DNA from: a virus
Virus record (IMG/VR): IMGVR_UViG_3300044858_000480
Span: 1-47,432 of that record
Direction: 5' to 3' (one strand)
Length of the DNA: 47,432 nt
Made by a program: the position numbers and the translations under genes. Positions 1 through 47,432 of the stretch are shown here, in pieces. Position 1 is the stretch's first letter. Each line of letters begins with the position of its first letter. The notes below the pieces were generated by a model. That model did no database searches, was not told where the DNA came from, and saw only the letters and a list, made by a program, of their open reading frames with translations.

Positions 1-117
1 AGTCATATAGGGATCTCCATCATGAGTATTACAAAATGGTTCTGTTATCCATCCCCGATCAATTCCATTATTAATCCATATTTCAAACTCTAATTCTTCT
101 GCTTTATCTATAGACAT
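1..117 (-). CDS. Small hypothetical protein, 3' end off the window
   Basis: Only the first 39 codons are inside the window. The reading frame opens at an ATG (117..115) with an AAGGA ribosome site about seven bases upstream and stays open to base 1. It begins 9 bases after the stop of the HslV-like gene, so it is the next gene of the same operon. The visible peptide is acidic and Trp-containing, with a Cys-Asn-Thr-His-Asp-Gly stretch near residue 29. I recall similar small proteins with this motif in actinobacterial phages, but no function is known to me. Coding status is well supported by the ribosome site and tight spacing. The function is unknown. Confidence 0.65.
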   Translation of the reverse strand, partial: MSIDKAEELEFEIWINNGIDRGWITEPFCNTHDGDPYMT

Positions 118-126
118 ATTATATCC

Positions 127-651
127 TTAAATACTAACTGTATCAATTGGGCCCATACATGATGTTGAGAATTTAATTGCAGATGCAACTGCACCAATAG
201 ATCTTTTACGTGCGTCCTTTTGATTTTCTGTAGCAAACAAATATCCCATTGCATACGATGAGCCAGAACCCATTGTAAGATATTCATTGTTATATTGAGT
301 TAATGACATGTCTGCTGCACTATGTTCAAAGATTTCACCTTTAACGCAAATGATCATTCCAAAATCAGAATCTTTTGAAACGTCTACCCACCAATCATTA
401 TAAAAATCTCTAAGTTCTTTGATAAACTTTGTATACATAAATTTTTGTATATTGTTTCCAGTTGGAATAGATGGTTTAAAATTATGTCGAATGCGTTCGC
501 CATCCATACTGCCTGCATAACCGATAATATACGGACCTAATTGCCAAACTTTTGGCGTGGAAGATGCAAGCATCATATCATCATCAGATACACCACGTTC
601 ACCAGACATATAAATTTTATCTTCTTTACGAACAGCAACAATACAAGTCAC
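127..651 (-). CDS. Proteasome/HslV-like N-terminal threonine peptidase
   Basis: This 174-residue protein looks like an Ntn-hydrolase of the HslV/20S proteasome beta family, self-compartmentalising peptidases whose nucleophile is the N-terminal threonine. I chose the GTG at 651 rather than the ATG at 708. An AAAGGGG ribosome site precedes it, a consensus promoter lies inside the longer frame, and the protein then begins Met-Thr-Cys-Ile-Val-Ala-Val, so Met removal exposes Thr1. In mature numbering Gly16, Glu17 (Asp17 in HslV) and Lys33-Val34 fall at the family positions. A later Gly-Ser-Gly-Ser-Ser-Tyr-Ala matches the HslV GSGGxYA loop near residue 127. Mature length (173) is nearly that of HslV. 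No HslU-type ATPase is visible. The fold call is strong; substrate and partner are unknown. It heads a new transcription unit. Confidence 0.82.
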   Translation of the reverse strand: MTCIVAVRKEDKIYMSGERGVSDDDMMLASSTPKVWQLGPYIIGYAGSMDGERIRHNFKPSIPTGNNIQKFMYTKFIKELRDFYNDWWVDVSKDSDFGMIICVKGEIFEHSAADMSLTQYNNEYLTMGSGSSYAMGYLFATENQKDARKRSIGAVASAIKFSTSCMGPIDTVSI

Positions 652-679
652 AAATACCCCTTTGATAGCACCTAAATCA

Positions 680-708
680 ATTGTACCATCAGAGGGGTGT
701 CGTGTCAA
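680..708 (-). promoter_or_regulatory. Consensus sigma70-like promoter of the HslV-like gene
   Basis: Read on the minus strand there is a perfect TTGACA (708..703), exactly 17 bases of spacer, then TACAAT (685..680) preceded by TGG, an extended -10. Predicted transcription start is near 673, giving a leader of about 20 bases that carries AAAGGGG before the GTG start at 651. It is the best full -35/-10 match I found in the window, so this unit can probably be read by unmodified host polymerase. Confidence 0.8.
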
Positions 709-725
709 ACAACCCAGATTAGGAT

Positions 726-743
726 GTCCTATTTGTCCTATTT
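726..743 (-). repeat. Tandem 9-bp direct repeat upstream of the promoter
   Basis: The minus strand reads AAATAGGAC twice in tandem (743..726), and the adjoining bases make a small palindrome, TAGGA-TG-TCCTA, at 720..731 on the plus strand. The block overlaps the stop codon of the 96-residue membrane protein and ends 17 bases upstream of the -35 box. The position fits an activator or operator site, but no regulator is identified. Confidence 0.35.
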
Positions 744-1028
744 GCCCTTTTTATCTACCGCAGAAAATGCATTATTGATCTCTTGAATGGTAAGTTTTCC
801 GTCATCCAGAAAGCCCCTAGCGAGTCTCTCAACTACTGTTGCAACTCCTAATGTACCAGCCAAAATAACTGCTTCTACTGTGCTAATTCCTACTACTGCT
901 CCAGCACCTATTACGGATAGTCCTGATGCTGCGAAAACTGCAATAATACGCATAAGAATATTATTAATACTTGCAATTGCGCCAGATCCAACTTGGGTAG
1001 GCTCTTCAATTTGTTTTGCTCTTGCCAT
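738..1028 (-). CDS. Small membrane protein, holin candidate
   Basis: A 96-residue protein with a short polar N-terminus, two hydrophobic helices (about residues 20-43 and 46-66) and a charged C-terminal tail with an acidic turn (Asp-Asp-Gly-Lys-Leu) followed by a short helix. This layout is common for actinophage holins, which form inner-membrane lesions at lysis. The ATG has a GGAGGG site six bases upstream, and the gene starts two bases after the preceding 60-residue membrane gene, so the two are surely co-translated. No endolysin is adjacent in the window, so the holin role is inferred from topology and position. It could instead be another membrane accessory protein. Confidence 0.6.
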   Translation of the reverse strand: MARAKQIEEPTQVGSGAIASINNILMRIIAVFAASGLSVIGAGAVVGISTVEAVILAGTLGVATVVERLARGFLDDGKLTIQEINNAFSAVDKKGK

Positions 1029-1030
1029 AT

Positions 1031-1213
1031 TTAGCCCTCCTCTCTATTTCTTATTGGACTTGTGATTATCCAAAGAGTTGTAGTCGCTATGATTCCATAA
1101 CCAACTATTGTTTTTGCACTACCATCTAATACTACCCAGGCAATAAACATTCCAAGAAGGGTCCATGCCTGATCTATTAGATCTTTTATTATATTTTTTA
1201 TTATTCTTACCAT
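1031..1213 (-). CDS. Two-helix small membrane protein (holin-like)
   Basis: This 60-residue protein has an amphipathic basic N-terminus, two membrane segments (about 16-31 and 36-52) separated by a short Asp-Gly-Ser-Ala-Lys turn, and a charged C-terminus. The hairpin topology resembles small phage holins or antiholins. Its ATG overlaps the end of the secreted PA14 gene by 7 bases and has a strong GGAGG site. Together with the next gene it forms a pair of small membrane proteins, often seen as holin/antiholin partners. The pairing is inference. The coding call is firm from the ribosome site, overlap and hydrophobic pattern. Confidence 0.6.
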   Translation of the reverse strand: MVRIIKNIIKDLIDQAWTLLGMFIAWVVLDGSAKTIVGYGIIATTTLWIITSPIRNREEG

Positions 1214-3894
1214 TTTCTTCCTCCTCTTGAACCTGGTGAATTTGCTCCTGAAGAGCCTCCCCCAGAACTTCCTCCGCTACCTGAACCTCCTGTAGCGCCA
1301 CCTGCTGCTACTGCTGCTGCGTTAATTGCTGCACCTGTTGCAACAACTGTTGCCACAACCATATCTGTTGCTTCTTCTCGTTCTTCCTCAGTCATATCTG
1401 CACCAATACTTCCAAGGGCTGCTAATGCTGCTCCTGGGTCAGTAAATGCTGCTTCTAATAATGCTCCTGGGTCTTGAACTAATTCTATGTTTGCAGCAAC
1501 TTCAGCAGTAATAATAAGTGCGTTTCCATTTTCGTCAGTGCGTAGTTCTACTGGTGTTTCTGGTGGAAGATCTGCGTATGAAACTCCAGATGCCTGTACT
1601 TCTGCTGCAGATAGTGATTCTCCAGGCTTAAGATCTTCTAGTAATGCTTCAACGACAACTTCTTTTTGTTCTTCTGTTAATTCTTTTCCATCTTTTGCAT
1701 CTTCAAGTATTTCTTTTAACTCTTCTTCTTTTTCTTGTGCTGCCTCTTCTTCAGCCTTTGCCTCTTCTAATTCTTTTTCTTTGGCTTCTGCTTCTTCTTT
1801 GGCTTTTTCTTCTGCTTCTTTAGCAGCCTCTGCTTCCGCTTCTAATCTTTCCGCTTCTGCTTTAGCCTCTTCTTCAGCCTGTCTAGCAGCCTCTGCTTCA
1901 GCCTCTAATCTTTCAGCCTCTGCTTTAGCCTCTGCCTCTGCCTTGGCTTCTGCTTCGGCTTGTGCTTGTGCTGCTGCTTCTTCTGCAGCAATTCTATCTG
2001 CTTCAGCCTTTTGTGCTTCCGCTTCTGCTTGTGCTGCAGCCTGTTCTGCTGCTATACGATCTGCTTCAGCCTTAGCCGCTGCAGCCTCTGCTGCAATTCT
2101 TGCTTGCTCTGCTGCTACCCTTGCTTGTTCTGCTGCATATGCTTGTTCTGCAGCAACTCTGGCTGCTTCTGCAGCCTCTGCTGCCTGTCTAGCAATCTCT
2201 GCTAATCTTGCCTCTTCAGCGATTCGTGCTCTCTCTGCTTCTTCTGCAGCAAGAGTTTCTACTACTAAAGTTTGTGCTGCTGTTACATTTGTGTTCATTG
2301 AAGATACCGCATTTGTTACTGCAATTATTGCTGAGTTTAATTCATCTTGAGCATCTTCTAAATTTTCTTCTGCTTCAATAAGATCTTCTTCTGCTGTTTC
2401 AAGATCTGATTCTAAAATATCAAGTGTTGCCTGTGCAACCTGAAGGTTTGTTTGTGCTGTATTAAGTGCTTGAATTTGTTGTGGAGTTGCAGTAGATGTT
2501 GAAAACTCTGATCCAGGTATGACTGCCCATCCCAAGTTATCAGTATATCTAAGTAGACTTACTTCTGCTCCTCCACCATTTTCATAATACCAAAAATCTA
2601 AAGTCTTAGAAACTCCAGCAGTAGTCTGAATATCAGCAGTAGATCCTCCTCCACCCTTATCAAACCAGTCATTAATAACTAGTTCTCCATCAAGGTATAG
2701 TCTAGTACCATCATCTGCTGATGCTGTTATGTACTGTGTTCCAGTGTATTGTGGTGTCCAAAGTCCTTGCCATCTTACTTGAAAATCTTCTGTAACAGTT
2801 GTAGTTGTTTGAGTAGTTGCAGACACATTGTCTACTCCATAATAATCCCAGTTGGCAGGAATATTTATTGTTGCAATAGTTTTTCCTGTTGGTGCAGTAA
2901 TTGTTTCTTGATGAACATAGTTTGGGTATTCTTGACTAACATTATGCTGAATACTAAAAGTACTTGTAGTTCCGTCAGTATATGTAACTACGGCATTATG
3001 ATCACCATTTTTAGCAAAAACCTGGAAACTTGCAGAGGTTGTGTTTGCTGGCATAGTTATAAGAGTATCTGCAGTTGAACCTATAAGTGTTAGAGAAGGA
3101 TCTTGTCCAGGACCAGGGAATCCAATTGATCCTATATATACATTATTATTATTTGCAGTAGAAACAGGGGTTCCGTTTACTGTGATTCCAATATTAGTAT
3201 TTAAACTATTTCCTGCAAAAGTTTCAGTAATTGTTGTTGTTCCACCATTGACTGTTGGACCACTACTACCCCATTGTTCATTAATACCATTTGTGTCTGT
3301 TCCAGTGTAAACCAAGTTACCACCTTGTGCAGGAGATGCATTAGTGCCTGGGTTATGATAGACAGTCATTGTCAATCCAGGGCTAGTGTTTGCATTTACT
3401 ACTGCAGTAGCAGAGTCTACTAAACTTATATTTGTTCCAACTACTGCTGTTTGTGAGTCCACTGCAATCTGAGCAATTTCAACATTTTCTTCAGCCTCAG
3501 CAACTAAAACGGTAGCGGAATCAACTTGAGCCACAGCCACAGTAGCACTATCTACTACTGTCTGAGCCTGTACTATAGAGGTCTGAGCCTGTGTGATAGT
3601 GGCTGTAATAGTTTCTGTAGGGCTTGTAATGGCTGTTGCTTGGGTTTCTATGACTGCCGTTGCAGTTTCAGCCTGATTTATAGCAGTCTGGGCTACATCA
3701 ATAGTGGCTGTTGCACTTTCTATTGTTACTGTAGAGCCAGCACTGATCACTACTGTGGATGTGTCTGAGTTAGATACCTGCACTGTTAACTCATCAGCAT
3801 GAGCCATTTCTGCAGAACTAAAGATTAGCCAAATACCCACCAAAAAAGCAATTACCCCACTTTTTAGTAGGAGATTTTTAATAGAAGGCCACAT
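1207..3894 (-). CDS. Secreted PA14-domain surface protein on a long helical stalk
   Basis: An 895-residue modular protein. Residues 1-33 are a Sec signal peptide ending Ala-His-Ala before Asp34. Residues 40-165 are a Thr/Val/Ala helical segment. A PA14 domain, a carbohydrate-binding beta-barrel, begins near 172, is interrupted by a beta-sandwich module (about 220-360), and resumes at 368-465 with the family signature Ala-Asp-Asp-Gly-Thr-Arg-Leu-Tyr-Leu-Asp-Gly. Residues 470-735 are an Ala/Glu/Lys-rich helix or coiled coil with 21-residue repeats. A small folded region (740-835) precedes an Ala-rich hydrophobic helix (about 843-866) and a Gly/Ser tail ending in basic residues, which looks like a membrane anchor. 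I infer a host-envelope protein shown on infected cells, not a virion part. It follows a terminator and has its own extended -10 promoter. Confidence 0.75.
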   Translation of the reverse strand: MWPSIKNLLLKSGVIAFLVGIWLIFSSAEMAHADELTVQVSNSDTSTVVISAGSTVTIESATATIDVAQTAINQAETATAVIETQATAITSPTETITATITQAQTSIVQAQTVVDSATVAVAQVDSATVLVAEAEENVEIAQIAVDSQTAVVGTNISLVDSATAVVNANTSPGLTMTVYHNPGTNASPAQGGNLVYTGTDTNGINEQWGSSGPTVNGGTTTITETFAGNSLNTNIGITVNGTPVSTANNNNVYIGSIGFPGPGQDPSLTLIGSTADTLITMPANTTSASFQVFAKNGDHNAVVTYTDGTTSTFSIQHNVSQEYPNYVHQETITAPTGKTIATINIPANWDYYGVDNVSATTQTTTTVTEDFQVRWQGLWTPQYTGTQYITASADDGTRLYLDGELVINDWFDKGGGGSTADIQTTAGVSKTLDFWYYENGGGAEVSLLRYTDNLGWAVIPGSEFSTSTATPQQIQALNTAQTNLQVAQATLDILESDLETAEEDLIEAEENLEDAQDELNSAIIAVTNAVSSMNTNVTAAQTLVVETLAAEEAERARIAEEARLAEIARQAAEAAEAARVAAEQAYAAEQARVAAEQARIAAEAAAAKAEADRIAAEQAAAQAEAEAQKAEADRIAAEEAAAQAQAEAEAKAEAEAKAEAERLEAEAEAARQAEEEAKAEAERLEAEAEAAKEAEEKAKEEAEAKEKELEEAKAEEEAAQEKEEELKEILEDAKDGKELTEEQKEVVVEALLEDLKPGESLSAAEVQASGVSYADLPPETPVELRTDENGNALIITAEVAANIELVQDPGALLEAAFTDPGAALAALGSIGADMTEEEREEATDMVVATVVATGAAINAAAVAAGGATGGSGSGGSSGGGSSGANSPGSRGGRKW
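1804..2073 (-). repeat. 63-bp (21-residue) repeats coding the helical stalk
   Basis: Within the stalk of the PA14 protein two pairs of tandem 21-residue units are seen: residues 608-628/629-649, each beginning Lys-Ala-Glu-Ala-Asp-Arg-Ile, and 656-676/677-697, each beginning Ala-Lys-Ala-Glu-Ala-Glu-Arg-Leu. Twenty-one residues is three heptads, so units could be gained or lost without disturbing the helix register. The repeats are coding, not a CRISPR or origin. Confidence 0.6.
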
Positions 3895-3917
3895 CCTTTG
3901 CTATGTATAATAGTCTT

Positions 3918-3926
3918 ATTATATCA
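3918..3926 (-). promoter_or_regulatory. Extended -10 promoter for the PA14 protein gene
   Basis: The minus strand reads TGATATAAT (3926..3918) in the gap between the terminator and the PA14 gene. No good -35 lies 17 bases upstream, as expected for an extended -10 promoter. Predicted start is near 3911, leaving a leader of about 17 bases that ends AAAGG directly at the ATG. Confidence 0.5.
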
Positions 3927-3936
3927 TTTTGTTGCA

Positions 3937-3970
3937 ATAAAAAAGAGGGTTAGCGCTTGGCTAACCCCCT
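3937..3970 (-). terminator. Rho-independent terminator after the Ig-like surface protein
   Basis: An 8-bp perfect stem GGGTTAGC/GCTAACCC (3947-3954 with 3960-3967) and a 5-base loop is followed, reading on the minus strand, by CTCTTTTTT. It lies 14 bases beyond the stop of the 560-residue secreted protein and ends that transcription unit. Confidence 0.88.
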
Positions 3971-3983
3971 AATTTATAAAGTT

Positions 3984-5666
3984 TTACTTAGTTAAAAGTT
4001 TTACTTTAGCCTTTGGATTTTTCTTGTTCCACTTTGTTGCAAGTGAATTGTATTGCTTTACAAAAGCAGCACGATCAGCAATTGCCTTAGCCTTTTCTGC
4101 AGCAAGTTCTGCTCTAAGACTATCAAAAATTCCTTGCAGTGCTGTTACTTGTGCAACTAGTGCTGCAAGAGTAGCATTTGTGCTAGAAGAAGAATTTGAT
4201 ACCTTTGATGTTGCAGATACTGCTACCTGTCCAGCCAAAGGAAGTGAAGTTCCACCAGTTGCTGAAATTGTTACAGTATTTTCTGTCAATGGCATAAATA
4301 CCTTGTATGACTTAACTGTATCTGTATCAGTTGTAACTGATGTTGCTGTAAGAACATCTGAACCTGCACCAAATGCATAGGTTGAAGTAATTCCACCTGT
4401 TGCAAATAGGTTTGCGTGTGTCTTTCCAGATACTGGAAGACCTGCTGCATCAAGAACTTGTACCTTAATTGTTGCTGCTTCGCCTGGAAGATATGCTTCC
4501 TTATCAAATGTCAACTTAACTGTTGCTGCTGCTGATTCTACACGAGTAGATACTGGAGCAGACTTAATTGTTCCTGTTGCATTTCTAATTGTAACTGCAG
4601 CACTGCCAGCCTTAACGCCAGTGATTGTAAATAGTGCTTCACCATTTACGATTGTTGCTGCTGTACCTGAATCAGATACTGTTAAAACATCGGATGAGTT
4701 AGCATAAAGTGTTCCTGCTCCAACTGTTACGCCAGATGCATCCTTAGCAACTGCCTTTACAGTAGTTGCGTTTGCTCCAACTGCAATAACAGACTTAACT
4801 GGAGTTGCTGTAATTGTAGCAATGTCTCCATAGAATGTTACCTGCTCTGTTGCAAGAACTGTACCTGTAAGGGTTGTAAGAGTAATTGTTCCTACTCCTG
4901 CTGTACCGTCAGCAAATACACCAATGTAGTTGCCTGTAGGAATAACAATTGCACGACCAAGAGCAGACATTGTTGTAGCATTTGTGCCATAACCAATTAA
5001 GCCTGTACCTGATACTGTTGCAAGAATTGACTCGGTTGCTGATCCACCTGCTGCATTCTTAGGTGTAACAACGATTACCGCTGCTGCATCTGTTGAAGTA
5101 GTCTTTGGTGCATAGACCGAAGCATCTGCTGTTGCAGTTGTAACTTCGCCTGAGTTAAGAATTGAAGTTGTTGTTGAAGCAGAAGGAACAATGTCCGCTG
5201 CCTTAACTGTTACTGTCCATGCAACTGATGGACCAGTTGATGGCTTAGTTGTAATAATTCGTGCCTCATATGTACCCGCAACAGAAGGTGCAACCAATGA
5301 TACTGTAAACTTTGCAGTTACATATCCTGGTGTATTAACTGTTGAGTTAATGTCAGCAGAAAGGTTTCCTGCTGCAACTGCAACTGTAGCAGTTGTTGTC
5401 TCAAGTACTGTGAGTGTTGCACTCTTTGATGAGCCTGATGGCTGTGCAAACATAGCAGATAGCACAGTTGCTGTGTCTGCTGATGTTTCTGAAATAAATG
5501 ACAATGTAACTACTGCTGTAGCAGTCTCACCAGCAATGATTGTATCTGTAGCAGAGTCAATCGTTAGCGTTGGTGCGATTACAGCAGCACTTGTCGGAAG
5601 TGCCGATAGTACGCCAAAGGACATTGCTGCAGCGAGTCCTAGAGCGATTTTCTTAAATGAATTCAT
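3984..5666 (-). CDS. Secreted Ig-like repeat surface protein
   Basis: A 560-residue protein rich in Ala, Thr, Val and Ser. Residues 1-28 form a Sec signal peptide: basic start, hydrophobic core, cleavage around Ser-Ala-Ala. The body appears to be several beta-sandwich domains (roughly 30-157, 160-280, 281-376 and 380-488), the third resembling bacterial Ig-like (Big) modules. Residues 495-545 form a short coiled coil, and the protein ends in a Lys-rich tail. There is no LPXTG motif or C-terminal membrane anchor. An AAGGAG site precedes the ATG. The gene starts 20 bases after terl and ends at a strong terminator. The architecture resembles actinobacterial envelope or S-layer-like proteins, so I infer host surface modification and possible capture from a host. 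It could also decorate virions, but the signal peptide argues against that. Confidence 0.7.
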   Translation of the reverse strand: MNSFKKIALGLAAAMSFGVLSALPTSAAVIAPTLTIDSATDTIIAGETATAVVTLSFISETSADTATVLSAMFAQPSGSSKSATLTVLETTTATVAVAAGNLSADINSTVNTPGYVTAKFTVSLVAPSVAGTYEARIITTKPSTGPSVAWTVTVKAADIVPSASTTTSILNSGEVTTATADASVYAPKTTSTDAAAVIVVTPKNAAGGSATESILATVSGTGLIGYGTNATTMSALGRAIVIPTGNYIGVFADGTAGVGTITLTTLTGTVLATEQVTFYGDIATITATPVKSVIAVGANATTVKAVAKDASGVTVGAGTLYANSSDVLTVSDSGTAATIVNGEALFTITGVKAGSAAVTIRNATGTIKSAPVSTRVESAAATVKLTFDKEAYLPGEAATIKVQVLDAAGLPVSGKTHANLFATGGITSTYAFGAGSDVLTATSVTTDTDTVKSYKVFMPLTENTVTISATGGTSLPLAGQVAVSATSKVSNSSSSTNATLAALVAQVTALQGIFDSLRAELAAEKAKAIADRAAFVKQYNSLATKWNKKNPKAKVKLLTK

Positions 5667-5686
5667 CTTTCTCCTTGTTTGTTTGT

Positions 5687-7462
5687 TTATATTAAGTTGA
5701 ATTTATCTAGGAAATCCTTAACATCGTTAGGCATTTCCCGATTATCCAATTCTACCATACGCTGCTGCTTTTCTGCAAGTCGTGCTGAAGAACTCCACGT
5801 ATGGATTTCTATCTCTGTATTGTTAGTCTTTTGCGTGTGGGATATTGCTCCAAATACCGCCCCACAAACCGCATCAGCCAAGTCTTTTGATTTTTTACGA
5901 GGGTGATCTACCCTATTCCCCTTCATTATTTTTAATTCTGACATCTCTTCTAATAGTAAAGGAATCATTGGAATAGCAACACGCTCTTCATAAATCATCA
6001 TAGCCAGGTCTTCATAGTGTTTTTTAGCAACTGAGACTGTTTCTGTTTTAATTCCAACAGCCTGCAATTCATTTTGAATATCAAATGATTGCCATCTGTC
6101 AAATGAAACCATACCGATATTAAAACCTTCTCTACGCAAATTAATAATCCATTGTTTTACTTCAGATAAATTGACTGGTCCCTCTGCTCTTGGCTCCCAC
6201 CAAGCAACGGCATCAACAACAACTATGGGGGCCACCTGCTCATAGTCTTTAATAACTTGAATATTAACCCATTTATCAACATGTGCAATAGCAACAGCAC
6301 ACTTGTCATGTTTTTGTGCAAGGTCAGCATGAATATAATAAACTTTGTCTGGATCTGGTTTAAATGTTGCGTCAAACCTTCTAAATTGGTCTAACGGATT
6401 TCTAGTATTCATACATTTTTCTAACTTTTCTTTTTGCTTAAAAAAAGCATCTGAAGCATATGTTGGAACACATGCAAAGCGCATCATTGCATCTGCTAAG
6501 TCTGTATAAAAGGCTAATTTAAAATCATCTATTTTGCGGGTAGGATTTACTTCCCATGTAGGTCTTTTAAAAGCCAAAACCTTTGGAACTTTGTAAGAAA
6601 TGATGGAATCTTCTTCCCAGTTAATTTCAAACTGATTGTTTGGGTCATCGTGTGGTAATTCTTCATTCATAATAAAGACATGCTTTTTCTCTATTGTTTC
6701 TTTTTCTGCAATTACATCTTCATATCTTTTAGAGATAAAGTCTCCTTGATACCGTGGGAAAGAAAGTAAAACTACTTTTCCAAGATCTGGAAAACGAGAA
6801 TCCACAGTACCACGAAACGCTTTATAAATATTTTCTGCAGTTTTACCTTGTTCATTGCCAGTTCCAACCTCAGATGCAAAACCAGAAATTTCATCAAGTA
6901 CGGCAAGCAGCAAGTTCAAACCCTCATGTGATTCACGCTCTGAGTGACCAGAGTAAACGGTGATTGATTTATCAAACTCAACGCTATCAGCCTTTGCATT
7001 GTATTTACCTGCAAACCAAGGAGATTTTTCAATCTTTGTTTTAAAACCTTTAAAGAAAACATTCTTAGCCTGTTGTGCGTTAATAGCAACGTTAATTAAA
7101 TCTATCGCATCCCCGCTTGGTTTTCCGAAGTATCTTGCGGGATCTTTGAGACAAAGTAACTTATAAACAATGTAAGCACAAGCAACAGTGGAAGTAAAAT
7201 CTTTACCACTACCTTTCCCCAACTGTAAGATGATTTCGTTTTTTGTATATTTTTCATAATATCTAGCCCCCTCTACTGATCCATAAAGTTCCTGTAAGTC
7301 TTCTTTTTTGTATATCTGACTCATTGCTTCTACAATGTCATATTGAATAGATGATAGCGGTGGTTGTCCCAAATAATCAGAAGACTCAACAAATGTTTTT
7401 GCGTCTACTGGGATTTCTTCAAACTGATTTTCTTTTAATACTTCAAGAAAATCATTGAACAT
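5687..7462 (-). CDS. terL: Terminase large subunit
   Basis: A 591-residue DNA-packaging motor. The N-terminal ATPase shows a Walker A-like Gly-Lys-Gly-Ser-Gly-Lys-Asp near residues 82-88, where Asp replaces the usual Ser/Thr, and a Walker B ending Val-Leu-Asp-Glu near 188-191. The C-terminal RNase H-like nuclease has Asp in a His-Ala-Asp-Leu strand (about 379), a second Asp near 455 and a third near 527 (Lys-Asp-Leu-Ala-Asp-Ala). It packages concatemeric DNA into proheads through the portal. I favour the ATG at 7462; an in-frame TTG at 7471 is better spaced from the AAGGAG upstream, so the start is uncertain by three codons. It overlaps the small subunit by 11 bases. Its location after replication genes, far from the portal, is unusual. 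Confidence 0.9.
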   Translation of the reverse strand: MFNDFLEVLKENQFEEIPVDAKTFVESSDYLGQPPLSSIQYDIVEAMSQIYKKEDLQELYGSVEGARYYEKYTKNEIILQLGKGSGKDFTSTVACAYIVYKLLCLKDPARYFGKPSGDAIDLINVAINAQQAKNVFFKGFKTKIEKSPWFAGKYNAKADSVEFDKSITVYSGHSERESHEGLNLLLAVLDEISGFASEVGTGNEQGKTAENIYKAFRGTVDSRFPDLGKVVLLSFPRYQGDFISKRYEDVIAEKETIEKKHVFIMNEELPHDDPNNQFEINWEEDSIISYKVPKVLAFKRPTWEVNPTRKIDDFKLAFYTDLADAMMRFACVPTYASDAFFKQKEKLEKCMNTRNPLDQFRRFDATFKPDPDKVYYIHADLAQKHDKCAVAIAHVDKWVNIQVIKDYEQVAPIVVVDAVAWWEPRAEGPVNLSEVKQWIINLRREGFNIGMVSFDRWQSFDIQNELQAVGIKTETVSVAKKHYEDLAMMIYEERVAIPMIPLLLEEMSELKIMKGNRVDHPRKKSKDLADAVCGAVFGAISHTQKTNNTEIEIHTWSSSARLAEKQQRMVELDNREMPNDVKDFLDKFNLI

Positions 7463-7988
7463 TGTGGACAATTGTAATCACTTCTCCTTCTTTAGCAATT
7501 TCAGATAAACGTTTCATTATTAAGTCACGAACTTCTGGATGACTTGAAGCAATGTCTCTTAATATTCCAACCAAAACTTCCTGCCTTCTTTCAATTTGAA
7601 CCATTTCTTCTGCAAGTTCTTTATTCTCAAGAAGCCCAGCCTTTTGAAGCATTTCAATTCTAGATTTTTCAATGTCCATTACAAGTTTAATAGCCTGAGT
7701 TTTTGCACTAAGATTATTCGTCATTGATGCCTCATCAATAACCTCGTAAGATTTTGTAATTAATTTACTATAGTGTGCATCTGCTCCAGCAAGTGCTTCT
7801 TTTGCACGAGCACGAATTGCTTCATTAGCAGAAGCCATAACTTTCCACTCATTAATTAATGCAACAACACGAGTTCTTGGCATATCCAAATCTTTAGAAA
7901 TTTTTGTTGGATCTTGTCCCTTAAGATATTCTGCAACAACTTTATTTACCTCATCAAGGTGATCAATTAGTTCTTTTTCAGTTGACAT
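7452..7988 (-). CDS. terS: Terminase small subunit
   Basis: A 178-residue protein with an N-terminal helix-turn-helix (about residues 18-48, including Ile-Ser-Lys-Asp-Leu-Asp-Met-Pro) and a long helical, Glu/Lys-rich remainder suited to ring oligomerisation. Small terminase subunits recognise packaging DNA and regulate the large-subunit ATPase. The assignment rests on the HTH-plus-coiled-coil layout and its place directly before the large subunit, which it overlaps by 11 bases. Its ATG overlaps the preceding gene by 11 bases. Sequence families of small subunits diverge strongly, so the call depends partly on synteny. Confidence 0.75.
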   Translation of the reverse strand: MSTEKELIDHLDEVNKVVAEYLKGQDPTKISKDLDMPRTRVVALINEWKVMASANEAIRARAKEALAGADAHYSKLITKSYEVIDEASMTNNLSAKTQAIKLVMDIEKSRIEMLQKAGLLENKELAEEMVQIERRQEVLVGILRDIASSHPEVRDLIMKRLSEIAKEGEVITIVHNVQ

Positions 7989-8313
7989 TTTTTTCCTTTG
8001 CTATTTTAAGCAAAACTAAATATCCAATAAGGTCATCTATATCATTGTCTCCAACATAGTCTGTACCCTTCATAAGTCTACTTAATTTATCATCAATCCT
8101 TACTCTAAGTTGTTCTACTGGATCCGATTTACTAAAAATTCTAACAGGATCTAAAGCAGAATCTCCATATGCAATGTTTTTATCAATAAGCATTTTTGCA
8201 ATTCCGTGACAAGTTACCCAAATATCTTTGCCAGAGGGTGCTCCCACAGAATGAAGATATAAATCTTCACAACTAAAATTTCCTACATCTTTAAATACTG
8301 GTTGCAAATTCAT
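7978..8313 (-). CDS. DUF1599 / nucleotide-modification-associated-like protein
   Basis: A 111-residue protein whose C-terminal 70 residues carry Lys-Asn-Ile-Ala-Tyr-Gly-Asp-Ser-Ala, Pro-Val-Arg-Ile-Phe-Ser, a Arg-Ile-Asp-Asp-Lys-Leu-Ser-Arg helix and Asp-Asp-Leu-Ile-Gly-Tyr-Leu. I recognise this pattern from the DUF1599 family, also named nucleotide modification associated domain 1, which occurs near DNA or nucleotide modification enzymes in phages. The biochemical role is not established. It starts by ATGA overlap with the small HTH gene and overlaps terS by 11 bases. No modification enzyme is visible in the window, so a DNA-modification role here is only a hint. Confidence 0.6.
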   Translation of the reverse strand: MNLQPVFKDVGNFSCEDLYLHSVGAPSGKDIWVTCHGIAKMLIDKNIAYGDSALDPVRIFSKSDPVEQLRVRIDDKLSRLMKGTDYVGDNDIDDLIGYLVLLKIAKEKNVN

Positions 8314-8465
8314 CGTTTAGATTTCCTTAGTCCAAATTTAGCAAGGTATACATAAATAGTTTCAACACTAGTTCCGCACTCCTTGGCAATATCTTGTGGA
8401 GACTTTTTGTCCATAACAAACCTTTTACGGAGCCAAGCCTCGCTTGTATACAGTTTACCAGCCAT
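8310..8465 (-). CDS. Small helix-turn-helix protein
   Basis: A 51-residue basic protein from the ATG at 8465, which begins Met-Ala-Gly-Lys-Leu-Tyr. The core (about 20-45) reads as a homeodomain-like HTH: Ser-Pro-Gln-Asp-Ile-Ala-Lys-Glu-Cys-Gly-Thr-Ser-Val-Glu-Thr-Ile, followed by a basic tail. It begins 4 bases after the previous stop with no clear ribosome site, so translation is probably coupled. The longer reading at 8513 would overlap the upstream gene by 44 bases and adds an unlikely hydrophobic N-terminus. It may be a small transcription regulator or a DNA-binding partner of packaging. The target is unknown. Confidence 0.6.
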   Translation of the reverse strand: MAGKLYTSEAWLRKRFVMDKKSPQDIAKECGTSVETIYVYLAKFGLRKSKR

Positions 8466-8469
8466 AAGA

Positions 8470-9114
8470 TTATTTGTCAACTTCTGTTTCAGAAATATCA
8501 TAGTCATACGCACTTGAGTCTTCTAAAACCCACTTATCGTAACTTTCAACATCCCACTTATTGGTATTTATAAGTCTTTGTATTACTAGATCTTTTTTGG
8601 TTACAAATGATGGCTCTTTTAGTCTAATGCGGTTATTGGGCTGTACCGCAAAATTTCCATCATCTCTTTGAATAACATGACCACATTTATGCTGCCCTGG
8701 ATTTTCTGAATATCCATCATCTAGAATATTGCTTTCTGGATTATGCCAATCTAAAGTGAATAAATATTTTCCGTTAATGTTATTTTTATTTCTATCTATA
8801 TATGACATTCTCATATTGCTTAAGTTTTCAAATTTTGTAACTGCTATATGTGGACTAAAAGAATTCCAAAGCACAAGGTTGTAGATTGGTTCTTCGGGAA
8901 CTCCTGGTTTTGTACAGAACGCATTGATTGGCATTCTCCACCAAATTCCTCCGTCTTCCATTAAAAAATGAAATAAAGGACTTCTACTTTTAATGCTAGA
9001 CACACCAAAAATTACACATGGAAAATATTGATCATGACTATCTTCTTGATCTCTTAAAAAATTACCACGAACATAGCACTCAATTGGTGGTATGTTAGCA
9101 TTTAACTCTGGCAT
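8470..9114 (-). CDS. Conserved phage protein of unknown function
   Basis: A 214-residue soluble protein with no signal peptide or membrane segment. It is rich in Trp, Phe, Asn and Asp. Notable stretches are Gly-Ile-Trp-Trp-Arg-Met-Pro (about 56-62), a Lys-Tyr-Leu-Phe-Thr-Leu-Asp-Trp strand (about 116-123) and His-Lys-Cys-Gly-His-Val-Ile (about 142-148), where the His/Cys residues could bind metal. I recall proteins with these motifs from aquatic phages, usually beside replication or packaging genes, without assigned function. Its ATG shares one base with the stop of the RuvC-like gene. The coding call is firm; function is open. Confidence 0.6.
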   Translation of the reverse strand: MPELNANIPPIECYVRGNFLRDQEDSHDQYFPCVIFGVSSIKSRSPLFHFLMEDGGIWWRMPINAFCTKPGVPEEPIYNLVLWNSFSPHIAVTKFENLSNMRMSYIDRNKNNINGKYLFTLDWHNPESNILDDGYSENPGQHKCGHVIQRDDGNFAVQPNNRIRLKEPSFVTKKDLVIQRLINTNKWDVESYDKWVLEDSSAYDYDISETEVDK

Positions 9115-9689
9115 TATTCCTCAACTTTCATTGCTTTATTCCAGTTATTAATAGCCCAGTGACCGATACCACAGGCATCAGCAACGTCATTATCGTTAAT
9201 AATTTTATCATAGTTGATTTCAATTAATTTGATAGTTCTTTCTTTTCTAATTTGTCTTTCATGTGTTTTGTACCAAGATTCTGATTTTCCAGGAGTCTTT
9301 AATCTAATTGCAACCTGCTCCTCTTTTGTTAATTTTTTGTTTCCTAAATAGTTTTGCCAAGTTATAGGTGACACAGTACCAATAAACTTTGTTCCAGTTA
9401 ACCCTGCTGCTCCTAATAAAGCCCCTTGAACCAATGCTAGATCTGCAGCAGTCTTAGGACTGTTCATAAATACTGTATGTTCAATTATAACTGCTTCAAA
9501 TCCGCCACAATATTCAAAAAATGCTTTTGTTTTAGCACAAGCATCCATAACCTTTTCATAGTTTGTCTTTCCTTCAAATTTAATTTTGCCAAAATTGTCT
9601 AAAAGATTATTATTAAAAATAGCAAAAGCAAGGCTATTAGTACTTGCGTCAATAGCACAAATTGTTTTTGGATTACCATTGTTGTTCAT
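9114..9689 (-). CDS. RuvC-like Holliday junction resolvase
   Basis: A 191-residue RNase H-fold nuclease. The four catalytic acidic residues of RuvC-type resolvases can be placed: Asp14 in the first strand (Ala-Ile-Asp-Ala-Ser-Thr), Glu70 (Ile-Ile-Glu-His), and Asp168 with Asp171 in the C-terminal helix (Asp-Val-Ala-Asp-Ala). Such enzymes cut four-way and branched DNA, clearing recombination intermediates before packaging. I chose the ATG at 9689, with AAAGGGG upstream, over a TTG two codons earlier. It overlaps the Zn-protein gene by 17 bases. Its neighbours, RecA and the Cas4-like nuclease, fit a recombination-dependent replication role. Confidence 0.8.
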   Translation of the reverse strand: MNNNGNPKTICAIDASTNSLAFAIFNNNLLDNFGKIKFEGKTNYEKVMDACAKTKAFFEYCGGFEAVIIEHTVFMNSPKTAADLALVQGALLGAAGLTGTKFIGTVSPITWQNYLGNKKLTKEEQVAIRLKTPGKSESWYKTHERQIRKERTIKLIEINYDKIINDNDVADACGIGHWAINNWNKAMKVEE

Positions 9690-9966
9690 AATCAATGAAC
9701 CCCTTTATTTGTTTTAACATTTTGTCTACCTGTTTTTTATTAACATTACAGTTAGAGCAAAATCCAGAATCATTGTATATAGATAGTTGCTCTCCACAAC
9801 CACCAAGACAAAGTCTTTTCTTTCCTTTTCTTTTTTGTCTACGAGTTATTTGATACCTTTCGGCTATCTTTGCTTTTGTTGCTTCTTCTCTGCAAGAGTT
9901 TCCACAATAAATTTGATAACTTACTTTAGGTTTAAACGGGGTCTCGCATCTTTCACACAACTTCAC
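9673..9966 (-). CDS. Small zinc-ribbon protein
   Basis: A 97-residue protein starting at GTG (9966); the ATG two bases earlier is out of frame and is followed at once by a stop. It has two Cys clusters: Cys-Glu-Arg-Cys near residues 4-7 with Tyr-Cys-Gly-Asn-Ser-Cys at 20-25, and Cys-Leu-Gly-Gly-Cys near 53-57 with Cys-Ser-Asn-Cys at 70-73. They are joined by a very basic linker (Arg-Arg-Gln-Lys-Arg-Lys). This suggests two zinc sites and nucleic-acid binding. It sits between the Cas4-like nuclease and the RuvC-like resolvase, so a recombination accessory role is plausible but unproven. Confidence 0.65.
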   Translation of the reverse strand: MKLCERCETPFKPKVSYQIYCGNSCREEATKAKIAERYQITRRQKRKGKKRLCLGGCGEQLSIYNDSGFCSNCNVNKKQVDKMLKQIKGFIDYEQQW

Positions 9967-9971
9967 ATTAA

Positions 9972-10832
9972 TTAAACCTCTTCATCCTTCAACAATACTA
10001 AAGGTTTAATCTTTATTGTTCCTGGCCCCGCTTCAGCACATGCCTTTTGAATTGGGCATACCTTACAAATTTTTGAATTTGAACGATATGGAATTTCTGG
10101 CAAATTTTGATCTTGCCAATTCTTATAAACTAACCTCATCCACTCAAAAGCCTGCTCTACCCAATTGCGATAATGTTCATTAACTACTACAGGCAATGTG
10201 AGTAACTCATGATTATTTTTATTTTCATAAATCATAACGCCTTTACGAATCTTTAAAACTTTCATATACATTAACAATTGCATCAAATGACCCATCTTAG
10301 GTCGTCTACTTATTTTTTTATACTGAAAGCCATCATTTGGCATTGTTTTTATTTCACCAATAAGTTTTTCATTTTTATAATTAAGCATTACATCGCCATA
10401 TCCATCAAATGGTGGGTCATCAGTTTTAACTCTAAACTCCATTGCTGGATGAGTTTGTTTGTTATATTTTCTTGGAAGTGGATCAAACTCCATATCTTCT
10501 GCAAGTAATCCAGATGATGCTATTGCCTCTTGAATTCTTTCATGCCCAAGACTTCCTTGTGTTCTATTTGCTACACCAAAAGCATCTGCATTATCATAAA
10601 ATATTTGACCCTCAAATGCTAAATGCCAATATCTTGGACACTCTCCAGAGCCATAGGTTAGATTAGAAGCAGAAAAATTACTCTTTTTAGTAAACTTTGG
10701 TTTTGTTTTGGCAAGATACCCAGAATTAATTGCATCTACTAAGCCTTCAACAAAACTTTCATCTTCTTTGGTATTTGAAATCTTGCTTTTGGTATCTTTA
10801 ACCATAATCTGTTTTAATAAATTTTTAGCCAT
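9972..10832 (-). CDS. Cas4/RecB-like PD-(D/E)XK exonuclease with Fe-S cluster
   Basis: A 286-residue nuclease. The active site is visible as His97, Asp147 (Gly-Tyr-Gly-Asp), Glu160-Ile-Lys162 and Gln185 (His-Leu-Met-Gln), the RecB-family order. Four cysteines, Cys65 (Glu-Cys-Pro-Arg-Tyr-Trp) and Cys256/Cys259/Cys265, match the 4Fe-4S cluster that clamps the ends of Cas4 and AddB nucleases. The usual activity is resection of DNA ends. In a phage carrying RecA this would make single strands for recombination or degrade host DNA. No cas genes are present, so it is not a CRISPR module. It has an AAGGG site and an extended -10 promoter just upstream. Confidence 0.85.
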   Translation of the reverse strand: MAKNLLKQIMVKDTKSKISNTKEDESFVEGLVDAINSGYLAKTKPKFTKKSNFSASNLTYGSGECPRYWHLAFEGQIFYDNADAFGVANRTQGSLGHERIQEAIASSGLLAEDMEFDPLPRKYNKQTHPAMEFRVKTDDPPFDGYGDVMLNYKNEKLIGEIKTMPNDGFQYKKISRRPKMGHLMQLLMYMKVLKIRKGVMIYENKNNHELLTLPVVVNEHYRNWVEQAFEWMRLVYKNWQDQNLPEIPYRSNSKICKVCPIQKACAEAGPGTIKIKPLVLLKDEEV

Positions 10833-10855
10833 TTTTTTATCCCTTGTTTACATTA

Positions 10856-10864
10856 AGTATAGCA
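10856..10864 (-). promoter_or_regulatory. Extended -10 promoter before the Cas4-like gene
   Basis: The minus strand reads TGCTATACT (10864..10856) in the short gap before the nuclease gene, 23 bases from its ATG. No convincing -35 is present. It matches the TGnTATAnT form seen at other gene starts in this window. Confidence 0.4.
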
Positions 10865-10866
10865 GG

Positions 10867-11181
10867 TTAGCGCATTATGTATTTAAGCGCTGATACCAAG
10901 TCGTTAATTGCTTGTGCTGCCGTAAAGTATATATTTTTTTTTGCTCTATCTGATTTATCAACATTAGCCATCCACGTTGCCTTAAATGACATTTTTGCAG
11001 CAATAGCCTGAAGTCTAACAATTTCCATGCTGGCCACCTGAAGAGGAATGTCAGGCTTAATGATAATCTTTGCAATCATGGTTAGTGCTGTAGTAAGTTC
11101 TTCATCTTGCATATAGTCTGCAATCTCTGTCAAACCATTTACCATATCAAGCGTTGTTTTTTGTGATCCTGCTTCACTCAT
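10867..11181 (-). CDS. Helical hypothetical protein
   Basis: A 104-residue protein predicted to be almost entirely alpha-helical, with Met/Ala/Ile-rich helices and no cysteines, membrane segments or recognised motif. It starts by ATGA overlap with the preceding nuclease-like gene and sits inside the recombination cluster between RecA and the Cas4-like nuclease. A TGCTATAAT match lies inside the upstream gene, about 43 bases from this start, and could be an internal promoter. I do not recognise the family; position suggests a DNA-metabolism accessory role. Confidence 0.55.
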   Translation of the reverse strand: MSEAGSQKTTLDMVNGLTEIADYMQDEELTTALTMIAKIIIKPDIPLQVASMEIVRLQAIAAKMSFKATWMANVDKSDRAKKNIYFTAAQAINDLVSALKYIMR

Positions 11182-11474
11182 CTATTTTTCTCCTCTGTTA
11201 ATTGCTCTAACATATCCATTTCAATTATAGCAAGCCTTACCTTTGTATTTCCTTCTCCAAGTATTACAATGATTGCTGGAGACTTGTCCCTACCTGCCTG
11301 AATAGAATCAGTAACGGCTTTAGCCCAAACATCTTTATTTAATGTAAAAGACTTGCTTACTTCTTTAAAATCAACAACAAATTCTCTCCAAGTAGCATCA
11401 CCTTTTTGAGTATTCCGACCAGAATTTTTATGTTGTTTTGCATTTATTCTTTTTGATTCATTTTTTTCACTCAT
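11178..11474 (-). CDS. Compact PD-(D/E)XK nuclease candidate
   Basis: A 98-residue protein with a basic N-terminus, then Gly-Asp26-Ala-Thr-Trp, a strand Phe-Val-Val-Asp35-Phe-Lys37, and a helix-strand segment. Asp26...Asp35-X-Lys37 fits the PD-(D/E)XK pattern, and the following helix and hydrophobic strands fit the small core of resolvase-type or VRR-type endonucleases. The protein is short for that superfamily and lacks a clear upstream helix with the first acidic residue. It could instead be an inactive relative or an unrelated DNA-binding protein. It overlaps both neighbours by a few bases in the RecA operon. Confidence 0.45.
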   Translation of the reverse strand: MSEKNESKRINAKQHKNSGRNTQKGDATWREFVVDFKEVSKSFTLNKDVWAKAVTDSIQAGRDKSPAIIVILGEGNTKVRLAIIEMDMLEQLTEEKNR

Positions 11475-11652
11475 TAATAAAATCCTTTTTTGTTTTTTTA
11501 TTAGGAATTAAGTTAACTTTTGAAATATGTTTTTGTGAACACATCCAAGTAGCATCCCCAGTCTCTGTATAAAGTCTTAATATTTTTACAATTTCTTGAC
11601 AAGTTTTGCAAAACCACTTACCCTCATATGTAGAAAAATTTTTTTCAACCAT
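11467..11652 (-). CDS. Small zinc-binding protein
   Basis: A 61-residue protein from the ATG at 11652, preferred over a TTG one codon earlier. Cysteines occur as Cys-Lys-Thr-Cys (about 15-18) and Met-Cys-Ser-Gln-Lys-His (about 40-45), a plausible Cys3-His or zinc-ribbon site. The rest is charged and short. It overlaps the end of recA by 8 bases and the next gene by 8 bases. Proteins of this sort often support recombination or replication complexes, but no specific function can be given. Confidence 0.6.
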   Translation of the reverse strand: MVEKNFSTYEGKWFCKTCQEIVKILRLYTETGDATWMCSQKHISKVNLIPNKKTKKDFINE

Positions 11653-12658
11653 CAATTATTTTTTTCTTAATTTGCTCTTGTAAGTCTAGATCTTCTTTAA
11701 CACGATTAATAAATCCATCACGTCCTTGTACTTTTGTTCCATCATCTAGTTGATACCATGCACCAGTTCTATTGACAAGCCCCATTGATTCTGCAGTATC
11801 AACAAGGTCGCCAATTGTATCAAGTCCAATATCATCACCTCTAAAATAAAAATCATATTCTCCAGACTGGAAGCCTGGTGATGTTTTAGAAAATTGAAGT
11901 TCCCAACGAATCTTTCTACCAGTTTTTTCTTCAATTAACTTATCGCCAACTTTAATCTTACCTTTAATTGCTTGATTATCTGATTCTGAAGAAAATAATT
12001 TAATAATACAGGATGAGTAAAACTTAGTTGCTTGTCCACCAGAAGGTTGTTGGCTTGTGTACATTGCATTAATATTATTTCGTGATTGAGAAATAAGAAC
12101 TAATAATGTTGGTTTAACTTTATTATTAGCATAATTTAACATCTTCCAAGCATTACTAAAGTCACGAGATTCAGCACCAATTTGTTTAGTGTTTTCAAGC
12201 GCTTTCATTTCATCTGAATCTTTTTCAAAATATATTGCAGGTAGCATTGATGTAATAGAGTCTACAACAATTAAGTCTACTCCAGCATTCATTAATCCAA
12301 CACCAACATCAACCATGTCACTAATTGTTCTTGCCTGTGAATAAATTAGTTTTGTTGGATCTACTCCTAATTGCCTTGCCCAATCTTCAGAATAAGACAT
12401 TTCTGAATCAATCCATGCACAAACCTTGCCTTCTTTTTGTGCCATAGCAATCATCTGTAAGCACATTGATGATTTTGCTGAAGACTTGCTGCCCCAAATA
12501 AGAACTTGACGACCATAAGGAAGTCCTCCACCAAGTGCACGGTTTAGTCCAAAACTTGGAGTTGGCTGATACTCAAATGTAACTCCTTCTCCTGTGCCTA
12601 AACGTTTACGTAATCTTGGATCTAGTTGCGCTAATACATCTTCTACACTTACTGACAT
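11645..12658 (-). CDS. recA: RecA/UvsX-like recombinase
   Basis: A 337-residue strand-exchange ATPase. The core begins with Gly-Gly-Gly-Leu-Pro-Tyr-Gly-Arg and a Walker A-like Gly-Ser-Lys-Ser-Ser-Ala-Lys-Ser at residues 56-63. The second conserved Gly of GPESSGKT is Ala here. Phage T4 UvsX also lacks that Gly, so the protein can still be active. Walker B (Leu-Ile-Val-Val-Asp-Ser-Ile) lies near 130. A Gln/Ser-rich loop (Ser-Gln-Gln-Pro-Ser-Gly-Gly-Gln-Ala) near 200 corresponds to the DNA-binding L2 region. It is expected to pair resected ends, working with the Cas4-like nuclease and RuvC-like resolvase in the same operon. Its ATG shares one base with the stop of the MazG-like gene. Confidence 0.88.
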   Translation of the reverse strand: MSVSVEDVLAQLDPRLRKRLGTGEGVTFEYQPTPSFGLNRALGGGLPYGRQVLIWGSKSSAKSSMCLQMIAMAQKEGKVCAWIDSEMSYSEDWARQLGVDPTKLIYSQARTISDMVDVGVGLMNAGVDLIVVDSITSMLPAIYFEKDSDEMKALENTKQIGAESRDFSNAWKMLNYANNKVKPTLLVLISQSRNNINAMYTSQQPSGGQATKFYSSCIIKLFSSESDNQAIKGKIKVGDKLIEEKTGRKIRWELQFSKTSPGFQSGEYDFYFRGDDIGLDTIGDLVDTAESMGLVNRTGAWYQLDDGTKVQGRDGFINRVKEDLDLQEQIKKKIIDG

Positions 12659-12987
12659 CAGAACCTTACCCCATGTTTTTCTGGTCTAGTTTTATTAAAC
12701 TCTACCTTTTCTCTTAATGATTGATCTAGTGATAATCTAGTATACCCTGAATCAACCATCCCTGCATAAAGATCTAGCGTACGAATAATAATATCAGCAA
12801 ACTCTTTAGTTATCTCTTCTTCGCCTTTATCTTTACGAACTGCTTCCATAACCTCAGTCACTTCTGAAACAATCATCATGCACTGCTTTGCAATAAAAAT
12901 ATCATCTATTTCTTCAGGCCAAAATCCTTTTTCTTTTGCAGCATTATGTAATTCAATTGCAAAATTATCAAAAACATTGTCATACAT
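12658..12987 (-). CDS. MazG-like nucleotide pyrophosphohydrolase
   Basis: A 109-residue all-helical protein with the MazG metal-binding pattern: Glu42-Val-Thr-Glu45 in one helix and Glu62-Phe-Ala-Asp65 in the next, then Thr-Leu-Asp-Leu-Tyr-Ala. The C-terminus (Phe-Asn-Lys-Thr-Arg-Pro-Glu-Lys-His-Gly) is typical of phage MazG-like proteins. These enzymes hydrolyse (d)NTPs to monophosphates and PPi. In phages they are thought to balance nucleotide pools or change host alarmone levels. It overlaps dnaE by 8 bases, tying it to replication. Confidence 0.8.
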   Translation of the reverse strand: MYDNVFDNFAIELHNAAKEKGFWPEEIDDIFIAKQCMMIVSEVTEVMEAVRKDKGEEEITKEFADIIIRTLDLYAGMVDSGYTRLSLDQSLREKVEFNKTRPEKHGVRF

Positions 12988-15900
12988 TTGTTACATCCTC
13001 CATTATAACGGTGCCATCTTTGGTTTTACCAAAACTAAATTTGTAGGCATTTCCTTCTTGAATATGCATATATGCTTTTGGAAAAGCAGTTGGAAAGACT
13101 GTTATAGAATGTAAATCTCTTGCAGTATCTGCTAATGTAAGCGATGCCATCTTTTTTCCAGTTTTGGTAATTCTTGGTTTAAAAGAAACAACAAACATTT
13201 CATCTTCTTTGTAAGGAAGTTGCTTGTAACTTAAGAATTTAATCAATGCATTTGAAGATTGTTTTATTTCATCAACAGGAATTGCAGAAACAATCCTATT
13301 GTCACTAGCAAGAACCAGATAAGTACGTCCTGTTTCAATAGTTGTTGACTCTTCGTCAAATATACCAACAGAGCCTGTTTTGTCAAGAATTTCAACTCGT
13401 GACCAGCCAGTTCCTCTTTTAATTGTTTTTACCATTCCCATTAATATAAAAGATCCTTTTTCTTCAAAATCTTCTATATCATTAATAAATGCATGATAGT
13501 GAGATGGTATTGTAATATTAAACTCTGGTAAATTTAAATAATCATATAAATTTGCTTTAATTTCATCATCATTTCTTGGATTATCTGGAAATGTAGCAGC
13601 GCCAATTGATCTTAGTGCTTGAAGTGCACGAGAGTTTACTCCGTTTCCCTTTGTAAAAGTAAACTCTTCTAACTCTTTGTACGACCTAAATGGCCTTGCT
13701 GCGATATATCTTTCTGCAATTGTGTTAGATATATATTTAATAGCGCTAAGACCAAAACGAATACCCTTGCCTTCAATTTTAAAGTCTGTATCTGAATCAT
13801 TAATATGAGGTAGTTTAATTGGAATGCCAATACGCTTTGCTTCAATTAAATATTCAGTTCTACCATCTTTATCTTTTTCATTCTTAAGTAAAGAATACAT
13901 AAACTCAAGTGGATAGTAATACTTTAACCACGCCGTCCAATACGAGACTGTAGAGTAAGCAACCGCATGAGACTTGTTGAACGAGTAGCCTGCATGCGCC
14001 TCAAAGTCGTGCCATAAATCAAGAGCCTGATTGGGACTAATATAGGCAGAAGCACCTTTAACGAATTTGTCTTTGAATACGTCAAACTCTTTAGCATCTT
14101 TCTTCTTGCCAATGATCTTTCTAACTTTATCTGCTTCCGACATGGACATACCGCCAAGGTGTACGCATGCTTGCATAACTTGTTCTTGGTATAAAACACA
14201 GCCATAGGTATCCTCCGTAAAAGGCTTCATTACCTGATGACTATATGATACTGACTGTTTTCCATGTTTACGAGCAATGTAATCTTTACCAATAGTGTTC
14301 ATGGCACCTGGGCGAACTAAAGCATTGGATGCAGCAAGTTCATTTAAGTTTTTCACACCCATTTTAACCAAAAGGTTTGTATACGGGGTTGCTTCACACT
14401 GAAATACTCCCTTGGTAAATCCACTGGATAACATTTCATACACATTAGCGTCTTCAAGGCTAATTTCTAATAAATTAATATCTTTAAAATGGTTTATTTT
14501 AATCATATCAATAGTGTCTTTAATAACGCTAAGAGTTTTTAACCCTAAAGCATCAATTTTAATTAAACCAATTCTTTCTGCCTCTTCCATGTCAACCCCA
14601 ACAACTGGTATGCGTTCATCATTGCCAGTAGAAGATCTTGTTTCCATAGGAGCATGTCTAAAGATTGGTTCTTTTGCAGTTACAACGCCAGCAGCATGAA
14701 TTCCTGTACCACGAATACGACCACGAAGTTGTTCTCCGTATATTTCTACTTCTGGATATTTATTACGAAAGTCTAGTGTTGACTTAGAAGTACAAAAATC
14801 ATCCCATGTGTCTACAGTTTTTAATACTTTGTTTACATCTGAAAGAGGAATATTCAATACTCTTGATACATCACGAACAATGCCTTTGCCAGTAAACTGC
14901 AAGAAAGTGGCAATGGATGCAACATGTCTATATTGTCTAACTAAATAGTCTTTAACTTCTTCACGGCGTGAGTCTTGAATATCTGTATCAATATCTGGAA
15001 AGTCATTACGTTCTGGATTAATAAATCGGAAAAACAAAAGTCCATATTTGATAGGATCAATATCTGTAATGCCAAGTGCATAACAAACCAAAGAGCCAGC
15101 AGAAGATCCACGACCTGGACCAACCATAATTTTTTCTTTTTTAGCCCAAGCAATCATGCTCTGAACAACAAGAAAATACGAATCAAAGTTTTTTGATTTA
15201 ATAATTTCTAATTCTTCATCCAGTCTATCTAGGTAAATTTTATCTAAATCTAAACCACGATCCTTCAAACCTTGCATAGCAATAGATCTAAGTTCTTTGG
15301 CAGGATTTTTATATTGTACTGGCAGTAAGTTTAGACCATCTTTAATATCATAGTCTTCTATTTTATCGGCAATTGCTATAGAGTTGATATACATATCTTC
15401 TCTAACTATGCCCTGCGATTCCATAGCAGTTTTCATTTCATCATACGAAAGCAAATGAATGTCAAATTTATTAAACGACATTTGTCTATCTTCGCCATAC
15501 AAATAATCTAGGCGCTGCAGCATATCGCCTTTCTTTTTTGATTTTTCATATGTTGCATCTTTTTGAACTTTAGCATGAGAGTTCATAAGCAGTTTAAATT
15601 CTTGAATTTCTTTTTGCGATTCATCAACATGGTGGCAGTCTGGAGTAATCACAGTCTGAACTTTAAATTCATCTGCTAAATCAGCAAGTTGTTTATTTAC
15701 TTCTGCCCCATTATGTGGCATGAGTTCCATATAAAAATCATCTTTGAATACACGCTTGAACCACTCAATATGCTTTTTGGCTTGTGCATATTCTCCATGC
15801 TCTAGTGCTTTTGCAATGATACCGCTTAGACATCCAGATAAAACAATAATGCCCTCCGAATACTTTTCAAGAATTTCAAAGTCAAAACGAGGTTTGCTGA

Positions 15901-16255
15901 AGTATCCTTCAGTCCAAGCGATTTCATTGATCTTGTTTAGATTTTCTAAACCAAGTTGGTTCTTAGCGAGAAGGATAATGTGATTATAGACCATATCAGT
16001 TGGCTCAGTGCGTTCTGCCTTTGCCCTCTTATCAAATCTATCAGCACAAAAATATCCTTCTACGCCAAGAATAGGCTTTACACCTTTTGCTTTTGCAATG
16101 CGGTACAGTTCCCGATGCCCAGATAAGGTTCCGTGATCTGTGATAGCCAATGCTGGCATACCAAGTTCAACTGCTCGGTCAATATATTCTTCTGGAGTAG
16201 CAACACCATCAAATAATGAGTAGTGTGTGTGTACGTGTAAGCCTACGTAGTTCAT
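12980..16255 (-). CDS. dnaE: DNA polymerase III alpha subunit (DnaE type)
   Basis: A 1091-residue C-family replicative polymerase. The N-terminal PHP domain has its metal ligands largely intact: His7-Val-His9, Asp40-His41, Glu66 and a Pro-Asp-Cys-His-His cluster near 205-209. The palm has Gly-Pro-Gly-Arg-Gly-Ser-Ser-Ala-Gly (379-387), the catalytic Asp421-Ile-Asp423 and the third carboxylate Asp568 in Lys-Ile-Asp-Ala-Leu-Gly. A Gly-Ile-His-Ala-Ala-Gly motif lies near 518-523, and an OB-fold region lies after about 970. It is slightly shorter than bacterial DnaE (about 1160). No epsilon exonuclease, clamp or clamp loader is visible, so the PHP domain may proofread, and the host clamp may be borrowed. 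It sits 1 base after the ssDNA-binding gene. Confidence 0.95.
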   Translation of the reverse strand: MNYVGLHVHTHYSLFDGVATPEEYIDRAVELGMPALAITDHGTLSGHRELYRIAKAKGVKPILGVEGYFCADRFDKRAKAERTEPTDMVYNHIILLAKNQLGLENLNKINEIAWTEGYFSKPRFDFEILEKYSEGIIVLSGCLSGIIAKALEHGEYAQAKKHIEWFKRVFKDDFYMELMPHNGAEVNKQLADLADEFKVQTVITPDCHHVDESQKEIQEFKLLMNSHAKVQKDATYEKSKKKGDMLQRLDYLYGEDRQMSFNKFDIHLLSYDEMKTAMESQGIVREDMYINSIAIADKIEDYDIKDGLNLLPVQYKNPAKELRSIAMQGLKDRGLDLDKIYLDRLDEELEIIKSKNFDSYFLVVQSMIAWAKKEKIMVGPGRGSSAGSLVCYALGITDIDPIKYGLLFFRFINPERNDFPDIDTDIQDSRREEVKDYLVRQYRHVASIATFLQFTGKGIVRDVSRVLNIPLSDVNKVLKTVDTWDDFCTSKSTLDFRNKYPEVEIYGEQLRGRIRGTGIHAAGVVTAKEPIFRHAPMETRSSTGNDERIPVVGVDMEEAERIGLIKIDALGLKTLSVIKDTIDMIKINHFKDINLLEISLEDANVYEMLSSGFTKGVFQCEATPYTNLLVKMGVKNLNELAASNALVRPGAMNTIGKDYIARKHGKQSVSYSHQVMKPFTEDTYGCVLYQEQVMQACVHLGGMSMSEADKVRKIIGKKKDAKEFDVFKDKFVKGASAYISPNQALDLWHDFEAHAGYSFNKSHAVAYSTVSYWTAWLKYYYPLEFMYSLLKNEKDKDGRTEYLIEAKRIGIPIKLPHINDSDTDFKIEGKGIRFGLSAIKYISNTIAERYIAARPFRSYKELEEFTFTKGNGVNSRALQALRSIGAATFPDNPRNDDEIKANLYDYLNLPEFNITIPSHYHAFINDIEDFEEKGSFILMGMVKTIKRGTGWSRVEILDKTGSVGIFDEESTTIETGRTYLVLASDNRIVSAIPVDEIKQSSNALIKFLSYKQLPYKEDEMFVVSFKPRITKTGKKMASLTLADTARDLHSITVFPTAFPKAYMHIQEGNAYKFSFGKTKDGTVIMEDVTNV

Positions 16256-16256
16256 C

Positions 16257-16913
16257 TTACCAATCTACATTGGTTGCAGATGAAGTTGTTGGGCCGTCAA
16301 AACCCAAATAGAATGCTTCTTGCTCGGCATAAGGAATTTTCTTTAGTGCCAACTCAAGAGGGTATGGTTTGACTTCGGACCAATCAAATGGCTCTTTGTC
16401 TGGTGCACCTGGAATAGTTGTGTAACTTGTTTCAGTGCCTTGGCCATTACGCTTTACTTTCCAAACAACGTTTGAAATACTGCCAGTTTCTAAAGCATAT
16501 TCACGAATTGTATTAAATGCTGATTGCTTGCTAACACCCATTGACCAAATGGCTACATAAGGTGGTTCAATGCCATCGTCAACTAAAACGTTGCAATAAA
16601 AACGAAGACGCGCTCTCCAGCCAGCCTTTGGATCCTTACGGTGCATTTCTTCTGCCCAGTCACGACCCTCTGACTCCATTGTGTCTACAGCCTTGCGCTT
16701 GTAGTCCTTTGGATTTGTGTGTTCCTTAACAACTAGTGCAAGACCACGTTCTGCATTATAATTTGCAGAGTCTTCATCTAGTTCCTCAATGAAACGAATT
16801 TTTGCTGATTGACCATCGGCAAGTTTTAACCATCTTACCTTTGGTGAATTTTCATCATATTTTGGTTTGTCAACTAGGGCGTTAATGTTTTTTAGTCCCT
16901 TTACTATAGTCAT
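16257..16913 (-). CDS. Probable single-stranded DNA-binding protein
   Basis: A 218-residue soluble protein in the replication operon, directly before dnaE and after primase. Its middle is strand-rich (Gln-Ser-Ala-Lys-Ile-Arg-Phe-Ile near 35-42; Arg-Phe-Tyr-Cys-Asn-Val-Leu-Val near 103-110), and it has aromatic and basic residues suited to an OB-fold, with a flexible Ser/Thr/Asp C-terminal tail ending Asp-Trp. I recall homologous phage proteins annotated as T4 gp32-like, but the motif evidence is weak and the assignment leans on synteny. It has its own promoter with TTGACA inside the primase gene and an AAGGAG site, consistent with a need for high expression. Confidence 0.6.
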   Translation of the reverse strand: MTIVKGLKNINALVDKPKYDENSPKVRWLKLADGQSAKIRFIEELDEDSANYNAERGLALVVKEHTNPKDYKRKAVDTMESEGRDWAEEMHRKDPKAGWRARLRFYCNVLVDDGIEPPYVAIWSMGVSKQSAFNTIREYALETGSISNVVWKVKRNGQGTETSYTTIPGAPDKEPFDWSEVKPYPLELALKKIPYAEQEAFYLGFDGPTTSSATNVDW

Positions 16914-16940
16914 ATTATTTTTCTCCTTGTATGCTTTTAT

Positions 16941-17867
16941 CTATTTTAACATGCTGATGATAGAATTGTCAAACTGAAACTCTAAATTTTTAATTGTCTC
17001 ATCATCCATATCACCTATATCTTTATATTTTTTATCTATATATACAGAAGTGACAACTGGTCCAAGTTTTTCAACTAACTTATCCCTCATTATCATTCCT
17101 GCATCATCGTTATCTGCAATCAATACAATGCTATTAAAATATTTTTCCAATAGCCTTATTTGTGCTGCAGAAACATTAGCCCCCAACGTAGCAACGGCAG
17201 GGAAACCTACTTGATCTAATCGTATAGCATCAAACGATGATTCTACGACATAAACTATATTTGATGTTTTAATCCTATGTAAATTAAAAAGAATTTTTCC
17301 TTTTGGCAAACCTGGAGTATTTTTAAATTCTTTACCCTCAACAGTTCTAGCAACAAAGCCTATACACATACCGTCGGGAGAGTGGACTGGTATAGTTACA
17401 GAGTCTTGCTTTTCTGAATAACCAAGACCAAATTTAATTATAGAATCTTTTGTTATTTTTCTTCCTTCAAAATATCTAATTGCTCTTGGAGAATCAATTG
17501 CTTGATTGTTTAATCTTTTAATAAGTAATTCATCATATTGAACAAACTCTGGTTTGTCTATTAATGCTTTGTTTATAGAATCCTCAATGCTTGTTTCCTG
17601 CTCTTTACTTTTAATATATCTAATAGACTCAAAGTACGTTCTATTGGATATATGCATTACAAACTCAATTAAAGTTCGTGTAGTTTGACATCCAAAACAA
17701 AAAAACATTCCGTGATCTTTTGATACTTCTCCCGCAGGAGTTCTATTATTATTGTGATAGGGACAAAAAACAATATAGTCAGTTCCATATTCTGCTTCAA
17801 TGTCAACACCTGCCCCAATTAAAACACGACGAACTTGGTCCGCAGTATAAGAATCTTTATTTGCCAT
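16941..17867 (-). CDS. dnaG: DnaG-type DNA primase
   Basis: A 308-residue primase from the ATG at 17867, which has AAGGA upstream; a further start at 17903 would overlap the helicase more deeply and adds an unlikely hydrophobic leader. The N-terminal CHC2 zinc site is Cys35, His38, Cys57, Cys60. A TOPRIM fold follows with Glu209 (Val-Val-Glu-Ser) and Asp252-Asn-Asp254 (Ala-Asp-Asn-Asp-Asp-Ala-Gly). It lacks the long C-terminal helicase-binding domain of bacterial DnaG (about 600 residues). It lays RNA primers for the DnaE polymerase and overlaps the helicase gene by 11 bases, consistent with a helicase-primase pair. Confidence 0.9.
   Translation of the reverse strand: MANKDSYTADQVRRVLIGAGVDIEAEYGTDYIVFCPYHNNNRTPAGEVSKDHGMFFCFGCQTTRTLIEFVMHISNRTYFESIRYIKSKEQETSIEDSINKALIDKPEFVQYDELLIKRLNNQAIDSPRAIRYFEGRKITKDSIIKFGLGYSEKQDSVTIPVHSPDGMCIGFVARTVEGKEFKNTPGLPKGKILFNLHRIKTSNIVYVVESSFDAIRLDQVGFPAVATLGANVSAAQIRLLEKYFNSIVLIADNDDAGMIMRDKLVEKLGPVVTSVYIDKKYKDIGDMDDETIKNLEFQFDNSIISMLK
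16943..16972 (-). promoter_or_regulatory. Promoter for the ssDNA-binding protein gene
   Basis: The minus strand has TTGACA (16972..16967), 18 bases of spacer, then TAAAAT (16948..16943) preceded by TGT, an extended -10. It lies at the 3' end of the primase gene, with the ssDNA-binding ATG at 16913. It is the second clear TTGACA-type promoter in the window and would raise expression of a stoichiometric protein. Confidence 0.6.
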
Positions 17868-19080
17868 CTTCAAAATCCTTATAACGATAATACCCTCTAT
17901 CAAAATCTACTTGAACTAAAAAGTCTCCCATAAAACCATTTCTATTTTTTCTAAATACGCATTCAATAATATCGCTATTGGTAGCACGACCTAAAGCCAT
18001 AACCCAGTCAGCATCATAGGCAATCTGTCTTGACCATGCTGTTTGACCAAGTGTTGGAGCGCTGCTTAAATCTTTTACATCATCAGGGGTGGCAGATGAG
18101 ATAGCAATGATTGGAACTTCTTCACTAATAGCCATAAGTTTAAGTTCTCGTGAAAGGTTCTTCATTCGTACTGTTTCATTATCTGATTTTTGATTTGGGC
18201 TCATTAACTGTAAATAATCTACAACAACAAAGTCTGGTCTATACTGGTCAATCTTTCCACGAATAACTGATGGAGTAACTTCCCCACCATTATCATTAGA
18301 GATAATATGAAACTCTGGTTTACCAGCAACCTTATTAGCATGCCAATTTTTAAGCATGTCAAGTTCTACCTCACCATTACTTAATTTACGATGGGACCAA
18401 ATACCCTCGCCCATAATTGCAAATACACGATTACGCACTTCTGTTTCAGACATTTCAAGAGAAATTATTAAAGGTGACTTTCCTTGCTTCCATGCCTGCA
18501 CTGCAAAGTATAAGGCCATCCAAGACTTACCGATTCCAGGGTAAGCAAGAAATACTCCAAGTTGACCTGGCATAATTCCAGAAGGTAGGTAGTTATCAAA
18601 CCCTGGAAGATTAGTCTTGATGCCAACTTGACCAGTCTCTTTTTGTTTTTGCACATTCTCATAGTATGCAAGTGCAGACTCCAAGTCTGTTGCATCAATA
18701 TCACGAATAGCAGAAGTATTCTTTTTTAACTCAGATGTTTTTGTAATTAATTGCTCAAGAGCATTGGACCCATTTCCAACCTGAACTTCAGATGCTGCAT
18801 TACGCAAAATATCCTTTAGGCTATCATTTAAATATTCTGTTTGTAATTCTTCAAGGTGATGTTTTGTTGATCCAACTCCATCTACCGTAGTAAAGTCTCT
18901 AAATTTTTCTACTACTAAAGATGCTGGAGGAACCGATTGATTGTTTTCTGAATATAGTCTAATAAAATTCCACACATCGTTGTGCGTTCTTAAAAGATTT
19001 TCAACATTAGCCTGTAACAAAACATGAATCTGTTTATCATTGAGTACTGCTGTGATTAACTTTGCCTCTGTATTATTCAC
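17857..19080 (-). CDS. dnaB: DnaB-type replicative helicase
   Basis: A 407-residue RecA-fold hexameric helicase. Residues 1-110 are a helical DnaB-like N-terminal domain. The ATPase has Walker A Ala-Tyr-Pro-Gly-Ile-Gly-Lys185-Ser, the DnaB signature Ile-Ser-Leu-Glu-Met-Ser (206-211), Walker B Val-Val-Val-Asp288-Tyr-Leu-Gln-Leu and a C-terminal Arg-Lys-Asn-Arg-Asn-Gly. The start is a GTG (19080) with AAGGAG seven bases upstream, overlapping the previous gene by 8 bases. It unwinds DNA 5' to 3' ahead of the DnaE fork and should recruit the primase encoded next. Confidence 0.92.
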   Translation of the reverse strand: MNNTEAKLITAVLNDKQIHVLLQANVENLLRTHNDVWNFIRLYSENNQSVPPASLVVEKFRDFTTVDGVGSTKHHLEELQTEYLNDSLKDILRNAASEVQVGNGSNALEQLITKTSELKKNTSAIRDIDATDLESALAYYENVQKQKETGQVGIKTNLPGFDNYLPSGIMPGQLGVFLAYPGIGKSWMALYFAVQAWKQGKSPLIISLEMSETEVRNRVFAIMGEGIWSHRKLSNGEVELDMLKNWHANKVAGKPEFHIISNDNGGEVTPSVIRGKIDQYRPDFVVVDYLQLMSPNQKSDNETVRMKNLSRELKLMAISEEVPIIAISSATPDDVKDLSSAPTLGQTAWSRQIAYDADWVMALGRATNSDIIECVFRKNRNGFMGDFLVQVDFDRGYYRYKDFEDGK

Positions 19081-19381
19081 TTAGCCACTCCTTTGCTTTT
19101 TGTCTTGATGCTGCTCTTTGTTTAAGATCTTCTTCTATCTCTAGTTTACCATTAAGAATTTTTTCTGCATTATACGCAAAATAATTCCAGGAAGGCTCTT
19201 GTGCTATGCGAAAATAATAATCCAATAAATCATAACACCCCTTGATTCCATATGACTCTACCAAAGCATCAGCAGCCCATTGTTCTACGTTGAGATTCAT
19301 ATTAGACTTTTGCTCGTACCTTTGCAGGTAAAACTTATTAAATCTACTGAGCAAAGCCATTCGGTCTTTGCGGTCAGCCAT
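19073..19381 (-). CDS. Hypothetical protein before the helicase; loader candidate
   Basis: A 102-residue helical, charged protein with many Tyr/Trp residues (Phe-Tyr-Leu-Gln-Arg-Tyr; Asp-Tyr-Tyr-Phe-Arg-Ile; Ser-Trp-Asn-Tyr-Phe). It is co-translated with the DnaB-type helicase (8-base overlap) and shares a TAATG junction with the gene before it. Small helical proteins placed directly ahead of a phage dnaB are often helicase loaders or helicase-binding proteins. That is the only basis for suggesting the role here; no loader motif is recognised. Confidence 0.5.
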   Translation of the reverse strand: MADRKDRMALLSRFNKFYLQRYEQKSNMNLNVEQWAADALVESYGIKGCYDLLDYYFRIAQEPSWNYFAYNAEKILNGKLEIEEDLKQRAASRQKAKEWLSE

Positions 19382-19593
19382 TAGTCTTTACTGTCTGACT
19401 CTGCTTCTGCTTCTTTGACCTTTTCAGTTAATTTATCTTCAACAAATTTATAAACTCTTTCAAAGGCCTGTTCTGTATTTTCACCATCACGCTTTGAGTC
19501 AACTATGCCAAAATCAAACCTTAGTGATTGAAAATTACCCAAATTAAGAGTATATCCAAGTGCTACCGATATTTTTGTATTTTCGTTTTCCAT
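19381..19593 (-). CDS. Small conserved phage protein
   Basis: A 70-residue acidic protein from the ATG at 19593, which is preceded by GGGGAC; two further in-frame starts lie upstream at 19602 and 19632, but they have worse ribosome sites and the longer one overlaps the previous gene. The sequence starts with strands (Ile-Ser-Val-Ala-Leu-Gly-Tyr-Thr-Leu-Asn-Leu-Gly) and ends in a charged helix (Lys-Leu-Thr-Glu-Lys-Val-Lys-Glu). I recall similar small proteins in actinophage replication regions, of unknown function. It joins the next gene through TAATG. Confidence 0.55.
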   Translation of the reverse strand: MENENTKISVALGYTLNLGNFQSLRFDFGIVDSKRDGENTEQAFERVYKFVEDKLTEKVKEAEAESDSKD

Positions 19594-19613
19594 TGTCCCC
19601 ACCATTTCTATTG

Positions 19614-20156
19614 CTAAATATTTTCTGCCCAAACAGGAATGAACCTGCCATCTTCTGTTTTTGTATATGTAAGTATACCGTCTCCCATTCGCCGTGTCAA
19701 TTCTTGGCTTGTGGGTGTCATGTTATTTGTTATAAGCCCATCTTTTCTTGGTTGTCCTATATGTATAGTAGCCAGTATAGCACGAATATCCCTAACCATG
19801 CTTTCTGAATAATAAGATCTTATTCTAAATCCACGTTCACCATTTAATTTTGCACCAACTGGTGGAGGAATCATTCCAGTTTTAATTAACTTGGGCATAT
19901 ATTTTCTATGACGATTAATTAACTTAGCAGTCTCTGAAACAGTATAGGCTCTTTCTCTATTTTTTCTAAAATCTGAACGCAAACAAGTTTCAATTCTGTC
20001 TTTAGTTATATTATAAAAAGAAACCATTCCAGTAGAACGTGAACTGTGATGAATTCTTACTAGATCATTATTTAGAAACCATATTTTTTGATTTCCTTTT
20101 ATTACAGTTTCGTTATTGTAAATTTCGCCCTGTATAATTCCTTTGCTAGTAACCAT
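19614..20156 (-). CDS. DNA-binding protein with MerR/excisionase-like winged helix
   Basis: A 180-residue basic protein. The central part (about 69-120) reads as a MerR/HTH_17-like winged helix: Tyr-Thr-Val-Ser-Glu-Thr-Ala-Lys-Leu-Ile, a second helix, then a wing with Pro-Pro-Pro-Val-Gly. The N-terminal 65 residues form a separate strand-rich region, and the C-terminal segment is short and polar. The ATG has GAGGG upstream and lies inside the end of the zinc-ribbon gene (55-base overlap). It could regulate the replication operon it heads or bind the origin. No integrase is present to suggest an excisionase. Confidence 0.6.
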   Translation of the reverse strand: MVTSKGIIQGEIYNNETVIKGNQKIWFLNNDLVRIHHSSRSTGMVSFYNITKDRIETCLRSDFRKNRERAYTVSETAKLINRHRKYMPKLIKTGMIPPPVGAKLNGERGFRIRSYYSESMVRDIRAILATIHIGQPRKDGLITNNMTPTSQELTRRMGDGILTYTKTEDGRFIPVWAENI

Positions 20157-20293
20157 CTTCCCTCTTCACTTTCTGATGGTGGATGAAAAAATTTTCTCAG
20201 CCCACACACGACGCAATAAGTTTCTATGTGTTGAACACTACTGTATTGCCTATCAATAAAAGTTCTGCCCTTGCATTTTGTGCAAGTAATCAT
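20102..20293 (-). CDS. Small zinc-ribbon protein
   Basis: A 63-residue protein from the ATG at 20293 (AAAGGA about eight bases upstream; an adjoining TTG is ignored). It has two CxxC pairs, Cys-Thr-Lys-Cys (4-7) and Cys-Val-Val-Cys (27-30), the classic zinc-ribbon spacing, followed by a charged helix. Its last 55 bases overlap the start of the HTH gene in another frame. It is the first gene after the tail module and probably opens the DNA-metabolism region as a small nucleic-acid-binding or regulatory protein. Confidence 0.65.
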   Translation of the reverse strand: MITCTKCKGRTFIDRQYSSVQHIETYCVVCGLRKFFHPPSESEEGRWLLAKELYRAKFTITKL

Positions 20294-20304
20294 CAAATTG
20301 TCCT

Positions 20305-20745
20305 TTAGTTTGGAATTCCAACAATTATTAAATGTACTGCTAGAGATAGATCACCAGAGGCCCCAAATCTTACAACACCTTCAACTCTTGTTTCTGTAAC
20401 ACTTTTTAAAATAACACTTACATTTTGTCCCGCTGGAGTTTGACCAATATTAACTGGTGTAGCAGAAACAATTGGAGGGTATTTAAAATCTTTAAAATCA
20501 TAAGTAAATGTTCTTTCATTTCCAGCAGAAACTGTTGAGTTATTGGCAACTTCAACATAACCACCAATTATTCTTGAACTAGAAGTTTTAATTTCTTGTT
20601 TGCCAGCACTTACAGTATCTATAACTGTTTTATTTGCAGTTGTAGATGCAATCTGTGTAGAAAGATCGTTCACAGCATCAACTAAACTATATAAATATGT
20701 GACATCAAGAGGCTGCCCTCTTTCTGGTAGTGGTACTTTTGCCAT
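20305..20745 (-). CDS. Small tail-tip or fibre protein
   Basis: A 146-residue protein with a helical N-terminus (about 14-45) and a beta-rich C-terminal 90 residues ending in a strongly hydrophobic strand (His-Leu-Ile-Ile-Val-Gly-Ile-Pro). The order of strands with Tyr-Pro-Pro-Ile-Val-Ser-Ala-Thr and Val-Glu-Gly-Val-Val-Arg-Phe loosely resembles H-type lectin domains found on phage fibres. That is an impression, not a firm match. It is the last structural gene before the DNA-metabolism region, with AGGAGG and an extended -10 promoter immediately upstream. Confidence 0.55.
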   Translation of the reverse strand: MAKVPLPERGQPLDVTYLYSLVDAVNDLSTQIASTTANKTVIDTVSAGKQEIKTSSSRIIGGYVEVANNSTVSAGNERTFTYDFKDFKYPPIVSATPVNIGQTPAGQNVSVILKSVTETRVEGVVRFGASGDLSLAVHLIIVGIPN

Positions 20746-20761
20746 TATTTCCTCCTATTAA

Positions 20762-20770
20762 AGTATATCA
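20762..20770 (-). promoter_or_regulatory. Extended -10 promoter before the last tail gene
   Basis: The minus strand reads TGATATACT (20770..20762) in the 25-base gap before the 146-residue gene, 16 bases from its ATG, with AGGAGG between. No -35 is apparent. It could also serve the following DNA-metabolism genes, since no terminator is visible between them. Confidence 0.4.
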
Positions 20771-21271
20771 TTAAACGGTGTGTGGACCATCTTCATAAAC
20801 TAATAATAAAGTAGACTCCCTAGTAATTGGGGTTCCTTTTAAATATATTTCTGCTGAAAGTTTGTTTGGTGCAGATCCTTGAACTACTCCGCCTATTGTG
20901 TATGTATTGGGAATTGGAAAAGAAATGTTTGCTCCGTCAATTCTTTGTTTATAAATCCAATCTCCATTATCATTTCTGTCCCATCTTAGCCAAATATCAA
21001 ACTCGTGTGCTTTTCTAATTTCAACTCCATCTTTTTGTATTGAAACAGAATCCCAGGCTAGGGTTGCAACCTGTCCTGACTTATTAAAAGATATATCTCC
21101 AGAAACGTAAGTATAGTCTGGTTGAACAATTGATGTTGGTGACCATTGCGACGTTCTGTTTTTATCTTCAGAAATTACTCTATATTTTAAAATATATCCT
21201 TCTTCATTTACGTCTATTGTAGGAAGGTTCTTTTGTCTTATTCTTATTTTTTTAATTCCTGAATCAGACAT
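20771..21271 (-). CDS. Minor tail protein, beta-sandwich type
   Basis: A 166-residue beta-rich protein with no signal or membrane segment. The pattern Gly-Tyr-Ile-Leu-Lys-Tyr-Arg-Val-Ile-Ser-Glu-Asp, followed by Ser-Gln-Trp-Ser-Pro, and the later Val-Ala-Thr-Leu-Ala-Trp-Asp resemble fibronectin type III-like modules common in tail tips. It starts in a TAATG junction after the 381-residue tail protein and lies in the distal tail cluster. A structural role is inferred from position and fold pattern. Confidence 0.55.
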   Translation of the reverse strand: MSDSGIKKIRIRQKNLPTIDVNEEGYILKYRVISEDKNRTSQWSPTSIVQPDYTYVSGDISFNKSGQVATLAWDSVSIQKDGVEIRKAHEFDIWLRWDRNDNGDWIYKQRIDGANISFPIPNTYTIGGVVQGSAPNKLSAEIYLKGTPITRESTLLLVYEDGPHTV

Positions 21272-22416
21272 TATGTTACACCAACTGAAAATCTAAATTC
21301 AATATAATTACTAGTATTAGGACTTTTTACAATAGTTGATGCATCTATATTTTGAATTACTGAGTACCCAGTTAAACCATAAAGTGGATTAATTGTGGCA
21401 ATATTTTCTAATCTCATTGCATCTAATGCTACATAATAGTTATTGGACGGAACTCCTGCATCAATAACACAAGCATATATTTTTACCACTGTAACAGCAT
21501 TCCATGTAAAATTAGCACTTGTATATAATTCTTGAAGTTGTTTTGTTACTACAAAATACCTATCTGTAGAAAAATCATAGGCTCCACCACTACTATCATC
21601 AACAACTTCTGCTTCAAATCTAGCATATTCTGCAGTTTCTGTTTCTGTTGATGCAAACTCAACCATTATTCTTACATTTTCTGGAGTTGTTGCAGACGCA
21701 CCATCTTTACTTATTAATGAAAAGGCTAAGCGTAACTCATCTGTTGGAGAGTTTCTTGTAAAATCAATATTAGCACCAGTTAAATGTATGTGATTTGATC
21801 CAGGCTCTATTACGAAATGATCCTGCGCTGCCCCACTTTCTTCATTAATTGTAATATCAGAATCATCGCCTTGTATTAAAATAACATTATTTAAAAATCT
21901 TGGTCTTTCGTATCTTTCAATTCTTGGAGATTTAAAAAATATTGGGTTGTCTCCGCTTGTTTGAAATACGCTATCTGCAACTGAAATAATATTGTCATAT
22001 TCTGGTGCGTCTAGTGCAGCAGAAAACGTATTGATTGCTACCGCTGATTCTGTTGTATGGTGCTGCCAGTTTTCAGTTTGCGTAAAAGCAAACACAGTTT
22101 TACTATCATAGGCACCTGCAGAAGGGTTTGATCCAGCAGAATAAATTCCAATTTCAGAAATTTCATATCTTTCTTCTGTTGGTAACTCTGCAGTTAAAAC
22201 AATTTTATCTAACCCATTTTCATTTACAAAACCTCTTGAAGATATTGGAACACGAAACATTTCAAAATCTAAATTTTGTTTTGTTGAATAGTTTCCAAGT
22301 GGATCTCCAGTAGTCAATGGTGTAGCCCCGCAACCAATAGCAAGATATGAAGCATATGCTGGCGCTTGTCCAAGCAAATATTTTGCAATAATGGTTTTAC
22401 CAGTATTAGTTATCAT
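21271..22416 (-). CDS. Tail-tip/fibre protein
   Basis: A 381-residue protein. The N-terminal Met-Ile-Thr-Asn-Thr-Gly-Lys, Ala-Lys-Tyr-Leu-Leu-Gly and Tyr-Leu-Ala-Ile-Gly-Cys-Gly stretches are typical of the first domain of tail-fibre or baseplate-attached proteins in aquatic and actinobacterial phages. The rest (about 150-381) is beta-rich, with a jelly-roll-like run that may be a carbohydrate-binding module. It begins by ATGA overlap with the LysM tail protein. Likely part of the host-contact structure; the receptor is unknown. Confidence 0.6.
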   Translation of the reverse strand: MITNTGKTIIAKYLLGQAPAYASYLAIGCGATPLTTGDPLGNYSTKQNLDFEMFRVPISSRGFVNENGLDKIVLTAELPTEERYEISEIGIYSAGSNPSAGAYDSKTVFAFTQTENWQHHTTESAVAINTFSAALDAPEYDNIISVADSVFQTSGDNPIFFKSPRIERYERPRFLNNVILIQGDDSDITINEESGAAQDHFVIEPGSNHIHLTGANIDFTRNSPTDELRLAFSLISKDGASATTPENVRIMVEFASTETETAEYARFEAEVVDDSSGGAYDFSTDRYFVVTKQLQELYTSANFTWNAVTVVKIYACVIDAGVPSNNYYVALDAMRLENIATINPLYGLTGYSVIQNIDASTIVKSPNTSNYIEFRFSVGVT

Positions 22417-23369
22417 GAGTTTATTTCTCCAAGATTCGCTTCATATATTGTACCATCTGAGGTAATTTGTACCTCAATTTGCTCATCATTGTTTATATTA
22501 ACAAACTCAATAATTAAATCGCCAGTACCCTCTTCAATATAGACATTTTCTCCATTTGCCCCATTGCCCTCATTTGGAATTTTATCCTCTAATTTTATTG
22601 AAAAACCAGCAAAATATTTATCTGCGGTTTGTTGAAGACTAAGGATGTTGTTTGGATTATATCTTTGTTGTATAGATGATAGGTTTTTTATAGGTTGATA
22701 GGATATTTTTTGACCATTAACAATGTCAGATCTTGTAATATTGATTAATTCTTGCCCTCCAATATTTTCAAATATTAAATCTGCCATAGTATCTACAGTG
22801 GTTGCTTCGTCATCAAATAAAATAATATCAAGAGTTGCAGTTTTAACTGGAGGCGGTGGTGGTGTTGCCACAGTTGCAGATATTGTTGATGGAGTGAGTG
22901 GGGTAGGTGTTATGTTTGGTATAAAATTCTTTGGCACAAGATAAACTTCTTTTACATCTTCTACTTTTTGTGACTCATAAAATGGTTCGTTAGATTTTTC
23001 TTCTGCTTTTCTAAAGTCTCCTGGAGAATAAGTTGATGTTGGTGTTGATGTTGGTGTTGGGGCAGCCGAAACAGTAGAAGGCTTTGAAGCCTTTGGTGGA
23101 ATCTTTACGGTTGTTCCAGCAAATATCGTATTGCCACCTTTATACTTTGGATCTTCAGTAAATTTTGGGTTAGCAGCAAGGATTGCCTTAACCGTTGTAT
23201 TGTTCTCTTTTGCAATAGATGATAGAGTATCGCCTCTTTCAACGGTTACTTTAATTGGAGCACCTGAACCTGCTTGACCAAATGGGGTACCTGCACTTTG
23301 TGTTGGAATCCCAGCAGCCTTAGCAGCAGCAATGGCTCTAGTCATTCCTCCATCATCATAAGCACCCAT
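22413..23369 (-). CDS. LysM-containing tail protein
   Basis: A 318-residue protein. Residues about 37-92 are a LysM domain, a peptidoglycan or chitin-binding fold: Val-Glu-Arg-Gly-Asp-Thr-Leu-Ser-Ser-Ile-Ala, then Ile-Leu-Ala-Ala-Asn-Pro, then Gly-Thr-Thr-Val-Lys-Ile-Pro. A long Pro/Thr/Ser-rich linker (95-180) and a beta-rich C-terminal domain follow. A motif Gly-Thr-Pro-Phe-Gly-Gln-Ala-Gly-Ser (27-35) just before the LysM recurs before the LysM of the tape measure. A GGAGGTG site precedes the ATG. It likely docks the tail tip at the cell wall or anchors to the hub. Confidence 0.75.
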   Translation of the reverse strand: MGAYDDGGMTRAIAAAKAAGIPTQSAGTPFGQAGSGAPIKVTVERGDTLSSIAKENNTTVKAILAANPKFTEDPKYKGGNTIFAGTTVKIPPKASKPSTVSAAPTPTSTPTSTYSPGDFRKAEEKSNEPFYESQKVEDVKEVYLVPKNFIPNITPTPLTPSTISATVATPPPPPVKTATLDIILFDDEATTVDTMADLIFENIGGQELINITRSDIVNGQKISYQPIKNLSSIQQRYNPNNILSLQQTADKYFAGFSIKLEDKIPNEGNGANGENVYIEEGTGDLIIEFVNINNDEQIEVQITSDGTIYEANLGEINS

Positions 23370-23370
23370 A

Positions 23371-26300
23371 TTACACCTCCGCCAAGTAAAGCATCATCTC
23401 AGGACCACTTAATCTTCTTGTGTAATCAATACTATATACTATAAACCTAGAAGTATTTTTTGTTACTAGGTCCAAATTGTTAGAATCCTTATAGTCAACT
23501 GTAACAATGTCGCCAAGTTGTATAGTTGGAGTTGTAAAAATCTTTACCCCAATAGATTTTTTAGGTACCATTAACTTATCTATAAGCCATCCCATTAAAT
23601 TTTCAGCATCGTCATGTGTTTGGATATATGGAGTATCTAAGGTAAAATCATTATTACCATATATCATTCTACTTAATTTAATGTTATCAAATTTTTCTTT
23701 TTCAATAAGTGGAGAAATAATTTGAGAAGAACTAGTTAACTGTGGATTAGAAAAATTACTGCGCTTTTTAAAATATTCGTCAACTGTTAATTCATGGGTT
23801 GTATCTTGAGTGAAGGTAATACCTTGAACTCTTAAATAATTTCCGCTAGTTTCGTCAAGATTGATTGCTGTATCTGTAGCGTTAAAAATTAAAAACTCAG
23901 CACCATAAGAATCAGCATAAAACCCAGATGTTGTATAACCCTTTATTTTATTAAATGTTGGAGATATTTGAGCATAAAGAGCGGGATATGCACGATCATA
24001 TTTAATATTAAAATATGAGCATTCTCTCATAATTGAACCAAATTCTTCAAAATATAAATTATATTTAGGAGATTCTTGAGAACTAATTCCAGATAGATAG
24101 GTTGATTGAATAATTCCGCTCATAGCATACCTTCTAAAAGATTCACTAGCATTTATTTCTTTATTTCCAAATGCTGATGAAAGAGTTTCTCCAACTGTAA
24201 AAACACTATTTTGAGAATAGTTTTCAGATAATGCATAAATATTTTCAAACATAACCCTAGAAGATCCACGAACAAATGGGGCCATATTGTTATACACTGG
24301 AAGTGGATCTGGGTCATCTACAACCTGAACTAACTGATTATTGATATACAAAAAGAACCTTCTAATTTTTCCTATATCCTGATATTCTACAGCCAAGTCA
24401 TAAACTGTTGGATTTTCTTCACCAGTCATCCTATACTGTCCTGTAAACCTACCATCATCAACTATTATTTTTGACAATCCGCCCCAAAGTTTTACAGGTA
24501 TTGCTTCTGTGTTTGAAGAGTTCTTTTTAATTTTATAAAATACCACGTTGTTAATTGAAATACTAGATTTATTATTTTTATCTAGATTTAAGTATGACTC
24601 TACATTTTGCTCTGTTAAAGCAACAATTTCAAAATAATAGCCGTTGTTTGTTTCTGGATTAAGCAATACTGCCAAACCGCCAGATCCTCCTCCAATATTT
24701 ACGTTTTGATCTGGCCTTACTCCAGCAACTTGATAGTACGTAACGCTTCCTGTTGGAGTTTGACTACGAATCTCATTGTTTTCAATTTTTCCAATAATTC
24801 TTACTCTGGCCCCAAAATGTTTGTATGCATTGTTTAAATTTTTGTAAACATATGAAACTAAATCAATGGGCTTTTCTGTTGTAGTAAATGATGGACCATT
24901 CATAACCAAAGCAGAAGACTGTATTGTTCCAGACTGGGTTGATAATGTGCTGTTAACCAATGTTTCAGTTGAATAACTGGAAGACATAAAGTTTTTGATA
25001 GTTCCATTTCTTGATGTTTGTCTTGCCTTTATATTATTAATTCCTGCTGCACCAGTCGTTGTTGATGGTATTGATATGTCCTCAAGTAGCGATGTTGTAA
25101 ACAAGTACTCTGTTTTCATTTCGCACCCTTTCACATAGTCATTATTTGACCAATATGAATTTATTCCTGCAGAGTGTGTGGTGATTGGTGTTCCAAATTG
25201 TGCACGTCCGTGCTCATAAACTGAACCATTTTGTAAACGAGTAATGCCATCAACTGTTTCATAAAAAGGAACAGTATATATTCTCACCAATCCTGTAGGG
25301 TATATTTTTCCATTAAAAGGCAATGATTTAAAATAATTTTGATATTCCTGATTACTTGTAATCCAGACATTGCTACTACCCTGCCTATGTGAACTTCTCC
25401 ATGCCTGAATTTCTTGACCCTTTTGCGCTTCAGTAATCTCTCCACCTGCAACCCTTTTATCTAAATTATCAATAAAACTAGTTGGGGCTAATCTTCCAGG
25501 TAAAACAATTTGTGGTGAAGACTCTAGCAGAGATCCATCTGACTGAACAGGATACCAAATTGCAAGCGTAACATTAAATTGAGCAGCATCATATCTAATT
25601 ATTTCTCCATTAGAATAAAAATATCCTTGATACCTAGTAAGCCAATAAACATTTTCTCCAAGATCTATTACATTGTTTTGAATTTTATGATTAACTACTG
25701 TTGGAATGCTATTAGATAGATCTGAGTTTATTGGCATTGCACCAAGAACATACTTTGACTGTCTAGATGCAACCTCATTAATTGTTTTTGTTGAATCAGT
25801 TCCTGATGCTTCCCAAAGTAATGCTGGCTTATATATCCAAGTTTTTTCTTTATCAATCATACTTGCTTGACGAATATTTCCATAAGATCTTTGAATGTAT
25901 CTAGTTGTATAATTAATTTTTCCATTATTATAAACTTTTTTATCCTCAGATGCTATTGATAAAATATTAGGCAAAGTTCCTGATGTCTGGTTTTCAATTA
26001 TTCCGCTAACAGACTGATTATTTGATCCAGACAAAATAAGATTGGTGTCCCTATCGCTTTCTTTTGGTAGCATATAATTTTTACTCATTACAACAAAATT
26101 ATTATATTCATCAAAAAACATTGCGCTTTGTGTTGCTACCGCTAATTGATTCAAAACTTCTGCTACAGTTTGATCTGGTGCAATAAAGAAGTATGGGATT
26201 ATTGCTTCTGGCTCATCTGTGTTTCTATAAAAAATATAATTACTAAATCCAATATAATCAAGAATTAAAGTAATAGCATAACTAAGTGATACCTCTGTAA

Positions 26301-27876
26301 CCAACATTCGTGGCGCTGGCATAGATTCTAAAAAGAAATAAAAATCTCTTAAAGATAAGTCTAATGTTCCAGCAGTTACGTTTGCTTGTGGAAAACCATC
26401 TGAATATAAGGTTTTAATAGGTACCCAATAATCATATCCACTCACATTTAATATTTTTTCATAAAAATTAAACTTTATATTTTTACGAATATAATTACTA
26501 ACAATGCTATTGCTATTGTTATCGTTAAATGCTTGATCATCATCAAATATAGAAAGATTTCCAGTTGAAGCCAACAACTGACCTACTGGCAAAGAAGAAT
26601 TTCCTAAATCTGAAAGCATTTTTTTTACATTATATTCTATAACCTTATCAGATATATTAACAACAAGCCTTGGTGACATTTCAATTAAATCAAAAGTAGA
26701 GTCAAACTTATTCATTTTTTCTACAACAATTCTTAATCCACGAATATTTTGAAACTCTCTATAAACTATTTTTCCATTTGCTGTTTCTGTAAAAGATAGT
26801 GGTGATGTTAGGTCTGTTACAAAATTTGTTTTATTGTCAATTTTTTCATTTCCTAAAATCCAACCATATGAAGGAATAAATGTTTCATATTCTTCTGCTG
26901 TTGAGTTCCAAACATAAAATACTCCAGCCTCTCCTTCATTTTCAATAATTAAATATGCATATCCATCAACTGATTCTGTTGGCAATAGTGTTGAAGAGGA
27001 AAATGTTTCTGCTAAAACAAAATTATCTTTAAATTTATCTGGAATATTTTTTAGTGCATATTGCAATTCAATATATCCATCATTAGAAATAATTTCAGAA
27101 CCATCTTCTCTTAAATCATTTTCATTAAAAGCATATGCATCGGCCCAATTGTCTCCTTCAAGGTATTGAATTTTCCACCTTGTTGGAGTTGTTTTATTTG
27201 CATTGCCATATAGTGGATCTGCAAATGTTCTAGAAATATCCGTAAAATCTCCAAGATTTATATCGCCAACATTAGTTTGCATTTTTACTACGATTCTATT
27301 TGTTGGTACGTTATTTTTATATACAACAAAAGGAACGGCATCATCTATGTAATAATTTCCATTAACTACTGTTTTTGCAATACCTCTTTCAGTACCACCC
27401 TCAGTTCTAAAAGAAGTCCAGTATTTAAATTGATCATATCTAGATGGCATATAGTATCTTGGTCGTCGTGCAATATCTTTTCCAGAGTTTGCTAGATATC
27501 TTCCGTTAAAAAATGCTGCCTTATTAATTCCAGACCTTGGTCTAAAAGGCTTTATACAATCTTCTAAAGAATATAAAAGTTTAACTTTTTCTTTCGTTGA
27601 GGTAAAAACTTGTGGTGTATCATTGTCCTCAAACCCCCCATCAATAACAACATCTGCATCTGTTGCACCTGTATAAAATAAACCAGTATCTGCTGGATCA
27701 AAAGTATTTATTAATGTTAAAACTTGAGAACTTTGTTCTTGAGGTCTATATCTATAATTTCCAAGTTTAAATATGTTGTCTGGCATATTCATATTCCACT
27801 CAGCCAGAACTAAGGACTCTGTTTGTATTGTTGCAGATGTTTCAAAGTGATTTTTTAACTCAGTACTTTCAAACAT
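23371..27876 (-). CDS. Large tail hub/fibre protein with LamG-like domain
   Basis: A 1501-residue protein, the largest after the tape measure. It has no signal peptide. The N-terminal third is beta-rich with metal-like Asn/Asp clusters. A concanavalin/LamG-like domain is suggested at about 1019-1217 (Tyr-Tyr-Phe-Glu-Ile-Val-Ala-Leu; Phe-Phe-Leu-Tyr-Ile-Asn-Asn-Gln-Leu-Val). The C-terminus (about 1455-1501) has Ile-Gln-Leu-Gly-Asp-Ile-Val-Thr-Val-Asp-Tyr, as in the final domain of siphophage hub proteins. Position after tape measure and distal-tail genes fits the Tal/minor tail spot. It probably forms the tail tip and contacts host glycans. No lytic domain is evident. Confidence 0.7.
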   Translation of the reverse strand: MFESTELKNHFETSATIQTESLVLAEWNMNMPDNIFKLGNYRYRPQEQSSQVLTLINTFDPADTGLFYTGATDADVVIDGGFEDNDTPQVFTSTKEKVKLLYSLEDCIKPFRPRSGINKAAFFNGRYLANSGKDIARRPRYYMPSRYDQFKYWTSFRTEGGTERGIAKTVVNGNYYIDDAVPFVVYKNNVPTNRIVVKMQTNVGDINLGDFTDISRTFADPLYGNANKTTPTRWKIQYLEGDNWADAYAFNENDLREDGSEIISNDGYIELQYALKNIPDKFKDNFVLAETFSSSTLLPTESVDGYAYLIIENEGEAGVFYVWNSTAEEYETFIPSYGWILGNEKIDNKTNFVTDLTSPLSFTETANGKIVYREFQNIRGLRIVVEKMNKFDSTFDLIEMSPRLVVNISDKVIEYNVKKMLSDLGNSSLPVGQLLASTGNLSIFDDDQAFNDNNSNSIVSNYIRKNIKFNFYEKILNVSGYDYWVPIKTLYSDGFPQANVTAGTLDLSLRDFYFFLESMPAPRMLVTEVSLSYAITLILDYIGFSNYIFYRNTDEPEAIIPYFFIAPDQTVAEVLNQLAVATQSAMFFDEYNNFVVMSKNYMLPKESDRDTNLILSGSNNQSVSGIIENQTSGTLPNILSIASEDKKVYNNGKINYTTRYIQRSYGNIRQASMIDKEKTWIYKPALLWEASGTDSTKTINEVASRQSKYVLGAMPINSDLSNSIPTVVNHKIQNNVIDLGENVYWLTRYQGYFYSNGEIIRYDAAQFNVTLAIWYPVQSDGSLLESSPQIVLPGRLAPTSFIDNLDKRVAGGEITEAQKGQEIQAWRSSHRQGSSNVWITSNQEYQNYFKSLPFNGKIYPTGLVRIYTVPFYETVDGITRLQNGSVYEHGRAQFGTPITTHSAGINSYWSNNDYVKGCEMKTEYLFTTSLLEDISIPSTTTGAAGINNIKARQTSRNGTIKNFMSSSYSTETLVNSTLSTQSGTIQSSALVMNGPSFTTTEKPIDLVSYVYKNLNNAYKHFGARVRIIGKIENNEIRSQTPTGSVTYYQVAGVRPDQNVNIGGGSGGLAVLLNPETNNGYYFEIVALTEQNVESYLNLDKNNKSSISINNVVFYKIKKNSSNTEAIPVKLWGGLSKIIVDDGRFTGQYRMTGEENPTVYDLAVEYQDIGKIRRFFLYINNQLVQVVDDPDPLPVYNNMAPFVRGSSRVMFENIYALSENYSQNSVFTVGETLSSAFGNKEINASESFRRYAMSGIIQSTYLSGISSQESPKYNLYFEEFGSIMRECSYFNIKYDRAYPALYAQISPTFNKIKGYTTSGFYADSYGAEFLIFNATDTAINLDETSGNYLRVQGITFTQDTTHELTVDEYFKKRSNFSNPQLTSSSQIISPLIEKEKFDNIKLSRMIYGNNDFTLDTPYIQTHDDAENLMGWLIDKLMVPKKSIGVKIFTTPTIQLGDIVTVDYKDSNNLDLVTKNTSRFIVYSIDYTRRLSGPEMMLYLAEV

Positions 27877-28512
27877 TTAAACTTCTTCCAGTGTTACCGA
27901 TATGTTCCAAAGATCATGATTTGTTGCACCACGCTTTACCACGGAATAATTGAAATCTGCAAAATAAACTTGAATGATTTGATTGTATCTGTTTAAACCA
28001 TCATACTTGTATTCTTGCCCTTGTAAGTTTGTATACTTATCATAAGCAAGGTACATCCAAAAAGGCCCTTGGTGAGTTTCATACCAATCAAGAATTTCTA
28101 CTCCACCAGCACCACCGTCTGCTGTATATTCTGATATAGATCCTTCACTTGGTGCTATACCTGTTGTTTCATTAAAACTAGCCAATCCTGCATATCCTCT
28201 TGAAGGAAGCATACTCCAAGATACAGACATACTCAACTTATCTGCAATATGATATGAACGCATACGACCATTTATAGTTCTTGTTCTTTGTTCAATTCTT
28301 TGGGTATTAAATTGCATTTCACCCCTATTGTGATCAGACAAAATGATAAACTGGTCTAACAGATTAACATCTGTTTCTTCTGTATCTGCACCTACCTCTA
28401 TGCCATTTGGCACGTATAGGCCATTAGAGAGCGTTCCAGGGTTGTTTGCCCATAATATGCCCTGTGGTCTTGTATACCTTCGTCTACCCGTCAAATAAGC
28501 ACTAGTAGCCAT
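27877..28512 (-). CDS. Distal-tail-like minor tail protein
   Basis: A 211-residue beta-rich protein with basic N-terminus, immediately after the tape measure (1-base junction) and before the hub protein, the standard position of the distal tail (Dit-like) protein that joins tube and tip. Features include Ile-Ile-Leu-Ser-Asp-His-Asn-Arg and a C-terminal Leu-Trp-Asn-Ile-Ser-Val-Thr-Leu-Glu-Glu-Val strand, typical of tail-tube-fold proteins. No direct motif proves Dit, so the call rests mainly on synteny and size. Confidence 0.65.
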   Translation of the reverse strand: MATSAYLTGRRRYTRPQGILWANNPGTLSNGLYVPNGIEVGADTEETDVNLLDQFIILSDHNRGEMQFNTQRIEQRTRTINGRMRSYHIADKLSMSVSWSMLPSRGYAGLASFNETTGIAPSEGSISEYTADGGAGGVEILDWYETHQGPFWMYLAYDKYTNLQGQEYKYDGLNRYNQIIQVYFADFNYSVVKRGATNHDLWNISVTLEEV

Positions 28513-31500
28513 TAGACTCTTTGCCCCCTAATTCTTTGTGCATCAACATTTTTAATTTCTCTCATTACGACTCTAGCAATGTCATTGGCGTTTGAGTTAC
28601 TTCCATTAATGCTAAAGCCTAAATTATAATTATACACTGCCGTTGAGTTATCGCTTACAGACGTTGAAACATTATTAACTGGAACCTGTGCGCCCATTCT
28701 GTTTCCGATCATTGATGGATATTTTGACTCATTTAGCATTGATAACATTGGGCCAAACTCTGCAGTCGCCCCCTTATTCATTACGAATTCTCCAGGGGTA
28801 AGCATTGTTGGTACACTATCAGAGCCTATGCGTCCACCAGTAGCAAGATACTTAGGAACCATACCACCCATACTCATTGGCTTAACCATGCCACCATACA
28901 TTTTTCCTGGTATCTTAATAACCTGTCCTGGTTTAATCAAACTTGGATTTTTAATTTGTGGATTAGCCTTAATTACACTTGCAAGGCTAACTCCTGCTTT
29001 TGATGCAATTCCACTTAATGTGTTGCCAGACTTTACTGTAACTGTTGATCCAGTTGATTTTTTTGTTGTTGATGTTGTTGATGTTGTTGATCCTGTGGTT
29101 GAGCCTGCCTGTCCAAATGGGGTGCCCGTATTTGTTGGAGTGTTAAAACTTAATGTTGATGCAGCCTGCATTGATGCAAGAATACTTGCCCATGCACCTG
29201 ATGCTGTAGTGGAAGATGCTGCAATTCCATCTATATTAATCTTTAGGCTATTTGATTCTTTATTAGATGCCTCTACATATTGCTGAATAAAATTCCACTC
29301 TTGTCTTGTCATTCCATTAATCTGTAAAGATTTTTGCTCTCTGTCAATTTGGAATGCAAGGTCCGATAAAAGTTGTCGTTTTATATCTGCTTGTCTTTGT
29401 AAAGGCTCAAGTTGTACTACTTCAATATTATAAATTTGATCACTTAAAGTAATTATCTCTGTTTCAATTTGCTTTCTAGTTAATTTTTGACCATTAACAA
29501 CTGCTGTAATTGAAGACAATTCCCTTTGTTTTTGTAATTCTAAATTAGTCGCTGCAGTTTCTAATCCAACACCCATTCTATTCAAAGATTCTTGTGCAGA
29601 CTCTGCTCTCATTTCTTGTGCTGCTGCTGCTGCAGCAGAAATGTCACCTTGTGTTAATGCATTAGCAATGCCAAGTTGTTTTTGTTGTTGTGAAATTAAA
29701 AATGAATTTATTGATTTTATTGATTCCAGAGCATCTCTCTGTTTATTCAAAGAATCAATTTTTTGGTCATACGTTTCGGTGATTGCAGTTTCTTGTCTAC
29801 CAATCAAATCAAGAGTACGATTATAAGACTTAATCTTTGAATTAATATCACCAATCGTATTTTGTATTTTATCAATTGATCTTTCATCTAGAGCAACGCT
29901 TAACTCCATTTCTTCTGGAGTCATTTTATTTATTGACTTAAATGCTGCTCTTGCCTTTCTTTCAATTTCAAGAAATCCAAAATCAAATCTTTCGCTTAAC
30001 TGTTCTGCTGCACCTTCTGCTAACTCATCTGCTTCAAATTGAACAGCCTTTAATGCTGCTTCAAATTTTCTGGCCTCAACAGTTGCTTTCTTTGTTTCGT
30101 CAGCCATCTTAGTAAATGCTTCAGGACTTATCTTGCCAGTTGCAACTGCTGCTGCCATCGCTGGATCTTCAAGCATTTTTAAGGCAGTGGCTGCATCAAC
30201 GCCCTTTTTCTTAAGAATTTCCAATGCTTTAATTTGTATATTGTTTTCATTTTTTATTTTTTCTTGTGCTCTTAAATAAGTTCCAGCCTGAACTGTAGGG
30301 AATAATTGATTAAGTGCTTTGCCGTATTGATTTAAAACTAATTTTCCATTTTTAGCCTTATCTGTAACTTTATTAAAGAATTTTGCAGCATTTTCTGCAT
30401 CTAGTCCTTCTGCAAATTGCAAAACACTTTCATTAACTTTTAGTTTTGATAATTTATTGACAACACCATTAAAGCCATCTATTGTTTTACCTTTGCCAAG
30501 TTGTTTTAATAACTCGTTCCAGCCACCAGTAGCATTTACAGATTCTTTTCTAAACAACTTTAATTTTACTAATAAGTCATCAAGGAATGTATCTCTAGTT
30601 TTATTTGAAGAAGGTGGTGTGGCTGGTCCTGTTGGAATCGGACCTGGTAAAATACCACCTTTTGCAATTAAATCTGCTACATTCTTGCCAGCAGAAGCAC
30701 CAAAACCCTTAAAGTTTGGATCATTAGAGACAACATCAAAAGCAACCTTTAAGTTTTTATTTATAACATCTTTACCCTCAGATAATATCGCCCATTGATC
30801 ATAAAATGCTTTCCACTCTCCTGGCTTTTCTTCTGCAAGTTTTGCAACTGCCTCTTTTGTCAATTTGTCTGGAAGTGTTTCAACTTGTCTTAATGCATTT
30901 GTTGCTGTTGCTAATTGCTGTACTCCATTGGCCTTAAGGTCAAGAGTAATTCCATATGTAGGATTTATTTGATTTAAGAAACTTAAAGCCTGCATATCTT
31001 TATCAAAATCTTCACTATTATTATTAATATATGAAAGCATAAGGGTTCTACTTGTATCTGTAGCACCATCTGTTGGTAATAATTCTGCTATCAATGCAGC
31101 ATCTGCAAGCCCTTGCTTATCAACCAAAAGGTTAAATGATGCTTCAAATCCCTTGTTTCCTGCTGCAGTTGAAAGAATTTTTGTAATGACTGCTGGGCTA
31201 ACTTGTCCAGAAGCAAGACCTATTTGCAATTGTGCCTTAAAGTTTGAATCTTTTAATTTATTTAAAGCCTCTATTGCCTGATCTTTAAAGACAGCCATAG
31301 GACCTTCTTTATACATTGCATCTGCTGCTGCCTTAATACCTTTAGTAAATGCTTCTTCGCCTAATTGATTTCTTTGACCTACTAACAAGGCTAATGCTTT
31401 TGCATTACTTGAATTTAATTGATCAAGAGCAATTTTTCTTTCATCTTGAATTGTTTTTATTTCTTGTTCTGTTTTTGCAGATTTTAATTTTATATCATAT

Positions 31501-34500
31501 TGTTTATTTAATGAATCTACAAGTCCTTGATTTTGTGCTACTTCTTGTATTCCAAGTTCAACTGCTGCTGCTGCAAGTTTAACATTTACGGCTTTTCTCT
31601 TATTAGCATCGTATTCTCCACCAACCATAAGACCAGCACCTGTGGCTGCTGCTGCTGCGCCTACTGGCGCTGCTGCTCCAGCAGTAAGAACGGTTGCTGC
31701 CACACCACCAGCAATTAGTCCAAATCCAGCAAGTCTTGATAATACGTTTGGAACAGTTGACTCACTAATAGCACCATCAATTGCTGTTTTAAGTGAATCA
31801 GCCTGTCGTTGCATAGAATCTTTTTGTATTTGTAGTGTTACCTGTAATGGATCATTAGCAAGGTTTTCTCCATTTGGACCAAGAATAGATACAAGTTTTC
31901 CACTGACAAGTGCTGGTATCTCATAACTTCCAAGTTCTTCTCCAAGTGCTGCAGCAATACTTCTTGCTTGACTTGTTGTTACTGCTCCTTGTGCAACTGC
32001 AACTGCTAAATTATTAGCAAGGTTTTGAGATATTTCTTTAACTGATTTACCACTTTTAGCCTGAACTTGTATGTCTGCAAGTATTTGTTTTCCAAATTCG
32101 CTTCCTAAAACATTTTGCCCAAATTGTCGTTGTCCTTCAACTGTGCCAGAAACAATATTTTTTCTTCTTCTTGCAGCCTCTTCACTTGCACTAACTGTTC
32201 CCGCAATGACCGATAAATCTACTAACTTTTTAGATGTCATAGACATAGCATTAGCAAGATCAACTCCTTCTTTTCTTGCCTTTTCTATATCTTTAGCCAT
32301 TTTTATTAATATTCCACCTACTAATGCAATTGCTGCTACTATTGCAACCCAAGGATTTGCAAGCATAGGAAGAAGCATTGTAATTCCTTGTAGCCCAAAA
32401 ACAAATGGCATTATTGTTTGAGCCATTTCTCCTAATTTACCGCCAGCAAAAGATGCTGCAATTGTAAGTCCAGAAACTGCACCTATACCAAGACTTGCCT
32501 TTGAACTAAACTCTGATAACTTTTGCTTTGTTGTTTTTTGAGCCTCTGTAGACTCATTCATTGCATTTGTTAGTTTGCCCTCTGCTGCAATGCGCCGTTT
32601 GGCCTCTTTTAAACTTATCTTTTCTACTGCTGCTAACAACTGAGCACGAGACAGCCTTGCTGATTGTGATACTTCTCCAAGTGTAGTTCTTCCAGTTTTT
32701 GGATCAACTTGTGGTGCATTTGCAAACCCACGAAGTCTTCGCATTCTTTGAACTACAGTTTCGTTTGGATTAAGTGTTGTTGTTCTATTATCTGAAACAT
32801 TTCTGCTTGTTGTTTGAATAGATGCTGGTTTTCTTTCAGTATTTTGTCCAGTTAATGGTATTAAATTACCTTTTGCATCAACCTTATATTCTCCTCTTGC
32901 TCTAACAGCAACAGTTTCTTTTTGAGGTTGTTTACTAATTAATCTATCAAAACGATCATTCATTGACTTAGTAATCTTGAGGACTTGTCTGCCTCCACCA
33001 AGGAATTCTCTTTGTGACTTAAACTTTCCATCAATTAATCCATTGATTACATTATTTTTTGTAATTTTTCCACCTGTTATTTCAGGTCTGCGGTAAGCAA
33101 CAATTTCACCTTTATCATTTAAACTGGTTGGAATTAATAGTTTTGGATCAATCGCCTTTAACTCATTTAATTTTTTAACTAATATTGGATTTGAATTAGT
33201 TTTTTGTACAGCCCTAATAACATCATCAATTGACTTTAACTTATCTGTTTTAATTTTTGATCCGCCAACAGCACTTGTAGATGCTGCGCCAAGTAATGTT
33301 CTTGCTGATCTAGATACAATTGGATCTGTAGATTTTGCAAGAGCACCCATAATTCCAGATCTTTCGTTACCCATTCTAGAATAAATCATCTTGTCATTAA
33401 TTAAGGCACTATCTGGTAAAGAATTTAAAGATTTTAATAAATTTGTTCTAATTTCTTTTGCAACTCTAAGTGCATCTGTATCTGGAATTCCCTGCTTTGA
33501 AAGACTTATTGTCATTGTCCTTAAAGAGTTGTCATCAAGAATTGCTCGTCTATAGTCTCCAGCAGTAACTGTTGAATTTTTTCTATTTAGTTGAGAGTTC
33601 ATCTCTTTAGGAATGTCAAATCCAACAGCAGTATATAAATTCTCTCTTCCAAAACCAAGTTGTCTAAATTGTTCTGAAACCTTTGCTCCAGAAACTTGTT
33701 TATGATCTACGGCATGTCCAAATACTAAGTTTGATTTAGTTGGATTTTTTCTTGCATTCATTCTTGCAAGAAGTGCTGCGCTTCTTGCAGCAAAGGCTTC
33801 GTTGGTTTCTGTTGTTCTAGATCTGCCTGCAAGAAGGTCGTTTACTTGGCTTGGATTAGTATTAAGAACCTGTGATGAAGGTCCACTTAGATCCATTACT
33901 GGTTGGAACTGTGGAGAGTTAGCAAATGGTTGTGCATTTCCAGTACCATTGCCAAATGCCTGAAGTTTACCACTAAGCAATGCCTCAATAATTGGCTGGA
34001 CTTGTGGGTTTTGTGCAATGTCTGTTGGGATAACCGCTTCTCCAGGCATAAGTACTGCAGGAACATTATCTTTATTACCTCTTCCTGGTACAGATGCAGT
34101 TCCTCTTGCAAATTTCTTTGGTACCCCGCCTTTGCCAGGCATCATCATTCCTGGGTTGGCTCTAGCAAAGTTTGCTGCTGCTACTGTCGCATCAATATAG
34201 GCTTGACGAAGTGCTCTAACAGCAGATGCCTCAATATTAAATTGCTGCGTAAGCCTATTGTGTGCTTGGTTTAGTGATGCTGCTACTGTTGCAGCCTCTA
34301 GTTGTTCTACTGATAAATAATTTGTTTGTTCTGCAAGGATTTTACTATTTCCACCAAGTTTTAAAAATCCTGTACGCATTATTGCAAATAGTTTTATGCC
34401 GTTTGCCACTGCGTTCATAAGCAAACCAAAAGTCATTAATAATACTGGACCAATTATTCCAACCAGCGTTGTTGCAATTACAATAAATTTCTTTGTGCCA

Positions 34501-36113
34501 TCCCCAAGGTTATTAAACTTATCTAATAAACCTGCAACTGATTGTGCAATTGGTGTTACTGCTTCTAAAAATGTTTTACCAACTGGCTCAAGTGTTAATC
34601 TAAGATCTTCAATTGCTTTTTTAAACTTAGTTCCAACCGCATCCTCTAAAACTCCAAGTTCTCTTTCAGACATAATTGCGAGTTGCTCAACAGAATTTGT
34701 TGTCAACCCAAGAACTTTTGCAGCCTGTGTTCCATCCTTGGTTACGTTCTGGAATAGTGTTGATAGACGTGAGAACTGGAACTTACCAAACAACTGTTCA
34801 ATTGCACGAGCACGATTAAGAGGATCAAGTGTATCTAGTGCTCTGGAAAAATCAATTACTGTTTGCTGAATATTTCCCTGATTACCTTCAACAATGGCTT
34901 TGATATTAATTCCCATATCTGCAAGCATCTCAGATGCCTTTTTAGTTGGATTAATAAGTGATGCTAAACCAGACTTAAGTGCGTTAGCACCCTCTGATGC
35001 ATTGATTCCGCCTTCTTTCATTGCTGTTAAGAAGAATGCCAAATCTTCAACATCTCCACCAAGTTGCTTTACAACTGGACCTGCTTTAGGAATTGCAATA
35101 GTCAAATCTTCAATAGATACGACTGTTTGGTTTTCAACTGCGTTAAGGAAGTTTATTTTCTTTGCTAAATCTTCTGCTGCTGTACCAAATGCGTTTGTAA
35201 TAGATATAGTTGTTTCTAGGGCTTGTCCTTGTTCTACCCCGCCAAGAACAGCAAGTCTAGTAGCCTGTGCAACCTGTGCAGTAAGGTCTGCTCCAGTCTT
35301 ACCCATTGCTGCAGCATCTGCTGCCATCTTCATCGTATCTACAACTGCAACTCCATATTTAGTAAATGATTCTGCCAGTTCTCTTACATTATTAAGAGCC
35401 TCATTTGTTTGTTCTGTTGTTGTAAATATATCTCCATATACACGCTTAAACCTAATGGCCTGTGCTTCAAGATCCATAAAAGTTTTTCCAGCGACAGTTC
35501 CAAGATAGGCAAGCGGAATTGTAAAGCCGACCATAAGTTGGCGACCTGCCCACTGTGTATTTTTACCAAAATTTAAAAGATTGGTTGAACCTTGTTTTAC
35601 TAACTGATTAAATAGTGCCTGTTTCTGTGCTGCTAGTGCAACCTGTGTGCCATAATCTTTCATGTTTAGGCTAGTTGGAGTAACAGAAATAGCCTTCATT
35701 GCACCGCTGGCATCACGGCCTAATTTAATATATTGTGTTTGTAATCTTTTTACACGATCTTGCGCTACCTTGCCAATTGTGTCAAATTCTGATTTAAATA
35801 ATCTTCCAAATGTTTTTGTAGATCCACCAGCGTAGCGGAAGTACTCCCGCATTGAAAGTTTGTTTTTTTCAAGAGCATTTGTAAAAGACTCTGTGGATGT
35901 TCTAACGACACCCATTTGTGCTGAGAATTTGCCAGTAGCATTTATTGAGTTCAGCAGATTCTGCTGCATGTTTCGTTGCTGAGCAGCAGCAGAAGCACTA
36001 CCCTTTGATACCGAAGTATGGAATAGTGCTAACTGTCGCTGTAAACTTTTAAGTTCCGCTAACGCCTGCGACGTATCAATTTGTACGCCAATTTTGGCAT
36101 TAACATCACTCAT
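28512..36113 (-). CDS. Tail tape measure protein
   Basis: A 2533-residue tape measure that sets tail length and passes into the host. At about 0.15 nm per residue this predicts a tail near 380 nm, less any globular part. Helical N-terminus; a TP901-type core at about 210-470 (Gly-Gly-Val-Glu-Gln-Gly-Gln-Ala-Leu; Phe-Leu-Thr-Ala-Met-Lys-Glu-Gly-Gly); hydrophobic stretches near 535-570 and 1230-1270. Motifs of the form Asp-X-Val-Pro-X-Met/Leu-Leu-X-Pro-Gly-Glu occur near 680 and again near 2430. A mixed, less helical region spans about 760-1130. Near the C-terminus a Thr/Ser linker precedes a LysM domain (about 2355-2402). AGGTG precedes the ATG. Confidence 0.93.
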   Translation of the reverse strand: MSDVNAKIGVQIDTSQALAELKSLQRQLALFHTSVSKGSASAAAQQRNMQQNLLNSINATGKFSAQMGVVRTSTESFTNALEKNKLSMREYFRYAGGSTKTFGRLFKSEFDTIGKVAQDRVKRLQTQYIKLGRDASGAMKAISVTPTSLNMKDYGTQVALAAQKQALFNQLVKQGSTNLLNFGKNTQWAGRQLMVGFTIPLAYLGTVAGKTFMDLEAQAIRFKRVYGDIFTTTEQTNEALNNVRELAESFTKYGVAVVDTMKMAADAAAMGKTGADLTAQVAQATRLAVLGGVEQGQALETTISITNAFGTAAEDLAKKINFLNAVENQTVVSIEDLTIAIPKAGPVVKQLGGDVEDLAFFLTAMKEGGINASEGANALKSGLASLINPTKKASEMLADMGINIKAIVEGNQGNIQQTVIDFSRALDTLDPLNRARAIEQLFGKFQFSRLSTLFQNVTKDGTQAAKVLGLTTNSVEQLAIMSERELGVLEDAVGTKFKKAIEDLRLTLEPVGKTFLEAVTPIAQSVAGLLDKFNNLGDGTKKFIVIATTLVGIIGPVLLMTFGLLMNAVANGIKLFAIMRTGFLKLGGNSKILAEQTNYLSVEQLEAATVAASLNQAHNRLTQQFNIEASAVRALRQAYIDATVAAANFARANPGMMMPGKGGVPKKFARGTASVPGRGNKDNVPAVLMPGEAVIPTDIAQNPQVQPIIEALLSGKLQAFGNGTGNAQPFANSPQFQPVMDLSGPSSQVLNTNPSQVNDLLAGRSRTTETNEAFAARSAALLARMNARKNPTKSNLVFGHAVDHKQVSGAKVSEQFRQLGFGRENLYTAVGFDIPKEMNSQLNRKNSTVTAGDYRRAILDDNSLRTMTISLSKQGIPDTDALRVAKEIRTNLLKSLNSLPDSALINDKMIYSRMGNERSGIMGALAKSTDPIVSRSARTLLGAASTSAVGGSKIKTDKLKSIDDVIRAVQKTNSNPILVKKLNELKAIDPKLLIPTSLNDKGEIVAYRRPEITGGKITKNNVINGLIDGKFKSQREFLGGGRQVLKITKSMNDRFDRLISKQPQKETVAVRARGEYKVDAKGNLIPLTGQNTERKPASIQTTSRNVSDNRTTTLNPNETVVQRMRRLRGFANAPQVDPKTGRTTLGEVSQSARLSRAQLLAAVEKISLKEAKRRIAAEGKLTNAMNESTEAQKTTKQKLSEFSSKASLGIGAVSGLTIAASFAGGKLGEMAQTIMPFVFGLQGITMLLPMLANPWVAIVAAIALVGGILIKMAKDIEKARKEGVDLANAMSMTSKKLVDLSVIAGTVSASEEAARRRKNIVSGTVEGQRQFGQNVLGSEFGKQILADIQVQAKSGKSVKEISQNLANNLAVAVAQGAVTTSQARSIAAALGEELGSYEIPALVSGKLVSILGPNGENLANDPLQVTLQIQKDSMQRQADSLKTAIDGAISESTVPNVLSRLAGFGLIAGGVAATVLTAGAAAPVGAAAAATGAGLMVGGEYDANKRKAVNVKLAAAAVELGIQEVAQNQGLVDSLNKQYDIKLKSAKTEQEIKTIQDERKIALDQLNSSNAKALALLVGQRNQLGEEAFTKGIKAAADAMYKEGPMAVFKDQAIEALNKLKDSNFKAQLQIGLASGQVSPAVITKILSTAAGNKGFEASFNLLVDKQGLADAALIAELLPTDGATDTSRTLMLSYINNNSEDFDKDMQALSFLNQINPTYGITLDLKANGVQQLATATNALRQVETLPDKLTKEAVAKLAEEKPGEWKAFYDQWAILSEGKDVINKNLKVAFDVVSNDPNFKGFGASAGKNVADLIAKGGILPGPIPTGPATPPSSNKTRDTFLDDLLVKLKLFRKESVNATGGWNELLKQLGKGKTIDGFNGVVNKLSKLKVNESVLQFAEGLDAENAAKFFNKVTDKAKNGKLVLNQYGKALNQLFPTVQAGTYLRAQEKIKNENNIQIKALEILKKKGVDAATALKMLEDPAMAAAVATGKISPEAFTKMADETKKATVEARKFEAALKAVQFEADELAEGAAEQLSERFDFGFLEIERKARAAFKSINKMTPEEMELSVALDERSIDKIQNTIGDINSKIKSYNRTLDLIGRQETAITETYDQKIDSLNKQRDALESIKSINSFLISQQQKQLGIANALTQGDISAAAAAAQEMRAESAQESLNRMGVGLETAATNLELQKQRELSSITAVVNGQKLTRKQIETEIITLSDQIYNIEVVQLEPLQRQADIKRQLLSDLAFQIDREQKSLQINGMTRQEWNFIQQYVEASNKESNSLKINIDGIAASSTTASGAWASILASMQAASTLSFNTPTNTGTPFGQAGSTTGSTTSTTSTTKKSTGSTVTVKSGNTLSGIASKAGVSLASVIKANPQIKNPSLIKPGQVIKIPGKMYGGMVKPMSMGGMVPKYLATGGRIGSDSVPTMLTPGEFVMNKGATAEFGPMLSMLNESKYPSMIGNRMGAQVPVNNVSTSVSDNSTAVYNYNLGFSINGSNSNANDIARVVMREIKNVDAQRIRGQRV

Positions 36114-36128
36114 TTGTCACCTCATTGT

Positions 36129-36461
36129 TTAGTTGTTTGCAAGAACTGTGTTCAAGAGTGCATTTGCATCTTGAAGTTTTACCCCTGAAGCAGATTCAAT
36201 AATTTTATAAACAGTTGGAAGATCAATATTTTCTTCTAACTTTTTAGCATCATCTGCAATTTCTGGCTTATATTGCTTCATAGCAATTTGAACACAATCA
36301 ATAAGGACAGTCGTTGACTTGTCATTATCTTCTGCCACCTCTGCTAGTTCTGAAAACTTCTTCATAAATGGACGAAGTAATGAGATTTTAAGCGGTCTTG
36401 CTTTAATCTTTGTACCGTCCAAAAGAACTAGTTCTACCTCTTCATACGTGCTTGTTGCCAT
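36129..36461 (-). CDS. Tail assembly chaperone, short form
   Basis: A 110-residue protein directly before the tape measure (15-base gap), the usual position of lambda gpG-type chaperones that coat the tape measure during tail assembly. It aligns over its whole length with the first ~95 residues of the preceding 231-residue protein: shared Leu-X-Asp-Gly-Thr, Pro-Leu-Lys-Ile, Phe-Met, Met-Lys-Gln-Tyr-X-Pro, and Pro-Thr-X-Tyr-X-Ile with Ser-Ala-Gly/Ser-Gly near the end. It has a perfect AGGAGG and an extended -10 promoter of its own. There is no room for a frameshift extension before the tape measure. Confidence 0.8.
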   Translation of the reverse strand: MATSTYEEVELVLLDGTKIKARPLKISLLRPFMKKFSELAEVAEDNDKSTTVLIDCVQIAMKQYKPEIADDAKKLEENIDLPTVYKIIESASGVKLQDANALLNTVLANN

Positions 36462-36488
36462 TGATTTTTCCTCCTATAGGCTATGTCA

Positions 36489-36497
36489 ATTATAGCA
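36489..36497 (-). promoter_or_regulatory. Extended -10 promoter for the short tail chaperone
   Basis: The minus strand reads TGCTATAAT (36497..36489) in the gap between the two chaperone genes, 27 bases from the ATG at 36461, with AGGAGG between. No -35 is seen. An independent promoter would let the short form be made in excess over the long form. Confidence 0.5.
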
Positions 36498-36522
36498 TGA
36501 CGATTGTTTGTTTTTTATTATT

Positions 36523-37218
36523 TTATTTTGTTAAGTCTTCGTACTCTAAGCCCATGCCAATGCCAAACCCTGCTTTTTTAGCATTTTGTCCTTGGAGCGC
36601 TAAAATATCTTTACTATCATTTGTTGCACCCTTACTGAACACTCTAGCCTTCATGTCTTCCCATTCTTTTTGTCCCCGTGACGACCCAGACTGCTTATCT
36701 AAATCTACCCCCTGAATTGCAGCAAGAAACTTTTTTTCTTCATAATCAAGTTCTCTACGACTAGAAAGTGTAGCCATTAACTCTGGCATAGACAAAGACT
36801 CCTCTAATTCCTTATAATCTTTCCAGATACCCAACAAAAAGGCTTCAGCCTCAATTTTTGCTAAGTCTAAATCAGACCAAGTTGATCCACTCTCTGTTGC
36901 CTGAGTTTTAACAGTTTCTTCTGACCCTCTATTTATTTTTATTCCTGCCGAAACATCCAAAATTGTATATATTGTAGGCATGTCAAAACTGTCTTCTATG
37001 TCATCCTTTTTTAACGCTATTCCTGGATAATATTGTTTCATGGTAATTCTAACGCATTCCATTAAGCAATCTATTGCTTCGTCATCGTCTTTGGCTTTTT
37101 TTACATCTTCAAAAGCCTCCATGAATTCACGAAGATATTTTATTTTTAATGGAATAATTTCTAGTTCTGTTCCATCAATAAGATTTATTATTTTATTTTG
37201 ATAAACTGTTGTTGCCAT
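36523..37218 (-). CDS. Tail assembly chaperone, long form
   Basis: A 231-residue protein whose N-terminal ~95 residues are paralogous to the short chaperone. Its C-terminal ~130 residues resemble the T extension of a gpGT-type product: Trp-Ser-Asp-Leu-Asp-Leu, an acidic helix, then Asp-Tyr-Lys-Glu-Leu-Glu-Glu-Ser-Leu-Ser-Met-Pro-Glu-Leu. In most siphophages this long form arises by -1 ribosomal frameshifting; here it is a continuous gene upstream of the short form. It follows the terminator after the major tail gene. No ribosome site precedes the ATG, and a TAGAAT -10 ends 9 bases before it, consistent with a leaderless mRNA. Confidence 0.75.
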   Translation of the reverse strand: MATTVYQNKIINLIDGTELEIIPLKIKYLREFMEAFEDVKKAKDDDEAIDCLMECVRITMKQYYPGIALKKDDIEDSFDMPTIYTILDVSAGIKINRGSEETVKTQATESGSTWSDLDLAKIEAEAFLLGIWKDYKELEESLSMPELMATLSSRRELDYEEKKFLAAIQGVDLDKQSGSSRGQKEWEDMKARVFSKGATNDSKDILALQGQNAKKAGFGIGMGLEYEDLTK

Positions 37219-37227
37219 GATTTATCT

Positions 37228-37236
37228 ATTCTATCA
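37228..37236 (-). promoter_or_regulatory. Extended -10 promoter, leaderless start of long tail chaperone
   Basis: The minus strand reads TGATAGAAT (37236..37228); the hexamer ends 9 bases before the ATG at 37218, so transcription should begin at or within about three bases of the start codon. No Shine-Dalgarno is present in the interval. Confidence 0.45.
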
Positions 37237-37237
37237 C

Positions 37238-37281
37238 AGGCAAAACAAAAAACCCACCTCATAAGAGATGGGCTTTTGCCT
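37238..37281 (-). terminator. Terminator after the major tail protein
   Basis: An 8-bp stem (37253-37260 with 37265-37272, loop of 4) has one position that is an A/C mismatch on the plus strand but a G-U pair in minus-strand RNA, so the RNA made from this strand folds fully. It is followed by TTTTTT, and outer arms of 8 bp (37238-37245 with 37274-37281) add stability. It separates the abundant major tail protein from the chaperones. Confidence 0.88.
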
Positions 37282-37296
37282 TAATCTAAAATTAGA

Positions 37297-37929
37297 TTAT
37301 GATTGACCAAATGTACGATCTACGATCTTACCGTATGATCCTGACGCATCTTCTGGAAGAAGACGGAATGAAACTTCAAACATTGACGCTTCGTCACGCT
37401 TTGCGGATACAGTTACGTTCTCAATTGATAGAGCACGATATGCTGTGTAAACACGCTCAACAGAGTCAGAGTTGTCGCAATCTCCAGTTCCTGGTCCAAC
37501 AGCAACGATTCCTCGTTCTACTGGACATTCTCCAAGTTCACCTGCAGACAGATTAAGTGTCTGACCTGTAGATGCTGCCTTGTTTCCTGTAAGTTGTGCA
37601 TCAGAGAATGCTAATGCAAGAAGCAAGTTTTCTAGTGTTGCTTCAGCAAAAGCGGTAGCAAGATTAACCTGCATACCTTGCTTATATAGTTTTGCAACGT
37701 CAAGAATTTGGTCTACCTGGACTTCGCCGAAGTCTGGTTGGAACTGCAATTCTAGACCGTTCATGGTGTAACCTACGTTGGTATACGATGCATCGTCTGC
37801 AAGTGTTTCTTTAAAAGATTCGCTTGCGTCAAAAGACTCCAGTGTACCTGGAGTTAGAGTTGTATCAGCAACGAAAAGTGCTGCTGCACCAACGATAATG
37901 TTGTTTGACGTACCACGGCTATATGGCAT
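37297..37929 (-). CDS. Major tail tube protein
   Basis: A 210-residue protein from the ATG at 37929, preceded by AGAGGTG; a longer reading from a TTG at 37983 has no ribosome site. It has the beta-rich character of tail tube subunits, with a central helix (Gln-Ile-Leu-Asp-Val-Ala-Lys-Leu-Tyr-Lys-Gln-Gly) and a C-terminal strand segment (Phe-Glu-Val-Ser-Phe-Arg-Leu-Leu-Pro). The order tail terminator, this gene, tail chaperones, tape measure is diagnostic. It has its own promoter and a strong terminator, fitting a very abundant product. Confidence 0.85.
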   Translation of the reverse strand: MPYSRGTSNNIIVGAAALFVADTTLTPGTLESFDASESFKETLADDASYTNVGYTMNGLELQFQPDFGEVQVDQILDVAKLYKQGMQVNLATAFAEATLENLLLALAFSDAQLTGNKAASTGQTLNLSAGELGECPVERGIVAVGPGTGDCDNSDSVERVYTAYRALSIENVTVSAKRDEASMFEVSFRLLPEDASGSYGKIVDRTFGQS

Positions 37930-37988
37930 ATTATTTTCACCTCTTTCATAAAGTATATTAAGTTGTTTGGCGTGTTTCCTCAAAACCT

Positions 37989-37994
37989 ATTATA
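37989..37994 (-). promoter_or_regulatory. -10 box for the major tail protein gene
   Basis: The minus strand has a consensus TATAAT (37994..37989) in the 72-base gap before the major tail gene, preceded by CAG, so not an extended -10. The -35 region matches poorly. It would give a leader of about 50 bases, the longest among the structural genes. Confidence 0.4.
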
Positions 37995-38001
37995 CTGCCT
38001 T

Positions 38002-38574
38002 TTATGTATACCTAGAATTTGCCTCAGTTTTAATATGATAATCATACTCAATGATTAATTTGTTAACAAAAAGGGTTCTTGCCGAAGCCAACTCTGCTAC
38101 GTCTCTACTTTCATCTGCCTGATATACCCTAGTATTATGAAAATAAATGTTATACGGAATAGATACCTCTCCAGCAGAGTTTAGTATTGGGTTTGAAAGA
38201 CTATAGGAATTTACATCCTGGGCTGAAGCGTCTTCACGATCAAGAGCATTTGAAATAACACGTATAGAATCTATTAATTTACCAGCATCTGTAGAGTATA
38301 CAAAATATATGAGTTGTTCTCGCTTGTGAGCATAAAATGGGGTAGGTCTAAATCTCATCAATCTATCGTAAACAATAAGAACTGGACTTTCTGTTTGTCT
38401 TATTTGAATGCTGTCATTATATAGGTCTTCAATGTTTGTTGGAAATTGCGCTGGAACCATTGGGGTTGGGTTAACAAGGTCTGAATCTGCTACAAGACCA
38501 TAGTATGCCAACTCAGACAAAACATATCTATTTAAAAATGTAGGTGGAAAACCAGTATCTGTTAATATACTCAT
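38002..38574 (-). CDS. Tail terminator protein
   Basis: A 190-residue protein immediately before the major tail protein, the usual place of the tail terminator that caps the tube and joins it to the head. Helix-strand alternation, with a strand-rich middle (Val-Leu-Ile-Val-Tyr-Asp-Arg-Leu; Gln-Leu-Ile-Tyr-Phe-Val-Tyr-Ser) and a final strand Leu-Ile-Ile-Glu-Tyr-Asp-Tyr-His-Ile, matches that family's general pattern. It begins 4 bases after the preceding gene. No residue-level signature is decisive, so this call rests on synteny. Confidence 0.65.
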   Translation of the reverse strand: MSILTDTGFPPTFLNRYVLSELAYYGLVADSDLVNPTPMVPAQFPTNIEDLYNDSIQIRQTESPVLIVYDRLMRFRPTPFYAHKREQLIYFVYSTDAGKLIDSIRVISNALDREDASAQDVNSYSLSNPILNSAGEVSIPYNIYFHNTRVYQADESRDVAELASARTLFVNKLIIEYDYHIKTEANSRYT

Positions 38575-38578
38575 AGTC

Positions 38579-39256
38579 TTATTCTACCCCAATTGTTGCA
38601 TTAGCAATCCATTTAAAGCCTGTATCAATACCCTTGCTTCTGCCCATTCTTGATCCAGCCTTCATGTTTGTTTTATAAAGTTTTGGTTTTTTAATATAAT
38701 CATAAATACCAGAAGCCTTTAAAAATGATTGCTTAAAATATCTTAAGATAAACTCATCTACTGTTTTTTCAAAACTTCCATAAACCATATCTCCCCCAGG
38801 ATTGTCTACGGTAATTGGCTTACTTGTAAAAACTTCTCCACTTGGTCCATCAAATTTTAACACCCTAGATTTAGTTGGCGCAATTGTAACTGGAACACCA
38901 TTTTCCATAATCTTTGCTTTATTATAAAATGGCACAGTCATTTTTTCAGACACCGTTCTTGACTGTCTAAATGAAGAATTAATAGACAATCCAAGATTAC
39001 TAACAGTATATTTTAAATCAAACAATCTTGCATTTGGGCTACCAGTTTGATTCCACTCATAAATATGGTGCAATGCTTTTGGATTTGATCTTGCTTCAAC
39101 ATCAACATATTGTGCAAGAGCCTGAATTACTCCAAGGCCTAGTCTATCTAAAAATATTTTTTTACCTTTATGAATACCATCTAAAAATCCAACAGAATAG
39201 TCAATAATATTTTTCATTTGTTTATCAAAAAGTTTTGTATTCATTGTAACTATCAT
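38579..39256 (-). CDS. Neck / tail completion protein (HK97 gp10-like)
   Basis: A 225-residue basic protein between the head-closure and tail-terminator genes, where HK97 gp10-type tail-completion proteins lie. The N-terminus is helical (Phe-Asp-Lys-Gln-Met-Lys-Asn-Ile-Ile-Asp-Tyr), the middle has Arg/Ser-rich strands and the C-terminus is Lys/Gly-rich (Met-Gly-Arg-Ser-Lys-Gly). It starts in a TAATG junction. It is longer than typical gp10-like proteins (about 130-160), so an extra domain may be present. The assignment is by order and general character. Confidence 0.55.
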   Translation of the reverse strand: MIVTMNTKLFDKQMKNIIDYSVGFLDGIHKGKKIFLDRLGLGVIQALAQYVDVEARSNPKALHHIYEWNQTGSPNARLFDLKYTVSNLGLSINSSFRQSRTVSEKMTVPFYNKAKIMENGVPVTIAPTKSRVLKFDGPSGEVFTSKPITVDNPGGDMVYGSFEKTVDEFILRYFKQSFLKASGIYDYIKKPKLYKTNMKAGSRMGRSKGIDTGFKWIANATIGVE

Positions 39257-39705
39257 TAGTCACCCACGGTCTGATTTTCAGTTCTACGCCATAACATTTT
39301 ATAATATTCTATAGATCCAAATGGTCCAGTAAATGGCTCAACTGTTGCTATCTCATAAATAGTCCCCCTGCCAGATCTTGGACCAGCGGTTTCTTTATAA
39401 ATTACATTATCACTTGCATCTCTAACATTTGTTACAAGTATGTTTGTTGTTGCATTGTTAGCATTATTTGAAGAAAGTCTGGGGTCATTTTGGGTCCTTG
39501 CAATAAGTTTATTTTCATATTGTAAAAATGCTTCTGGTTTAATATCTTCTGTTCCTAAACCACCTACTGGTGTTGCATTGCAAATTACAGTTCTATCATA
39601 AACCCAATCTTTTTTAGGTTGACCGTAATCTCCTTGTGTAAGAATTGGAAAATATACATCAGCCTTCATTGGATACATAAAATCTGTAACTTCACATGAG
39701 TTCAT
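39256..39705 (-). CDS. Head closure / stopper protein
   Basis: A 149-residue beta-rich protein placed after the connector/adaptor and before the tail-completion gene. Head-closure proteins of HK97-like siphophages have this size and position and begin with a short strand segment like Ala-Asp-Val-Tyr-Phe-Pro here. It contains Gly/Asn-rich loops and ends in polar residues. It starts at a TAATG junction (39705); the two internal Met codons near residues 10 and 13 are less likely starts. The role is inferred from gene order. Confidence 0.6.
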   Translation of the reverse strand: MNSCEVTDFMYPMKADVYFPILTQGDYGQPKKDWVYDRTVICNATPVGGLGTEDIKPEAFLQYENKLIARTQNDPRLSSNNANNATTNILVTNVRDASDNVIYKETAGPRSGRGTIYEIATVEPFTGPFGSIEYYKMLWRRTENQTVGD

Positions 39706-40706
39706 TATAAAACTCCAGGACGAACAATATTATCAACATACTTAGACAAAATCTTGTCTACAATAATATTTCCAGTACCCTCAATCATTCTCTTGTCATA
39801 CTCAATTTTAAATTGATCAGTGCTGTAGTTTTTTACATATCTCTTATAATAATCTAATTTGCCACATTTAATATCATTAATCAATAACTTTGTAGCATCT
39901 TGAATATCAATAGGAACCACCTTATATCCTGTTTCTACTAAGAAAATATAATCTGTTCCATTTGGAAATCCTACGCCAGCGGTGATGGTCTGAACATTTC
40001 CACTATCCTCTGTATCAAATATTGCAAATGAATCTGAAGAGGCTACTGGAATTCTTGCTGGACGTCTTTCTGCCCTATTTAAAGAATCTGTTGCTTGTAC
40101 TGGGTCTTTTGTAATTGCAGTTTTATCTTTAGTAATTAAATAATTAAAATCGCCTAATGCTGGTCCATCTGAATCATTAATATCGTAAACCAGTTCTGCA
40201 TTTTCATATGCCTTTAAAATTTTATGTGTTCTATCCCAAAGTGGAATATAGTCTGTTTCTTGTCCAACTACCTCAAGATATTTGCGTTTATAATAAAATC
40301 CGTCAACTATAGTATCAATAATTGCTCGTGCTAACGATTCATATTCTTTATACTTGGCAATATCTGTTGCAGAGGTTTCATTGTTTGCAATTGCCAGTTC
40401 TGTTGGATCTACGTATGGGCGCTCAATCTGTAGGTTATCTTCAACTACAATGTCACCACGTTCTCCATTAATATCTTCATAAATAGTAACTGCATAAGAT
40501 TTGTCATATTTTACAAAATCTCCATTTAACTCATATGTAATTGTTCCTTCTGAGGAAGATGTTAATCCAGATTCTCCACTAATGAATTCTTCAATTTCTG
40601 TTTGCTCTGGAACATCTTCAATGACAAGTATATAGTCTGCTGTTTCGTCTGGAACCTTATAGGTTACGGAAAGCGGATATGGTGGTAAGCGAAGTATTGT
40701 TGACAT
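39705..40706 (-). CDS. Head-tail connector protein
   Basis: A 333-residue protein. The first ~95 residues are beta-rich (Ser-Val-Thr-Tyr-Lys-Val-Pro-Asp-Glu; Tyr-Ala-Val-Thr-Ile-Tyr-Glu-Asp). The remainder (about 105-333) mixes helices, including Tyr-Glu-Ser-Leu-Ala-Arg-Ala-Ile-Ile-Asp-Thr-Ile-Val, and strands, as in gp6/gp15-like adaptors that attach under the portal, though it is larger than those. It begins in a TAATG junction after the 118-residue head protein. The N-terminal beta-domain may be a decoration-like or fibre module fused to a connector. Confidence 0.6.
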   Translation of the reverse strand: MSTILRLPPYPLSVTYKVPDETADYILVIEDVPEQTEIEEFISGESGLTSSSEGTITYELNGDFVKYDKSYAVTIYEDINGERGDIVVEDNLQIERPYVDPTELAIANNETSATDIAKYKEYESLARAIIDTIVDGFYYKRKYLEVVGQETDYIPLWDRTHKILKAYENAELVYDINDSDGPALGDFNYLITKDKTAITKDPVQATDSLNRAERRPARIPVASSDSFAIFDTEDSGNVQTITAGVGFPNGTDYIFLVETGYKVVPIDIQDATKLLINDIKCGKLDYYKRYVKNYSTDQFKIEYDKRMIEGTGNIIVDKILSKYVDNIVRPGVL

Positions 40707-41062
40707 TAATCTTTACGGTAATAAGATGCTACTTCTTCAGGCGACGCTATACGTACTAGCCTGTGAGTTAGCCACTTTTCCGATGCCTCCTTTGATACTA
40801 TGTTGTACCCCACTTTTAATGCACCCAAATTATCCATGTGAAGATTTTTATCTGAATATAAGGCTACTTTGTTTGTTATGTTTTCAGCCTTATCTACTTC
40901 TTCTACACGCTCTTCTTTATTTTCTGGTGGAAACCAACTAGCAATAATTTCTAAAATTTCAAGTTTGGTAGTTGCTTCAAAAAGTTCTATATTATTTTTT
41001 TTAGCATATGACTTTAATGCTAAGACGCTTTTAGTTGATAGTTCTTCCATTGTTGTATTCAT
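40706..41062 (-). CDS. Small head protein with Rho-N/SAP-like helix pair
   Basis: A 118-residue protein directly after the capsid terminator. Residues 8-43 (Leu-Ser-Thr-Lys-Ser-Val-Leu-Ala-Leu-Lys-Ser-Tyr-Ala, then Lys-Leu-Glu-Ile-Leu-Glu-Ile-Ile) form a helix-extended-helix unit like SAP, LEM or Rho N-terminal motifs. The C-terminal half has Val-Ala-Leu-Tyr-Ser, Val-Gly-Tyr-Asn-Ile-Val and Glu-Glu-Val-Ala. I recall actinophage proteins with these motifs after the capsid gene, called head fibre or head-tail connector components. It has AGGAG and an extended -10 promoter (41085-41093). Confidence 0.6.
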   Translation of the reverse strand: MNTTMEELSTKSVLALKSYAKKNNIELFEATTKLEILEIIASWFPPENKEERVEEVDKAENITNKVALYSDKNLHMDNLGALKVGYNIVSKEASEKWLTHRLVRIASPEEVASYYRKD

Positions 41063-41084
41063 AATTCTCCTGTACTCATTTGTA

Positions 41085-41093
41085 ATTATACCA
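41085..41093 (-). promoter_or_regulatory. Extended -10 promoter after the capsid terminator
   Basis: The minus strand reads TGGTATAAT (41093..41085), 12 bases past the capsid terminator stem and 22 bases before the ATG at 41062. No -35 is seen. The terminator-promoter-gene order mirrors that after the major tail gene and after the Ig-like surface gene. Confidence 0.5.
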
Positions 41094-41099
41094 GAATAA

Positions 41100-41131
41100 C
41101 AATAAGGAGGACGGTTTTTATACCGCCCTCC
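41100..41131 (-). terminator. Terminator after the major capsid protein
   Basis: A stem of 10 bp (41106-41115 with 41122-41131) and a 6-base loop. One pair is A/C on the plus strand but G-U in minus-strand RNA, giving full pairing only in the transcribed direction. It is followed by TTATTGTTATTC. It lies 22 bases beyond the capsid stop codon and should insulate the abundant capsid mRNA. Confidence 0.82.
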
Positions 41132-41152
41132 CTAGTACGTGATTGTTATATT

Positions 41153-42304
41153 TTAGGAATCAGCGCTATCTGAGTCAACATAAGCGACTGCATCTAGTTC
41201 TTCCCATTGAATACCAAAGCGTACGAATACTGTGTATTCAATTGTGTCTTTCTTTGGCTTGTATTCACGGTTTACAGTGATGTCTCTCTGGAAGCCCCAT
41301 ACACGGTTCTGAGGGAATGTTAAATCAACATAACCTGCAGGGTAGTAAGGAACCTCAAGAACATCTACACCAAGTACACGAGTTGTACGTGAGTTACCTA
41401 GTGTTTGTGCTCCACCATCAAGGAATTCTTGACGATTTGCCTGTGTGCTACCAATACGATCAGCAAATGCTGATGAGATGGCGTCTGCAAGTGTACCGTT
41501 GTTGCGAACGATACCAGCAAAAGCATCAGTACCTGCGTAGAACTTAAGGTTTGACTTAAGTGCACGATACTTGCGTGGCATTGCTAGAAGCAAGCCCTGC
41601 ATTACTGATGTTGTGTAGTTGTTATCTGCAACAGTTGCTGCATACTCGTGTGCGTCGTTTCCGACTGTTCCACGGGTCTGCTTAACGAATCCTTCCATAA
41701 TTGAAAGGAATGCGTCTGAGCCTGTTCCAAGACCGTTGATAGCAAGATCTTCAATATCATTTGCGAAAGCATTGGTCATCAAGCGAACTAGATGATCTTC
41801 AAGTGCTCCACCTTCAATATTGTCTTCAAGTGCTTCAGTTGATACTTCCCAATCAAGACGAATCTTTTTGGTTGTTAATTCAACTTTTGTAAAGGTTGCG
41901 CCGATGTTTGTATAATCTGGTGCGCCTTGAGCAGCAGCACGAATTACACGCTCACCTACGTTTACCTTTTCAATTTCCATGGTGTTTGCTCTCATGGTGA
42001 CACGACGGCCATCTTTAGCGAGGACAGTTGCATCCCATACGTAGTCAATAAAACGACGTGCTTGCTCTGGTGCTAAAATACCACCTGCAACACCTGTTGG
42101 GTTTACTGCATTTGCTCCAGTTGTTGAACCGAATGCTGCAGTAGCAGTGTTACCAAGTTGTGATCCTACAGACTGTGCTGCAGAGTCCAAACCTGTTGCA
42201 CCACCAATACCACCAGAAACGAAACCGCCCTGAGAGTTAATCTCATTGCCTGCTCCGCCTGATCCTGGATAGTTTTTTTCTAGGTCTTTATTTTGTTCCG
42301 ACAT
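41153..42304 (-). CDS. Major capsid protein (HK97 fold)
   Basis: A 383-residue protein. After a Gly/Ser/Asn-rich, probably disordered N-terminus (1-72) come Leu-Ala-Pro-Glu-Gln-Ala-Arg-Arg-Phe (likely N-arm), a strand-rich E-loop region (about 95-155), a long spine helix (Asp-His-Leu-Val-Arg-Leu-Met-Thr-Asn-Ala-Phe-Ala) and a C-terminal P-domain ending Arg-Phe-Gly-Ile-Gln-Trp-Glu. The arrangement and the protease/scaffold gene just upstream identify it. AGGAGGTG precedes the ATG, and a strong terminator follows. Whether the N-terminus is cleaved by the protease cannot be told from sequence. Confidence 0.92.
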   Translation of the reverse strand: MSEQNKDLEKNYPGSGGAGNEINSQGGFVSGGIGGATGLDSAAQSVGSQLGNTATAAFGSTTGANAVNPTGVAGGILAPEQARRFIDYVWDATVLAKDGRRVTMRANTMEIEKVNVGERVIRAAAQGAPDYTNIGATFTKVELTTKKIRLDWEVSTEALEDNIEGGALEDHLVRLMTNAFANDIEDLAINGLGTGSDAFLSIMEGFVKQTRGTVGNDAHEYAATVADNNYTTSVMQGLLLAMPRKYRALKSNLKFYAGTDAFAGIVRNNGTLADAISSAFADRIGSTQANRQEFLDGGAQTLGNSRTTRVLGVDVLEVPYYPAGYVDLTFPQNRVWGFQRDITVNREYKPKKDTIEYTVFVRFGIQWEELDAVAYVDSDSADS

Positions 42305-42331
42305 TATTTTTCACCTCCTAGTGATTTTACC

Positions 42332-42907
42332 TTAGTTAAATAGGTCGGTTGATGTGAGGAAACGACCGCCCCATAGGGATTTTTGAACCACTTGTGGTGA
42401 TTCCTGTACGATCTCGCCTAGATCGCCAGACTTGCGGAAAGCGGTGTCTTGTTCTACAAGATCTACTCGCTTGCCAAACTCGTTAAAGTTATTCTTGATA
42501 CCGTTAACATCTGATGTTACTGCATCAAGAGATTTTGTTACTGCTGTTACCTTCTCATTAAGAGATTTGATAGTTGCAGCAAGATCGCCAAAGGCATTAG
42601 TAAGAGAAGTATTAATTTCTGAAACTGCCTTGGCAACTTCTTCTTTAACATCTGCAATAGATTTTTCCACTACATTCTCTACTTCAACTGCTGCTTTTGC
42701 AGCAGAAGATTCTGCACCACCATCATCCGATTTAGCAACAGCAAGTTCTTCAACTACTGGTGCTTCTTCAGCGACTGCAGGAGTTTCTGCTGTTTCTGCA
42801 ACAACCTCTGTTGTTACATCTGCTGCTACTTCTGCTGGCTGTGCCTCTGGAGCAATCTCTGCATTTTCAACTGCAGTTTCTACAACTGCTTCTGTTGATT
42901 CTGTCAT
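42332..42907 (-). CDS. Nested in-frame scaffold protein within the protease gene
   Basis: A second start inside the protease gene, in the same frame: ATG at 42907 (Met254), seven bases after a near-perfect Shine-Dalgarno AAGGAGGT (42922..42915). The 191-residue product would contain only the Glu/Ala/Val-rich segment and coiled-coil C-terminus, with no protease domain. This is the composition expected of a scaffold, and the arrangement parallels lambda C protease with nested Nu3. It would be made in excess over full-length protease, whose own start has no ribosome site. The sequence evidence is the SD, the spacing and the domain boundary; expression itself is inferred. Confidence 0.7.
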   Translation of the reverse strand: MTESTEAVVETAVENAEIAPEAQPAEVAADVTTEVVAETAETPAVAEEAPVVEELAVAKSDDGGAESSAAKAAVEVENVVEKSIADVKEEVAKAVSEINTSLTNAFGDLAATIKSLNEKVTAVTKSLDAVTSDVNGIKNNFNEFGKRVDLVEQDTAFRKSGDLGEIVQESPQVVQKSLWGGRFLTSTDLFN

Positions 42908-43666
42908 TTGATTTACCTCCTTAGTAATCTTAATTGTATTAATGCCTTTAGCACTATCAACTAAGAATTTTATCATTTCTGCATTATCTTTATCATTCTT
43001 TTCTATAAAACCAATATTTTGCATTTTGTTTCCAGTTACTGGACTTGTTACTGAATCAGAATCTGAAACCATAACAATGCCGTTTTCTGAATCCCAAAAT
43101 ACGTTCTCAATTTCTGTTTTTGACAAATATCCATCTACTACGTTTTGTCCATTTACCTTTTCAATAGATAAAATATTTGCAAACTGGTTTGCTGGATTGT
43201 CTACAAGAGATAACTCATGCAGTTCATATGTTTTGATTACACGAATTGTTTTATCAATTTTTTCATCATAAGCATCATCCCAAGTCTTTATATTGCCACC
43301 AATTGAAAATCCAGTGTATGTTCCATCTAAAACTTTTTCCCAAGCATCTTGTGCACCTTTAGAAACATATGCAGATACGTAAACTCCACTATAAAACTTT
43401 TTGTCGTTTGGATCAAAATATTTGTCTTCTTTAAAAGAAACAATCTTTCCTACAGCACTTGGCTGGTGCATTTCACGAAGATTGCCACGGAAGTTTTTAA
43501 AAGCCTCTATACTAGATTCTGTTGTAACTATGTCGCCTTGGCGATCAACGTTATCAAGCGTAGCAAAGCCAGACACCATACGGCGTTCAACATCTACTTT
43601 TCCAATGGGCATTGAAAGGCGAACATTGTCACCTTTAGTTTCCCAATGAGCCTTGTTTATTAACAT
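42332..43666 (-). CDS. Prohead protease fused to scaffold (XkdF/HK97-like)
   Basis: A 444-residue protein. Residues 1-165 resemble phage serine prohead proteases: a strand region ending Gly-Asp-Ile-Val, candidate catalytic His67 (Arg-Glu-Met-His-Gln-Pro) and Ser121 (Tyr-Thr-Gly-Phe-Ser-Ile-Gly-Gly), then Glu-Leu-Ser-Leu-Val-Asp-Asn-Pro-Ala. Residues 255-345 are Glu/Ala/Val-rich and the rest is coiled coil ending in a small folded tail, a scaffold-like part that guides prohead assembly and is then degraded. The ATG at 43666 has no Shine-Dalgarno, but a TGCTATAAT box ends 9 bases upstream, suggesting a leaderless mRNA. Confidence 0.82.
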   Translation of the reverse strand: MLINKAHWETKGDNVRLSMPIGKVDVERRMVSGFATLDNVDRQGDIVTTESSIEAFKNFRGNLREMHQPSAVGKIVSFKEDKYFDPNDKKFYSGVYVSAYVSKGAQDAWEKVLDGTYTGFSIGGNIKTWDDAYDEKIDKTIRVIKTYELHELSLVDNPANQFANILSIEKVNGQNVVDGYLSKTEIENVFWDSENGIVMVSDSDSVTSPVTGNKMQNIGFIEKNDKDNAEMIKFLVDSAKGINTIKITKEVNQMTESTEAVVETAVENAEIAPEAQPAEVAADVTTEVVAETAETPAVAEEAPVVEELAVAKSDDGGAESSAAKAAVEVENVVEKSIADVKEEVAKAVSEINTSLTNAFGDLAATIKSLNEKVTAVTKSLDAVTSDVNGIKNNFNEFGKRVDLVEQDTAFRKSGDLGEIVQESPQVVQKSLWGGRFLTSTDLFN

Positions 43667-43675
43667 AACGTTATA

Positions 43676-43684
43676 ATTATAGCA
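43676..43684 (-). promoter_or_regulatory. Extended -10 promoter, leaderless start of protease-scaffold
   Basis: The minus strand reads TGCTATAAT (43684..43676). The hexamer ends 9 bases before the ATG at 43666, so transcription should begin at or next to the start codon. There is no Shine-Dalgarno between. It lies in the 40-base gap after the portal gene. Confidence 0.5.
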
Positions 43685-43706
43685 CCGCTTTATATAGTTT
43701 TCTCAA

Positions 43707-45311
43707 CTATTGAGACGATCTACCCTCACCCTGTGGATTACGACCAGCAATCGTAGTTGATGAATCAGAATTATTATTTGTTCTTTCCGAATCTCTTTGG
43801 CGAGTACCCGCTAAATTTGCTCTAGAATCAGTCGCTTGTCTTGGCGACATAACAAAAGGATCATCCCCATCTGCCCTTTGTGGCAAGTCTAATTTTTCAC
43901 GAGCCTCATTAGGAGTCATAACCTGAGTCTTAACATAACGCTCAATAATCTGAGATTGAGCAATTTCATCAGTAAGGGTGAGTTCATTAAATTTAAGTTC
44001 AAGGATATCTGTTTTTTCTTTAATAATCTTATTAACTACTTTTTCAAGATGTTTTTGTGCTGGACGAGAGACCTGCTCCTTAAAAGTGCGATCTTGTGAA
44101 AGTGCTGCTGCAATGCCTGAATCAGCACCGCCAAGTTTAGAAATTGGAACCTGATGTGCAATTAAAATATCATCACGGTTTTGTTTACGATACTCTTTAA
44201 ATGATCCATCCTGGATACCATTTTCAATTGGCTCCATTTTAAATTCAACTTTATTACCATCACTATCGCCAGGAAGTGGGATATATAGTGTTCTATGAGA
44301 TTGGGCTTTTAGTCCAGTTTGTAAAAATCTAAACATTTTATCTTCAGCATCCCCCGATAACTTTGCACCCTTTAAAGTTACTACATATCTTGGAACTGCT
44401 TTATTTTCAAAGTAGTCAATATTATACTGAGACGCTAATTGATCTCCAATTAAAGATGGCATTGCTGCAACAATATCTGGAATACCATAAAATGTATTTA
44501 ATGGAGAGTATTCTTTAAGATGAATAATTTCATTTGGTCTTGGGTCTGTCCCCATAGGGTTTTGATTTTTTGCCCCAAAGTTTCTAAAGTAAACTACCTT
44601 TTGACCAATAATCTGAATAAATCCATCACGTAGACGACGTACACGAACAGTAGTTGCTGGAATATGCCCAACATATCCGATATCACCAGCCACGGTTCTA
44701 CCTACTTCAATAAATCCGTTTCCAGTTGCTTGAAGATCTGTATAAACCTTTTCCATAGTTTTTGTAAAACTATCGTCATCATTTAAACTTTCTAGCCAAT
44801 CACGTAATTGAATTTTTGCTCTTTCTATACGATTACGAGCACGATCTACTGCTGCTTGATCTTCATTCATTTCAAACCTTAACATGGTTCTATCTGAAAT
44901 ATCAAAACGGTATCCAAGACCAACTACGTTTTCTACTTTAGCATCAATCGCAGCATGGTTGGCAAATGATGTGTCATAGAAGTTGGCTAATTCATACATG
45001 TTATATGGTGGAGTAATTACGTCAAATAATCCGTAACCGTTCCTGTATACCGTGCCAGGATTAATCTGCTTTGAACTTGCCTCTACCCCCGAAGGTGTAA
45101 CATTTGCTGCATTTAAATATGCTTGGTTTGTTTCTGGGCTAATATATTTTGAAAGATTACGAGTTGTTCTACGACGAAAATTTTGGTCTAATCCAGAGTA
45201 GTCTTTTAAGTCTTCCCAACTTTTGTTAAAAGGGTCTTGATGCTTAAATGGATTTTCTTCTTTGTCCTGTGTATTAAGACCTACACGGATATATTCTTGC
45301 TCATCACTCAT
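43707..45311 (-). CDS. Portal protein
   Basis: A 534-residue portal forming the dodecameric ring through which DNA is packaged and to which the tail attaches. Helical wing residues (about 150-200) are followed by Asn-Glu-Ile-Ile-His-Leu-Lys-Glu-Tyr-Ser-Pro and Phe-Tyr-Gly-Ile-Pro-Asp near 265-285, typical of HK97/PBSX-type portals. A stem helix segment with Gln-Asp-Arg-Thr-Phe-Lys-Glu-Gln-Val-Ser-Arg-Pro comes next, then Thr-Pro-Asn-Glu-Ala-Arg-Glu-Lys-Leu-Asp-Leu-Pro. The last ~50 residues are polar and Ser/Asn/Arg-rich, likely disordered. AAGGA precedes the ATG, and it overlaps the small upstream gene by 8 bases. The protease, scaffold and capsid genes follow. Confidence 0.92.
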   Translation of the reverse strand: MSDEQEYIRVGLNTQDKEENPFKHQDPFNKSWEDLKDYSGLDQNFRRRTTRNLSKYISPETNQAYLNAANVTPSGVEASSKQINPGTVYRNGYGLFDVITPPYNMYELANFYDTSFANHAAIDAKVENVVGLGYRFDISDRTMLRFEMNEDQAAVDRARNRIERAKIQLRDWLESLNDDDSFTKTMEKVYTDLQATGNGFIEVGRTVAGDIGYVGHIPATTVRVRRLRDGFIQIIGQKVVYFRNFGAKNQNPMGTDPRPNEIIHLKEYSPLNTFYGIPDIVAAMPSLIGDQLASQYNIDYFENKAVPRYVVTLKGAKLSGDAEDKMFRFLQTGLKAQSHRTLYIPLPGDSDGNKVEFKMEPIENGIQDGSFKEYRKQNRDDILIAHQVPISKLGGADSGIAAALSQDRTFKEQVSRPAQKHLEKVVNKIIKEKTDILELKFNELTLTDEIAQSQIIERYVKTQVMTPNEAREKLDLPQRADGDDPFVMSPRQATDSRANLAGTRQRDSERTNNNSDSSTTIAGRNPQGEGRSSQ

Positions 45312-45699
45312 TTACAGCATCCTTTCCATACTTATCTAATGTTTGTTGTGCTGCATGCCAAGCACCTAAATCATTCATTGAAGGAATTAGTCCTTCTCTC
45401 ATTCTTTCTTTTTGTTCAGAGTATTCTTCTTCACTAATTCTTGTAAGTCCAGGAACAAAAACTGCCTTGCCTTCACCGTCATCTCCATAATGCATGGCAG
45501 CCTTTCTCAGTTCTGCAATTTTAGATAGATCGCCACGGTCTGAAGGTATGTTTAAAATTGACCCAGTGTCGTCTGTAAACCACTTTCCATCAGACTTTTT
45601 GTATACGTAAAGCCCCCAGTCATAATGCTTATCTATTACCTTGCGACGAACATTTTGTACATACGGTTTACCAGTTTTTGGGTTAATTAATGATTCCAT
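45304..45699 (-). CDS. Small protein of unknown function before the portal
   Basis: A 131-residue charged, soluble protein rich in Lys, Asp and Glu, with no recognised motif. It has strand-like Asp-Trp-Gly-Leu-Tyr-Val-Tyr-Lys and helical Glu-Tyr-Ser-Glu-Gln-Lys-Glu-Arg-Met-Arg stretches. I take the ATG at 45699; a GTG at 45705 is possible. There is no Shine-Dalgarno, but a TGATATACT box ends 7 bases before the ATG, which again suggests a leaderless transcript. It overlaps the portal gene by 8 bases, so it is probably expressed with the head genes, perhaps as a minor head or DNA-packaging accessory. Confidence 0.55.
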   Translation of the reverse strand: MESLINPKTGKPYVQNVRRKVIDKHYDWGLYVYKKSDGKWFTDDTGSILNIPSDRGDLSKIAELRKAAMHYGDDGEGKAVFVPGLTRISEEEYSEQKERMREGLIPSMNDLGAWHAAQQTLDKYGKDAVNE

Positions 45700-45706
45700 A
45701 ACCACA

Positions 45707-45722
45707 AGTATATCAGATTATA
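45707..45722 (-). promoter_or_regulatory. Tandem -10 boxes before the pre-portal gene
   Basis: The minus strand holds TATAAT (45722..45717) and then TGATATACT (45715..45707). The second ends 7 bases before the ATG at 45699, fitting a leaderless start; the first overlaps the stop codon of the LamG-like gene and would give an 11-base leader. No -35 is seen. This would drive the head gene block. Confidence 0.4.
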
Positions 45723-47432
45723 CTGGTGTAGCGACAGTGCTTGACCATTCTACCTCTGAGTATATTTTTAATTTTTCAGGCTGATAAATTAGCCCTTCGC
45801 CATCGTCAACTATAATTTTATTTGTCCCTATGTATGTTTTATAGATATCCAGCGGGTCAATTCCATAAAACTCAGATGAGCCTATAACCAACATGCCATC
45901 CCAAGTAAAGTTATTATTCCAGAATTGCCAATCAAGAGTTGTAAGGCCATCCGTTAAGACTTTATACCAAGGTCTAAAGGTTCTGCTTTCAACCTCTTGC
46001 AAACTATTTGCTTGATAATATGCAATATTATTAAATAGCGCTGGACCTGTAATATTTATATTTCCCAAATATGAATCACATACTAGGGATGTTAAAAAAG
46101 AAATGCCAATAGATGACCACTCTTTAAGAGATAAGACTGGTTCTCTTACGAGGTTGCCATTTAAATAAAAGGCAAGCCCATTATATTCAACTCCATTTTC
46201 ATTTAAGACAAATACTCTTGCCCTATTCATAGTAGCGCTATTTGCCTGAATATAAAATTTTAGTGTACCATTTTTATGATTAATTTCAAATATTTCTGTT
46301 GCTGTCTCTGGGAAAGTGTCTTGGTCATATCTTAACCATAACTGCATAGCGCTTACCTTATAAGATGTTGCCAGTTCTTTATTAATTGGAAGAGAGAGCC
46401 CACGATTTTCTAAAACATTAAGTTCTCCACGCACCTCTATTCCAGACGTTTTGGTTAGATATAAATATGGTGTGCTTTCTTTGTATATGCTAAATGGATT
46501 TTTTGATTTATAGTCAAAGTATATTCCATTTTTCTTATAAGGAAACAGATCTACGCCAAATCTTGTTCCAATAGGATTAGATGAATTATCATTAAAGGCC
46601 TGAGACGCCAACTGTAATTTATTTAAAAATATTGGTTTAGTTAAAATACCACGACTGTTAAATTCAAGAGTATAAACAATAGCAAGACTATTAAAATCTT
46701 TTGTTTTAATAGGATAAATCAATGTGTTATTTAACACTTCAAATCTTGTGGTCTCCCAGTCTTCATAATCACCTATATCAATAACCTTGTACTGGTTTAG
46801 TGCTTGTTCATTTGCAAATTGTGTTGAAATGTTTGCACCTTCAGAGACATATTGAAAAGTAATATAACTTTTTATTTGTGCTCCAGTTGTATCGTAATAA
46901 AGTCCAGCATTTCCAGATTCTTCAATTATGTTTGTAGTAGTTGGATATCCTAAATTAAACTGTAAAAAGTCTAAATCATAATATTCATCACCATTTTTAT
47001 TTTTTACAAATTGTCCAAAATAAGAAAGTGGCAAATAGTCTTGCCAACTTCCAGCAACGCCTATGTCTAAGAAGTATTTTTGATATGCTTCGGAAGGTAG
47101 AAGTGTGTAACTTGCTGTATGAGAAATCAATATTGAGCCATTGTCTAAAATAGCAATTCCATTTTCATCAAAATTATCTAATATTTTAGACAAATTTTTT
47201 GTATTACAAATACCAACAGAATAAATTTTTCCAGTAAAAGAATATTCTCCGAAGTTGTCTCCGCCTACATACATTTTTAAAGAATTTTGATTTCCAAAAA
47301 ATGAACTAACATTTCCACCAAAATTATCAGAAATATCTCTTAAATTAAATCCTGTTGCAAAAATGGTATTTGCTGTTATTGGGTCTGACGTAAAAAGTAG
47401 TTCAGTATTTCCATTATAGGTTAAAGAATATT
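45718..47432 (-). CDS. LamG/concanavalin-like structural protein, 5' end off the window
   Basis: The frame is open from the right edge to the TAA at 45718, 570 residues visible; the Met at 47274 is internal, since the upstream codons continue the same fold. The visible part is strand-rich, with at least two lectin-like units: Leu-Lys-Met-Tyr-Val-Gly-Gly ... Gly-Lys-Ile-Tyr-Ser-Val-Gly-Ile-Cys early, and Leu-Ala-Phe-Tyr-Leu-Asn-Gly-Asn-Leu ... Trp-Ser-Ser-Ile-Gly-Ile-Ser-Phe near the C-terminus, the strand pattern of LamG domains that bind glycans. No membrane segment is visible. It is probably a fibre or head-decoration protein. A location ahead of the portal, away from the tail tip, is unusual. 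Confidence 0.65.
   Translation of the reverse strand, partial: YSLTYNGNTELLFTSDPITANTIFATGFNLRDISDNFGGNVSSFFGNQNSLKMYVGGDNFGEYSFTGKIYSVGICNTKNLSKILDNFDENGIAILDNGSILISHTASYTLLPSEAYQKYFLDIGVAGSWQDYLPLSYFGQFVKNKNGDEYYDLDFLQFNLGYPTTTNIIEESGNAGLYYDTTGAQIKSYITFQYVSEGANISTQFANEQALNQYKVIDIGDYEDWETTRFEVLNNTLIYPIKTKDFNSLAIVYTLEFNSRGILTKPIFLNKLQLASQAFNDNSSNPIGTRFGVDLFPYKKNGIYFDYKSKNPFSIYKESTPYLYLTKTSGIEVRGELNVLENRGLSLPINKELATSYKVSAMQLWLRYDQDTFPETATEIFEINHKNGTLKFYIQANSATMNRARVFVLNENGVEYNGLAFYLNGNLVREPVLSLKEWSSIGISFLTSLVCDSYLGNINITGPALFNNIAYYQANSLQEVESRTFRPWYKVLTDGLTTLDWQFWNNNFTWDGMLVIGSSEFYGIDPLDIYKTYIGTNKIIVDDGEGLIYQPEKLKIYSEVEWSSTVATPV

Follow-up and report, generated by a model that had tools for sequence, protein, structure and literature searches.

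Uncultivated viruses encode a protein that its sequence, its conservation and the fold predicted for it identify as a threonine peptidase of the proteasome type. Its gene is followed by that of a small Cys/His protein, and in a few relatives an unrelated protein from a peptidase clan stands in its place beside the same small gene. We analyzed a 47,432-nucleotide stretch of viral DNA (IMG/VR record IMGVR_UViG_3300044858_000480, positions 1 to 47,432), referred to below as the window. The features needed for the argument, with the evidence for each, are as follows.

1..117, minus strand: the small Cys/His partner as far as residue 39, where the window edge cuts it, with its start visible at 117 (translation; family alignment)
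127..651, minus strand: gene for a 174-aa proteasome-like threonine peptidase related to HslV and BPH, with a mature form of 173 aa that begins at Thr1 (PF00227, PHROG 1040, AlphaFold model, structure matches, invariant residues)
657..663, minus strand: Shine-Dalgarno-like AAAGGGG before the GTG start of the protease (read from the sequence)
738..1028, minus strand: 96-aa small protein directly upstream of the protease (PHROG 26427 'nuclease', E 3.6e-24; hydrophobic and holin-like by eye)
1031..1213, minus strand: 60-aa small hydrophobic protein, a conserved family ('TM60') in related loci (sub-threshold Pfam match alone)
5687..7471, minus strand: terminase large subunit, the upstream landmark (PHROG 2, E 8e-18; same order in related loci)
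42332-43666: head maturation protease (PHROG 9427, E 4e-116)

The protease gene starts directly before a conserved threonine

The open frame spans 127-708 on the minus strand, and translation from the GTG at 651 yields a protein beginning M-T-C (MTCIVAVRKEDKIYMSGERGVSDDD...), as an earlier note on this DNA had proposed. The codon immediately before Thr1 was a start codon in all 108 protease loci that include the start region, the window among them (ATG in 53, GTG in 29 and TTG in 26), and 83 of the 108 contained no earlier in-frame start. These results support 651 as the start of the protease, and the alternative start at 708, which the earlier note had named as evidence that would speak against its reading, was rejected. 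A Shine-Dalgarno-like stretch preceded the Thr1-adjacent start codon in 108/108 loci, as scored with a lenient pattern and without a shuffled control. L001, a copy of the window, was counted in the set of 109 rows and excluded from the 108 start-codon loci; L069 retains too little of the protease gene, and rows without residue 1 were excluded from both the start and the residue counts. The dN/dS values of the protease gene between the window and eight relatives were 0.05-0.15, indicating purifying selection.

The mature protein would comprise 173 residues, close to the 175 of E. coli HslV as had been claimed. In mature numbering it carries Thr1, Gly16, Glu17, Lys33-Val34 and GSGSSYA at 127-133, each at the place named in the proposed catalytic spacing (Gly16, an acidic residue at 17, Lys33-Val34 and a GSGxxYA loop). 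Conservation was counted over 115 distinct full-length homologues (176 matches in all, with 173 full-length rows before duplicate removal). Thr1, Gly16, Arg18, Lys33, Gly43, Gly46 and Ser128 were invariant in 115/115, and thus no homologue lacked Thr at residue 2 of the translated protein or Lys33, either of which would have counted against the earlier assignment. Position 17 was Asp in 88 and Glu in 27, and Gly43 is, by alignment, the oxyanion position. The column that is Asp in the betaproteobacterial proteasome homologue BPH (PDB 5ovu/5ovs), which we take to be Asp166 of the proteasome, was Ser (94) or Asn (21) among the 115 homologues of the window family. On the alignment, this replacement would speak against a catalytic mechanism like that of the classical enzyme.

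Family and predicted fold

The window protease scored above the cut-off of the Pfam Proteasome family (PF00227; 23.4 bits vs 22.4), and a divergent relative in locus L202 fell just below it with 21.3 bits. PHROG 1040 ('peptidase HslV family') matched over residues 1-174 with an E value of 9.2e-18 and was also matched by 3/3 relatives scanned, and tblastn at E <= 1 linked the window protease to 165 phage records, all below 60% identity. A 23-sequence profile, built from the window and 22 relatives and compared with solved structures, found BPH (4e-6), archaeal proteasome beta (3.5e-5) and HslV (8e-4). An AlphaFold2 model of the protease, with 23 window and locus sequences as input, reached pLDDT 90.7 and pTM 0.88, and its predicted fold is the Ntn-hydrolase alpha-beta fold. 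With this model, Foldseek ranked BPH and HslV first (BPH, E 1.9e-11), and VIA-align gave a tie between HslV (Z 19.7, 164 aligned, 2.6 A; HslV rows span Z 18.0-19.7) and BPH (Z 19.6, 165 aligned, 2.4 A). The predicted viral proteins that best matched the model were phage proteins, a few of which bear the name HslV or proteasome beta; a predicted structure from Gordonia phage Daredevil matched with an E value of 4e-9. The profile search and structure prediction for which the earlier note had called thus agree with its claim of a phage-encoded proteasome/HslV-like protein with an Ntn-hydrolase fold. From the modelled fold we infer a chamber and peptidase activity.

The HslV-like fold, Thr1 behind the start codon and the catalytic set all held up; an identity with HslV itself did not. 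HslV orthology was rejected at 25.1 bits against the 157.75-bit HslV equivalog cut-off, and assignment to bacterial 20S proteasome beta at 13.9 bits against the 191.9-bit 20S_bact_beta cut-off. HslV shares with the window protease the fold, a near-equal length and a gap-free Thr1/Lys33 spacing, but its C-terminus aligns poorly and no HslU-type gene was found in the phage records searched, which may be fragments. BPH is among the best structural matches, has a similar C-terminal P-I-D and, like the window protease, comes without a known unfoldase; however, it is 19-22% identical to the window protease on structural alignments, and the long acidic pore loop of Cm-BPH falls in a seven-residue gap of the window protease. 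BPH has been reported to lose its Met, to bind epoxomicin at Thr1 and to form tetradecamers, and to be inert on standard substrates in vitro (PMC5777263). Because BPH is inert in this way, intact catalytic residues are not proof of proteolysis.

The family profile of PHROG 1040, whose phages include T5-like, Aeromonas, Vibrio, Geobacillus and other phages, matches the window protease in full length, and the aligned reference phage proteins keep the columns of Thr after Met, Asp/Glu17 and Lys33 as in the window. The window protease was 21.9-31.3% identical to phage proteins among the 60 matches listed. The window family has Y-A-G-[STA]-x-D-G where most other PHROG 1040 members have F-T-S-S-F-R-M-G or alike, and a small Cys/His partner is conserved beside it that was not seen around the 15 more distant homologues scanned. 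Other phage homologues sit in different surroundings: those of S124 and Geobacillus E3, for example, lie close to thymidylate synthase/DHFR, and those of Pseudoalteromonas and Vibrio phages close to PhoH. A Salmonella jumbo phage was reported to have HslV without HslU (PMC7823757). In the lake phage DSL-LC01, a predicted actinophage, a gene annotated HslV lies directly before WhiB; the words HslV and proteasome are both absent from the main text of the DSL-LC01 paper (PMC10611076) and from two papers on freshwater actinobacteria phages (PMC6802176, PMC10202952).

PPH, AAH and CPH were described as Group I proteasome homologues, some of them in phages, without a known unfoldase partner or function. 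Their authors reported neither informative gene contexts nor AAA+ partners that co-occur with the three, and found AAH in no phage specific to Actinobacteria (Fuchs, Alva and Lupas 2021, PMC8665760). PPH has ~140 residues and is without helix H2 (PMC8665760). Membership of PPH was rejected for the window protease, which has 173 mature residues and in which helices 51-57 and 68-86, which we take to be H1 and H2, both precede strand 98-103. Comparison with AAH and CPH used their published description. By score, length or loop, the window protease is neither HslV, PPH nor BPH; it may belong to AAH or form a subfamily of its own. Phage proteasome homologues being already known (PHROG 1040; Fuchs et al. 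2021), it is not a new kind of protein.

Searches for an unfoldase

PF07724 (AAA_2, HslU/ClpX-type) gave 0 matches at E <= 1 in the window, bearing out the earlier remark that no HslU-like ATPase was in view, and was above cut-off in 0/13 large records (12 IMG/VR records and DSL-LC01, which may be fragments). PF00004 was above cut-off in 0/12 large IMG/VR records, possibly fragments, and in 1/13 records once the distant phage DSL-LC01 was included; weak sub-threshold PF00004 matches occurred in 4/12 IMG/VR records. As no phage unfoldase was found, peptides or proteins that are already unfolded are the most likely substrates of the protease, although an unfoldase may be encoded outside these records or come from the host.

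A small Cys/His protein is encoded beside the protease

In related loci the genes run in the order terminase, Ig-like/PA14-type protein, 60-aa protein, 96-aa protein, often a CHAP endolysin, protease and small partner. The partner has ~56-80 aa in relatives and the motif W-[IL]-x-x-G-[IV]-x-x-G-W-[IV]-x-x-P-[FY]-C-x-T-H-[DE]-G ... E-W-x-x-G-G-D-P-C. Of the 86 loci that extend 2.5 kb or further downstream of the protease, 83 have it there, 74 as a called gene and 9 by motif, and it was not found in L076, L077 and L079; in 50 of the 74 called loci its start lies 16 bases beyond the end of the protease gene. Adjacency of protease and partner (86/103) ranked 13 of 41 gene pairs in the related viruses. 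Since 12 of the 40 other pairs were more conserved, adjacency alone was rejected as proof of a functional pair. The junctions flanking the two genes were more variable: upstream, the protease was the next gene after 41/60 of the 96-aa genes with room downstream and after 32/67 CHAP endolysins, and downstream the commonest family followed the pair in 30/93. A scan of 16 loci, namely 15 more distant homologues with 3 to 12 kb of flanking sequence and E. coli hslV, did not show the partner in any of them.

The same pairing was recovered from the partner side. A scan seeded with the partner returned at least 595 relatives, of which the best 80 were used and 74 gave new loci, seven of these (L146-L152) on contigs already found by the protease query. 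The protease was present in 67/74, that is 67/71 testable loci, the contigs of L160, L174 and L184 beginning within ~50 bases of the partner start; no gene intervened between protease and partner in 64/67, and one did in L196, L211 and L214. Without L146-L152, the 67 loci comprised 60 with the protease, 4 with a DUF885 protein and 3 cut. The partner itself showed no convincing known family or fold in Pfam, NCBIfam, PHROGs, PADLOC, PDB sequences, Foldseek and VIA: its model (pLDDT 82) gave a best Foldseek E value of 5.3 and a best VIA Z of 2.3, and tblastn against phages found nothing at E <= 0.1, with a best E value of 2 at E <= 10.

Several neighbors deserve a separate mention. The 'holin' label for the 96-aa protein was given by eye and was rejected for want of profile backing; the PHROG 26427 'nuclease' label may itself be wrong, its members looking small, hydrophobic and holin-like. 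Likewise, an 'M6 peptidase' label given by eye to a 469-aa protein was dropped, as there was no profile match at all. The 895-aa protein at window positions 1207-3894 has a PA14 domain (Pfam E 2e-9) within Ala/Glu-rich sequence, where relatives differ. After the small partner, many loci encode a secreted-looking protease-like protein (e.g. L039 2329-3231) that is subtilase-like by eye and matches PHROG 'protease' at E 1.5e-7, with no Pfam match. An Hsp20 family lies within 10 kb of the protease, upstream or downstream, in 16 of the 19 loci with at least 9 kb on both sides (e.g. L089 5069-5485), membership being confirmed in one case (Pfam 2.8e-18); this points to a possible proteostasis link. 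A Rhizobium etli plasmid homologue of the protease has Hsp20 ~1.6 kb upstream. For the plasmid homologues of Streptomyces and Paraburkholderia, the gene tables, which are incomplete, show no Hsp20 within 3 kb.

A DUF885 protein takes the place of the protease in a few relatives

Four loci (L155, L192, L215 and L216) have room for the protease but lack it, and in each a 548-aa DUF885 protein lies directly before the partner. The Pfam E values for DUF885 were 3e-114 to 1e-121 in the three slot proteins scanned, and the L215 and L216 proteins are identical. The protease was absent from the whole records of these loci (0/4; 38 to 80 kb), and the same query was positive in 8/8 records of an earlier scan. 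A scan for DUF885 proteins of this type found 5 contigs with 4 distinct proteins, and the partner was the next gene in 5/5. The genes standing in place of the proteasome-like gene are:

L215 4302-5945: DUF885 slot gene
L192 4300-5943: DUF885 slot gene
L155 4287-5930: DUF885 slot gene
L223 8001-9644: DUF885 slot gene

DUF885 has been placed in the peptidase-MA clan (PMC12572635). Against the phage collection, the L215 protein had three matching records only, with 24-29% identity over 38-64%. All the virus loci counted here, those with the protease included, are related to one another, so that the numbers do not represent independent events. DUF885 rarely occupies the slot, and its insertion there could be due to chance. 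The swap beside the same small gene suggests that the job of the slot is cytoplasmic peptide or protein breakdown and is not bound to the proteasome fold. On the strength of these few swaps, peptidase activity would be what the slot needs, and the partner would take part in the same process. The protease-partner pair is apparently new: neither the pair nor the DUF885 swap was found in the openly licensed literature, where the partner has no name by which to search.

Proposed function and alternatives

The explanation that we favor overall, and regard as likely, is that the phage makes an N-terminal threonine peptidase that forms a ring chamber, works free of an ATPase of its own and shares its process with the partner. 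Once Met is removed, Thr1 would lie exposed and constitute the nucleophile system together with Asp/Glu17 and Lys33, and the subunits would assemble into a small closed ring chamber on the analogy of BPH and HslV. This chamber would cut peptides and unfolded proteins without an ATPase of its own. It would act late in infection; the gene lies in a late-gene region, where its neighbors encode small hydrophobic proteins and, in many relatives, a CHAP endolysin. The Cys/His protein would probably take part in the same process as an adaptor, gate or regulator, and in the few relatives the DUF885 protein, from a metallopeptidase clan, fills the slot. A more far-reaching version, which we offer tentatively as a possibility, is a dedicated peptidase slot in which the Cys/His protein is the common adaptor or regulator of either a proteasome-like ring or a DUF885 protein, both doing the same late job, perhaps with Hsp20. 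If this is true, two unrelated catalytic machines serve one late-infection job, the breakdown of peptides or unfolded proteins. Proteasome homologues with no known unfoldase have been on record for years with no function assigned to them, and Fuchs et al. (2021) gave no clue from context; the conserved partner and the natural swap for an unrelated peptidase-clan protein make the function of at least one such homologue testable.

We consider it unlikely that the protease serves counter-defence or host takeover by targeting specific host or defence proteins, a role of the kind raised in the earlier note to which none of our results points. Its gene is under purifying selection, and the separate head maturation protease at 42332-43666 leaves it free for another role such as this. 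However, the gene lies beside terminase, endolysin and small hydrophobic genes and not in an evident early region, and PADLOC, the library of which covers defence and not counter-defence, matched 0/10 proteins (the protease, the partner and eight neighbor-type proteins).

Quite unlikely, in our judgement, is a true HslV that joins host HslU, or a subunit of the host 20S proteasome, either of which would redirect the host degradation machine. The closeness of the fold to HslV and the failure to find an HslU-type ATPase in the phage records are consistent with such a role, but both profile scores lie far under the HslV and bacterial 20S beta cut-offs. That DUF885 proteins can occupy the slot further speaks against any dependence on rings of the host, and none of our results points to the assembly with a host proteasome that the earlier note had raised.

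That the protein is a relic devoid of catalysis, or has kept the fold for binding, finds a precedent in BPH, which showed no measurable proteolysis in vitro (PMC5777263), and in the replacement of the Asp column described above. We nevertheless hold it to be very unlikely, as a catalytic set kept in 115/115 homologues and a start codon before Thr1 in 108/108 loci would be unexpected in a non-catalytic protein. A virion or head-maturation protease for particle assembly would suit the terminase and other late genes nearby but is highly improbable, since the window already encodes a head maturation protease and other phage homologues are located elsewhere in their genomes.

Virus, host and distribution

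By PHROGs, the window encodes a DNA polymerase (PHROG 405), a DnaB-like helicase, primase, SSB, a UvsX-like recombinase and a RuvC-like resolvase, as well as the terminase, a portal, the head maturation protease and a tape measure protein; its G+C content is 36%. The best listed matches of the DNA polymerase (55% identity over the whole length) and of the capsid protease (48% identity over 75%) were both from Streptomyces phages. A WhiB family was present in 45 of 108 related loci, one member being confirmed by Pfam and PHROGs, in a set from which the greedy ORF picker used for gene calling lost 7 loci. The similarity to Streptomyces phages and the WhiB genes in related loci, the two lines of evidence on the host, make it likely that this tailed phage infects actinobacteria.

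The window protease alone found 68 IMG/VR loci. With the protease alignment as query, at least 583 related IMG/VR stretches were found, of which the best 80 were used; these place the family branch in uncultivated viruses, and those examined carry actinophage marks. Two scans of bacterial and archaeal genomes, with a reach limited to close relatives, confirmed no host homologue of the protease among 9 and 10 candidate stretches. A tree was built from 25 homologues, among them a Rhizobium and a Streptomyces plasmid homologue. The window and its closest relatives (8 rows) form a separate clade with 100/100 support, and the branch leading to it measures 2.34 changes per site. Its sister group is not fixed, since deep forks are open or weak and very long branches lead to BPH and HslV.

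Two further window genes are recorded here as minor observations. The gene at 8470-9114 matches PHROG 3704 'ferredoxin' (E 5e-55; auxiliary-gene category), with no Pfam or NCBIfam match. The 2533-aa tape measure protein at 28512-36113 carries an endolysin-like domain near its C-terminus, at about residues 2276-2409.
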